Source: Pempheris klunzingeri (lineage: Eukaryota; Chordata; Actinopteri; Acropomatiformes; Pempheridae). From it: a stretch of DNA of 64,000 bases. The notes beneath the pieces are model-generated. The model did not search any database, had not been told where the DNA came from, and saw only the letters and a list, made by a program, of their open reading frames with translations. The stretch spans positions 10,238,433 to 10,302,432 of the forward strand of contig NC_092023.1 of NCBI RefSeq assembly GCF_042242105.1, written 5' to 3'. The translations under genes and the position numbers were made by a program. Positions 1-64,000 of the stretch are shown one piece after another. Each line of letters opens with the position of its first letter. Position 1 is the stretch's first letter.

Positions 1-560
1 ACCTCCAGGAGGGTTAGCTCACCCACAGAGACTTAGTGACCGACTATAACTTACTGATTAACACATTTTTACTCTCCGACTTACTGATTAAGATTTTTGC
101 TCACCTGACAATGTCAGTGAAAATTATGATTAAAAAAAATACTAATTCGGTTTCATATTGCACACTTACTGATTACTAATGTGTAATTTATTTATTTTAC
201 ATAAATGGTGTAATAAAAATAATGCCTTGTTTTCAATAGCCTTCATGTAATGAGACCCAGTGATACCAAATCAATACCTAAATGTAGCCATCATTAAACT
301 GGACAGTAAATCCAGTTTGCCCCCACAATAAACGCAAAGTGGAGGCTGAATCCCAAACTTATTCAAACGTTCAGGAGAGCAGAAACACTCTCTCCCAGCT
401 GCACGTCTGAGCCGACACTTTCCAATGATAAGCCAGCGTTTGTGTGTTTGTTCCCTGACAAACCGACACATCTGGAAAAGTCTGGATTTCAGCTGCTTTT
501 TAACTGATCGTAGTAATTTGTCAACATTTTCATTGTTGCTAAATGTCTGTATGAATCCAG
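1..560. other. lyrm7 intron 1 (upstream part), no coding signal
   Basis: AT-rich sequence upstream of the first visible lyrm7 exon. Three copies of a 12-bp motif, acttactgatta, lie at 49-60, 79-90 and 164-175. I searched for the short lyrm7 first exon (an ATG with about six codons, then a GT donor) and found none, so it lies left of the window. The open frames here are short and show no conserved motif. Confidence 0.6.
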
Positions 561-1418
561 GTCCTAAATGTGTTTAAAGCGCTGCACAGAACAAGGATGG
601 CTGTATTCAAAGATGATGACACAGCACTGACAGGTGAGCTAGTTTGATTCCCTCCTCCCAGTAGAGGAGCATCTGTAGCCATATCTTTGGTGGATGATGT
701 TAACCAAACAGTAGACAACTTAATGCGTAACAACTTTTTTTCTTACCAAGCTGCAAGATTAAAGATCAACGAGGAGTTCCGCAAAAACAAAAATGAAACT
801 TCAGAGGAAAACATTGCAAAGGTACAGTGAAAGCACAACAGAAAGCAACATGATTTGTTTATATAGATTGTACAGTTTATTTGCGCTTGTTTCTTCCGTT
901 GTGTATTTAAATGGGTGTTAAATGGGTTTTGTGTAACGTGGGCTGTGGTAGCATTGCAGAGGATTTAGAAAGCACAACAGCCCTTTAGACTTATGTTTAA
1001 CCTGCAAACAATGCAAAACAGTAAAACAAGGAGGGGGTGTTGCTATGTACACAAAGGGGCATTTTACCCGTCTGTGCCTGTGGTCTCATCGTCCTTCTGC
1101 ACTCATTACCCTTGTGTTTTTACAGATGATCAAAATGGGTTCAGCTGTGGAAACTGTTCTCCGAGAGGCAGTGATACAAGCGGAACATACTGGAGAAAAT
1201 ACACTATGTATGTTTTTTCTTCTCATGTGTTATTCTACAAAATGTGCACGAGTCGAGAAAGAAGCATATGAATGCAAAAAATGTACAACAGCAATCTTGA
1301 CTTCTCTCTTATCACAGTTCAATGATATTTCTCTCTCTCTTTCACAGTGCTTCGACCCAGAGAGAGCCTTCTATTAGAAAACTTCCCTTATTGTGACGAG
1401 CCCAGGAAAAAGACATGA
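561..1418 (+). CDS. lyrm7: lyrm7, LYR-motif complex III assembly factor (5' partial)
   Basis: Four coding exons: 561-633, 751-821, 1126-1207 and 1348-1418 (stop TGA 1416-1418), all with AG/GT borders and continuous phase. They give 98 aa; the human protein is 104 aa, so only about six N-terminal residues are missing. The translation begins VLNVFKALHRTR, where LHR stands in the LYR tripeptide position, continues KINEEFRKNKNETSEEN, and ends ENFPYCDEP. LYRM7 (MZM1L) is a matrix chaperone that binds the Rieske iron-sulfur protein UQCRFS1 before its insertion into respiratory complex III. The LYR region and adjacent helix contact the iron-sulfur transfer machinery in this family. Identification rests on recalled similarity to human LYRM7 along its whole length. 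The start codon is not in the window. Confidence 0.93.
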
Positions 1419-1745
1419 TTTACCATCCGATTACATCTTTTTCATCAAAAAAGAGACTCACTATCACCCTTTACCGTCCCTCAGCATTTGAAAGGATTTA
1501 TCCCAAACAGCGTTTTATGTTGTTCAGGATTTCCTGAGAAAAAAAGAACATTTTTAAGATCATTTCTACACAAAAGAAATGCCTGTTTCCATTTCAGCTG
1601 CTCTGATTGAAGATATCTGTGTCGTAAACTGGATGCTGTCATTTCATGTACAGTATTGTATTAAATGTAATTGAGTTGTGTTTTCTGCCTACTTTTCAGC
1701 TAAAGAATGTGTTGCCATGTTCTGATTAAAGGAGTATTCTTTGAC
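1419..1745 (+). other. lyrm7 3' UTR with polyadenylation signal
   Basis: Non-coding sequence after the lyrm7 stop. An ATTAAA hexamer at 1725-1730, about 310 nt after the stop, is the best polyadenylation signal. No AATAAA is closer to the stop. Confidence 0.6.
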
Positions 1746-2160
1746 CTTTGGGTTTAATTTATTTGTTTATTTTGTTCAAACCACTAAAAATAAAAGATGG
1801 GTCTCATATAATGATGGTCGAAACTTGGGACAAACACCACAACAAGTCCTTATTAAAGGTATCAGAAAATGCATGGCTTGCAAAATTGCAATCAGGGTCT
1901 CCCAGAATAAATGATCACATTTCATTGTATTGATTCTTTGTAATTGCCCTTGAGTGGGAGATGCATCAGTTGTGACCTGTGTGGCACACAAAAGATAATG
2001 AAAGTAACCCTGGAATACAAGGTATTCAATTTAGAGCATGAAATCCAAACTGGACATGCTGAGTTTTTAAATACAAAAAGAGATATAACACATTTAAAGA
2101 TAAATTACGTTTCAAAAGTAAACTGCATTGGTTTAACCTCCGTGGAGCTGTAAAAGTAGA
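1746..2160. other. lyrm7-dync2li1 intergenic spacer
   Basis: About 400 bp of AT-rich spacer between the lyrm7 polyadenylation signal and the dync2li1 promoter. The small open frames on both strands show no conserved motif. No RNA gene or transposon is recognised. Confidence 0.5.
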
Positions 2161-2196
2161 TGGAGCAACACGAAAATTGAATGTCTCGACGAAGGT

Positions 2197-2215
2197 ACTA
2201 CATTTCCCACAATGC
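2197..2215 (+). promoter_or_regulatory. ZNF143/THAP11-type promoter element
   Basis: The 19-mer actacatttcccacaatgc closely matches the ACTACAnTTCCCAnnATGC consensus recognised by ZNF143 (Staf) with THAP11/HCFC1, common in promoters of broadly expressed genes. It lies about 110 bp upstream of the dync2li1 start codon and 34 bp upstream of the X-box. The match is visible in sequence; binding is inferred. Confidence 0.65.
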
Positions 2216-2248
2216 CCTTAAATTAAGGTTACATCATCAATATGCGCC

Positions 2249-2262
2249 GTTACTCTGGCAAC
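2249..2262 (+). promoter_or_regulatory. RFX X-box of dync2li1
   Basis: The 14-mer gttactctggcaac matches the RFX/DAF-19 X-box consensus GTTRCCnnRGYAAC at 13 of 14 positions; the one mismatch is T for C at position 6. It is 64 bp upstream of the start codon, the usual distance for X-boxes of intraflagellar-transport genes. DYNC2LI1 is a classic ciliary target, which supports the assignment. Confidence 0.7.
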
Positions 2263-2325
2263 GTTGATAAGCGGTTCGTTTGGTTGTACCCCTTTAGCTA
2301 GCTTGTCCACAAAATATCAAATTTG

Positions 2326-5300
2326 ATGCCAAAAATAAGGTGAATATCAGTTTGTATACACATTTGAATCATTTGTAACATTGTCACAGACATTATAACA
2401 TTATTGTTTTTCAAACAACGTCTCGCTCGATCTCGTATTTGTCAGCTCAGACACGCTGTGGGAGCTAGCCGCGGCGGAGGTGCACAGCCGGGGGACTGAA
2501 GCTGGAGAGGCGGATGGAGGAGAGCCGGTCAGCGAGAGGACCGTGTTTCTGATAGGAAGCAAGGCTGGGGTATGTTTGTCTCCAGACCACAGACAGTACA
2601 TTTGTTGGCACTCTTGTTATTTGCTAGTAAGTTCACCTTTGCTTCTTTTTGTTCAGGGTAAAACGTCCATTCTCCTCAGATGCCTCGACAGGTGAGTTAG
2701 TATGTGTGGTCCACTTTCATCTCAAAATGAGCGAGTCTAGCCTTATGATTAAAAGCACACCTGCTCTTGACCCTCCTCATAGTCTGTATGCAGATTAATA
2801 TTAAAGAGACGGTTCATCCAATTCACAAGCAAACATTACCAGTTAGTAACAGAAATGCTTTGATCAATTGAAGTTCAATCTTGAGGAAAAGGTTTATTAT
2901 CCAAGCTCAAAGCTCCACTTAACACCAATCAAAGCTTTCAGCTGCATCTCACTGGCTTTTTCAGTGCTATTAAATTGATCGCTTTGTTAGGTTTGACTTA
3001 GGTTAGATTGTTGCTCAACAATGATACTGTTTTTTTTCTTTTTTAATCCACGAGGGATGAACCATCCAAGCCAACTCTGGCGCTGGAGTACACTTTTGGC
3101 AGACGGGCCCGAGGACACAACACAGTAAGGAAGTCCTGTTGGTCATGGACACTTAGACTCTTGGACAAATCCCTCGGAAAAATATGTTTGAGACACATGC
3201 AATCCCATTCCTCTTTCAGCCCAAAGACATAGCCCACCTATGGGAGCTGGGAGGAGGGATCTCTTTGTCAGACCTGGTCCAGATCCCCATCACTCCTGCC
3301 AACATCAGGTAGGTCACTTAAATGCATTCCTGAGGTCTTGTTATGTCTTTCACAATTCACTGTTTATTCACTGATCTTTTAGAGTCAGGGTCAGAGAGTG
3401 ACATATTTCAAATGGGAATATAATTTATGTTTTAAAGTCAGTCTGGTTTGAACAGTGTTGTCATGCCCATAAAAGAAGGGTGTTTTCGTGGTCTGAGCCT
3501 GAGAACACCTTCTCCTTTATATCCTGCCAGAGCACATAGCCCTTCCTGTCTTTTCCCAGGTCTCTCTCTGTCATTCTCGTTCTGGACTTATCTAAACCCA
3601 ACGCCATGTGGGCAACCATGGAGAAGCTACTGCAGGCCACACAAGCTCATCTGGAGAAAGTGTCTTCCCAGACACAACAAGCACAGAAGGCCAAACCCGG
3701 AGCCAAACAGCAGGCACTGGTCCACTCAGCAGCACGAGTCTTGCCTAAGGACTATCCTGTAAGACGTCCTGCTAACATAATCTTTTGGCCAGTCCATGGC
3801 AACATATAGTAGCATTTAAAGTTTTGGAATGCATGAACCACTTGAGAAATGCTTATACATCAGACTTATATGTCACAAATTTAAATGTGAAAAGACCAAA
3901 GCTAAAAATAAACCAAGATTTTGAAAACTAGCTACTTTGATATATTAAAAAAAAAAAAAAAGTTCACCAGATCTCCCCTTACAGCGTGGACAAAGTAAAA
4001 ATAACATATTTAAGGCAATTCTTAGCCTTGATGAGCAATTTTCATTATCCAGTGCACACGTGAGATGATACATGTATCCTGAGTATCTGTGACTCTGTCA
4101 ACAGGACAGAGAGCTGATCAGTCCCTTTCCTGTTCCTCTGCTCATCATTGGCAGCAAATATGACATATTTCAGGTAAAACACATGTTTCAACCTAAACAT
4201 TAGCTATGGAGTTTGTCTCATGGTGGCTGAATGACGTATATCTCATGAAATTTCAAATGCTTGTTATACAATTTTAAAGTTCTTTTGGCAAAGTAATTGT
4301 TAAAAACTTTGGTGTCTTACACTCAGATTTATTTGTGTAACATTGCAACTTTCTCACTTAATTTTCTTCTTGGATCCTGCTATAATTTGTGCAACACATT
4401 TACAGGGAGACGTTTTTCCATTTTTGTTGCAGGAATCTGACTCTGACAAGAAGAAAGTGGTTAGTAAAACATTGCGTTTTATTGCCCACTACTACGCCGC
4501 CTCTCTTATTGTAAGTGTGCTTTTACTACACATGCAGCATATTTACATTTAACATAACTTGCTTAAAATAGGCTGTGATTTGCTCTTTCTAATCTTTTTT
4601 TGTTTTCTGTTTCTGTTGAATCCATCTGTTCTGTTAACTGCTGCTGGTCCACTTTTCTTTGAGATTTACATTTTTCTTTTTGCTCCTGTGCATCATCTTG
4701 TCATCAGTTCACCAGCATCAAGTCGGAGAACCTAATGTCAAAAACCAAGAACTTATTTTCCCACCTGGCTTTTGGTCTTGACAGAGGGTGAGGAGAATAA
4801 CACGGCATTGTACTTTATATCAGTAATACTTGGTTGATTTCCCAATTGCATTTCTCATTTGTACTTTTCTTGAGCTATAATAGATTTTGTAATATACAAC
4901 AGATTTTATCAAACACATGATATGAGAAGAGCTTTTCAAGAGACAACTCAAAATGGAAAATAAATGGAAGATAAAATATATTTCACACCTATTTATTTCA
5001 AATAAAATAAATAGTTGTGTATGTGACTGTACTATTCATTTATAACTTTTGGTTGAAGTTGTGTTTTTTCATTCTTTTTCTTTTGTGGTCAGGAAAACTG
5101 TGTCCTGTGACTCCACCAAACCTCTCGTCATCCCAGCAGGCTCTGACTCCTTTAGCCAAATTGGTGAGTACAACACCACTCAGTGGCTAAAAACAGTAAT
5201 GCAGTAAAATGGAATTAAAACACTGTTGCTGTGCCGTGTTGTAAGACGTACATCTCATTTAGAGCCACCCTCTGCCTTGACATTTGTTTCTGTTGATGTG

Positions 5301-7698
5301 AACAGGATTGTGTGACACTGTGTTGCTCCCATTACTTCAGGCTCCCCTCCTACTACTGATGTTGACATCACTTCTCTGCATGCAAAAAACCCAAAGGACC
5401 TCTGGAAGAAAATCTACGAGCGTGTCTTTCCCCAAGAGGTAATTTGGCATCTTTTTCTTTATCAGTACTGCAAAATGCACCTAATTTAGCCTGTGATGTT
5501 TAAGAAAATAACAAAATTACCATCCTCACACTGGACAATCATATTCACACACACGGACTGTGTTTCTACATAAACTGCTGCATTCCATCTCATAAACATG
5601 CATGTTTACATGAACAAATATCCCTGTTAACAGTCCATTTTTAATATGTTTCTGTTTATCCAATTGTCTTTGTCTTGGCAGAATACCAGCGAGCAGAGGG
5701 AACTGAAGGATCCAGCCAAAGACCCTCAGTACAGTGAACCTCAGATTGATGCCATGAGAGCCCAGAAAGACCAGGTAACTCCTCTTGACCAATCAAACAT
5801 GCTCACGTCGTATTACTTCATAGCTGCACAGTTGGAATAGTACTGCAAAGCACATATTTCACCTGTGATTGTAGACAGGCTGTGCTGCTGCAGTCAGTGT
5901 TGAGACTCACAAGTTGGTAGTACGATGGTCAATCGGTGTTCATCAGAAATACCTGCTCCTTTATCTGTGCTTTGTGACCTGAATAAGTATTTAGGTAGGA
6001 GGTAACAGATGGTAAAAGGAAAATGAAAAAGAGTACAACTGACAGCACAGCAGTAGGTTTTCTTGTTGTTTAAGAGGTTAGATTCAATGGAAGCCCAGGA
6101 AGATTTTTCAATCATAAACCCCGGAGCAAGAAGTAGCTTCTTCTACAATTTATTTTAAATTTTGTCATTGTTGCTGGCTCTTAGTTAAGGTATAATAACA
6201 GGCCCCCAAACCATATGCTCCATATGCCTACAACATTTTATTTATATACATTATACGAGTATATTACTTTGGTCTAGTGAAGTCACAGAAAAATGTCAGT
6301 GGAATTAGTTGTCTTTCTACTACCCAAGCTAAGCTGAATATGTGAGAATTCACTCTTCATTGGAAAGATAAATCTTATGCACTCCACACCTTTCTCAAAC
6401 AGAGCTAGTGCTCCAGAGTGACCTTCTGTCTTTAGGTAACTCGTATGTAGTTGTGTTTATGTCACGGCCTCATTAACAGACCATAATATAACCTCAGAGA
6501 TTAGTAGCCGGTCTGCCTTAGTGCCACTCTGGCACTTGAACTGCAGTAACCTGTTGGAGTCACACTGCTGTTATCACTGACTGACTCTCACCTGATGCTG
6601 GTCATCGTGATCTTCCATTGGACTGCACATGTTGTGATTTGTCTGGATAACCAATAAGAGAAATGGGGTAAAAGTTGATTCAATCACGTACAGAGAAAAA
6701 TTTTGTGAAGGCTTATTTGCATGTCAGAGCAGATTGTCAGCAGATAACCTTCATGTATCCCTGTCTTGTATGTATGGCTCATAAATAATATTCTTCTAAT
6801 ATTCTTGTCTGAGCTTATGTATCCTTAGCCCCAGTTTGTGTCTCTTATGTGTAATAATTACATTCATGTTACAGAGCTAAGCATCTGTTTTTTCTGGAAG
6901 AAAAAATCCAGTCTTTCAAAATCCAGGTCATTTAACAACAAGGCATTTCTACAATCTTCAAACTCTTCTGCTCATCTGGATTGAAAAAATCCTATAATAA
7001 ACAAAACATTCAGATTAGACCAGAAGCGCACGGTTAGAGTTAGGTGCTCGCTAACACAAGCCAACCCCAGATTCACTCTACTTTTGGAAAGAGCTTTGTC
7101 TGCTTGATGTGCCACCTTGCCATATTTGCAATTTTTTTCAGTGCTGGTTCCACCATTTCCACAGCTTCCTCTTAGATGAGTACTTACAATCTTGCTGTTA
7201 GCTGAGGGCTACACACTCACAGCCCACAGATAGACAACCAGAAACGTCTGGAGCACAGCGAAAAGGAATTACAGGCACAGGGCAGGATCTCTGCAGAGGG
7301 AGGCATTGCCACACACTTGTAGTGGGTCATAATTTCAGGCTGAGAGGGATAATTTTTGAATGAATCTGTACATTGGTTCTGTACATCCTACTCATTCAAC
7401 CTTCAACGTTACCAATATACAATATAAATGCATTTAATGCAAAACCTACAAAACTGTCAAAATCTGGAAGAGGCTTTCAATATTTCTGTGGAATCAGCAT
7501 TCTTCATTACATGGCACAACCCTGCGAACCTTTGTTTCCAAAGTTTAGACCACGTGAAGGTAACAGAAAAATAGCTCAGGTGACCTGTCTGGCTCCTGAT
7601 GAAGCCTGAATTAATGCTTCATGTTTGTTTTTCAGGAGTTGGATCAGTATAAGAGGAATGCAGCGAAGTCATGGAGAGGACTGGAGCTGGAGACATGA
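2326..7698 (+). CDS. dync2li1: dync2li1, cytoplasmic dynein-2 light intermediate chain 1
   Basis: Thirteen exons: 2326-2339, 2446-2569, 2657-2691, 3055-3124, 3220-3308, 3560-3758, 4105-4173, 4433-4510, 4708-4787, 5093-5163, 5341-5438, 5682-5774, 7636-7698. All are GT-AG and total 1083 nt, 360 aa (human about 351). The start MPKI is encoded by a 14-nt first exon and runs in frame into [13 protein letters not shown], like human MPSETLWEIAKAEV. A Ras-like P-loop GSKAGGKTS is at residues 42-50. Further conserved stretches are [32 protein letters not shown] and [14 protein letters not shown]; the C-terminus contains [13 protein letters not shown]. The protein stabilises the dynein-2 heavy chain DYNC2H1 for retrograde intraflagellar transport; human mutations cause short-rib and Ellis-van Creveld-type ciliopathy. 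Intron 12 is the only large one. Confidence 0.96.
5775..7635 (+). other. dync2li1 intron 12, no gene seen
   Basis: The largest dync2li1 intron, 1861 nt, bounded by a GTAACT donor and a TTTTTCAG acceptor. It contains no long microsatellite, recognisable transposon or open frame with conserved motifs on either strand. Confidence 0.55.
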
Positions 7699-7912
7699 GC
7701 GATAATCAGCTCTATGGTCACACACACACAGACACCATATATTAATGTAAATATAGTATGCATTTATTTATTTCCTTTTGTGTCATTTTTTTTTACCACT
7801 TTATAACTCATACAATCCATACAACTGTATAGGTAGAGATCTTTTTACATACTGTTTAAAACATAACAAAACTACTTGTATACTGATGATAAAATGTGTT
7901 CTAAAAAATAAA
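7699..7912 (+). terminator. dync2li1 3' UTR and polyadenylation signal
   Basis: AATAAA at 7907-7912, about 210 nt after the stop, in AT-rich sequence. It is the first canonical hexamer after the coding region. Confidence 0.65.
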
Positions 7913-8634
7913 CAATTTTACTTTATTACAAAAAGCATTACTTCCTATTCATGATACATTACAATCACTGCATAAAGAAAAAAGAAATGCATACAATACA
8001 AAAGTGACATTTTAGTGCTTAGAACATTGATTTACTTCTGATACTCAGTGATACACAGCAGTCCATCATTCAATTTTCAGTCAGACTGTTGATTTAAAGT
8101 TTAAGCTTCAAGTGACATGTAGTTTGCATGTATCCCTTTGTATATAGTTTTATGTAAAAATATTTGACGTTACATTAGTGCAAATGTTTGTTGCAAGCAG
8201 AAACTGCCTTTTTAAACTATACAGAACTTCAGGTTGAATTAGCTCAGTCTGTCTCAGTCGTTTGAGCCCAATTAGGTTGATTTATGGTGCATTTTAGTGC
8301 TGGGGCCTCACTGCTGTAGCTGTCATATCATTTAATTGACTGTCCATGTCTACATACCAGTCAACACTAATGAACTCTGCTGTACTGTATACCTCTGTAC
8401 ACCTCTCATCCTGTTTTTTAGAGAAAATGTTGAACAGAAGTTTTGTACTTGCATCACTGCTCTGAACTATGGAATACTTGATTCTGTGACACTTTATGGT
8501 AAGTATTTACACAGAAATGTTCCTTGAATTTTAGAGGAAAGAGTTGAGTGGAAACACAGATGATGTGATGTTAGATGCCACAGTACTTAAGTGTACCTCA
8601 TCTTCTCTGAATACCGTAAATGTATAACCCTAAA
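7913..8634. other. Tail-to-tail spacer between dync2li1 and abcg5
   Basis: About 700 bp of AT-rich sequence between the convergent 3' ends of dync2li1 (+) and abcg5 (-). No gene, transposon or microsatellite is recognised. Confidence 0.5.
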
Positions 8635-8640
8635 TTTATT
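8635..8640 (-). terminator. abcg5 polyadenylation signal
   Basis: TTTATT on the plus strand reads AATAAA on the minus strand, 75 nt beyond the abcg5 stop. It would give a short 3' UTR. Other hexamers farther away cannot be excluded. Confidence 0.5.
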
Positions 8641-8714
8641 GCAAATCTTCAGAGTCAAGCTCACTTTAGCTTCCTGCTTAAAGAGAAGACTCTCCCACAC
8701 GTGTATCTATGGGT

Positions 8715-11700
8715 TTAGTGACGCACAAGCCTGTCTCTGATCTTGAAGCTGATCGTGCCCAGCAGCAGGAGGGCAGGGAAGAAGGAGTACAGGAGAACAA
8801 AGTCTAGTGTGTATCGTGACAGAGCACCAGGATAGCCCTCATCAATGATCTGACTGCCATGAGTGATCAGACAGGCTCCTGGCAAAGGTTTGGAAACATC
8901 TGCAACAACACAGCACACCGGAGAGAAAGAGTTGGCAGTTGTCTGGCACTAATTCAAGCATTGAGCAAGAGTGAAATTATTATAATTGTGGGTCTCTGTC
9001 AATTCACAGGGAAGGTGGACGCACAGGATGACCCCACGGTAAAAAGAACTTACTGCATGTGAAGTCAAGTCCGTGGAACTCGGTCACTATGAGCAGCTCA
9101 CAGCTGTACTTCTGGAAAGTCAGGTAGCTGAGCCACTGGAAAACCACCGGCATCTGCTGGGTGCTTCTGTTGCGAGGAAGAGGAGAGGAAGATGTGTTAC
9201 TGTTAGCATGTGTCTGGAAAGTTAGCAGTGGTCACTATAATATCTTAATTTACATTTAAGACCTGAAAAAGTTGTCTTATCAAATCACAACGGGGTTGTT
9301 GTAGTTACTTACTAACTTACTAATTAAATTAAAAACACATTTGGTGTCTCACCTCAAGAAGCCAGATCCCACCAGGATCCCTGCAATATTGAGCAGAGCC
9401 ACTCCAGTGTTGACCATGTTAGGGTCTTGGACCACTCCTAATAACACCACTGTCAGCAGCTCACCTGAGGAACAGAAAAAAGCAAACATACTAATACATA
9501 CAACTAGCCATAAACAATGGAACCATGACAGTAATGAGATCTCCACTTAAGTCAAACACATTTGTAAGGCTTCACACCACTGTAGACTGATCTTTCTAAA
9601 AGTGAAAATTTAGAGTCTGTCCTTGTCAAAGTATTCGCAGCAAATTCCTAATTAAGACACGTTTTAAGAGTTTTAGAGATACAAATCATGGAGATGTCCC
9701 CATTATGTACTTTGAATAACTAAGATAATCTTTTGCTTTGAATGAAAAGAATATCGCTGTTTTTCCCTGAAGGGATACTTGTATCATTACAGTGAGGGCA
9801 GATATGTATGTACAATGTTTAACTTTCCTCCATGTCACCTGCACCGAGAGCTTTCCACTTGTCATCCAACTCGATGGCACTAGATGAAGATCAAATCAAA
9901 CTGACTTACCAATAAAATTATTACTGCTATTAGCACAGACGTCGAGTTGGATGACAAGCGGGCAGCTCTGGGGGAAGGCAACACTGAGGAAAGTTAAACA
10001 AAGTTAAACATTGTTCATTTGCATACACTACCCGCATTGAAATGATACAAAGCTGGTTGAAAATCTGCAAATTGTCCATTTGATCTAATCAGCTCACCTA
10101 TAATATGAGGCACCAGGACTACTGCAGTGAAACACAGGAAGCGTATGCTGTCAGGGTGCATCCCCACCGTCCTGAGTGGAAAGCAGGCAGGGTGAAAAAG
10201 ACAGAAGAGACAAAAGATGATTTATTGGTGAGAGGGTGCACATATGGAACATGATTCATTAAATCCTTGAGGGACGCTGACTATGCAGCTTTTACCCTCC
10301 AAAACAAAGACACATGCAGACTTACTACCCACCAGTAAAGGAAGGAGGTGAAGATGACAACACTGAGGATGCTGAAGGGCAGAATGTGGAAGATGTAGGC
10401 CAAGAACATTTGCCATTTACTGTACAGACCATCCTGACTCTCCTGGTCACTGATGGCCCGCAAAGCTGGAACTGTTGAGAAAAGCAGAGACAGAGAGTGA
10501 ATTGAGTGGAAAAGACGAGAAAATGTAATAATGAAAACCCACAAAGCTCTATAATGGATGAATATGTTAAAAATTGGGGGGAAGTCTATTGTAAATGGTA
10601 TTGAGATAAATTAGGGTTATAATGACCAGAGAAAGTAAGTTAGTATTCGCTTACTGGATGAGTACTTCTTTCACTATCCCATTCAGGGTCAGTACTTGAT
10701 ACTTATCGGTAGATGAATCATACTGTCAAATCTTGATCTTTACAAGGGATGAATCATTAAAAATGAATAATGCATGTTGCAATCTGTGTTCCAGATTTGC
10801 AGGTGTTCTTGGTTTTACTCATCAAAGTTATCCAGACAAGTAAGTAAACCTGCTTTTTGTAACAAACCACTGGTCGGTATTGTATTCAGTCTTTATCTAT
10901 GGAATTCAAGGTCAGCGTGACATCCCCTATCACTACCTCTGGCTGTTTGGGTGCTTATGGAGTGCTTTTAATTACCTTTAAACTCTAGTGTGACTTCTGC
11001 TCTGGCCAGTTTTATCAAGTCTCTTATCCTCAATAGCCGTGACAGCCAGAGCCCTAAAGCTAAGATTGTAGACTCAGCTGATAACTGAGAATGAAATAAT
11101 CCCCTCATACAGCCAATATCCTTCACAGGTTAATGTCTGTATTGTCTTTTAACAAAAATCTTATGTATGCATAAAATAGTTGATAGAAAAGATAGTTTCC
11201 ACTTATCATATATTGCCTAACCTTTCAAAATGTGTTTTCCTTTATAGTTAGTTTGATCAGGAAATTCTCACTGACATAATGTCACAAGAGTGACTTAGCC
11301 TCAATAATACTAAGTTATACACCACATAAAATATACATCACAATATCAGAAATAAATATTAGGAATCACATAAAGCTCACACAGCAATGCTTTATATTCT
11401 CAGTGTTTGTAGTTTGTAGTAGTTCTTGCAGGGCAGAGTGAGTTAAAAAGAATGCTGAGATTCAGCTTTGTTTAGCTGTTTCTGCCTTTTTTCTCTGCGT
11501 CTATACAGCATTATGTGTGAAGGTTTGTCTGTATTTGAGGTTACCTGAAGTCATAGCAGCTACTATAAATACTATTCATGAACTCCTTTAACACAGAGAG
11601 ATACAAATACATGCACACTCAGATCATGTATGTAGTATAGATAGTGCAGGTCTGTAGGTAAAAAGGCACTCAGGTTCACTGAGCTCTAAATGGAGTGAAG

Positions 11701-13174
11701 GTCACCCCCCCCCCCCCCCCCCCCTTGTAGGTAGGGCTAAAACTACAAATGCAATTAAAGTTATTCTAATAGAAATGTTTTGTTCATGCTGACATTTGGC
11801 CACATTTGTGTTGAAGACCAACTGCTATTGGTTAACTTACAACCTGTCACTTAATGTTTTACTCTGACCTTAGAGAGACACTGAAAGTGCATAAAGTCTC
11901 TTTAGGCACTGCGACCAAACCAAAATCCAAGCTAGACTTTGCACATTTTAGCTGAAGGGAGCAAAAATACTGCAGACTGCAGATCCCTTTCACCCACTGA
12001 AGAAGGAGATAAGAGAGCTTACACAGCTCAGATAAAGATGTTTCAGACATGCTGTTTAACAAAGATAATAGATCACTTTTATTCAGATGATAGACCACAC
12101 ACACTTAATGCACTTCAGAATTTGCCTGAAGTCATCCCACACACTAATGTAAATATTTATAACTTTAGAAATATGGCAACTCATTCCACTTGATTTATGT
12201 TTCATATTTTGCCTTGGACAAAGTGAGAGAGACTGCCTGTGTAGCACGCTGTTACTTCATAGTAATGTCTTATGGGAAAATGTACAGTATTTGAGTGTTG
12301 CCTGAAATGTATCACTGCACTACAATAAGTGAATACAGACGTATGGTGTTGGTGGGACTCACAGAGAGCTACAGCGTTCAGCATGCCAGTGTAGGGCGAA
12401 GCACCAATGCTCTGATAGATGATGCCGATGCGGTCCTGCACGGCACCCTTGGTGACATCGTTGTCTAAATGCATCACAAAGAAGGCCACAAAGAGACCGT
12501 AGATCAGGTTCTGGGACAGACGCATCAGGACACCCATCCTGTCTCTGGACAGGTTTCTTGCTGTCCGCCTGCACACAGAACACACATGGAAATACATGTA
12601 AACACGCGTGAAAGCATGCGTGTCCTCAGGTGCATGTTCATACGGCACAGCTCTGACCTGAGCAGAACTCCAAGTTTGGCTGCACCGCTGGGTGACTCTT
12701 TGCTCTTAAAGGGGATGGCCGGCTTGTCTGCCCGCTGCAGGCTCTGCTCCATTTTTCTCAGCATGCTCTGGTAGATATCAGACCTCTGATAGGATGAAGT
12801 GATCTCACGCATGCGATTGAAGGTGGCTGCCTCCCTCTCACTGCTGCGTGTGTCCACTGAGGTGAAGTCAACTGTTTAACATCACAGCAATCGGAATATT
12901 TTAATGTACATTTTACACACACTCCATTCTTTTAGATACTGTATATTCTCAACATGTACATATTCGTTACTTGTTTGTGTTTTAACACAGATGAGTGGCT
13001 ATAATACAGACGCCACATAATTCATAATTCATACCATAGATGTCAAAGGGGTTGCAGTACTCTGGACACTCATATCCACATTGGCTGAAGAAATCCACCA
13101 TCTCTTCTGGCTGCCCACAGAACACCAGCTCTCCACAACTCATTATAGCTATCCTACTGAACACCTGGGGGGAA

Positions 13175-13220
<46 letters not shown>

Positions 13221-14436
13221 GAATACACACCAACAAACAGTTTAATTTAATCAGTAAACAGATATCAAGTGAACTACAACACATAATCTTTTGTCTTAAT
13301 AGAAAACGGATAGATTCACATTTTTGTCAAGTGTGAATACACTGACATGCCAATCATATGTACACTGAAAGATGTTTTTGATTACTGTAATTGTTTCTAT
13401 TGACCATAATGACTAAGAAGAGATGGAGGACAAAGACCACCGTCCTCGTTCTAATTTAAAAATTCTAATTAAAAAGTTCAGCTAAAGTTTTTATGAGGCT
13501 GCAACAGTCTGAGTTGGAAAAATAAAGTGAAGATCTTCAAAAGTTTCCACTGAAACAAAGAGTAGAAATTAGATCCTAAAAAGATTGTTTGGATGATACC
13601 CTCTTAATTTGTCAGCATGTCAGTTTCAGCTTCAAAGAATGAGGTCCCCCTTCATTTCCATTAAAATCACATTAGAAAACGTGATTGGAGATGAGGAACA
13701 GTTACAGTGACCAAAAACTGTTGCAGTGTACATTTGAACATCGTCAATACTGTTTTAAGATGAGCTAAAAAGTAATGTGAATCTATCCTTTAAAGGAAGT
13801 TTCAATTCTTTTTCTCTCCAGGTTATCTTGAAACCCACCCTGAAGAGTTCGGAGCGTGGTTGGTGGATAGTTACTATGACGATACGGTCCCTCCTGGCCA
13901 GCTCTGCCAACAGCACCACAATTTGATTGGCGGTCATGCTGTCCAGGCCGGTGGTCGGCTCGTCCAATAGGATCACCCCTGCAATGACATCATAACCCGT
14001 GTGTTGGCTTGTCACACATTGAAACGCTGAGACGAAGAGAAAGGCAGGACAGTAACTTTTTTTCTTCTTTTAAGTTAGAAACTTTTAAATGCACTTTTTA
14101 TTAAGTGGCACATGTGGGACTCTCAGCAGGGCCAACTCAACTTGTGAAGATAAGCAAGTTCTTTTTTTTTTTTAGTTAATTACTCTAATTAGGACAATTA
14201 AAAGATTGCCTCTTTGCATTATGAAAGCAGAGTGGAATTAGCACATGCTTTAATTGTGAGATTAATTCATTTCCTGGTTGATTGGAGAGGCAGTGAATGG
14301 GAACTCCTCATTACTCTGTGTGTGACTCTGTGTGTGTGTGTCCAGGACCATTCTAATCCTGAATGAGGACTGAGACCCTTCATCCTCCCTGGAGGACCGT
14401 AGACCTGATAAACTACACCTGGGATGAACATAAGTG

Positions 14437-14467
<31 letters not shown>

Positions 14468-17400
14468 GTGGGTCTCTGCTCATTCCCTTAGTGGTGTGAT
14501 AACTTAGTCTTTCATTACTCTTCTCCATCTCTCCCTCAATCCCTTTCTCTGCCCCCTCCTCATTCCTCTCTTACTTAGATCCTTTTGTTTTTCAGTGTGG
14601 ACTTCTAAAACTCTTTGGGGATAGGACGGGTCTTTCTCCTGAACTTTCTTCTGTTCTCAGGATGGCACATTCATGCCTCCAGTCCTGTTGCTTCCAGCAG
14701 TGTATGAATGAAATATCATGTGTTAAATACAGTGATTCACTAAACAGAGTGTGCAACATCTTTCTGATATTGTGTCACAGCCCCCTTTGTCTACTCTTTG
14801 TCCTATGTGTCTAAAAGCTTAAAAAAATCACTCCAATGCTTCCGTTTATCTACTCCATATCTCTTTATTTCTGAGCACAGAGTTCTGTAAAGCCATGACA
14901 ATTTATGGGATAATGGCTTTTACTTTGAATACCCTCAGCAACATGATTTAAATTTGCAGCCGCTGCACCTTTTGGATGTCTGATGGTCACGATGCACAGA
15001 TAAAACTCCTTCAGTTGTCCTCAGACGTATTCCAGCTGCAGAGGTACTCACTTGGGTCCTGAAGTAGCTGGCTGGCAATGGAGACCCTTCTCCTCTCGCC
15101 TCCAGAGATCCCTGGGAAGACACGACCTCCAATAACACTGCGGGCCACATGACTCAGACTCAGCTCGGCCATCGCTGCCGACACCTATACAGGTGCCAGA
15201 GGTCAAGGGTCAGGTGACAAAAGAATTACTACTGCTAACAAGTCAACTGACTACTGTAAATAATGTACTTGCAGGTCTCGTTAGTTCACTTGATTAGTGG
15301 GAGGAATGTTTTCTGTTTATTTCTGTTTATCTTTGCTTCGGATTAAAACATGATAAGGAAATATTGAAATAAAGTAAAAAGGATAAGTTAGAAATGATGG
15401 ACATAGGCTATAAATGCCTTGAAAGTTGTTTAATTTTGACCCTGTTGACAAAACATGCAAGCTGTGATCATAAGAAGGGAGATTTTAAGATGTTTTGACT
15501 ATGGACCCATAAGGTATCACACCGGCTTAGGTAAGCAGACCTAGCACTAATGACTGGCTGTTGCACAGAACATATTGGTACAGTATAGATATTAGTATAT
15601 TTGTATGTGTGCATTAGACAAGGAAAATCCAACTCACTGAATTTAAAATAATGTTTAAATGTTATGATACTATATTATCATTTATGCTGATGTTGGACTC
15701 AACCATATTTTGGATGAGCCAAATATACAGCAGAACATCACCCTGCAAAGTGTCTCAACAAAGAAAAAAAGTTATAAGCACTAATACTTCTGAAAACCTT
15801 GTAATGTTCTTCATTTGTCTCTTTGTCTTTTTGTATTTTCTCTGCCAGGGAGACATGCCAGGTCTAAGCTAAAGAGAACTGATAGATTGGACAGAGCAGA
15901 AGAGGCGAGAGTCACCTTCTTCTTGATGGCCTCGGCCGAGTGTTTCCGCAGGGCCAGCTGGGCTGTGTAGGTCAGAGTCTCCTCCACTGTCAGATAACTC
16001 AACAAGTTATCACTCTGGAGAAGAAAGAGACCCAGAGATACAGAGAGAGGAGAGGAAAAAGACAAGAAACGGCAACAACAAACAAGTAAGAGATTAAGTG
16101 AGGCAAACAAACACCTCATGGATCGTTTGTACTTTAATACACTACATAATAAAATACACTGCTTCTAGTGAAATGACAATTATCTCCATCAAGAGATCAT
16201 CATATATATCTATATATATATATAAAAAACCTCTCTGTTCCTCCATGTAGTTCACATACTGTAGTATAATGGCTATATGTAACTCCATATGTGTGTGTTC
16301 AAATGAGCTGTAACATACCTTTGCCCCAGACGTACACACACACATTCATACACACATCCTTTGTTTGAACCTGCTGAACCTGCAGCCTGCTTCAATTAAC
16401 ACGTGGCAGCTCCCAATCCCACTTCTCCTCAGTCTCTCATCTGAATGACTTTAATATCAGGAGCTCATATCACCTCCTCATCTACAGCTTAGCAGGGGAA
16501 GTTAATGACGAGGCTTAGAGAGCAGAGGAGGGTTGCTATCAGCGAGAAGAGAGAGATGATTTGAAAGGAAGCAAGGCCAGTTTTAAGCCAGTGTTTTTAA
16601 TTCAGGCTTTGGATACACTTGAGCACCTCTCATTGAGAGATTAAGTATATGAGGAGGCTAGCTAGGGTCTTTAGTTAATTTCATCCAGAGGCCAGGGCAA
16701 CCTTTTCAGGAGTTTTTGCAGTATGGTGTGTGTTCATTGACTTTGTGGTTCCACATTTATGGTGGTCAACCACAGGCAACTTAAATATATACGAACTGTC
16801 TACATGCAGCCACTCTCTAACACTATAGGGCAAAGTTTAACCTGATGTCAGTGTGTGATGAGAACTAGGGCAAAGTGAAATGTGGATGTTCGTGCATGTT
16901 GCAAGGTGCTAACTGCTTTCAAACCACTGTTAAGTCTCTTTAGTAATGTGTTGGCAATATTTTATTTAACACTGCTTTAGATAATGAGGTACTCTGAGTA
17001 TAGTTCAGTAGTTACATTTCACCAACAACTGGTCAAAATGTTTATGTGTTACCTGCAGCACATAGGAGAAGCAGTCCTGATACTCTTCTCTCTTCATTTT
17101 CCTGCCGTTAATTAAGACCTCACCCAACAGTGTACCACAGTTTCCAATCCTCCCTGAGATGGCATCCAACAATGTGGTCTTTCCTGAACCTTTACAACCC
17201 AAAGTACACACACACACACACACACACATTGATACTTACGTGCATACAATAAAAAACAGGATATATCTAGTCACATATTTAAGAAATATTTATACTGGCC
17301 AACAGAAGGATTCTCTATACATATTTACATATATACATATTTTGAATGAAGAGTGCTGCCTCATTATTAATAGTAGTTTTCATCAGTGTTCATAACCAAA

Positions 17401-18249
17401 TAATTTGACTTTCAGCATGAATAAAAAGTGCTGTCACACTGTTTTTATAGCTGAGTTCTTAGTTAGTAAATAATTGAGAACAATGTTCATTAAAAGTGAT
17501 CTTATTGCATGGTAAAAACGTCAGACTTTTTAAAATGACTTATTTCTAATAGAGTTTGCTCTTTTAACTGCGAGTGCAAACCTGAATTGCCAAGTATGCC
17601 CATGATCTGCCCACTGTCTATTTGGAAGGAGACATCATTGAGGATCTGACGAGTCCAGCGCTTCCTGTATGAAGGCAGGTCCCACCACGGACCTACACGC
17701 TCACTGGCCGAAGCACACACACACATATACACACACACTTTTAACATCAATATTTTTTTAACATTTCTCAGAATCAATGTCCGATATCAAAATGATCATC
17801 ATTTGATTTCAAAGTATATACAAGTATTTATCAACGATGAGCAATGTGTTTTATTTTACACTGCATAGTTTCCAAGAGTTACACATTACATTTATTTTCT
17901 GCTGATTCAGTGGAAATGAGAGTTAAACCCATAGAATTATAAATAATTCAACCCACACCTGTCAGTATATATGCATAATAATATAACATCTGTATCTGTA
18001 TGATACCATGTAGTTAATCCTTTTTTTGGATCTGTGTCTCAGTCATCCTCTACACTCTGTCTGTGTCTGCAGCATTTACCTGACAGTATAGGAGATCTTG
18101 CTGACACTGAGACAGCAGGAGGGCTCTGATCGCTCCTCTCCACCGTCCCTCCTGACATCCCTCTTCACCTCCGACACATACTTGAAGGACTCTCTAACTT
18201 TGTTCCCAATCTCTGGCTCCACCGTCTGCATGGAGTAAAATCTGTCCAT
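8715..18249 (-). CDS. abcg5: abcg5, sterolin-1 half ABC transporter
   Basis: Fourteen coding exons, in transcript order: 18249-18080, 17703-17582, 17189-17053, 16014-15916, 15184-15052, 13978-13839, 13164-13035, 12871-12658, 12568-12363, 10471-10333, 10171-10098, 9464-9353, 9166-9054, 8899-8715. They total 1974 nt, 657 aa (human 651), with every junction in phase. Start [15 protein letters not shown]. Nucleotide-binding domain: Walker A GNSGSGKTT (95-103), signature ISGGERRR (202-209), Walker B VILLDEP (222-228), H-loop His259. Six membrane helices follow, with first-helix text [14 protein letters not shown] and C-terminus [10 protein letters not shown]. An N-V-S sequon lies in the last extracellular loop. 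With ABCG8 it forms the obligate heterodimer exporting plant sterols and cholesterol from enterocytes and into bile; human loss causes sitosterolaemia. The signature is ISGGE where human ABCG5 has ISTGE. Exon 10 uses GTGGGT as donor, not the downstream GTAAG, because only that keeps frame (WTVGMHP). Confidence 0.96.
9465..10097 (-). other. abcg5 intron 11 with a 17-bp inverted repeat
   Basis: Intron between ...VPHIIG and ELLTVVLLG. It holds a perfect 17-bp inverted repeat: cttgtcatccaactcga at 9858-9874 and its reverse complement at 9942-9958, separated by 67 bp. The 9910-9990 arm has splice-like edges, but the frame is continuous without it. Human ABCG5 is described with 13 coding exons, so this may be the extra intron. 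Confidence 0.5.
10472..12362 (-). other. abcg5 intron 9, poly-C tract, no gene seen
   Basis: An intron of 1891 nt, largest in abcg5. It holds a 20-base C homopolymer at 11705-11724 on the plus strand. No open frame, transposon or conserved motif is recognised. Confidence 0.55.
11705..11724. repeat. Poly-C homopolymer (20 C)
   Basis: Twenty consecutive C on the plus strand (G in the abcg5 transcript), inside abcg5 intron 9. Its length is prone to sequencing error. Confidence 0.85.
13175..13217. repeat. (CA)n microsatellite upstream of abcg5 exon 7
   Basis: About 21 CA units on the plus strand. In the abcg5 pre-mRNA this reads (UG)n, ending about 10 nt before the UCUUCCCCCCAG acceptor of exon 7 (13164-13035). 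Confidence 0.9.
13218..13838 (-). other. abcg5 intron 6, rest of the intron
   Basis: About 620 nt of AT-rich intronic sequence between the (CA)n tract and exon 6. No gene or transposon is recognised. Confidence 0.5.
13979..15051 (-). other. abcg5 intron 5
   Basis: Intron of 1073 nt. It contains a short (CA)n tract at 14438-14463 and no recognisable gene or transposon. The open frames across it are driven by the repeat. Confidence 0.5.
15185..15915 (-). other. abcg5 intron 4
   Basis: AT-rich intron of 731 nt with no microsatellite, gene or transposon that I can recognise. Confidence 0.5.
16015..17052 (-). other. abcg5 intron 3
   Basis: Intron of 1038 nt. It has a short TA-rich tract near 16200-16225 and purine-rich stretches around 16500-16560. 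No gene or transposon is recognised. Confidence 0.5.
17207..17228. repeat. (CA)n tract upstream of abcg5 exon 3
   Basis: Eleven CA units on the plus strand, read as (UG)n in the transcript, ending about 17 nt before the exon 3 acceptor (17189). A similar (UG)n/(UA) tract lies upstream of exon 2 at about 17715-17739. Confidence 0.85.
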
Positions 18250-18856
18250 GTCTCCGTCCAGTCGGCGACTTCAACCAAATCAAGTACGTCTCAGATCTCT
18301 TTGTTCATATCCACAAGACTTGCAAAACAACATGTGAAGTTCTAAAGTTGAGTCGTCTTACAGGCCCAGATTTTGTCTCTCTGCGCACATTCCCTGTTCA
18401 GCAGCAGTGCGAGAGCAGTGGTGTCTCTCGGGAACCATAAACACACAATGAATGTTGCGTTATCTCAGAGAACTTTGATCTGGACTTGTATAATGAAGAC
18501 AAAAAAACACACACATGCTGAGTAGCTTCACTGGCAGTCAGTCTCACATCAGTCCTCAAACTGTACGCTGTGACCAGAAAAGCTATGACTGACGGGACAG
18601 AGCAGACGAAGAACTGACATGACATGAACTTGGACGCTTTGAGGAAGAAGTCTTGTGAGCTGAGACAAGAGAAGATCTTCAGCTGGACTGGAGTCGAACG
18701 ATCTATCATAGAGAAGAAACGGAGACGAGTGGAAGAACAGGAGAGCAGAAAAGGCACATTCTGTAGAGAAGAAAAAAGAGAGGAACAGAGCAAAGTAGAA
18801 AAAGGGGAGCGTTGACCTCTTAACCCTACAAACATCAACCAATAACTTGCATCATC
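18250..18856. promoter_or_regulatory. abcg5/abcg8 head-to-head bidirectional promoter
   Basis: The 607 bp between the two start codons hold both 5' UTRs and, very probably, a shared promoter, as in mammals where the genes are also head to head. A GATA site (ttatct, 18460-18465) lies three bases from an HNF4-like DR1: the minus strand of 18469-18481 reads agatcaaagttct, 11 of 13 matches to RGGnCAAAGKTCA. GATA factors and HNF4-alpha are reported regulators of the human promoter. The segment 18600-18830 is strongly purine-rich on the plus strand. A CCAAT box at 18839-18843 is too close to the abcg8 ATG to be a normal promoter box. No convincing TATA box or CpG island is seen. An intron within the abcg5 5' UTR cannot be excluded. 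Confidence 0.7.
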
Positions 18857-21800
18857 ATGGTCACTGACACCAGCCTCAGTCATACAAACTGCTCCTCACA
18901 GGTCAGTTTTCTACATGGGATCACCTAAACATGTTGGCATGTTGGTCAAAAGAGCCCAGTGTGATTGAGCATTTTTTGACTGCCACTGGAAATGGAAAGA
19001 ATAACAGTTGCTTCAATGTTTCAAGTGAAAATGCAAATACCAAAATAGTTTCAATTGTACATAGAAAATCTGTAATATTTTAAAATGAATACATTAGAAT
19101 AAATGTAACTATGGGTGCTTGATGCATATTAGGATTTACTTCTATTTTTGCAGGTTTAGGTCACTATGTTCTTGTTTCTTTTTCTGTTTTCCAGTTTTTC
19201 TCACAATGCAAATACATTAGAACATTTTGCTAATCTATGTTGGTGACATTTTTGAGACCATGGGCCTGACATTCTTTTATAAACTATGCTCTGCTAGACC
19301 AGGAGGGTTTGTCTAAAAAAGATACTAGATATACAGTAAAAATACTGTAATTATTTAAGTTTCACCTGAAGTATGGTTTAATAGCATTGGAGACTTATGA
19401 TTCCCACAGGTTCTACTCTCATATTTCAGGTACCACGCCTAAATAAAACTGACTAGGACAGCTGGATGACCAAATTTCCAAGGTCTAAACTACATACACT
19501 GTCAAAGATATTCTGTGAATGTGCTAAAGAAAAGCTAGCAGGAGGTCTTAAAACTGTAGGTCCATGTCACTAGAAGCCATATCTGCCATTTTACATGACA
19601 TCTACAGAATGTGCAATATATACTACATACGTATAATACAGTGTAGAGTATGTTCAGTAGATCTGAGTACATGCTGCATTTTGAAACATGCATTTGTACT
19701 TTTATTGTTTTGGAGAGATTTAAGGATCACAAAAGTCTTTGGTTGTCTTTGTAGTGTCTGGTGGCTCTTATTCGTTCCTCCATTCTTATTGGTCTTTACT
19801 CTCTGAGATTTTATTGCAGTTTGTTCTGTAGGACTGACATGGATACAGATAAAAGAATCCAACGTGTCCTTGCCTCTGTGAAACTCATTGACCTGTCAAC
19901 CCCTCTTTAACAGCATCAAGACACAGAGCTGTTCTCGTCTGAAGAAGACAGCAGTCTCTACTTCACCTACAGTGGAGGGTGCAACGAGCTGGAGGTCAAC
20001 AACCTGCACTATGAGGTAACTGGCGGACAGGTGCCAAGCTCTCATACGCAGTCACCTTTAGCTTTTAACTGTTCTAACCTCGGCATGTGTGTGCATGTCT
20101 GTACCCTTGTGTGAATGTGTGTGTGTGTGTGTTCCCAGGTGGACACAGCAGCTCAGATCCCATGGTATGAGAGGTTGTCAGAGTTCAAGTTGCCGTGGGA
20201 GATAAAAGGAAACAAGCAGACAGCCATCAACAATCTCAGCCTCCGAGTCCGCAGCGGACAGATGCTGGCCGTCATCGGCAGCTCAGGTGAAAAACAAGCA
20301 CACACACACACACATACGTAGAGATTTTAAGTATCTCTGTTTCTAATCAAGCTAATAAATGTTTCCTGGATGATGTCATTTGTTCTTCCTCAAACCTTTA
20401 ACTCCAGCCTGCAGTTTGGTACATGAAACATATTACAGAACAGAGAAACAATTAAAAACTCTCATTTTCTTTCTTTACACTTCCTGTGCAACTAGAAAGA
20501 AAGGAAGAAAAACTGCCATGTTTTGATGCTAGTCAATGTCTCATGACTTGTGTATTGAGTTTTGTTGGTAGTGAAAAGATGGTTTTTACTTTAAAAATAT
20601 AATCATCTTCTCCCAGGTTGTGGTAAAACATCCTTGCTGGACATAATAACGTGCCGTGATGAGGGCGGTACAATGACATCCGGTCAGATTCTGATCAACA
20701 GGAAGCCCAGCACGCCCCAGCTGGTGAAGAAGAGCATCGCTCATGTCCGCCAAGACGACCGTCTTCTTCCTCACCTCACCGTTCGTGAAACTCTCGCCTT
20801 TGTTGCCAAACTGAGGCTCCCCACCCACTTCACACAGGCTCAGAGGGACCAAAGGGTAAGATTAAGCTTAATGGACAAATATTAACTCAAACCACACCCA
20901 CACAGGCACAGAATGTACACAGCATGACGACTTTATGAGCCCGTGCTGAGGCAGTGTGTCTATTTTTGTTTTTCTCACAATGTAGTAAGATAAAACACTA
21001 AATAATAAAAGATCAACTGCTCTGTGTGTTGTGAAAGACAGTTGTCATAAGTTATATGTGCCAAACTGTACCTCTGCTGTTTTCTGTCGCAGGTGGATGA
21101 TGTCATTGCAGAGCTGCGGCTGCGACAGTGCGCTCACACCAGGGTGGGAAATGACTTTGTGAGGGGAGTCTCTGGAGGAGAGAGGAGGAGAGTCAGCATA
21201 GCTGTCCAACTTCTCTGGAACCCCGGTATGAGAGCGAAAGACACAACCTCTTAAACTCTTGATTTTCCCTCTTAACCTTCATTACGGACAATCAGCCTTC
21301 AATCTATGTGGCTTTTTAGGTGTGAAACCGGCTTAAAACTTAATCATAAAGTCACAAAACTTTCAGGTATTTTGATCCTGGACGAGCCCACGTCAGGTTT
21401 GGACAGCTTCACGGCCCACAACCTGGTGATCACACTGTCGCGTCTGGCACGGGGAAACCGTCTGGTCCTGCTGTCAGTCCACCAGCCTCGATCAGATATC
21501 TTCCAGCTGTTTGATCTCGTCGTCCTGCTGTCGTCAGGTTCAGCTGTTTACTGTGGCGCTGCTCGTGACATGGTGCCTTACTTCACTGCCCTAGGATACC
21601 CCTGCCCACGATACTGCAACCCCTCTGACTTCTATGGTTAGTGTGAATGTAGAAAGCTGTTTAAACAGCATTAAGTCGATGTCTGAGGCTGGTCATCATC
21701 CCCACACTCAAGGGCACCTTATGGGAAAATTTGGACCCAGAAATGTCCCAACAATTCTGTCTTTCCTGTCATACACGCATCCATGGTCTCAAATATGACC

Positions 21801-22043
21801 CATTCGTCACTCTAAGCCTATGTATATTTTCATTTTGTTGGTTTGTGTGTCTGTGTGTGTGTGTGTGTCCAGTTGATCTGATCAGTATTGACCGGCGTAG
21901 TCCAGAACAGGAGGCCAAGTGTTTGGAGCGGGCCACAGTTCTGGCTGAGCAGTTTGTGGAAAAAGTCAGAGACACAGACGATCACATGTGGAAACCAGCT
22001 GGGATCGACACAGCACCGGCACACACTGAAAGGTAGCAGTGTG

Positions 22044-22082
<39 letters not shown>

Positions 22083-22522
22083 CACTTTTTTCCTCCTTTT
22101 CCTTATGGACTCATTTGCAAATTTTTCCCAACTTTTGTCGTTTCCATTTGTCCTACAATTTCGGCCCCATTCGTCCTCACATTACTTCCCCTCTCCCTCA
22201 TTTAAAAATGACATAACTTGACATGTAAAGTCTCCAATGAGCAGCTACAGGCCTTGTTTTGGTTCCTCTGCCTGTCAGAAAAAGCCAATGCTCTGACTGG
22301 ATGACTGAATGGGATTAGGGGGCTCCTTTCTACAGATTCCTCCTTTAATATTGATAATTTATGGGAAACTGGTTCCAGACTGCCTGATCCCCTGTTCTCC
22401 TGCCTGCAGTCCTCAGCAGCTGAACAAGGTAAAAGAAGAGGAAGTTATCACCATCTCTAAGCAAACAAACAGACTGCCTGGCAGACTGCACCAATTTACG
22501 ATCCTCATCAGGTAAGAGCAAA

Positions 22523-22564
<42 letters not shown>

Positions 22565-25108
22565 ATTACAGCAGTTGTTCCCAACTTTTTTGTCTGTTGT
22601 ACCCCCACAACCCTGTCAGATGAGTATTAAAGCGCTCAAGAGGGACACATATGAACGCTGACCTCCCCTTCTTTCTTTTCCCTCAGGCGCCACATGTATA
22701 ATGACTTCAGAGACCTGGTTACTTTATTGGTCCACGGCTTCGAGGCCCTCCTCATGTCACTGCTGGTCGGCTGTCTCTACTACGGGGCAGGAGAAGAGCG
22801 TCTGTCCATTCAGGACACAGTGGCCCTCCTCTACATGATCGGAGCTCTCACCCCATTCGCTGTGGTGCTGGACGTCATAGCTAAATGTGAGTAATTACAG
22901 CTGCGGAGGAGGAAGACAGTCAAAGTGAGTCTGCAAATCAGTCAAAGAGTTGATGAAGTTCATTTACTTTCTCTGTTTCTTTGTTAGAAATGATACATTG
23001 ATTTAAGTGATGTTATAAACATGATTATTAACAATTATTATTATTAATTATTAACATTTTTCTCCATTGTTTTGATGGAGCATTATAAGAAAAAAGCCCA
23101 GTTTTGATATTAGGTGATGCTCAGAGAGGTGTTCTCAGACCTCATAATACAGTTGTCAAAATCACATAGCAGTGTGTAAAAAGAAGATACTGCAACAAAC
23201 AATTTCCTTTTCAACACAGAAATGAGTTCAGACCTGCAGCCACTCAGTGCTGATAAATACATGGAAGTCTGTTCACTGCTGCATACCTCGCCTGCCATTT
23301 ACACCAAGTTTACATCAACATATATGGGACATATGATTTGCAGAAGCATAGCTATTATAACAAGCATCTCAACGTACCATATCCAAACAAACTGACACAA
23401 ATACACAAAAACAAGCAAAACAAAAAAATCTTTGATGCAGAACCAGAAATCACTAAAAGGTCAGAGGTTGTGATTGCAACATTTGCAGTTTTACGTCGAA
23501 CGTCGTTGGCAAAAGTGCATCAGATCTACGAAGAAAAGCTGTAAGAAGACAAACCAGCAGGGGTAGGAATGTTCAGAACAGTTTGGCAAAGTTATTAAAG
23601 CAAAAGTTATCATCAAGTTATCAGACTTTGTTGAGCTGGGCACAGTGTACTTGGACTCTGAATCATATTATATTCAATCACACCAGTTGCAGAGATATCA
23701 AGAGCAGGAGTCTGGCCAACTGTCATTAAGTTCAAGTCAGGTCAAGGTCAAGTGACGCCAAAAGTTATAAAAGTTTGCTACTAGATACTGTAACAGTGCC
23801 TGCATGTCACACAGAGGCCAAAATAATATTGAATATCTTTGAGAAAACACAATACGAATACTACGTTAACTACATTTATTACCACATGTAATGTGCTTTA
23901 TTTGTCACTGTGTTGTGTATGAACATACAACAAACTGAAGAACAGTACATCTGTAAAGCAGCCTGATACCAGAGGTTCGAATGATCCTCATCAGGCTAAC
24001 AAAATGTCCTCTGCAGGTCACACTGAGAGAGCCATGCTCTACCACGAGCTGGAGGACGGCATGTACTCTGTCACCTCCTACTTCTTCGCCAAGGTAAACC
24101 TCCTGCATCTCCAGCAGGGGTCAGTCTCACTCCATGCTGGAGTCCCACTTTGGTGTAATGTACCACCCCAGCGATGCACAGCACTGAAGTGTGTCCACCA
24201 GCCAGGATCCCAACTCAATGTTTGTGTGTGTTTGTCTGCATTTCTGTCTGTTGTGTATATTTGAAAGTACTCTGTCTCCACATTCAGATCCTGGGGGAGT
24301 TACCAGAGCACTGTGTGTTCACCTTGGTGTACGGTTTGCCCATCTATTGGCTGGCCGGGCTCAACGAGGCTCCGGAGCGTTTCCTGCTCAACTTCCTGCT
24401 GGTGTGGCTGATGGTTTACTGCAGCCGATCCATGGCTCTGTTTGTAGCTGCTGCGCTGCCCACCCTGCAGACCTCAGCCTTCATGGGCAATTCCCTGTTC
24501 ACCATCTTCTATTTAACTGGAGGGTTTGTCATCAGCCTGGAGAACATGTGGCTTGGTGAGGAGACGGGTTGCTTGTCCGTAGTTAAAAGAATTGTTAGGA
24601 GCCTGAAGAAGACGTGTGTGACGATAGAGCTTAGCTGGTCGGTCTGTGATGTTCACACATGTGCATGTCTTTGATTCCCCAGTGGCCTCATGGTTCTCTC
24701 ACGCCTCCTTCATGCGTTGGGGTTTTGAGGGCATGCTGCAGGTACAGTTCAGAGGCAACAAGTACCCCATCACCTTCTTGAACAGCACCATCAATGTTGA
24801 CGGCATACACGTGAGTCAGAGACAAACACACACATACAAAATCATACACGAGTTAATCAAACAGTTCCACATATCATCATTCATGTACAGTACAAGAGTA
24901 CAGTTTTCTTTCTTTTTTTTAAAATTAGTTTTCAGTGTTTAAAATGATAACACTGGGCACTGTTTTGCAGGTGGTGGAGGTCATGAACATGAACCAGTAC
25001 CCCTTGTACTCGTGCTATCTGGTCCTGGTGGCAGTGTGTGTGGGATTCATGGCGCTCTATTACGTGTCCCTAAAATTCATCAAACAGAAGTCCAGTCAAG
25101 ACTGGTGA
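18857..25108 (+). CDS. abcg8: abcg8, sterolin-2 half ABC transporter
   Basis: Thirteen exons: 18857-18901, 19914-20015, 20139-20286, 20617-20855, 21093-21225, 21367-21636, 21873-22032, 22410-22511, 22687-22886, 24017-24093, 24288-24555, 24683-24810, 24971-25108. They total 2010 nt, 669 aa (human 673), all in phase. The first exon encodes [15 protein letters not shown] and joins [17 protein letters not shown]; its start is inferred from position and phase, the rest from strong similarity. Nucleotide-binding domain: Walker A GSSGCGKTS (96-104), signature VSGGERRR (204-211), Walker B ILILDEP (224-230), H-loop His261. The C-terminus is [13 protein letters not shown], nearly identical to human. 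An NST sequon lies in the last extracellular loop. It pairs with ABCG5 for sterol efflux. Walker A has a lysine where human ABCG8 has arginine (GCGRAS). Exon 7 has a weak GTAGCA donor between two GT-rich tracts. Confidence 0.96.
18902..19913 (+). other. abcg8 intron 1
   Basis: Intron of 1012 nt, AT-rich. No microsatellite, transposon or gene is recognised. In mammals the first intron of this pair carries regulatory sites, but I see no specific strong motif here. Confidence 0.5.
20287..20616 (+). other. abcg8 intron 3
   Basis: Intron of 330 nt. A short (CA)n tract begins 14 nt after the donor (about 20300-20313). Nothing else is recognised. Confidence 0.5.
22049..22078. repeat. (GT)n microsatellite after abcg8 exon 7
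   Basis: About 15 GT units beginning 17 nt after the exon 7 donor. A second GT-rich tract lies directly before the exon 7 acceptor (about 21842-21870). Confidence 0.9.
22525..22562. repeat. (CA)n microsatellite after abcg8 exon 8
   Basis: Nineteen CA units starting 14 nt after the GTAAGA donor of exon 8. They read (CA)n in the pre-mRNA. Confidence 0.9.
22887..24016 (+). other. abcg8 intron 9
   Basis: The largest abcg8 intron, 1130 nt, AT-rich and without microsatellites. No gene, transposon or strong conserved-looking block is recognised. Confidence 0.55.
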
Positions 25109-27303
25109 ACACATCAGGACCAGTTTCAACAATCAGACCAAGCAGTCTGAAATCTCTCACACACACACCACAAGGTGTTTTTAGCAGCAATTTGGGTTCC
25201 AGGTCGACTGGTTCGACACAGAGCAATGCTTTGCATCATCATGTTGCTGTTCTTATTGGGATGTTTTACAGTGAAAAAGTGCTTAATGTAGAGTAGGATA
25301 GTACCATATACTATATGCTTTAAGTTTACATTTTCAAAATACATACCTTTCATAGCCTGCTGGCCCAGATAAGCAGCATGGATGGATGTTCACAATAATT
25401 TCAACATCAGAAACTGTTGCTGCACTCTTTAATGGTACAAACAGATGATATAACTACTCTGGCACCTCAGTAGGGACTCTTCTTGATGTTGAAATAATTC
25501 CTTTTAACTAATCAAAACAAACTCAACATATAAAAGTCTGAATAAGTGGGAATAAGAAGTTGCCCCACATAAAAAGTTGTACTCACAGTGTTGAGAGAAG
25601 CGATTTCCACAGTACCACTGTCTGCTGCTGGATGGCAGCAGAGCACTTTTGTAACTTTAAAGTTTTTTTTTTTCCCCCCTCTTCCTCTCTTCTCTGTCTT
25701 GGCAAACGATTAGAGCGCCACTTTGGCAGATATCCATCTGCAGCTTTTGCTTGTTCCATTTTCAATCTTCTTTTTTTCCCGCAGCTTTATCTTTTTTTTT
25801 TATATATGTAAGGTAAGCTTAACAATGTGTGCCAGTATAGGAAGCACTGGAAAAAAAAGCCCAGAAGAGATTTAGTAAGTAACACTCAGAAAAAAAAAAA
25901 AAAGAGCTTGTACTTGTGTCCTCATAGATTGAAGATTATGTAAACTGTGTGTTTTTGCACTGGTGCAAAAGCCTGATAAATATTTTACCGACATGGTTTG
26001 AGTCCAAATTAAGTGAGTATTAAATCAAATTGCTCCACTTGTGCGCATTTATTTTTGTCGTCATAGTCTCTGCTGTCCGGAATTGTCTAGACACTTGAAG
26101 CTGTGCAGCTTCATAGCAAAGGATGTTACTGATATTGTGATTATCTTTCATTTAAAAAAAAAAATGACATAACAAAAGTTCCCAGTGACCATTTTACTTC
26201 TCCTGTACCTTATTTTGCGTCCCCGAGAAGCTCCACTGCCCGACCTGACCCCCTGACATCAGCGAGCACACAGCCAGTGTGAGGCCGGCTTCAGTCAGGG
26301 TCAGGGTCAAGATCAGCTCCAGTTACATGAAATAGGAATATCTGGTGTTGGAGAACAAAAAGAGTTCAGAGCCAACGGAGGGCTACAGATGCAGGTCAGG
26401 AGACAGGAGAGGGTTAGACTGCATGAGACTGTCTTTCATTAAAATCACAGCATGCTACTGTGAAGCAAATGCATTCAGATTTTTGGGACATTTTAATCTA
26501 AAAAAAAGGAGGGTGAGGATGTTTTTTTTTCCCCCTCTCTTTGTAGTGTGAGGGTACACTACATAACTTTTTCACAGCAGACATTAGCTGTGTCTTATAT
26601 CCATACTAGATGCTAATTCTTAGCATTGGTGTATGTAGTGTATTCACACTTCATACAGTATAAAGAAAAATGGTAGTATGCTTAAAAAAACCTTTGATTC
26701 AGTGTGATTTTGATGCACCTAGAGGAGAAAGCATTCAGAGCTGTTACCTAAAAGTACCAGTACCACAATGTAAACATTAGTATTTATAGTAAAATGCACT
26801 TTTAGTATCAAGTAAGTTAATTATGTAGCAGAATAGCTCCTGCTTGTACAACACAATCATAATTCAAAGGTTTCGTGTGTATAATTTTTATCATAATTTT
26901 AACAGTCAGATAAATGTAGTGGAGTCAAAAGTTTCCTCCTAACAAGTAAAATGGAACTGATCCAGCAGCGCCTCAGAAAACAAAGAAAAAAACTTATTTT
27001 GAAAAGTAACATTTTGCCTTCTGTAGTTTAATTTGCAGTTGCTTTCTAAAATTGCAGTTTGATGTATGCTGATTTCTCATACAGTAACAGCACAGACAGT
27101 ATACTAGAAGTGAGATACAGGTAAATACACCTGTATAATAATAATAACCTCACAGTACTGTGGTCAGACGTTTCAGGACCTGGTGCCGTGGACGTGGACT
27201 CAGTGGGACACCAAAATGGAACTGAAGCATCGTTAATGTAAAAAGCTCTATGCACCCTTTAAATCACACAAAGACCCACACAGAATGTAGATTCCTAACA
27301 TCA
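25109..27303. other. abcg8 3' UTR and abcg8-lrpprc tail-to-tail spacer
   Basis: About 2.2 kb between convergent genes. Possible abcg8 polyadenylation signals are ATTAAA at 26019-26024 and 26438-26443; neither is close to the stop and I cannot choose between them. An 18-bp perfect palindrome (ttttgcac/gtgcaaaa, 2-nt loop) is at 25953-25970. Several A or T homopolymers occur. No gene is recognised. Confidence 0.5.
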
Positions 27304-27309
27304 TTTATT
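27304..27309 (-). terminator. lrpprc polyadenylation signal
   Basis: TTTATT on the plus strand reads AATAAA on the minus strand, about 190 nt beyond the lrpprc stop (27497-27499). It gives a short, plausible 3' UTR. Confidence 0.65.
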
Positions 27310-27496
27310 AGCATAAATACTTCTGTACATTCTCAACATCACCATCACCTTCATCATCAACATTATCAATAGCAAAGCGGAGAGTGTAACATCCAACGGC
27401 TCTAACACGATACCAAATATTTCAACTCAAACAAATCATGTAAAAAAAGGAGACAGTGGGATTTGGATGGAGGTTAAATGAGAGGGGGATGAATGT

Positions 27497-29197
27497 TTAT
27501 TCCTCCGACTTCTTGGCTTTGGGAAGTTGCTCTTTCAGCTTGTCTGCATAAAACTTAAAGGACTCCTGGAAAGAGGGAAAAAAAAAAGGATTTAGCATCA
27601 AATTTATACCAAACAAACAAACAACCGCACGCTCACCTGCCTGTCAGTGTGTGTGTTTCTGTCTCGCCTCTTTCCAAAAGTAAGCAGCCCTCCTGAGCCT
27701 GTCTAAATACTCCCCACTCCCCAACCAGGTTGTCTCGTTTCATCTTTAAATCCCCATTAATACACAAATAAGGGATTTGTAGCACACTCCCCAAACACAC
27801 ACACTTTCGCTCTTTGCCTCTGTTCCTGGCTAATTAATCAGTGTTTTGATCCAGACAAAGTGTTGTGGTGGGTGTTTCTTGGAGGGTAGAAGGTGGGAGC
27901 TTTTTTGCAGATTAGGCCGGCTTCTTACAATGTACCTTTACTTATTAATGTAGTAATTAATGACGATAAATAGCCGTGTTTACTATCGAAGGAGAGAGGA
28001 GAGAGATCCTGGCAGGGGTTTGAAACACTTTCAAAAAGGGTCACTTCACCCTAAATACAAAAACATATTTTCCCACTAGATTTGGTTTTATTTGTCCAGG
28101 TTTGAGATATCCGTCTGAGATTTTGTCACACACACAGTTTAGCTGAAAGAAATGTCACTTCTGGGGCTAAAAGCCATTAAAAATTACATTTGTAAAATTC
28201 AGCTGCAACACGTTTTTCCAGAAATGGTCTCCTTCATACTCATACATATGGATAGTCCATCAGTCTTATTGTGAACATTGGAGCTCCTTTCTACTGAGAA
28301 AATAGTCCCTTCTGACTATTATCTCGAGTAATAGGGAGTCAAGCAAGAACATTTTCATAGTATTATAATAAATCTGAGTATTCTGTGAGTTTTCCTGTAC
28401 AAGTTGTTCAAGTCGAACTCCAACTTCTGCACAAACTTGTCGTAAATTTCTTGTTTCAACTTGATGAAACGTCCCCTGCTCATGACGAGCTGCGCATCTG
28501 GGAGATGTGATCATTGGCATAAAACTGCTCCATAAAGCCGCCTGCCCTGCTCCATTTGTGGCTTCAAGTATTCATTCACAAAAATGTTACTCAAGAGTAA
28601 AAACTTCTGGTCGTGTTGTTCGAAAACGAGCAGATGATCAAATAATACATCTAGATCTGTTTGTACTCGTGTTAAGGGAAGAAAGAGAAATAAAGTTGTC
28701 AAAGCCTTCATCGCAGAGCTGCACTCTACAAACTGTCTGCTGATGACGGTCTGGACCACCACACTCATTTGTAAAATTCAAAAAAGTACCAAAAAAAATT
28801 GGTTAATGCGACAGGTTCTCTTAAATCAGTGTCTGTTCCTGAGGAGACGCATTTCGGTGAGAAAATGTTTTCGTCGACGGAGCAGCTACCTCTACACAGA
28901 TGGACAGGATGGAGGAGAGGAGCGTTTCTTTCTACAGGAGATGTGTTTGTAGAAACTTCTGAAACCCTTGACTGTTCACCTTACCCTCTCCTTGCAGCTC
29001 TTATTAAAAAAAAAAAAAAAAGCAGCCATCACTTAACTATCCTGGCATTCGGTGAATAATGCAGCAGCTTCTCTACCTTCATCCCTCTTTCTCCTTCTAT
29101 CTTTGCACTGCAGGTGAGTGATGGGAAGGTAAGAGGTGGGCTTCGTTCTACACCTGCCTCGAGGGGACAGCACGTTAAAGTGCTGGGGCAGAGGGCC

Positions 29198-29231
<34 letters not shown>

Positions 29232-29232
29232 G

Positions 29233-29267
<35 letters not shown>

Positions 29268-29419
29268 CCTCGGCCTAGAATAGAGCTACATCAGCTTACA
29301 AAATGTGCAATGTGCTGAAATGCTCAAAAACACTAGGAGCCAGAAAAAGAGAGCGGCTATTGCAGTGACACCATCTCGCTTACACAATATACTGTATGTA
29401 TAGTATGGGCACCATTTCT

Positions 29420-29478
<59 letters not shown>

Positions 29479-30387
29479 ACAAACACAGGAGGGTAGCTGC
29501 AGGCCTGTGTACCCTGAGCAGGCAGACTGCTCTGTCACATTACTACAGGACACACACACAATGGCATGTTTTAGAAGGCCAGCCGGACAACTGCCAGCAC
29601 CAGTTAGTGTTCGTATTTGTACACTGATCTGTTCATAATATGTTGTTCATGTCTGTATGCTTGTATCAATATGGATAGCTGTGTGTGTGTGTGTGTGTGT
29701 GTGTGTTAGCATAGGGTTGGGGGAGGGAGGGGGGTTACTTGATTGGTATCATTTATCGACTTTAAGTGACATGTTACCATTGTCTGAATTATTGAGTTCG
29801 AGCCCAATCAGCAAATATTTTATTATCAACTAATCTTTTAAGTAGTTTCAAAGAAAAAACGCCAAACATTCCCCAGTTCCAGCCAGTTGTTTGTGACGAT
29901 TTGTAGCTTTTATTCGTTTTATGCGACAGTTAAATTCAATATTTTTTCTATTTTACTTGTTTAGTTCGACCACACCGGCAGTTTCATGATATGTCCTTGA
30001 ATGTTTTTGCTACTATTTTCTAGCATTTTACGGATGAAACAATGAACTGAGAAAATAATCTGCAGATTCATTGGTGATGAAAATAATTAATGTCATCCTT
30101 AATTTGAACCCCATCGCTCGCCCAAATATCTGTACTGCTGTGAGCACTGAGACATGGTGGGAGTGAAATTTCTCATTTTTCTGGGGAGTCAAGCTGATAA
30201 CAGTACAGTCTAGTCTGGGTAAGTTGGAGGACAATTACTTTTGTTACCAACTATATTGGTGAAGTCAGTGGGAGTGCGAGTGACAAGTGGTTTTGAATAC
30301 TTCACATTTTAAAAATACACTCCCTCCCTTAAATGCTGGACCCAATCACATCTGCAACTGAGTGGTTATGTGGAGCGTCTCCCTCGT

Positions 30388-30459
<72 letters not shown>

Positions 30460-31967
30460 CTCACAGGGGGCTCGGTGAAGGGCAGCGGCTCTCCTGCATT
30501 GCGGTAAAGTACAGCCAGCCGCTTGAGTGTCAACTCGTTGGCGGTTATCTCCTCCTTCAGCATCTGCTCATACAGAGCCTTGGCTGACGGAAGGTCCTTA
30601 TCCACGACTGGCAGACAGGAAGAGGAGAGAGGGAGAGAAAAAGTCAGACAACACACACAACATGTCAATATATTTAATTGTAGACATTTAGCGAAAAAAT
30701 TGTGTGTGTGTGGGAGGGAAAAAAAAAAGAGAGAATGCATCATTTTTATTGGTGATGGGATAACCCTGATATGTTCCACCTGGTCTATCATCAATGTATT
30801 GATGCAGAGAAGAGAAATCTCAAAGCACATGCAAACATTGTCCATTATGTTAGGATGTATCCATGCTTTTGCCATAAAATGCTGTGGGCTGTGCACATTA
30901 AACAAGCAGCAGGTGGAAAAAAGTGCTGTGAATAACAAGCGTTTACTGTGCAAGTGTATAAAAACAGTCGCAACACCATATGAAGATAAATCCCCTGGCC
31001 AGCAAAATACTTTTTACTGATTTAAATTAGATTATCAGAGAAAGAAAGTCAGATTACTACAATATTACAGAGCTGAAATCAGTAACTTTAACCTCCTTCT
31101 TCAGGTACACATACCTGGATTAAATGAAATTATATTATATTGCAATTGTCCGTTCATCTGAAACGGTACAATTGTGTGTATCGACAAGACCCGAGTAAAA
31201 GAAGTGAGGTCACTACTGCCAAATAGAAAAGACACGAGCAAGTTGAGAGACAAGAGAAAGAAGGAAGAGCACATAGAAGGGGCAGAGAGCAGAGGCGAGC
31301 ACAGCATCGCTAATTGTGTCCCCAATGGCTGCCTTGACCGACCAGCTGGCTAATGCTAATTAAATAGTCATGTCTGCTCTTCTCTGGTGCGACAGGGTAT
31401 GAAAGAGGGGAGACGGGAGGGTGAAAGGGTGAAGTGAACGAGAGGACATGAGGCGATGAGAGGATGCGGGTAAAAGACGGGAGGAGAGGATGAAAAAAAA
31501 AAAGACGAGAACAGATAGACAAGAGTGAAAAGGTGGCGAGGGCGAGAAGTGATGAGACAGGAGAAACAATCTGGAAAGAAAAAAGAAAAGTTGAGTGGTG
31601 GACCATGTTGCGATTAGCACGCTAGGCTAACCAGGACAGCTAACTCATTAGAGGACATGTGTTCTTCTAACCCCTGAATGTCTGCCCACACACACACACA
31701 CACACACTTCTTAACCTGATGCATAGTTAATGAGTCTGCTAATGTTGACTTAGCCACAGGCCAGTGAGCCGTCTGCTGCACCACTAGCTGCTCCACAAGA
31801 CCCGTCCAGGCCTGGTGTGAGTGTGTGTGAGAGTGTGTGAGTCTTACCATGACATTTCATCAGGTACGAGTACAGCAAGTCCTTCTCACTGAAGTCTGGG
31901 AACAAGCTCATCAGGGTCTTCACCTTTTCCCCCTGTGCACACAAACATCGATTTACATACAACATCA

Positions 31968-32002
<35 letters not shown>

Positions 32003-33263
32003 ATCACTGTTGAACATACAAACTGCCGCTATGGGAAAGACCCATACAGACACTTAGATGCCTCTTTTTTTTTTTTTTTTTTTTACAAATATGTCCAAGA
32101 ACAGTTTGAAATATGCACAACAGCTGTGAAATCATTATAATTGTGAAATCATTTTGTAATTTTCGAAATTTCAGTTCAGCTGTTTTTATCATTTCATATC
32201 TAAACTGACAGTTTGAAGGATAATTGTGGCTCATTACAACATTGGGTCTTATTTTTGTCACCAGTTGCGATAACACTGTACTCACCAAAATAATAACTCA
32301 GACTTTTCGGGCTTCCCAGATAACAAAAATTTACTTGGTCAGTACAATGTTATCTGAACTGACAGGAATGATGGAAAACGGGGTACAAATAACACTCCTG
32401 TTGTAAAAAAAAATGCTGATTTAGTGTTGATCTTAAAGAGAAGAATCACAGTGTGTGATTTTACCTGTCCAGGCGACTCGGACTTATGAGACAAGTAAGA
32501 AACCAGCGCATCCCTCTGTTCAGCCACGGCGTTGCAGCGCTGCAGTTAAAGGAGGGACAAGAAAGAGACAAAATAAATGTGGGAGAAATAGAATGAGGTG
32601 TAGAGGGTCCTCCTTTTTTTTTTTGAGGTCAAGAAGATTCTCCAACCTGCATTCTTCACATGCTGTAATTTCTGTCCGAACAGTGTATGAACACACATGT
32701 ACTCCAACTGCATGAAGGTAACGTGGAGTTGGAGATCTAGAATAATCCTTTGCAACAATTTCCGGCAGCAGTGAGACATTATTTTGACAGGACTGCGAAT
32801 GTAATGGTTGCTCTTTAGGTAAAATCAGAGCAAAAACTGGCTCTGTAAAGGCCAGATGAGCTATTTCAGTGCACTAGAACTTAAAAATGTGATATACATT
32901 CAAAAACCAGACAAACATTTAGAAATAAACGTATTTTATATGTATTTTATGAAGAAAATCTGACTGAAGTGACAAACTTGTGTTGAATGTTTAACCTGCC
33001 CATGATGAAAACATGCAAGCATGCATACTGCATAAATGTACTGTGTGTGAGAGTGTGTGTGTAGGTAAGGTGTGTGTGTGTGTGTGTGTGTGTGCGTGCA
33101 CAGGAGATACATTAACGTCGCTGTGCTCTGAGTGAGTGAGTCTGTTCTCCTGGCTGAGCAGCAATGAGGTCCAATTACTAGCCAGACGCAAACTAACGTG
33201 TTTCACTCCTTCTCCACCTTGTACAGAAGTAAAAGCAAGCGGCCCGTAAGGCTTTTAACAGGA

Positions 33264-33307
<44 letters not shown>

Positions 33308-36300
33308 GAAGCTGCCTCCTTTCAGAGTCATCAAGCGGCAGAATGGCTTTAGTACAATCAGGCAATTAGACCAACACTGTGCCACTTCACTCAATTTTGC
33401 TCCGTGCTTTATTTCCCCCTCAGCCCCCGACCACTCCCAAAGGTGACGCCACAACCGACCGGGCCCACCGCCTCTCCTGCTCCTCACACATGCTGCCTAA
33501 AAGCTCTGGATACCCTGGGAATGGTTCCTCCTTTTCCTCAATCACCCCTCCTAACACACACATGCACGTAAGCAGTTGTAGATGAAGCTCCCGCCTCACT
33601 GCTTCCCTCCGTCACCGCTTCACTTCTTAATGACTAACTTCATCCCTCTCGCTCTCCTCTCGCTCCCCGCCGGCCTCACCTCCTTCTCTCCTGATAGCCA
33701 TGTCATCATTATTGTCTGCTCGCCCACTTAAAAGCTTTTCAGAGTTTTGGTCCTGCTTCACTTATGATGGGATGGAGGAGTTTCTACCCTCCAGTGACCC
33801 CGGAAGAGCGGCTTCCAGGAAGGTTCGGGAAGACGAAAACAGGCCGTGATGTAGGACAAAAAGCAGCACGGCAGTTTAGCCTGAGTCTAAACTCACAATC
33901 GAAACACTTTGAGAACAAACGGGACAACATGCTTTTAGAATAGTCTTCGTGAGGTATCTTGACTATGTATCAGTGGGTTTCTCCTCTTTCAAGATCTGCC
34001 TCAAAAATGTATGTTGTGAATTAGCACATGTTCTTTTCCAGAGCAACTTACAGTACTGCTCAGTACGCATGATTAAAGTAAATACTTAAAGATTTGATAG
34101 CAATGAAATAATCCCAATGATTTTACATCAGTGTTGCCTCCAAATTTATACACATTCCCACTTTTTTAAAATTCAATCTTTAAAGACAGCTTCTGATTCC
34201 TTTTACAGTTTAAATGTCTGTAAAGCACTCTGAACTGTGTATGAATCGGCCATTTAAGTAAATTGCCCGCAAGTGCAAAAGACTTTTATGTGCTTTTACT
34301 TTCAGTTTAAAAAGTTCAGAAAAGAACATCCCATTTGACAAACTTCCACCCTCGGCCTCTAGCACGTCTCCTGACTTTAACCCTGATAGCAGAGATTTTA
34401 AAACTCCTTCATCTTTATCTTATACAGAGAAAACAAAGTGGAGTGGAAAAAAAAAAGAATCGAGCTGAGATGTATATCAAGCAGGGAGGAGATTATATCT
34501 TTAGAATCATGTAATCCATAGTTTGTGTTTAAATAGTGATGAAGATGAGAGTAGTAAGAAATGTATCTGTTCATTAACATGCATGCTCGTCAGACATCCC
34601 TGTTTAAAGATTGAGAGGGATAATCACTCAGGCTGTCAGGGAGGAATCAAGAGCGGATACGTGTCGCCTCCAAGTCTGAGTGTATCTGTGGTGTTTTTAT
34701 TTCTCTCCGAGTCCTCCAGTTTCCCCCACTGTCAATCTGCTCCAGAAGAAGAAGAAGAAGCAGCTTCTGACTGACCCACTTGGTAAACGAAGTAGTTTGT
34801 TGGTAATGAAGATCTAAAATGGCGCAGAGGTCTGGTTTGGTCTTTTTTATCTTTTCTTTACCAACTTTCTACACTTGTCTCATACCGTTTGAGAATCACG
34901 ACAATTCTTTGTTTGGAAACAAACAGTTTTACTGTATATTCACTGTATAAGATTATGAAATATCATACTGTAAATCAACCATCCTTTGGTTGCATCTTCA
35001 CATATCAACTTCTCTGGTTTGGTTGCATTAATAGTTGTTCAAAGGTCTTTTGAAGTATTTTTGCAGCAAAAAAATCCAAACCTGAACAACAAATATATGT
35101 CGGGGTGAAACTGAGAGCAGCTCAGATTGTGTGACAAAAACATACAATAAAAAAAACACAGATTCCTTTAGTTCATCTTTAAAAAGTGATGAAGTGTTGT
35201 AAGTGAAGGTGGTAAGTAATATATCTGCGTTCATTAGTGTTCGCTTGAGTCACACATGCAACTGAGTGCCTGAGAGGGGTAATCGCAACAATTACTGTTA
35301 GAGCGAGGAGAGCAGCGTCCTCGTCTCAATTTGTGCGTCTTTCTCTGAGAATTTCCTGATCTCTGCCTCGTCCTCTTCATCTTTCCCCGTTTCTCTTCCA
35401 CGTAGCCACTACATATTCATGTCCCCAGGCTCAACGCAAAGTCATTGAGCTGTAATGTATGAACTGTGTTAAATAAGTGAAGCAGTAGGAGGCCAATTTC
35501 AGACCACCAGAGTCGGTGGTGGGATGTGGGCGAGCACTCCCTAACATAAATGTGATGCTGGATAAATAAGTCAGCGGTTGTGGCAGAAGGACGTCTCCTC
35601 CATCACCAGGATCTGACAGCTGGACAAATGCATCAGGGAGTTCTGATGCACTGAATTCATCACCACTTCCCTTGTTGTTTTTTTTTGCAGATTTTAAATA
35701 CTTTGATATAATAATTTAAAATGTGAGTGCAAGATGCTCAAATGGAGAAGTGCGTATAGGGACAGAGTGCTCTGGATGATTTAAAATTTATTTAAAGTGG
35801 TGAAAAAATAAAAAAAACATTTTGCAGAGCTTTCCTCATGTTGTGCAGATTTTGCTTCCCTTCCAACCTAAACAATCAAGAGCCAGCAGCACATGAGTAG
35901 TACCTACATCTGAAACAGAGAATTACACTTATTACTTACTTATTACTTACTTATTTTCCACTGCAGCAGACTGTTGAATTTTGGCGGCTAGAGAGTTAAC
36001 TTGTGCATTTGTTTTGCAATAATCACAAATTCAGATCCAAATAACATGACCTCATCAGTGATACCCAACACATGTAAGCTCTCTGGGCTTATACACAAAC
36101 ACACACACACACATAAACACAGGCTCATACTCACAGCCAGCATGAACTTGGCATCCTCGACTTTGTCCTTATCCAGCAGCTGGAAGAAGAGGTCTGCAGC
36201 TGGTCTGTAGCAGGCAAAATGGTTGGCTAGCCGCTCTGCCATAGCGCTCACTGCAACATAACATGCACATTTTGTCAATGGCTTCATCATTGTGTGTTTT

Positions 36301-39300
36301 TCTGTGATGAGTATAAGAATATTTCAATCCAGTTCTGTTTTATCATGGTCATTTTGCTGTTTCTACATACATGCATGGACTGTGTGTGTGTCTTACAATT
36401 GTCTAAGGCCTTCTCATTGTCATCTTCCAAGACCTTTCTGAAGACGTAGGACATGCTGTGGCTTTCGCTGTCTGGACTTGTGTAGTATGTCTCCAACATT
36501 TCCACCGCTGACTCCACATCACCACTGAGGGGGGTGGGAGGTGAGGATTGATGAGGGAGGGAAAGAAAGGCTTAGTGCAGTTACAGTAGTTCAAAACTAC
36601 ACCAAACAACCTTTTATTATTAACGTGAAGACCACCTCATTCTTCCACTGATGCTCATTCATATCGTGAAATGGTTTTCTGCTGAGGTTACCACAAACAA
36701 ACAAAGCCTGCACACCGAAAGCACTACAAATCTAAAACAACTCAATCTGGCAACCCAACCTCGCTACTAACACTTTACGCTCCCTGCTCCCTCCCCACCG
36801 TCACCAGTCGCTATGAATATTTAACATACAAGGCGTGTGCGCGTCTCTATGTATGTATATGCGAGAGCGTCCCGAGGTGGGGGAACATATCTACGCTGAT
36901 TGTTGCGACTGGGACCGTCTGAATAATTCAGCGGGGGGCCCCTCTAAATGTGGCGCTCCGCTTTCTGGGCCTGTTTGCTTTTCCGCCCGGGCTCTTAGCC
37001 AGTCAGCTTGACTCAGATACAGCGGGGACGCACGTGTCAGAGCAGCTCAGAGCGCGGCTCCCGGAGGTCAAGGTTCAAGCTGACAGGCCAGCGCTGCGAT
37101 GGCCAATCGGGCGTGAGGACCGTCTTGCTGTTCTTCACTTCCTGCTGTCCCTCCGAGCTGGCACGGCGACGTTGCCGCTCGAGCTGGGGCACAGCGCTAA
37201 TGCGGCAAGTGGCGCAATGAAAGTTTGATGCACAATGTGTTTTATATTTTGTTCTGTGCTGTTTGAAAAGTGACAAAGCAGCAGTGGAGGATGGGTGTTT
37301 TCATGACATTAAAAGGAATCCATGAATAATCCTATTACGCTTGTGTTTCCTATTTGTACTTGACGCCCCACTTGGCCTGTAAGCTTTTACTTTAAGAGTG
37401 TGTCAACCTGGGTCTTGTCACACTCTGCTGCTGGTGTTGCATTTAAGTGTTTATCTCTGTGTGCTGCACAGTAATAGCAACATGGTTTACAAAAGAGTAT
37501 AAAAGACTTCACACTGAAGCGTAAATTGCATCATAAATTGAAACTATAATGTTTTGCTCATGCAGCCCTGCATGTCTAAAGTGATTTGTTTTGCCATTTG
37601 CTGTCTGTTCTCCATTTGACTATACGAGGTTGGTTTTACTTGAAGTATTAGAGATAAAGGTGGTATGGGGACAACTGTCTTGAAGCGTCAAGACCGCCGC
37701 TTGTACCTTTTTGTGACATTTGTGTGATTAGAGGATGTTTTAAATTGCTCCGATGGCTAAATATTTGTAGGACATGCAACAATAGCAGAGTTGTCAAGTC
37801 AGAAATCGTCTCAAAAATAGTCCAATCAGGTCCATTAATAAATTGCTACACATGCTCTTAGCAATCTTACTTCTTGATGTGTGCCAGGGCTGTGTTATTG
37901 ATAAACAACATGTTGGACAGGTTGGCGTTCAGGCCCAGGCCCTTCGTAAGTGACTCCACTTCCTGGATCCCCGCCAAATCGCCATGGTTACACAGAACCT
38001 GAACCAGTCGGGTAATGGCAAAGTGCGAGGGCACTTGTTCGGCCCCCAGCATAGACTTCAGGGTCTGAAGACCGACTGTGGAGGAGAGCAAGAAGTGAGT
38101 GTGAATGTTGGAAATGAGCACGTGTGTGATTACCAACATGTGTGTTTCTTACCTCCAGGCTGGCCTTTCATGCTGTGTGTGATGATGAGCATACTGCTGG
38201 CGGTGTCGCTCAGCTTGAACCCTGGCACATAAGACGCCGCACTGAAAGAGACACAAGGTATTTTGTTGGTTTGGCATCACCTTTGAAGTGTGCACTACGA
38301 TATTCGTGTCGATCTGTTGAAACTAACAGACTTTTGAAATTTTCTTTTGTCTTCTTGCCTTTTTTAATCTCAGTTTGTGCTCCCAAAAACAGAAAAATCT
38401 ATGATGTAACAGCTAATCATGACAACTGGGATGCAACGCTGTCCAGTATTGATGACATTTACTGTGAGATGAGAGAATACACAAGATGGCAAAATCTGAC
38501 AAATTCCTATAACCTCACAGGGCTGCTGAAGTGGTTAAACACTCTTAATCTTAGTTTTATCTGTAAGTGTGTTTGATCTACTTTCCAGAAAATGTATCAT
38601 ATCTTTGTCAGATTATCTGGACAATATCTGGACTATATCTGCATGGGCAGATTTCATATTGTATGCCTCTATTGTGGTTGTGTGAAACATGTTTTATATT
38701 TTTATATCATTTGTTTAGGAACATAGGAGCCCTTTCAGTGGTATGACACCAAAAAAGAAAAATAAATCTATATTTCAAGATGAGATTATGAATGCTGTGA
38801 GAGAAGATTTGATCCATATCCATTGACGCGATACTGCACTCTACCACTGTAGGCAAATCTTTATAATCAAATTCAATTAAAGAGTTGATATCTTTGTGAC
38901 ATATGAGTGTTAAAAAAGCATCAGACTCCATGGAGATCACATGAACACATGAGCTGAAAGACAGTAGATAGACGAGACAATGGGAGCAAATGTGATTGAC
39001 GGCAAATCTGAGCTTCTTGTAAAGCGCCTGCTGTGACCCTGAAAATAATACAGACATCAAACAGTTGATTACTTCCTGCTGAGCCGCTGCATGTGTGTGT
39101 TTGTATATCTGTGTGTGGTATTATGTGGGAGGGTGAGACTGGGACAGACTGAACGTTGCGGTATTGAGGCCTCCGGGAGCTGCGTCTGCTCCTCATCACT
39201 TCTTCCTCCTGAGTTCCGTCTGCCCGTCTATTTGCTGTCCTTTTCAGCTCTCCTTCTTTTCATTTCTTTGGCACTAAAACCTCAATCAAGCTTGCCTCTT

Positions 39301-40535
39301 TTTTTTTTTTTATTTCTTATTATAGCCCTGCAACCAGATTAATCCGTCCGCTCAATTGAGCATCAGGCTGGCAATCCTTATCACCACGGCGACACCAGGC
39401 CAAGCAGCATCCGGCAGCCGCTGTGACAGGGTCAAGGCGGAGATTGGAGCGGTAACAGGGTCGCCGACGGATTGCCGTGGAGACCAAGCAGTGGGGGTGT
39501 GGGGTCAGAATTATTCTTATCGGGTGGAAGAAAATCTCTGGAGGCACTCGCTCACTCACCTTTTCTGAACACACACACACGCATGCACGCAGGCGTTCTC
39601 TCTTGCCTTGTCCTTCTAGGAGTATTGTGCTTTAGCCAATGAATCCATCATCCACCTCTTCCTCTTTCTCATCATCATCATCACTCTCTCCCAATCCCTT
39701 AATCTTGCCATAAGCACCCCGCTGCTCAATTCTGTACAGATTACCCCAAAACAAACACAGGCACCCACATGCACAGAGAATTAATGCCTATAGCGTCTTC
39801 ATTAACCTCGTATGTGATTAAATCTAGCCTCCCTACCCTCGTTCACTCCTCCTTTCCTATTTAGCTCTTTTTATCTCCTTCCTTTCCTCCCCATTTCCAT
39901 CTTTGTCCGACTCTCCTCTCAGCTCATTTCACTTCTCATTTAAAGTGCAGATAAACGAAGCTTTTATCCAGGCAGGGATGCCATAAACCAATTCAAACAG
40001 AGACGGGAGATGGGTTATCACTTGTATTGCTTTGCGCTTGTTGAAACATGGGTCTAAAATTGATATGATTATTTCTCATAACATAAGAGAATGAACCATG
40101 TAGAGAGTCAAAAACAGGGAAGAGTGATAGTGTAATAGATGTTTTTACATGTTTTTTTCTTTCCCTACAAATTAGTAACTGCTTTTCTTCTTTCAGTGTA
40201 TCATGCTATTATATTATTATCTCTTTTCTGAACCCTTTGCTTCTGTGTTTTTCCTCTGCAGAGAGAAAGTGATATAAAGAAAGGGACAAAAGGATACAAG
40301 GAAAAAAGAGGAGATTACCTAAAAAGAAAAACAGAGCAGAGAAGATCAGTGCTGCATTAAGCTCAGATCTCTAATACCTCTGTCTGTCCATCTATTTCTC
40401 TCCAGGCTCAAGCCCGGATGTGGCCGCCGAAACACAACAACGTATGATACATTACTAATTGGAAGAAGATTGATGTTTTTGGGCAAAGTCACCCACTTCC
40501 CAGAAAACCAAAATTAATCTGTACATCAGAGCGCA

Positions 40536-40577
<42 letters not shown>

Positions 40578-42824
40578 CGTGCGTCTTACGGCTGTAAGAG
40601 CCACTGTTCGTATCCAGCAGGGATGAGTGTGTTAGCACACAATCAATTTATAATCCTCATGTCTATTGAGGCGATGTGGTTTTAGCCTGAGGTGACCTGG
40701 TGTCACACACTGACGAGCACTAAACACACATATATCACAGTATCTGTCTGTATTCCGAGCACCAACTTCAAACGGTGGACTACACTGTTGTTTCAATTTT
40801 ACATCCATGCTTAAGCTCAGACTTTTTTTTTTTTTTTAAATAGCGGTCACAAAGTTAGTGTCGATCCTGTTTTGGTCCTCAGACCCTGACGTAAGCGGTT
40901 CTTCGTGTTGGTGCTGCTCTGGAACCACTTTTCTGTGACCGGCTCTTTTGCAGAATTGGGACAAGGCTCTGAATCAACCCTTGAACTGCTGTCGTGGAAT
41001 AGGGGGCAACATACATGCTGAATTTGTCAGTTTGTAAAAATGAACATAAAAGACATCAAAGCAAACAGATGGATACAAATTGTTCACGTTTCCCTTGGGG
41101 TGGTGGGGGGGGGGGGGTCAAAACTGATCTGACTAATCTGAATGCCTGGTATCAGAGTAAAGAGTATTAGAATAAACAGCATTGTTTTTTTTCTGATTCT
41201 GATCATATTGTAAATTTTAACCAAATTTTAATTCTGTCATTGCAGAATAAGGTGTTAAAGCACTCACATGTCCTTGACTGCCATGGCTTCCTCAAGGGAT
41301 CCCTTGGCCAACAGGGTGCGGATTAGGTGGTCGTAAAGGAAGGTGCCAAATGCTAAACCCTTTTTATCTGCATCCAATAACATCTTATAGGCCTCTGTAA
41401 AAAGAGAGCAAGAGAAGGACAGAAAAAAAAGGAAAAATTAGTTTGAGGTTGGACGTAAATGTTGAATGGACTGTACCTGTACAGTCTTTTCAAACACTCA
41501 AAGCTCTTTAACACTACATTCACATTCACCCATTCACACACTGATGAGAGGTAACCAACCATGTCATCAGGAGGAAACTAATCACTCACACACTGAAGCT
41601 GTGCTTCAGGAGCAATGTGGGGTTCAGTGTCTTGCTAAAGGACTCTTCCACATGCTGGAGGAGCCAGGGATCGAATTTCCGATTGGTGGACGACCCGCTC
41701 TACCTCTACCTCTGTGCTACAGTGGCCCAAAAGCAGAATTTGAGATCATCATCGTCATATTATTGGATTAATAAAATAATCTGCTTTCACTTCGATGACT
41801 ACAGAGGTGAAATATCTTCTTCGTGAAAAATCTTCTTTTCACTTCATTAAAATCTGTATGAAATGTGGTGCTACTAGCAGTAGGTGATTCCAAACAGTCA
41901 ATAAGTAGTTTGAAGCTCCATTAAGTAATATTTCTGATGCGAACATTTCAGTCTGTGTGATGTGAAAGTGTTGCTAGTGCAGAGTGAGATTTAAAACTCC
42001 ACACAGCTTTTAAGGAAAGAGTATTCTTCAGCTGAGGTGTTTCTCAGATGGTCGAACAGCTTCTGAAACCCCTGAACATAACTTGACTTTTAGTCTTTTT
42101 TTTTGCTCAAGAACTGGTAATCCAATTACATATCCATAATTACACTGCATCGTTGACTGCCAGCACCTCTCACTCTCACTCTCACCAGTGCTATATAAAA
42201 TACATCCCTCTTAACGCTACCCGCCCAGCACAAATGATCAGACAGCAAAGTCGAACACCTAGGAAGCTACATGGTTCCAATTTTCTCTGGATTTTGAACC
42301 AGAACTAAAAGCTGAGTGTGTAACGGACTCACATTCATGACATGGCAAGACAGAAGACTCTAGCTGAACGCTGATGTTGATTGTACTGTACGCTTTAGTG
42401 GGTTGTTTGCTAAGACTAAATTGATAAGCTAAAAGTATATCTGGGATGTAGAAGTCGTTCTGCTCCCTAACAGTCAAAAACCTCTTGTTGCAACTTCAAA
42501 TGGAAGCAAGTATTTCAAACCAGCCTGTTATGTGTTGGGTTCAGCTCTATGTCATGTGGGACAACAACACCAGGACCTCCTGCTGCTTACCTTCGACTTT
42601 GCCCTTTCTACAGAGGGAGATCATAAGGATTGACTGGTCGGGATAATTTTCGTCTCTGGTGTGGGATGTTTCAGACTCGACCTGCTCTTTATTGGCAGGT
42701 TGTTCGTACCAGGTCTGAAAAAAGTATAAACAGGGAAAACAGTGATGACACTCAGTCTGATGTTTTAACCAAAACACAGATACATCCAGCCTGTGTACAT
42801 ATTCAACTGTGCTGGCAATGAAGT

Positions 42825-42890
<66 letters not shown>

Positions 42891-45800
42891 ACAGTGCAAA
42901 AATGCCGGGCCGGCAGGGCCGGGTCCTCTAATGCTCCGTCACCCGTGAAGCAGTGAGGGGAGGGGGTTAAGCTGTATTGGCTAGGGGCAAATTAGGTCTG
43001 GCACCCCAGGGGCAAAAGAAAAGTGTGTGTGTAGGACAGTGTGTGTGTTGAAGCGGGGGGTGTCAACTCAAGAGCCCCTGGGGTCACTAAGTTCATCGCT
43101 CCAGGCAACAGCAATCACTTCCTGTCTCATCACGCTTCGGGCTATTGGAGCTCGCTCACATGCAAAGCCGAGGAAAAATGCAGCAAGGACGAATGAAGCA
43201 ACAGAACAAAAAGTAAAAGCACATTATATTATTTAAAGCAAAACTCCCTTCTGTCTTCATTGTTTTCATTTTTTAAACACATACTCAGATTTTGTTTACT
43301 TCATCTTTAGGTCACAATACAGTCGAGGCCACATGCAAACATCACTATGAATCCAGCGGCAGCCATATGGTGGCATTTAGCTGCTGGCTAAATTAGTCTG
43401 GCATTACAGATTTACAGACAGATCAAGCTGTAATTCCTTTCACCAGCCAGCCGGTCTGATTGACCACACTTCAGATCAGAGCTTCAATCCTGTTTCCTCT
43501 CCATGTAATGAACAAGGGCTTAAAGCGGAGCGGGGGTGGGGTCGGGGGAGAGAGCGTTGATAAGAGTTTTTAGAGGTTTTTTGGGGTTAGTTCTTGTGAT
43601 CAGAGGTTGGGGTCAGCATGCTCTTTGGTTTATCTATGCAGTATGAAAATAATTGGGAATGTTTATATTTGGCTTTTTGTACAATGAAAGCTCCAAAATA
43701 AAAAAGACATTCAATTTCAAATGACATAAAAGAAAGACTTCTCATATTTAAGACAGTGGAAAGAGAGAATATTTGCTGTTTTTGCTTAATAAATGATCAG
43801 AAGATTATCTAGATTGTTCACGATTATTTGTACAACTTTCAGTACTATGACCAAGGGTAACTCCACCCCATTTGATTCAAGATTTAGGACAGAGACGTAT
43901 GCACAGGCACCACTGTGATGTGTGTTAAACCATCGGTGCTGCATGATTGTGTGTTATGTTTGACCTCAGGCACTCCAGAGTCCTCCAGAGCTCTTGGAAA
44001 TCTCCAGGCCTTCAGTTTCCGCTTCATCTGCTCTGCCCCCCCCCCTTAGGAACCTCCCAGAAATTATTCCTCTGAATAGCAGATCTGTTTAATGAGCATT
44101 ACAGGGATGTACATATTATAAAGCTGGAGCTTTACCTCAGGCACCTCAAAGGGCACCTCCTGGCCATTTTTCCTCAGGATGTTTGCCAAAATGTGCAGGG
44201 TCCTCTCCCTGGGAATGACGTTCTCCTCCTGCATCTTCATCCACAAAGTTTCTGCCTTCTGCCAGTCGTTTGTGTCCTCTGATAACAAGACACAAGGCAG
44301 TGGGAATGAGAAAAGGTGTGTTCTTATGTAATTTGTTATGCAATGCAATGGCACACAGACCCATGTAGTTGTATAGTCAGTCCATACTGATTGTAGCTCA
44401 CCACTCAGCTAGCACCACAGAGTAATTTTTGACAAAGCGCTCCATGCTGAGAGGGCAATCAAAGCCCTAATCTGATCAACTGACTGACCCTCAACTATAC
44501 TGTAATTTAGAAACCACACTAACCAGTGGTGTGTGTGTGTGTGTGTGTGTAGGGAAGTGGGGGTAATGGGTTGACAATCAGCTTTAACACTCCAATCACA
44601 ACTGCTATCTGCTCTGTGCCCCACTGCAGCAATCACACCATGTCTTCTGCTCTTACTTCTGACTGATCCCATTCTTCATCTCTCTCACACACATGCGCGC
44701 ACACACACACAGACCCCGGCGCTAGAACACTGCACACCCAGGGGTGGAAGGTCATGACAGCAGAGGAGATTGGGGGTAAGTGGGGGGTTGCGGATTGAGG
44801 TAAATAAACTAAAAAGAACAAACAAAAATGGAGGAGACTTACTGCAGAGGCGGAGGGTGTAACTGTACATCTCATCTCTGTCGCACTCAAACAGCTTGGC
44901 TGTCAGTTCCACCATCTGCTCCAAAGTCTCCATCTATACACACAAACCCAACAATATATACATCACGTTTAAATTTTTGTCCGTTTTCATCTTCTCTCTG
45001 CTTTCATCTTTACTGCCTCGATTAGTTCAGTCTGTGTGTGTGTTACCTGGCGGGAGGAAATGCATTTGTCTGCGAACCACTGCAGGCGCCCAGGGCGTGC
45101 CCTCAGCCCAGGGGTCTACAAAAGGAAAAACAGGGAATTGTTTCTAAGGAGAGTGTAGGTAAATAACAGTGCATCCGCCTCCAGTAGCCTCTCTGATTTC
45201 TATTTAGCAATATCACGGTGTTCAAGGTTCATATCATAATAAACCTGAGTTATCCTTTAAATCAAGCCTGGAATATTTTAAAGCATCGCAGTTAAAGCAG
45301 GATATCAATGAATGTCTATCAAAAGGTCAATAGAATATAAGTAAAATGTGTACTTACACCATTAACGCATTTTCCATAGAGTAAATGCCCATTGATCAAT
45401 ACAAACCCATCCAGCCTAAACAGCATTTGAGTATTGCTATTAGTTGATGTACAGCAGGTATAGAATCCTATAGAAGAATCAATACTGAGGGATACATCGC
45501 TGCTTAAAATGAAGTGTGCCTGCAGAATGAGCTCTTGTGCCTGTATGCGAGTGCCGTTTTTCCATTAACATCACACTGATGTATTTTCAGATTATCTTTT
45601 AAGTATAAATTGGAGAAATGTGAAGCTCATTTCATGTGGGCTTGAGTAGACTTGCTGCATATAGGTACATCACTACACAAATAACATAACTCGTACACAG
45701 TAAGATGTGTTTAGAAGATAAATGCATCTTTCTATTAATGATAAAATGTCCGAAAGTAGCAAAAATGTTCATCACAAGTTCCCAGAGTCCAATGTGACAT

Positions 45801-48800
45801 CTCTAAATAGTAAATGAATCGTGGACTGCTGGTCGAACAAAACAAAGATATTCAATTTACAAATACAAACAGGGAGAAGCAGCCATTTAGTTTGGAGACC
45901 AGACCCAGAAATGTTTAACATTTACTGTACCTATTAATCAAGATTGTTGTCACTTTATTCTCTGACTGGGCAGCAATCAATTGATTGTTTGATCATTTCT
46001 GCACTGAGTCACAGAGTGGGTTCTGTGTGGACTAACAACACTAGAGAGGTTCTGCTCCACTGTAGAATGGAAAACAAATCATTTTCCATCACAAATATGA
46101 AAGAGATCTTTGTCTCATTTGAATAAAGACGCCACTGATGAACATTTGAAACTGATGTAATGCCAGTGTCTGTGTGTATCAATTCTGGAATAAATATATA
46201 CATGGAAGATGTTTAATGTAGTTTATTAAAGTTATACTGGTATATCAGTGCTGTGATAAATCAGTAATGTATGGAACCATAACTCAGTGGAACAGTTTGC
46301 TGTACTTTATATCTAAAGATTCCACAAAAGGTTTAAAGAAGCAGCTAAAGAGTTTCTACATTTCTTTGTATATGTCTGGTTTTGATGTCATTTCATTGTT
46401 GGATTCAATGTTAATGCTGTAACTGTTTTGCTCAATGCATGAACTGTAAGTGCTGACATTGCAGACTATATTAATTTTGTTTAAATACGGACCCCAGGAA
46501 GAGTAGCAGTTGCCAAGGCAACACCTAATTGGGATCCCACTAAATAAGTATGACATTAGTACCTGAGCACGGTGGCTGTGAACTTTGCATTGCTTGTGCT
46601 GCTGGTGAGAATAACAAAAGACTGATGTGTTAAAACTCTGAGTGTGAAGAAGAAAAATTGACTCGCATCTTGCGACCACAAGAAGAACAACTGAAAATTC
46701 ACTTAATCTTAGACGGAGAAATCCAACATTAGAACGAATCTATGAATAAGTCAAACAGCAGAACTATGATAAAAAAATGAATGATGAAAATATTGTGGGA
46801 TTGTGTTTCCAAACATTTTGTATAAATTGCCATTATTTTATAATTTCGTAAATCTCTTGCAAATCATTTTGCAATTGCAACTGAGGAAAAAAAAAAAAAA
46901 AAGACTTTGAATGTTGTTTCCCTAAACGCTGAGCTAACCAGGTCTCAGGAGTAAATAGAAAAGACAGCACAATATAATTTCAACTTTAGAGGCAAAATTA
47001 AAAGGTTAAATATAAAACGGAAGATAAAACAATAAGAATTTAGGTTTAAAATGTACTGACTGGGAAGTCCCAACAGCCCTAAATAGGAGATTTGCAATAC
47101 TTTTAGGACCAATGATGCAGTGTGAGCTGGGAGTGTGTGTGCTGTCAAATGAGGGCTGACATAGATTGATCTGCAGGCTCGTGTAGCTCAGATTTAGCCT
47201 GATATGTGGAGTGACTAGATGATTATTATCATGGAATAACAGTGATCAGGATTGCATCTGTCTCTAGGGGTTTTGATACAATCTGAATAAGACTAGGATT
47301 GAGAAATCTCTCCCTCCCTCTCTTCCTGGTAATCTGTCTGAGGGGAAAAAAAAAAAAAGAGAGAGACAGCGCGATCTGCCAGGACGTTAATCTGAATGGG
47401 GGATCAACAGCGCTCAATCCCCGCTGGCCTCTTTGATGGGAGCCCATCATACCGTGAGAGGGAGGGGAAAGTCAAGAAAAGACTGGCTTCATCCCTTTCT
47501 CTCACCATCCCTCGCTGCCGTCATCCTTTCCTCTTCCAATCCCCACTTCTCTCAATCCCTCCCCTCTTCCTCCAAATCTCCCCTGCTCCTGCTCCGTCTT
47601 TTTCCCTGCCTCTCCATCCCTCCATCCGGCCCAGGCAAAGGCATTATGTTCTTACCCAACCAGCCAAAGGGACAAATTAAAATGTGTTGCACTCACTCTC
47701 TCTCAGTCTGTCTAATCTTCTTAGAGACTAAGGCCCAGTGCAAGTGCTCCATCTTTTTGCCTCTGCTTCCCTTTAACTTGGTAAAGTCTTCCTTCGCACA
47801 TCTACTTGCAGACTCACACACACACACACACATAGATATATACATGAATATGCTTGGGATTTTGAATCAGTCAGGACAAATCTCCCTAATCTGGGCAGAA
47901 AAAAAACAAAATCCTCAGAAATAAGAAGGCACATAATTTACACACGCATGAGGGGATCAAAAGAATACAAAGTAAAAACAAACAAAAAACACCACAGACA
48001 CTCTCACTTTCAGGGAGAGATAATGGAAAAATGTCATCAGGTCAGATTATCAGAACAATCCTCCGACACACACAGCAGAGTGTATTACAGTCCATCACTC
48101 AGCCTCTTTAAAGAGTGTTGTGTGGCCTTTAGATGTGAAAACGTCTTTACAGGTTTCTCTCTCACCCTTATGTACATATATACAAAAAGAAAAAGACAGA
48201 GCTGACCTCGTCTCGCCTCCACTTATCAAACCCTCTCCATCTCAATTCCTAATGTTCTAATTCCACTAATCACCTGGCCACTTAGTCTACACACAGACAC
48301 ACACACAGACACACAGACACAGACACACACAGACACACACAGACACACACACACAGGCCAAACCCCTCTCCCTAACACAAAAACACATAATGGCTCACCA
48401 CTCTTTAGCAATACTACCTAACCTTGACCATCACACACATGCGCGTGCCGCAATAATAGGCCCGTCCACCTGACAATCCTCTACCTAACCTTGACCATTT
48501 AGCACAAAATTGGCCACCTTTCTCCATCATTACATTTAATTAGCTGTGATTAATCAGCTGCCAATTATACCAAACACAGCCTAAAGAGAGACACCACTCT
48601 GGACAGCCACTTGACGGTCTCAAAGGGAAAAAAGTGTGTGTGTGTTTGAGTGTGTATATGCATATTTGAGCGATAGATATGATACTATTGTATTATACAT
48701 CCTCTGCACTATATCCATCATCATGTAAGTAGTAGTGAAGAGACAATCAGAGGTGAACTTTCTGTTCAGAGGTTTTGTTTTAAACATTCATACAAGTGGA

Positions 48801-50559
48801 GTGGGCAGTAACTTTTGAAACATATTAGTGTGATGTCTTTTTTTTTTTTCTTCTTTTTTCTGATTATTTTCAAAAAGAGGTCAAACCACTAAACTGACGA
48901 ACTTAGAGAAGGTAGGTCACTAGCACTCAGATTACACTTTAAAGCTGCATTAATCAATAACATCAACAATGGATGAAATACCCATGCGTAATGTAAAAGG
49001 TGTTGCTCATCGTGATGAATCCAGAGAGAATTAACACCCAACTCTTAGCTTCATCTGAAGCTCTTTAGCCTCTTTCAGCTCATTGTCTTGGTTTTCTGGC
49101 TCTCAACTTTGTTGATTTGGTTCGCTCTCACCACTTTCATAGACCTAATTTCCAGCTTCAATGGCAGCTGTTTTCTGCAAAATAAATCCGCTGTGCACTA
49201 CCTGCACAGCAGACAGACAGTTAGTGACTACCTGGTGCACATAGTGAAACATTTAGCAGCTAACAACATACATATTTTCCCCCAGGAGTTGGTAGATACC
49301 GAAGTGGAGCTAAAATAAAATATATACTGGACTTACATTCATCAGTTTGCCCAAAACACAACTTCAAAACTGCTAATGTTTCTCCATGTTTGCTGGAGGT
49401 GTCAGACAACTGATCACTGACACATTTTCTGCAACAACTTTATCCACATCATAATGTGTCAGTTTTGTCTTTACAGCTTGTTCCACTGTGTCCAAATGGC
49501 CAAAAACTAAAAAAGTAAAATCAATTAAATTTCCTGTCCTCAGAATTTTGAAAATCCAGGCTACACTTCTGAATGTTTGCTGTTGTTTGACATCATTGTA
49601 AATGGACTTCGAGCTGTGTGCCCGTGACAAACCAGATGAACCTTCACACTGAAACCCAACAGATGGGGTTGACGCAGCTGAGCTTTTGTCTCTCTAACCT
49701 ACATCTTCCATTGACATCAAGGACAACATGTACATCTGTAGTCCATTTACAACGCATCACCAATCTCACACATCACTGGCATGTAGCTGACGTTCTGTTA
49801 TAAGTAGGATAACAGGCACACAATCCAGCAGAGGGGGAATGAGAGCCACAATAACATGTCGATAATATTTAAGAGGGTTTAGAAATCCTCAAGAGGGACA
49901 AATCCCTCTTTTAGTGCACACCAGGACACGGAGAGCAGTCAGACCAAGGGAATTAAGGTATTTTTCCCCCTCAGTTTTGTTCTCATCCTGAATAGACAAC
50001 ATAATGGTCTTGTTTTCCTTCCTGTGATGACAGGCTCATCCCTCTATTCGTTTATTCATCAATCTCTTTCTGTCCCGCCCGTCCATCCATTTTATTCATG
50101 TGAAAATCACCTCTTATCTGCCTGCTTTGCCTCTCTCTTTTTCCTCACACTAATCTACAGGGCTTAAAGAAGGACAAAGATATGAATATTCATACAATAT
50201 TTAGGTCATATGAGCTACAAAAACAGAAAGAGTTTGGCAGTTACATTACGCATGTCCTGCATGTCTCATGACAGTTAAACAGATGTCATCCTAATTTTTA
50301 TTTGGCTATTTTTCATCAGGTGGCTCCTCTGAGAGTGAGAATCTAATTTTCTAGTAAAATCTAGAAATCTGATGTAGCGATTTGCAGTCAAACAAAAACT
50401 AATCGATGCTTCAAATATTTATAATAATTTTGTGGGAATTTAATAGATTTCAGTGCAGTATTGTAAAAGTGTTGGATGGATGTAGCCATGCCAGAAAAAT
50501 GAAGGTTGGTTATTAATGGAAACATCTCAGTATCAGAAAAACTCAGCCCTCATAGTTCA

Positions 50560-50602
<43 letters not shown>

Positions 50603-53600
50603 CTCAATGATCTTACGAGCCTCACGGTAGCGGCCTGTCTGCAGGAATGCGAAGAACAGATCATACAGCATGGTCATCTCTCCTCGCTCCTGACTCACAA
50701 AGTCCATGGCTGAAGACGAAGACAGAGAGACAGACAGACGGGGAAAACAGAGCCAGAGAAAGGTCATGAATAACAGCGCCTGCAAGGTGAACAAACAGAA
50801 GGAAAAGATGAAGTGTGGCGTCTGATTCCATTATTTGGCACAACGTCCCAGGCACAAAGCAGCCATATCAAGTCTGCTCTCAAACAAACACGCACAAGTC
50901 CCCAATGAAAGCCTAAGCTCTCATGGTAAACTTGCTAAAGCGCTCTGCTCAGCGTTACATACTATCGCTTCCCAGCAGCTTCAGGACAGGTACCCCCTTC
51001 CCCTTCCTGCACACACACACACTCACAAAATAAACTGTCAGTTATCCAAATGAACCTGCATATTCAGCAAAGCAGAGGAGGAAAGAATAATCCCTCTCCC
51101 TGTACTTGCTGTCATCTGAAGTCAACAGAGAGAACAATGTGGTGTGATTTCAGAACTTTAATCATTATGAAATTAACTCTTGGTCAAATGCTCTAATCTA
51201 GACAAATTTACACACTAGTTGGACTTTAATTAAGAAGTTTTTTCTGCTTGCAAATCCTAGTTTGTGGCTTTGGTAGAAGACAGAACCACACTGGCTCATT
51301 AGTAGCTCTAATTCATTTGCTTTTCCTCTTCCACAACCCAGATTCCTGTAGACTTTTCCATGGTGGGTTAAAAGCATGTGTGATGACCTTTTCTGGTTTA
51401 AAACTATAACAGTGGTTGCTGTGGTTACCACAACCTAACAAAAACCCTGTTGATGCCTCAAACAAAGGTCTGACATGTGAGTCACGATCTTTTGATGAGG
51501 CATGTCATGCTTTTAGTATGTTTTGGACCACTGGAGGCCAGTTTATTAGAGGTCTGCACATTTGATGGTTCCAGCAAACTTCTGCTTTTATTTCAGCTTG
51601 TTTATTTTAAGGTGAATTTTCAGACGGCCCATGTTCTGCAGCAGAATGGGTCCATAGCAGCATGCCCTGGTGCAGGCTGTGGCACTCCACATGTACTCAA
51701 TCAATGCTGTCAGGCGAGTGTGACACAAGGTTTATGTCATAGGTCAACCCTCTCTACTGCTTTACATGAGGGAGTGGATGACAGAGTCATTTGTTATTTA
51801 AAGACCCACTGTTTAGTAGGCGCTGGTTTACATGCTTCCCTCTGTCAGACAATAGTAAAGTCTTTTTTTTCTCTCAGTTTGCAGCGACTGACAAGTGAGG
51901 GGCTGTCACCTTTCTGGGGAGTCAGACATGAGGGTGGGAGGGAAGGGTGGAGGAGGGAGTGGGTGAAAGGGGAGGGATGGGAAGGAAGGAGGTGGAGAGG
52001 TGCTCCACTGCACGGCTTCAACCTTTATGCACTCCAGAGCCACTTGCCCCTGCGGCACACTGAACTTGACCTTTTCACCACGATGCTGTCGAGATACAGG
52101 GAGACCGTTCAAAATGTGAGCAGGCAACGTGCTTCACCGCGACCCTGGTCTAAACCTCTCTCACTCTCTGGTCCTCTTACATGCTTGTTATGCTCACGTT
52201 TAATGCAAACACTGCAAAGGTACTTTGGATTAGCTTCCTCGCCCCCACGTACAAATGAATAATAAAAGATTAGTATTAATCAGGAGAAGCAGGAAGTTTG
52301 ATAAAGCTGAGCTGGAGTTAAAAACCAAATTTAATAAAACTGTGACAAGCAATGATAGTTTGCGCTGCTATTCGCATTTTAAAAACTCATGCCTATGGGA
52401 AGTGGTGGTGACCTGGGGGTTTAAGGTGTTGGTCGTGAACTACAACACTCACAATTCAAAACCCACTTAGGATAAAGAGGGGATGAGGTACAACAAAGAT
52501 CCTGTCATTTCTCTCTAATGTCAGGGTTGGATGAAGAAACTTTTGTTTCTTTATGACCAAACAGTTTATGAAATCTGCCCACATGTTTGATGGATTGACT
52601 GATGAAGAGTAGCAATAAATGATTACTTTCATTATCTGTTAAGGTATGGCACGTTTTTCTGATTGATCAATTAGGGTTTAGTCTATCAAATGACATGACA
52701 AAATCCATGACATGTCCTCAGAACTAAAAATGGCATTAAATTGCTTTTTTTTCCAAAAATTTCTTGTACAGTAAAAGTTTTCCCAATTTTGAATGACATA
52801 TCTGCTAATCTTCTCACATGTGAGAACCAGCAAATGCTTGACTTTTTTGCATAGTAAACTACTGAAGTTAATAATCAAAACTGTGAACGTTCAGTTGATT
52901 TACCAATTGTTTTAGCACTACACTGATAAAGACAGAAAAAATGGCAAAGCGTGCGGGCTGAAAAGACAAATAAGTAACCTTTCTGCAGCAGTTCAGTGTC
53001 TCCTTTCATCACCAGGGCAACAATGATGTCGTGGATGCGAGGCATGTGGCCGTAGTGCTTCTGACACTCCAGCACTGCTTCCAGAGCTCCGGGCAGGTCG
53101 TCACTGCAGGCATGCGACACAAACACACACACACACAAACAAACAAAATGTACACACACACACACACAAAGAGCAGAGAGCAAGTTAGTTGTCTGGTCTG
53201 TCCATTCAGTCATGTACAGGATTGTGTCGGTAGAGAATAGAGTGTGTATCATGGAGGGTTGACCCTGTGACCTCTTATTTGAGCACTATGACCCATTGTA
53301 ACAATACAGGCCTTTGAATTCATGACAGCACAACTGTAGGTGATGAAGCCTTTTGGCCCCAATAAATCGCTCTCACACAATCTGGCACACACTCTAACAC
53401 CTGTCTGCAAGGGGCTTGTGTCTCTCTGGACAGGCTTTTAGAGGAGAAGCAATGCAACAGATAAAAGGACTCTGCTGATCTTTACCCTCTCTACTCAGCT
53501 CCTCTTGCGCCTTCCAACTTCTCTCGCTCCGTCTCCTCTTTTGTCCTCTCCAACCCCCTTTAACCTCTCCTTATTTCCTCTTCTCTCATTTCCCTTTCCT

Positions 53601-56600
53601 CCTAATCCTCTCCTCTCCCTTCCTTCTCGTCTTCCTTGCCATCGTCCTTTTGATTTCATGCTGCCAGCTCTCACTCCCCTCCAATGACCTTGCCCCCCAG
53701 CTGAGCAATTTAGCAGAAATATGGCAACAACATTAGAGAACCCCCATACCACCAGCTCGCTCCCTTCGTCTCATGTCATCCTTTCCTTGCTCAAACTATC
53801 CTCCTAACCCTCCCGAGCGGACGAACAGACAAAAGAGGGAGGATGAGTGCGCCTGATGGAGTGATAACAAGAGAAGTAGAGAGAAGGATAGGGAAAGGAA
53901 GCAAGAGAACAAGAAGCTGAGGGAAGGGGGAGGGAGAGAAACCACTTCAATCCCCTCTATTGTGACAGCGCTGCCATCAATCTGTTGATTGGGTAATTAC
54001 CATGTCAATCACACAGAGGTCAAAGCAGATAGGGCACACATGGGGGAGGTAGGGGGCAGAGAGAGTGAGTGAGAAAGAGACGGATGGACACAGCATCAGA
54101 GATAGAGATTGAGAGTGAACAGGTATAATTTCTGAAGTGTTTTTTTTCCTTTAATCAATTAGAAAAGTGGATAAGAGAAATAGGCCCAAAGAGACCAACA
54201 ACTCAGGATGAAAAAAAAAAAAAAAAAAAAAAAAAACAGGAACTGGTACGACCTTGATCCACGCTTCTGTAAGGCAGGAGGATGGAGGGAGGAGGAATGG
54301 AGTGATTAGGGTTGGAAGCTAAAGAGGTCTGCTAATTGAAATGAAGAGGGACAACATTATTCAGCAGCGCCAGTCAAGAGGCTGTTCAACTGCACAACAC
54401 AGAAGAGAGACTAAGGGAGTTTTAAAAATGAGAGAAAGAGTGCAGAGACTGAATGAGACGGTAGTGGGGGGGGGGCATGGGTACGCAATTTACTCCAAAA
54501 GTGAGACAAAGACGACACAAAAAGTGCATAAAGCTGTTTGTAATTAACGTAATGTGGCTTATACTGTATGCACAATTACCTTAACTGTTGTGGGTGTGGT
54601 AAAACGTGGCTTTTTATGCTGGAGCCATTTCTACACATTGTAGCCGAGTCATGTTGGTCCTTTCATCCCTTCTATCTGTCCACCTACTTCATTCCCCCAT
54701 CAAAAAAAAAAAAAAGAGAAAAAAAAAAACACACATCCCATCACTCTTGGGCAAAAAAGGGCCTGGCGTTGCAATTACACCCCCTCTACCTTCCTCCCCT
54801 CGCCCCCCCTCTCCGCCCACCAATCCACCCCAAAAAAGAGCTAAGGATGTCGAAAGATGGATAATTTCCCCTAGGTACAATTTAACTGTCACTTTGCGTT
54901 ACCATTTACTGTGGTGCACAGCCCTGTTAATGTCCTCAACTTTGCATGTCAGCCACTTTCCAGCCAATTAAGCCCTGAAAAAAAAGCAAGCGCTTTGCTC
55001 AGTGGAAACCTGAAGGATTAGACAAGGAAGCTCATCTTGCCTCATCTCACTCCCCCCTCTGTTTCTCCCTCTCCGTCCCCCTCTTTTGTTCGTGGGAGAT
55101 CGGCAGGCCTGTTATCAAGCCGCTGTCCTTGCGTGGGGGATGACGAGGTGTCTGTCTCAGAACGCAAATGAGACTGCGATCATGACGGCACTAGCTCACT
55201 GTTACATGTGCTGAAGAATGCCACTTATGGTATTAATGTTTACACTGGTTTCCACACAGGTGAATGCGCACATAATGAACGTAGATGTTATCGCAATTAT
55301 TGATTATTTCCGTGCCTCCGAAGCAGGTGAACAAGCAGAAAAGGCAACATTTGGCAAATCATCATGATTCACCATAATGTCAGCTAACAGGTGCCTACAA
55401 TATTTTCACATCTATGACATCTCATTTTTTGGATTCACCAACTCCAGAGAGGAAACTATCTGACTGTTTAGTTGCTAAATGATCCACTATGTTCACCATC
55501 TAATTGCTAATTTTGTTTCTCTGCCGTTTGGTGTTTGGCAGGTAGAGTACAATGGGTTTATCAGAGCTTTTTAGCTGAAACCAGTCACCTCCAGCAGCTA
55601 AAAATGCTGTTTCAATGTCACTGAAGACCTTTTCTATATTTCGTCTCTGAGGAATTCCCTTTTTCTTGTATGGTAAATGGTAAATGGTCTGTATTTGTAT
55701 AGAGCCTTTCTAGTTATTTCAACTACTCAAAGCGCTTTACATGACATCCTCATTCACCCATTCACACATCATTCATACAGGAGGAATGTAATTTGGAGGA
55801 GACTATTCTTTCATACTCATTCACACACTGAGGCCATGCTTCAGGAGCAAGTTGGGGTTCAGTGTCTTGCCCAAGGACACTTCGACATGTTGAGCCTTAG
55901 GAGCTGGGGATCGAACCCCCGACCTTCTGATTGAGGGACGACCCCCTCCTTTTGCTCCTTTTACTTGACTATGCTTAATGTTCTCTCATTTTAGACCTCT
56001 ATTAAACTCTATGCACACACACTAAGACAGTAGAAAAGAGTGGAAGTGAATGAAGAATCCTTCCTCCGAGCCACTTATCTCCTGCCAGCCCACTAACCCC
56101 CCTTACAACTCCTCGCCTATTGCAGTTTTTCTGTCTTATCATACATCACATGCCTGCACTACTTTTTGTTGGACTCATTAGCATTTCCTGTCGCTAATCA
56201 CTTCCATGAGGATGTGGCAATCTGAGCAACCTGCCAGCTAGCATAGTAGCAGGTTAGCGCACACAACACTGAGCGGATGGGCATGAAGGCTAACTTGGCG
56301 GCGCGTATGATGGGCTGTCAAGGGCTAATCTGCCGGAGAAGTGTTCATTAAGTCATTAGTGCTGACGCAGTGATGAGACGGGTGCAGGCGGGAGTGATGC
56401 CTGCTTTGTCCTCCTTTATCGCTTCCCTCCGTCCCTCCTCCTTCCAACTGTCTGTCTGCTGACTGACGGAATGAAGAGGTGGAGAGAGAGAACGGATGAA
56501 GATAAAAGACAAAAAGAGGACAAGAGAGCAAGGAGATAGATTCAACTGGAGCGCAAAAGTCAAGTGCTGTGGTATTCATACCTGCCCTGAGGCTTGGCTC

Positions 56601-57763
56601 TAGGAGCCACTGCTGAAAGTACATGTTAAATTTCATAACCAACCTCACTTTTTTATGAATCTTCGCATGAGAAATGTATAGAATTATTTTTCAAAAAAGC
56701 CATTTAACACAAACTAGGAGTATCCCGGGCTTACATGTCTCTTGCCATTGTGCTGATGCCAATGAAAACTAAAGCAAATGAAAACTAGAGCTATAGTGGC
56801 ATGATTATTATCAGTTCCATTCTGTTAAGGAGCAAAGCTGTAGTTATACTTGACTTTTTGACAGAGAGCTCCATTTATTAACCTGTTGTTATTCATCTAA
56901 CCATTGATTTTCAGGGCTATTCAGTGCTTGAAAATTATGTTTTAGGGTTGAAATTAGCCATACAGTCATTATCTCACTCCTGCAGGGAGGAATCTGCTAA
57001 AAAACAAAAGTTTGTAAAGGGAGAGAAAATGAGAGGAACTTAAAGACAGATTTTGCTGATGTTTATTGTTTAAAGAAGCTAAACACTCCAAACCATCTAC
57101 CATATGTTCAGGATGGATGGACCCTTCTGTCAAACAACATCTACACATCTGGTTCTACCTTTAATTTGTTGATTTATTTCCAAGCCGTGACAACCAGCTG
57201 GATAAAAAGACACACAGATGTACAAATAACACAAGACAAATGATGGTGGAATAGCAGCAGCTAGTTTGTTTACTTGTGTTCATTAGTGTGTGTTCACTGC
57301 AATATCATTTGGAGGAAGTACAACTGGCACTTGATTTGTGAACAGGTCTGCAGTAAGCTGGTGTGTGTGTGTGTGTGTTTGTGTTTTGGCTGCTGTTGAT
57401 GACCCAGGAGTAAATTAGCCTGCTAATCTCACAGAGGCAGTGATTAACGAGTGAACCTGGAAACTCTGTTTGTGCCAGAGACCAGACTTACAGCAAAACA
57501 AACAGCGGCAGGGGAGCACCGATGTGCGCGAGCGTCTGAGGTTGTGGGTGTGTGTGCACGAGCTTCATGTGCAAAGGTCTACCTCTAGCGCAGCATGTGC
57601 ACTAGAGGTAAACAGTGTGTATGAAAGCATGTGCGAGACGTGTCTGTGTGTGTGTAGTGGCGGGCCCCTAACGGCACACTGTGGTAAATCCAGCAATTAG
57701 TCCTCTGTACATAATTAACATGCTAATGAGTTGATCTACTTAAAAGCTGCTCTGACAAATAGG

Positions 57764-57803
<40 letters not shown>

Positions 57804-60800
57804 TGGAGTTGAGGGATGGGGCAATGCCAGTGACCCCACAGCCCGTGTTTGGTAACGTTCATTTGAATATTTGCATTATGGGAAGAAGCATCAATGGGTT
57901 AGGGTCACTCACACCACACACACACACACATCTTGGAGTGTAGTGGTGGGTGTTTCAAGAGATCATGGGTGGGGGCTCATGGGAGAGGTTGCAGCTGGCG
58001 AATCCTCAGACAAACAAAACCTGGCTCTAACATTGCGCACACACACACACACGCGCGCATAAATGAGCAATTTCCACATCCTCTCTCTGTCTGAATCACT
58101 GACCCAGAATGCAACCTCAGCTATGATCATAGGGAGGGATGAGTGACTCATTGAGACACACATACACACACACACCTGGCAACTGGATTTGGCAGATAAA
58201 GATACAAATATGACAACAAAATTGAGCTGGTTGGTTGGTTAGTAGAAAGCTACAGGAACAGAAATAAAACATACAAAACAAATTCATGTTTTGAAGTTAA
58301 ATATGTGTCTATATGGCCAAAGAGTGTTTGTGTCATATGAATTTTTTTTGTGTGATTTGTAACAGAGACAAAGTTAATTTTACCTGTCCAGGTAGGCAGT
58401 AATCAGGGGTGAGCAGAGCCCTGAGGTGGGCTTGGCCAGACCAAGGGTGAAGATAGTGTCTGTCAGATGTCGGATGACGGGGATTCCGCCCTTGTCCCCT
58501 GCAGTCCTGAGTATGTGAAAGAGCATGGTGAAGTGGCTGTCATTCAACATCACATCCTTTTCCTTCATCTCCTTCAGGATGTCCACCGCCTCTGTGATGG
58601 AGGGAAACAGAGTTAAAGACAGAGAACGTTAATGTGGCATTAGTAACACCGTGTTATGCTTTGGTCAGGCATGAGTGCAAGACTCGCAATCAAAACATGA
58701 TGTGATCTTGAGAGTGATTTAGAGGTTTAAGACCAAAGGACAAATGAGAAGAACAAAAGACAAGGAGAAAGAGAGATAATGCAGAGACATGAAAAGAGAG
58801 AGAAAACGAGAAGTGGGCAGAGCTTGGCTGGGAGAAGAGTAGGGTGTGTGAATATGATAAAAGGCCCCTTTAGCTAATTCCATGTGGGGAAAACAAACCC
58901 ATATTAAAACAGCATTTTGCACCCAGCGGGGATGCAAATCCAACCCCGTATAATGCCAACTCTGTGCTAATTGCTACTTGCGGCTTTCTAAACGAGACTA
59001 CAATTACCGGACCCCTACAATGGAGGCCGGCTTTTTGCTGTGGCCATGTAGAAAGCACTTGGGGGGCTAAATTATAGGTATGTGGCGACAAGGGCCCGCC
59101 GCGGCCCCAGTGAGACCCTAGTAAGCGGGCTGAGGGGTGGATCGGTTTGGTCAAGTCCAGTCGGTAATGGAGGGCTTTTTACCGGGCCACGCGCCCATCT
59201 GGCCAACACCAGGGGCTAAATGGTGAAAAGGGAGTGTGTGTGTGTATATGTGGTGTATCAGAGTAAGGTAATTAAGATGCGTTTACCGTCTATTTAGACA
59301 GCTGCTAATGGGCTGACAGCGATATATCCGCTCTCCACCACAGACACTAATCTATACAGCATGACCAAGAGGAAGCGAGTAGATGGAAAGATGCAGACGC
59401 AGAATATATTTGAATAATGTGTATTAAACCAGTCCTCCAATTGCAGGGCAATATTGGCACCTTGCTTTGAATTCACTCAACAAAAACTCCAGCTCCTTAT
59501 GCTCACGAAAATTTTAGCAAACCAGCAAAGAAAAAAGCAGAAAAGCAAATAAAGCTAAAGGGTCTAATGATACCAACACCCAGATAGCTGGTAATATAAC
59601 AAAACCCCTAAAACAGGAGTGACATTCTCTCAACACACACACACACACACTTGTGGGCTGAGGAACAGGGCCACTGGTGAGTGCTTTGGCATCCTAATTT
59701 CAGTCTGTCTCTCCATCTCTCCACCTCTCTGTGCTAGTTGTTATGGCGATGGGAACCAAAGGCTGTCACAGATTTAATGGGACAGGGGAGAAAAGAGGAA
59801 GGAAGGGTGGAACAAGGGTGGCTGGCAGTGGAGGAGATGCTGCTAAACAGGGGTCAAACCGTGAAGTTCCTGGGTTCTCTGTCACTAGTGTCCCTTTTAT
59901 CACCGCTGCAATACAAACTCCTGGATCTTAAAGGGCTGCAGCATTATAACAGCAGTCTTCTACAAAGCCAGTCGCTCCTGCTCCCCTTCTCCTCAACTAT
60001 GATGTTATTTAGTTGATCATTTAACAGAAACAGAACATTATACAATTGGTACAAACAAAAGATAATTTACATCTTAAACTGAGCACTCCAGGCTAAATAA
60101 TACCTTAAATAATATATATTTTGGTAAGTATTTCATCTTAATCCTTATTATTTAACAACAAGCAGAAATACAGTGGAGACAGGGTCTTAAACCTGTATTT
60201 GAGCCAATGGTGTAAACAGAGAAAAGAGACTAACAAACTACAGTGAATTTATGAGTGTCTCTGCTAACTTTTGAACTAACGCACCAACAACTTCCAACAT
60301 AAAACACTAAAATGCCTAAACAATAGTTACAGGGGAAAAAACAACCCGATCACAGATGGTGGTATCAACATTAAACAATTGCCCTATAATGACCTGACCT
60401 GTTGTCAAGTCTGTAATGTTTATCAGTGCAGATGTTACTTATTCTGGCTCTCTGGCTCTGTGTCTCTCTCTATGTCTCCCTCCCTCCCCCTTCTATCCAT
60501 ACCTCTCTCCATCACTCTCTGACAGACCCGCTAATCACTGAGACCAATGGCTTGGAGTTGATCTGCCCAAATGGAGCTATACTAGCTAACATCCCTTCGT
60601 CTATCGTCCAACCTCCCCCCCAACTCCCCCCGTACCCCCTCCATCTTTCCCTTTATCCGTTGGTTTTAGCCAGTATGCATATCCATCAGCTCAGCCGAGC
60701 ATCACGGCCAGCAAAGCGAGCCAGACAACACACATACACACACACAAACATCAAAAGATGGGGAGGCAGACAGGCCAGGTAAACAAACATCACACAGCCC

Positions 60801-62499
60801 AATGGTTCATCTAATGTTCCATGACTTGACTGCTAGTGATGTCTCTTTCCCAAAACACAGACGCACAGCATCAAAGACGAGTCCAGGACCACCTAAAGCC
60901 AGTACAAGTTGTGTTTACCAAAGTGGGAAGATGGACAGATGGAGGCAGAGGGGCAAGGGCAGGTCAAAGAGACGCTTGGTGATAGAAGAGAGGTGTATTT
61001 AAAAAAAAAAAAAAAATAGGAGGATAGAAGAGAAGGCAGATGGAGGTAAAGAGTGTTCAGGCTCCTGAAGCCCATGTTTGTACATATGGCATGTTCACTG
61101 GGTCGCACGATCCGTCGACAAAAATGACTGACAAAAAGGTAATCGAACAATATGGTAATTCTATCAGTAAGCTTTGTTAAGTTGGAAAATATTTCCAAAG
61201 CTAAAGGTCAAACTAGCATTTTAGAGCAGTTTTTTTTCTATTTTGTGTGTTCCTTCACATTTTTCCAGTGAAGAATGCCACATTTTACATTGTGTTTTCC
61301 TCTGACCCCCAACGGTGTTGATTAAAAAGTAATAATGAGCATATAAATATATTGGTACATTGCACTAGTGTCAGTGGAAACCACTGCCGAATCTTTACAA
61401 AAAGGAAGACTGATTAACCTAAACTAATCTAAATCTGCAATTTAGTTGACATTGTGTAAATCTGCTGAGAGATTTAAGTAAAATAAAAAAACTATAGTAA
61501 TATGATCTATGATCTTATATCAAAGAAACTATTCACAGCAACACTGGTACAAGTTTACTGTTGTATTAGAGATCACTGGTATGGATTGCAGCAATGACTT
61601 GGATAAAATTCTGTTAATTGAAAAAAAGCATTCATACATGTTAAGAGGGCGAGACTGGGGGGGCTGTGTTTTTCCTCACACAGGGTATTGTTGGCATGAA
61701 TACAGCCTAATGTGGAGTGCGGTGGCGAGATCAGCATTTAGGGACACAATCTCTTTATGATGCATCATTTTGTACTGTTATACCCTGTTGCTTTTTTTTT
61801 CACCCTTTATTTGATATGGACAGCGAAAAGGCAAACAGGAAATGGCATCGAACCACAAAGGCTGCGACCATGTGGCATGTGTGTGTGTGTAAGAGTGTAC
61901 TGTTATAGATGTGCAAATACACATTTAAATTTTTGGATTTGTTTCATATTTATATAGAAGAAGTAAATTCAATGCATTTTGTGAAAACAACTGGATAACA
62001 GTGTTGAAATCATCCAGAAAAAGATAACACACACATTATGAGACAGAAGGTTGGACAGCTGGATGTATGGACAGATGTGATGAAGAAGATGAGGGGTGAG
62101 CAGCAGATGAAAATTAACTGAAGTGAAGAAGAAGAAGTCATTGCTATTGTAAAAGAGCAATGATGGAAGGGAGGCAATGGAAGGATAAAGTCAAAAGGAT
62201 GATGTAAAGTAAAAACAAAGTTGCGTGGCAAGGTGGGAAGGGAGGCTTTGAACCAAGGGCAAAAACAACAAAGCCATTAGAGAGGGTGAGAAAGAAAACA
62301 AGATGCCAGAAGACATGATCTTCTGTGCCTGGTGTGTGCTGGGAGCCAGGCGGGCCAGCGTCTGGGTGGGGACAGGCTAACATCAAGGTTAGCCATGTGT
62401 GCTGATGTGGCTGACAAGCGTCCCCTCCATATGCACACTCCGGCTAATGGCAAATGCGTTAGCACTGCCTATACACACCCTGATACACACACACACACG

Positions 62500-62533
<34 letters not shown>

Positions 62534-63036
62534 TGGACACACCAACCATCATGCCCACCAAATGCATCTTGCTTGAATTCACATGCAAATTTGTGTGTGT
62601 GCGCGTGTGTGTGTGTGTGTAGAAATGCTCAAGCACTTCGGCGGACATGATCTGCCATTAACATCAAGGCGGATTTCAATAATTCTGGAAAAATACACAC
62701 AGTCCTGTAATTTTCCCCCTCTCTCATTTCTCACTGATGTGGATGTGTGTGAGGGGGGGAGAATGAGAGAATGACACGCTTCGAGACAGAGCGGGTGAGA
62801 GAGGGTCAGATAGAGAGACAGCCATGAAGACGGAGAGAGGGAGCGAAGGGGAGGAGAGAGGAGGCGAGGACAGACAAGGGAAACATTTTGCCTGTCATTG
62901 TGTGCAAAAAGCAGAGCGGCAAAACTGATGGTAATTGGGTCTTCGATGGGCTGAAGGAAACCCACCGTAGCATTCTGAAAATGGCCGGCTAATGTGGTTT
63001 GAGGGAGGGAGAAAGACAGATGTGACAGAGTTGGTG

Positions 63037-63069
<33 letters not shown>

Positions 63070-63740
63070 GGCCTTTTTTAAGTTCAAGCCTGATCTACTT
63101 TGATCCAGCTTACTGTCAAGAGAAAAAAGTAGTGAGGAACTAAGAGCTGTTGGGATCAGTCAATTATTCAATGTTCACAAAATTAAGAACAATGTTGAAA
63201 ACTGATTAATCATTTTAAATCCTTCACACAAAAATGCTATTGAGTATGTTTTTGTTTTGGATGATGTTTTGAAGAAGTAACCTTCGCTCTGAGAAGTGGT
63301 GGTGTGCATTTTGTATTATTTACATGACACTTTTGAGGCTGAATGAATAAATAAAAAAAAAAACCCAAAGGAATGAACATAACTGTTACAGCGTTAGAGC
63401 ACTAGAGGAACTTACCCTCCACTTTGCCGTTAACGCAGAGGATCCTGACCAGCGCCATGTATTTACTGGTATCCAGCACTGCTGATGAGTCCTTACGACT
63501 CCTTGAGACAGAGAGAGACAGACTCAATTAATGCATTCCACTTACAATAATGCAACTCATCTAGTGTAAGATCAGTCTGATGCTGGAATCAGGTGGTGAG
63601 TGAGGAGAAGGAAACAAGGGAGGACGAGGGGAGAGTTTCCTGTGTTTCGCCGGCCAACAGAGCAGCTGGACCCTGCATTAATGTCTCCCCTAATACCACT
63701 CAAGTTAAACTTTAATGGCCTACTATTGGTCACAGCACTG

Positions 63741-63778
<38 letters not shown>

Positions 63779-63942
63779 AGAGCATTTGTGTGTGTATCCA
63801 GCTCAACTCACAATTCCCTCTTCAGGTTGAGCGCCTCCTCCATATTGTCAAGGCGACAGCACAGGTTGATGAGTCTGGCGTAGCAGCCGGCTGTCATCGA
63901 CTCCTCATGCTCCTGTTTAACCTCAAGGGCGCGCTCCAGGTT
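27497..63942 (-). CDS. lrpprc: lrpprc, leucine-rich PPR protein (C-terminal half)
   Basis: Eighteen exons, in transcript order: 63942-63812, 63501-63416, 58591-58384, 53103-52979, 50709-50603, 45115-45047, 44933-44843, 44278-44136, 42714-42591, 41394-41268, 38241-38153, 38075-37871, 36524-36397, 36250-36135, 32539-32465, 31932-31848, 30607-30465, 27565-27497. They total 2121 nt, 706 aa plus stop, about half of the 1394-aa human protein; the 5' half is beyond the right edge. Matching stretches include [96 protein letters not shown] and [15 protein letters not shown]. The chain of helix-turn-helix pentatricopeptide repeats is visible as alternating amphipathic segments. LRPPRC with SLIRP stabilises mitochondrial mRNAs and supports their polyadenylation and translation; human mutation causes French-Canadian Leigh syndrome. 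The last exon is only 69 nt, after a 2.9-kb intron. Exon borders were confirmed by phase at every junction. Confidence 0.95.
29199..29266. repeat. (GT)n microsatellite, interrupted
   Basis: GT-rich tract with a CGCGCG interruption near 29216-29224, alternating purine-pyrimidine throughout and so capable of Z-DNA. Confidence 0.9.
29421..29472. repeat. (AC)26 microsatellite
   Basis: Twenty-six uninterrupted AC units within the last lrpprc intron. Confidence 0.95.
30391..30452. repeat. (TG)31 microsatellite beside an lrpprc donor
   Basis: Thirty-one uninterrupted TG units. In the lrpprc transcript this is (CA)31, beginning 12 nt after the exon end at 30465. Confidence 0.95.
31969..31995. repeat. 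(TG)n microsatellite in lrpprc intron
   Basis: Thirteen GT units 36 nt upstream (in transcript sense) of the acceptor of exon 31932-31848. Confidence 0.9.
32540..36134 (-). other. lrpprc intron between exons 36250-36135 and 32539-32465
   Basis: Intron of 3.6 kb. It holds a (CA)n tract at 33265-33303, a shorter (GT)n near 33071-33093, and a pyrimidine-rich segment near 33590-33680. No gene or transposon is recognised. Confidence 0.55.
33265..33303. repeat. (CA)n microsatellite
   Basis: About 19 CA units inside a 3.6-kb lrpprc intron, far from splice sites. Confidence 0.9.
36525..37870 (-). other. lrpprc intron with a CpG-rich block
   Basis: Intron of 1.35 kb. The segment 36890-37230 is GC- and CpG-rich compared with its AT-rich surroundings and holds several transcription-factor motifs, described among the findings. 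No gene is recognised. Confidence 0.6.
38242..41267 (-). other. lrpprc intron between exons 41394-41268 and 38241-38153
   Basis: Intron of 3 kb. It holds an antisense exon-like cassette (38374-38562), a CpG-containing unique block (39350-39545), a (GT)n tract (40539-40584) and a 13-base G run (41105-41117). No known gene is recognised. Confidence 0.55.
40539..40584. repeat. (GT)n microsatellite, GTGC-ended
   Basis: GT units with terminal GCGT variants; intronic. Confidence 0.85.
41460..41730 (-). mobile_element. tRNA-derived teleost SINE, copy 1
   Basis: On the minus strand the copy begins near 41728 with a tRNA-like head: A-box-like text gtagcacagaggtagagg and a B-box-like segment, the complement of ggatcgaat. 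It continues through a body shared with copy 2, such as the complement of ggggttcagtgtcttgc and of cattcacccattcacac, and ends near 41460. This head-body-tail layout is that of an abundant fish SINE related to the cichlid AFC-type families; I name the family only tentatively. The B box is mutated, so the copy is probably old. It lies in lrpprc sense orientation. Confidence 0.75.
42715..44135 (-). other. lrpprc intron between exons 44278-44136 and 42714-42591
   Basis: Intron of 1.4 kb with a (GT)31 tract (42825-42886), a GC-rich stretch after it (42900-43020) and a conserved-looking block (43340-43470). No gene is recognised. Confidence 0.55.
42825..42886. repeat. (GT)31 microsatellite
   Basis: Thirty-one uninterrupted GT units in an lrpprc intron, about 110 nt upstream in transcript sense of the exon ending at 42714. 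Confidence 0.95.
46270..46560 (+). mobile_element. 5'-truncated L2-clade LINE remnant
   Basis: Plus-strand translation from 46288 gives [20 protein letters not shown], the typical C-terminal end of a fish L2/Rex-like reverse transcriptase (W-N-S-L-P with later L-K-x-L). It is followed by an untranslated tail with ggaccccaggaagagtagca at 46490-46509, then caacacctaattgggatccc. That tail type is common to teleost L2-related LINEs and the SINEs that use them. It is inserted antisense to lrpprc and lacks all but the last part of the ORF. Confidence 0.7.
48291..48356. repeat. CA/CAGA compound microsatellite
   Basis: CA units interrupted regularly by CAGACA; intronic in lrpprc. Confidence 0.85.
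50562..50600. repeat. (TG)n microsatellite forming an lrpprc 5' splice site
   Basis: About 19 TG units. In the transcript the exon 50709-50603 ends and the intron reads GUACACACAC, so the repeat supplies donor positions from +3 onward. Confidence 0.9.
50710..52978 (-). other. lrpprc intron with a long antisense ORF
   Basis: Intron of 2.3 kb. It contains a 261-codon plus-strand open frame (51477-52262) with no recognised homologue, partly overlapping a G-rich stretch (51930-52010). Nothing else is recognised. Confidence 0.55.
54211..54236. repeat. Poly-A homopolymer (26 A)
   Basis: Twenty-six consecutive A on the plus strand, with no element recognised on its 5' side, so it does not look like a retrotransposon tail. 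Confidence 0.85.
55671..55948 (-). mobile_element. tRNA-derived teleost SINE, copy 2
   Basis: Same family and orientation as the copy at 41460-41730. The plus strand starts with two units of tggtaaa, the complement of the 3' tail repeat. It then has caaagcgctttaca, cattcacccattcacac and ggggttcagtgtcttgccca. At the head it has ggatcgaacccccgacctt, whose complement contains a good RNA polymerase III B box (GGTTCGATCC). The A-box part is lost at about 55948, so the copy is 5'-truncated. The better-preserved body suggests a younger insertion than copy 1. Confidence 0.8.
57767..57799. repeat. (CA)n microsatellite
   Basis: Sixteen CA units in an lrpprc intron, directly beside the homeodomain-motif block ending near 57740. 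Confidence 0.9.
62484..62530. repeat. (CA)n microsatellite with CG variants
   Basis: CA units interrupted by CGCACG; intronic in lrpprc. Confidence 0.9.
63041..63069. repeat. (CA)n microsatellite
   Basis: About 14 CA units in the same 4.8-kb lrpprc intron. Confidence 0.9.
63743..63774. repeat. (GT)n microsatellite near an lrpprc donor
   Basis: Sixteen GT units, read as (CA)n in the transcript, beginning about 37 nt after the exon end at 63812. Confidence 0.9.
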
Positions 63943-64000
63943 CTGATCAGACAACAAAACTCTCAGAAAAAACAAGACAGACCTCAGGACTAAACATGCA

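Follow-up and report, generated by a model that had tools for sequence, protein, structure and literature searches.

Nearly frozen in teleosts, the Walker A motif of ABCG8 is unusually labile in tetrapods, and the ABCG5/ABCG8 transporter of Pempheris klunzingeri is probably an ordinary, intact teleost sterol exporter with two sequence-canonical ATP sites, the requirement for site 1 having probably been relaxed in tetrapods. In human ABCG5/G8, site 1, which pairs the ABCG8 Walker A with the ABCG5 signature, is reported to be catalytically dead. The window, the whole stretch of 64,000 nucleotides analysed here, contains both genes. In the literature searched (most subscription journals were outside reach), no report on the site 1 state of a fish or any other non-mammal was found, nor any activity data on the separate sites of a fish heterodimer.

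The ABCG5/ABCG8 locus

Both genes were rebuilt exon by exon and were found to be intact and arranged head-to-head. The ABCG5 gene (8715..18249, minus strand) comprises 14 coding exons encoding 657 amino acids, with GT/AG at every intron and a single open frame. Exons 1-7 lie at 18249-18080, 17703-17582, 17189-17053, 16014-15916, 15184-15052, 13978-13839, and 13164-13035, and exons 8-14 at 12871-12658, 12568-12363, 10471-10333, 10171-10098, 9464-9353, 9166-9054, and 8899-8715. The ABCG8 gene (18857..25108 including the stop codon, plus strand) comprises 13 coding exons encoding 669 amino acids, also in a single open frame with GT/AG introns. The two genes are thus on opposite strands, and according to the gene models their start codons are separated by a shared region of 607 bp (18250..18856). 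The span 15052-20855, to which the earlier sequence-only reading referred, covers precisely the stretch that begins with ABCG5 exon 5 and ends with ABCG8 exon 4.

A Pempheris klunzingeri ABCG8-like protein matches the ABCG8 of the window at 100% identity. Identity to the human proteins is 62.0% over 611 aligned residues for ABCG5 and 62.8% over 643 aligned residues for ABCG8, and the top PDB matches of the two proteins are human ABCG5 (7jr7_A) and ABCG8 (7jr7_B), identifying both half-transporters as orthologues. The NPXDFXXD motif, described in an excerpt of PMC8100176 as holding two salt-bridge Asp at the NBD interface, retains its Asp pair in ABCG8 (NPSDFYVD) and in ABCG5 (NPFDIYVD, with Phe replaced by Ile). 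In zebrafish, membrane localisation of Abcg5 and Abcg8 was reported to require co-expression (Zhang L. et al. 2020, as summarised in an extract of PMC8696203).

A second copy of the region was found on contig C103, with 98.5% and 97.7% identity over two 10-kb stretches carrying both genes; this copy is most likely the other haplotype. Over 2010 and 1974 compared coding bases, the two copies differ in 5 synonymous codons and in no amino acid. Among the best candidates scored in a search of the same genome, ABCG5 exons were present only at the window locus and on C103, and the other, weaker matches were ABCG8 and other ABC genes. Read error is unlikely because both motif exons, ABCG8 exon 4 and ABCG5 exon 5, are unchanged in the second copy; together with the restriction of ABCG5 exons to these two places among the best candidates, this ruled out a misread or collapsed paralogue.

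Nucleotide-site motifs of the fish transporter

The ABCG8 Walker A of site 1 reads GSSGCGKTS (residues 96-104, plus strand). Its first part (GSSG...) lies at the end of exon 3 (20277..20286) and its second part (...CGKTS) at the start of exon 4 (20617..20633), with the AAA codon of Lys102 at 20625-20627. The ABCG5 signature that completes site 1 reads ISGGE (residues 202-206, exon 5, 15095..15109, minus strand). The remaining site 1 elements of ABCG8 are intact on the plus strand: the Walker B LILDEP (225-230; 21372..21389) with its Asp and Glu, and the H-loop SVHQ (259-262; 21474..21485) with its His. Site 2 is formed by the ABCG8 signature VSGGE (204-208; 21168..21182, plus strand), which served as an internal control, and by the ABCG5 Walker A GNSGSGKTT (95-103; 17582..17591 and 17173..17189, minus strand). 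An intron splits the codon of the fourth Walker A residue in both genes.

These results bear out the sequence-only reading, which had described ABCG8 Lys102, the ABCG5 ISGGE, and intact Walker B and H-loop residues; the rebuilt models contain all of them, in ABCG5 as well as ABCG8 for the last two, and no corrected read with Arg or Thr at the motif positions emerged, both exons being identical in the C103 copy. The degeneracy that it ascribed to human site 1 was also found, since the PDB chains read GSSGCGRAS in ABCG8 (7jr7_B) and ISTGE in ABCG5 (7jr7_A). As the Q-loop Gln is likewise intact in both fish proteins, the consensus Walker A, Q-loop, Walker B, H-loop, and signature occur at both sites, as in the two-canonical-site class of ABCG1 and ABCG2; the single non-consensus site that defines the degenerate-site class of human ABCG5/G8 is absent. 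Two working sites in the fish sterolin, as had been proposed, would be compatible with these motifs.

For the ABCG5 signature, 4 species were compared: Pempheris and Bagarius have ISGGE, the seahorse Hippocampus has ISAGE, and human has ISTGE. With this sample, in which 1 of the 3 fishes carries ISAGE, the signature claim is limited to the present species.

ABCG8 Walker A in fishes and tetrapods

All 135 fish ABCG8 entries, a sample made up without sharks, gars, or coelacanth, match the pattern GxxGxGK[ST], with GSSGCGKTS in 134 and GNSGCGKTS in 1. The canonical state is therefore the rule in the sampled fishes, and the idea that it is peculiar to Pempheris was rejected for ABCG8. The tetrapod sample is small (n=20). 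The search was confined to proteins with a length of 701 aa or more; the 120 matches listed included two ABCG5s, and 94 were other, mostly full-size ABCG proteins, which were excluded. Except for human, all tetrapod sequences are unusually long gene predictions. Only 1 of these 20 sequences, that of the goose Anser, matches GxxGxGK[ST], its changes falling only outside the consensus positions, and 12 Walker A variants were observed among the 20.

The tetrapod changes are specific to lineages. All 9 placentals have Arg at the Lys position, followed by different residues (Ala, Asp, Ser), and position 5 is also altered in Orycteropus. The marsupial Petaurus and the lizard Sceloporus retain the Lys and have lost the first Gly. 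Among frogs, Hyla has Arg, separately from placentals, and Discoglossus retains the Lys without the Thr. The Lys is retained in all 7 birds, with the fourth Gly altered in 6 of them, and the bird motifs are of the types GST[A/D/G]GGKTS or GTTAGGKTS. A looser P-loop pattern is [AG]x4GK[ST]. Because all 7 birds match it, their site 1 may be competent as judged from its motif. It can be seen that, for ABCG8, a single mammalian loss has to be rejected. The later degeneration in the mammalian line that the sequence-only reading had offered as one possibility is thus supported for ABCG8 as a later change, and not as a mammalian event.

Other ABCG8 motifs did not follow the Walker A. The signature, which serves the active site 2, retains SGGE in 20/20 tetrapods, and the D-loop is also kept in 20/20. 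The Q-loop Gln and the Walker B Asp and Glu are present in 19/20 and the H-loop His in 20/20, Sceloporus being the only species without the Gln, Asp, and Glu. The persistence of these residues speaks against simple decay, and the idea that the whole ABCG8 part of site 1 had decayed in tetrapods was not borne out, the Walker A alone being widely changed.

By parsimony, the nine Walker A columns account for 1 of 461 NBD changes in fishes and 20 of 276 in tetrapods (Fisher test, p 2.6e-8, which treats parsimony changes as independent). Of the NBD columns, 172 (with Walker A counted) show no more than one change in fishes; when nine columns outside Walker A were drawn at random from these, the level of 20 tetrapod changes was reached in 31 of 20,000 draws. 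Among 106 nine-residue windows conserved in fishes, the Walker A window is tied with a neighbour as the most variable in tetrapods. With the motif columns left out, the ABCG8 tree keeps fishes apart from tetrapods and places Sceloporus on a long branch; two changes are needed on it at position 102.

Origin and meaning of the site 1 difference

The canonical state of site 1 was most likely inherited from a symmetric ABCG ancestor. In teleosts, the ABCG8 Walker A is held nearly invariant, and ATP is probably both bound and hydrolysed at site 1, much as in dimers of ABCG1 or ABCG2. The need for site 1 was probably relaxed in tetrapods, with the Walker A altered by different routes, of which placental Arg is one; the ABCG5 signature may have had a similar history. 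In an excerpt of PMC8403869, scrambling of the human NBS1 motifs left export unimpaired and poor ATP binding was reported at this site, and both agree with what relaxed constraint predicts. The same paper also reports that the P-loop of human ABCG8 is displaced by roughly 10 A.

It is rather unlikely that the canonical fish site 1 is mainly a structural ATP clamp, its motifs conserved for binding and turnover taking place at site 2 through asymmetry elsewhere. The degenerate site of type I exporters is thought to retain ATP as a hinge (sections of PMC7756269), and hydrolysis cannot be concluded from the presence of the ABCG8 catalytic residues, because tetrapods with an altered Walker A mostly retain them; the seahorse ISAGE also hints at weaker constraint on the ABCG5 half. 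However, all hydrolysis motifs are present at both sites of the window, and none marks site 1 as weaker. Quite improbable, too, is a lineage-specific remodelling of the tetrapod site 1 P-loop for another role, such as tuning of nucleotide affinity or trafficking. The common Lys-retaining type of birds, the uniform Arg of placentals, and the Gln, Walker B, and His residues kept in 19-20 of 20 tetrapods would fit such a role, and reviews argue, in the portions consulted, for pressure on degenerate sites (PMC7756269) and for a structural role of the one in ABCG5/G8 (PMC7756502). The variable residue after the placental Arg, the changed position 5 of Orycteropus, the lizard without Q-loop Gln and Walker B Asp-Glu, and the tolerated scrambling of human NBS1 argue against it. 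Finally, the restriction to long isoforms, one bird entry labelled low quality, and the long lizard branch raise the question of whether poor gene predictions produced part of the tetrapod diversity; this is highly improbable, since relatives agree with each other (Arg in 9/9 placentals, Lys in 7/7 birds) and the human Arg is seen in PDB sequences.

The tetrapod pattern bears on the general claim of selection on degenerate sites, as worded in the excerpt of PMC7756269. It is tentatively suggested, with some doubt, that ABCG5/G8 is an exception to the view of such sites as constrained, and that two-site working gave way to one-site working in the tetrapod branch of vertebrates, with sterol or bile physiology perhaps changing as well. 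If the second site works in teleosts, natural one-site and two-site orthologous pumps could be compared for the role of the second site in sterol export.

Comparison with known transporters

The closest known system is human ABCG5/ABCG8 (sterolin-1/-2; PDB 7jr7, 5do7, 7r87-7r8b, 8cub), which is orthologous to the fish pair at about 62-63% identity. Its genes also form a head-to-head pair, according to an extract of PMC4458048. The human and fish pumps have the site 2 motifs in common (ABCG5 GxSGSGKTT, ABCG8 SGGE) and differ at site 1, where human ABCG8 Arg111 and the Thr of the ABCG5 signature stand against fish Lys102 and Gly204. ABCG1 and ABCG2 are homodimers in which each of the two sites has a consensus Walker A and a consensus signature, the same sequence state as the fish pump, whereas the latter consists of two different subunits. 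For ABCG2, the two consensus sites are described in a section of PMC7756502. Asymmetric ABC transporters with one non-consensus site resemble human ABCG5/G8; the degenerate site of ABCB11 is described as conserved after degeneration (excerpt of PMC7544095), and degenerate sites in general as conserved or staying under pressure (passages of PMC7756269). In contrast to such conserved degenerate sites, the ABCG8 Walker A differs among tetrapods, and in Pempheris it is not degenerate.

The ABCG5/ABCG8 gene pair and its site-1 motifs

The window was located on contig C12 of the 646-Mb genome, and carries ABCG5 and ABCG8 head to head, with start codons 607 bp apart. ABCG5 (18249 to 8715, minus strand) consists of 14 exons encoding 657 aa, and ABCG8 (18857 to 25108, plus strand) of 13 exons encoding 669 aa; the latter matches an ABCG8-like protein of Pempheris klunzingeri exactly over 669 residues, which marks the fish as this species or one very near to it. 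Identity to the human proteins is 62.8% for ABCG8 (643 alignable residues) and 62.0% for ABCG5 (611 alignable residues). In the sequence of each gene, Walker A is interrupted by an intron within the fourth-residue codon, and this shared position indicates a common origin. Two candidate AG acceptors, 15 nt apart, precede ABCG5 exon 8 (12857-12871, minus strand). The upstream one (12871) keeps five residues equivalent to human MDLTS, in agreement with the human protein; the other would remove these residues, adjoining the NPFDIY motif. Past ABCG8, minus-strand frames resembling pentatricopeptide-repeat exons occur at 30366-31013 and 44064-44408; PPR_2 matched 2 of 3 pieces tried, far under its curated cut-off. 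These are perhaps LRPPRC, the neighbour of this locus in mammals.

According to PMC8403869, site 1 is formed by Walker A/B of ABCG8 together with the signature of ABCG5, while export by the mammalian pump needs site 2 only. In the window, the ABCG8 Walker A is GSSGCGKTS (residues 96-104; Lys102 is AAA at 20625-20627) and the ABCG5 signature is ISGGE (residues 202-206; 15109-15095), while the human chains in the PDB read GSSGCGRAS and ISTGE, which is also what the review PMC7756502 gives. Both the canonical fish motifs and the degenerate human ones had been claimed in the sequence-only reading, and both are borne out. A separate 59-kb contig, C103, contains a second copy of the region, with 89.4-98.5% identity across aligned pieces, and 98.5% and 97.7% over the two 10-kb stretches that between them contain both genes. 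Its motif exons are unchanged, and over 2010 + 1974 coding bases there are 5 synonymous and 0 amino-acid differences, with no premature stop. Most likely, C103 represents the second haplotype and remained in the assembly as an uncollapsed haplotig. Since, in addition, no further ABCG5 copy appeared among the matches listed in the genome search, the motif reading is sound.

Site-1 residues in fish and tetrapods

At least 135 distinct fish ABCG8 entries were pooled from three protein searches (best 120 rows each); isoforms, records without a name and the protein encoded in the window are counted among them. All named entries are teleosts, mainly percomorphs, with Salvelinus and Brachyhypopomus the most distant. 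Walker A is GSSGCGKTS in 134 of the 135 listed and GNSGCGKTS in Lucifuga. All 135 share VRQD as Q-loop, LILDEP as Walker B and SVHQ as H-loop. One Sarotherodon ABCG8 (P0086) bears the apparently wrong name of a sodium channel.

To get past the closest fish, the third search was directed at proteins 701 aa or longer. Of its best 120 rows, 19 were tetrapod ABCG8, 5 fish ABCG8 (3 of them found before) and 2 fish ABCG5; the other 94 belonged to different ABCG proteins and were left out. The 19 among the matches listed and the human PDB sequence form the tetrapod set (n=20). Apart from the human one, these are unusually long predicted proteins, one of them flagged as low quality; the vertebrate sample is without shark, gar, coelacanth, turtle and monotreme. 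Walker A is GSSGCGRAS (6), GSSGCGRDS, GSSGYGRAS or GSSGCGRSS in placentals, ESSGYGKSS in the marsupial Petaurus, GSTAGGKTS (3), GTTAGGKTS (2), GSTDGGKTS or GSTGGGKTS in birds, ESSACGKTS in the lizard Sceloporus, and GNAGCGKAS (Discoglossus) or GNSGCGRTT (Hyla) in frogs. At position 102, 10 of the 20 carry Arg and the other 10 Lys.

The strict Walker A pattern is GxxGxGK[ST], and a looser P-loop pattern is [AG]x4GK[ST]. The former is matched by Anser only among the 20 tetrapods, the latter by 7, all birds. The ABCG8 signature of site 2 is SGGE in 20/20 and the D-loop is unaltered in 20/20, an internal control inside the same protein. The Q-loop Gln (19/20), Walker B Asp and Glu (19/20) and H-loop His (20/20) are mostly retained, which speaks against simple decay. 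Sceloporus undulatus (P0152) is the sole tetrapod with a VRED Q-loop and LIFSDP Walker B. Two glycines of Walker A, the Gln of the Q-loop and the Asp-Glu of Walker B are all missing in this lizard, which also sits on a long branch; either its site 1 is heavily eroded or the gene model is poor.

A 36-row ABCG8 tree from which the motif columns were excluded splits fish cleanly from tetrapods, and position 102 requires two changes on it (placentals, Hyla). On the tree of all 155 rows, the nine Walker A columns account for 1 of 461 NBD changes in fish vs 20 of 276 in tetrapods (Fisher p 2.6e-8, changes treated as independent). For random sets of nine non-Walker-A columns, drawn from the pool with at most one fish change (172 columns including Walker A), the mean was 5.06 changes in tetrapods, and 31 of 20,000 draws got as high as 20. 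Among 106 nine-residue windows with fish entropy <=0.10, the Walker A window and its neighbour tie for the highest tetrapod entropy. The Walker A shift thus goes far beyond the larger divergence that tetrapods show in general. A later change, as the sequence-only reading suggested, is supported for ABCG8, but not as one event in the mammalian line: Arg is present in placentals and separately in Hyla, and other Walker A residues changed in the marsupial, the lizard, Discoglossus and birds. Of the proposed mapping of motifs across vertebrates, ABCG8 position 102 was covered on the 36-row tree and ABCG5 in only four species: ISGGE in Pempheris and Bagarius, ISAGE in Hippocampus and ISTGE in human. 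In Hippocampus zosterae (P0163), the altered glycine is the one that is Thr in human, and the ABCG5 signature is therefore able to vary in fish. The Bagarius ABCG5 (P0150) goes, apparently wrongly, under the name cytoplasmic dynein 2 light intermediate chain, and is perhaps fused with a neighbouring gene.

Origin and meaning of the canonical state

A canonical Walker A is also present in the paralogue ABCG5 (four sequences), and the canonical state is also given for ABCG2 in PMC7756502. Being common to all these and teleost ABCG8, the canonical state would most simply be ancestral. Lampreys and sea squirts are reported in PMC4458048 to be without both genes. With its motifs intact, teleost site 1 is predicted to hydrolyse ATP. 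Zebrafish Abcg5 and Abcg8 reportedly reach the membrane only if co-expressed, and are said to give larvae protection against lindane (work of Zhang L. et al. 2020, related in PMC8696203), which suggests an active heterodimer; site-specific zebrafish results were not found in the literature searched, nor was any earlier report of the fish or non-mammalian site-1 state.

From such an ancestral state, tetrapod ABCG8 departed from the Walker A consensus along different routes. Such variety fits relaxed constraint on a site that, according to PMC8403869, binds ATP poorly in mammals and whose motifs can be scrambled with export unimpaired. A structural role of the degenerate site has been inferred from ABCG5 mutations (PMC7756502), and the retention of Walker B and H-loop residues is compatible with it. 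A mammalian ABCG study already linked lower conservation of one ABCG5/8 NBD region to the degenerate site (PMC8001107). The tetrapod variety fits poorly with a review of type I exporters (PMC7756269), which states that from orthologue to orthologue degenerate sites 'have not deviated', and with what PMC7544095 says on ABCB11.
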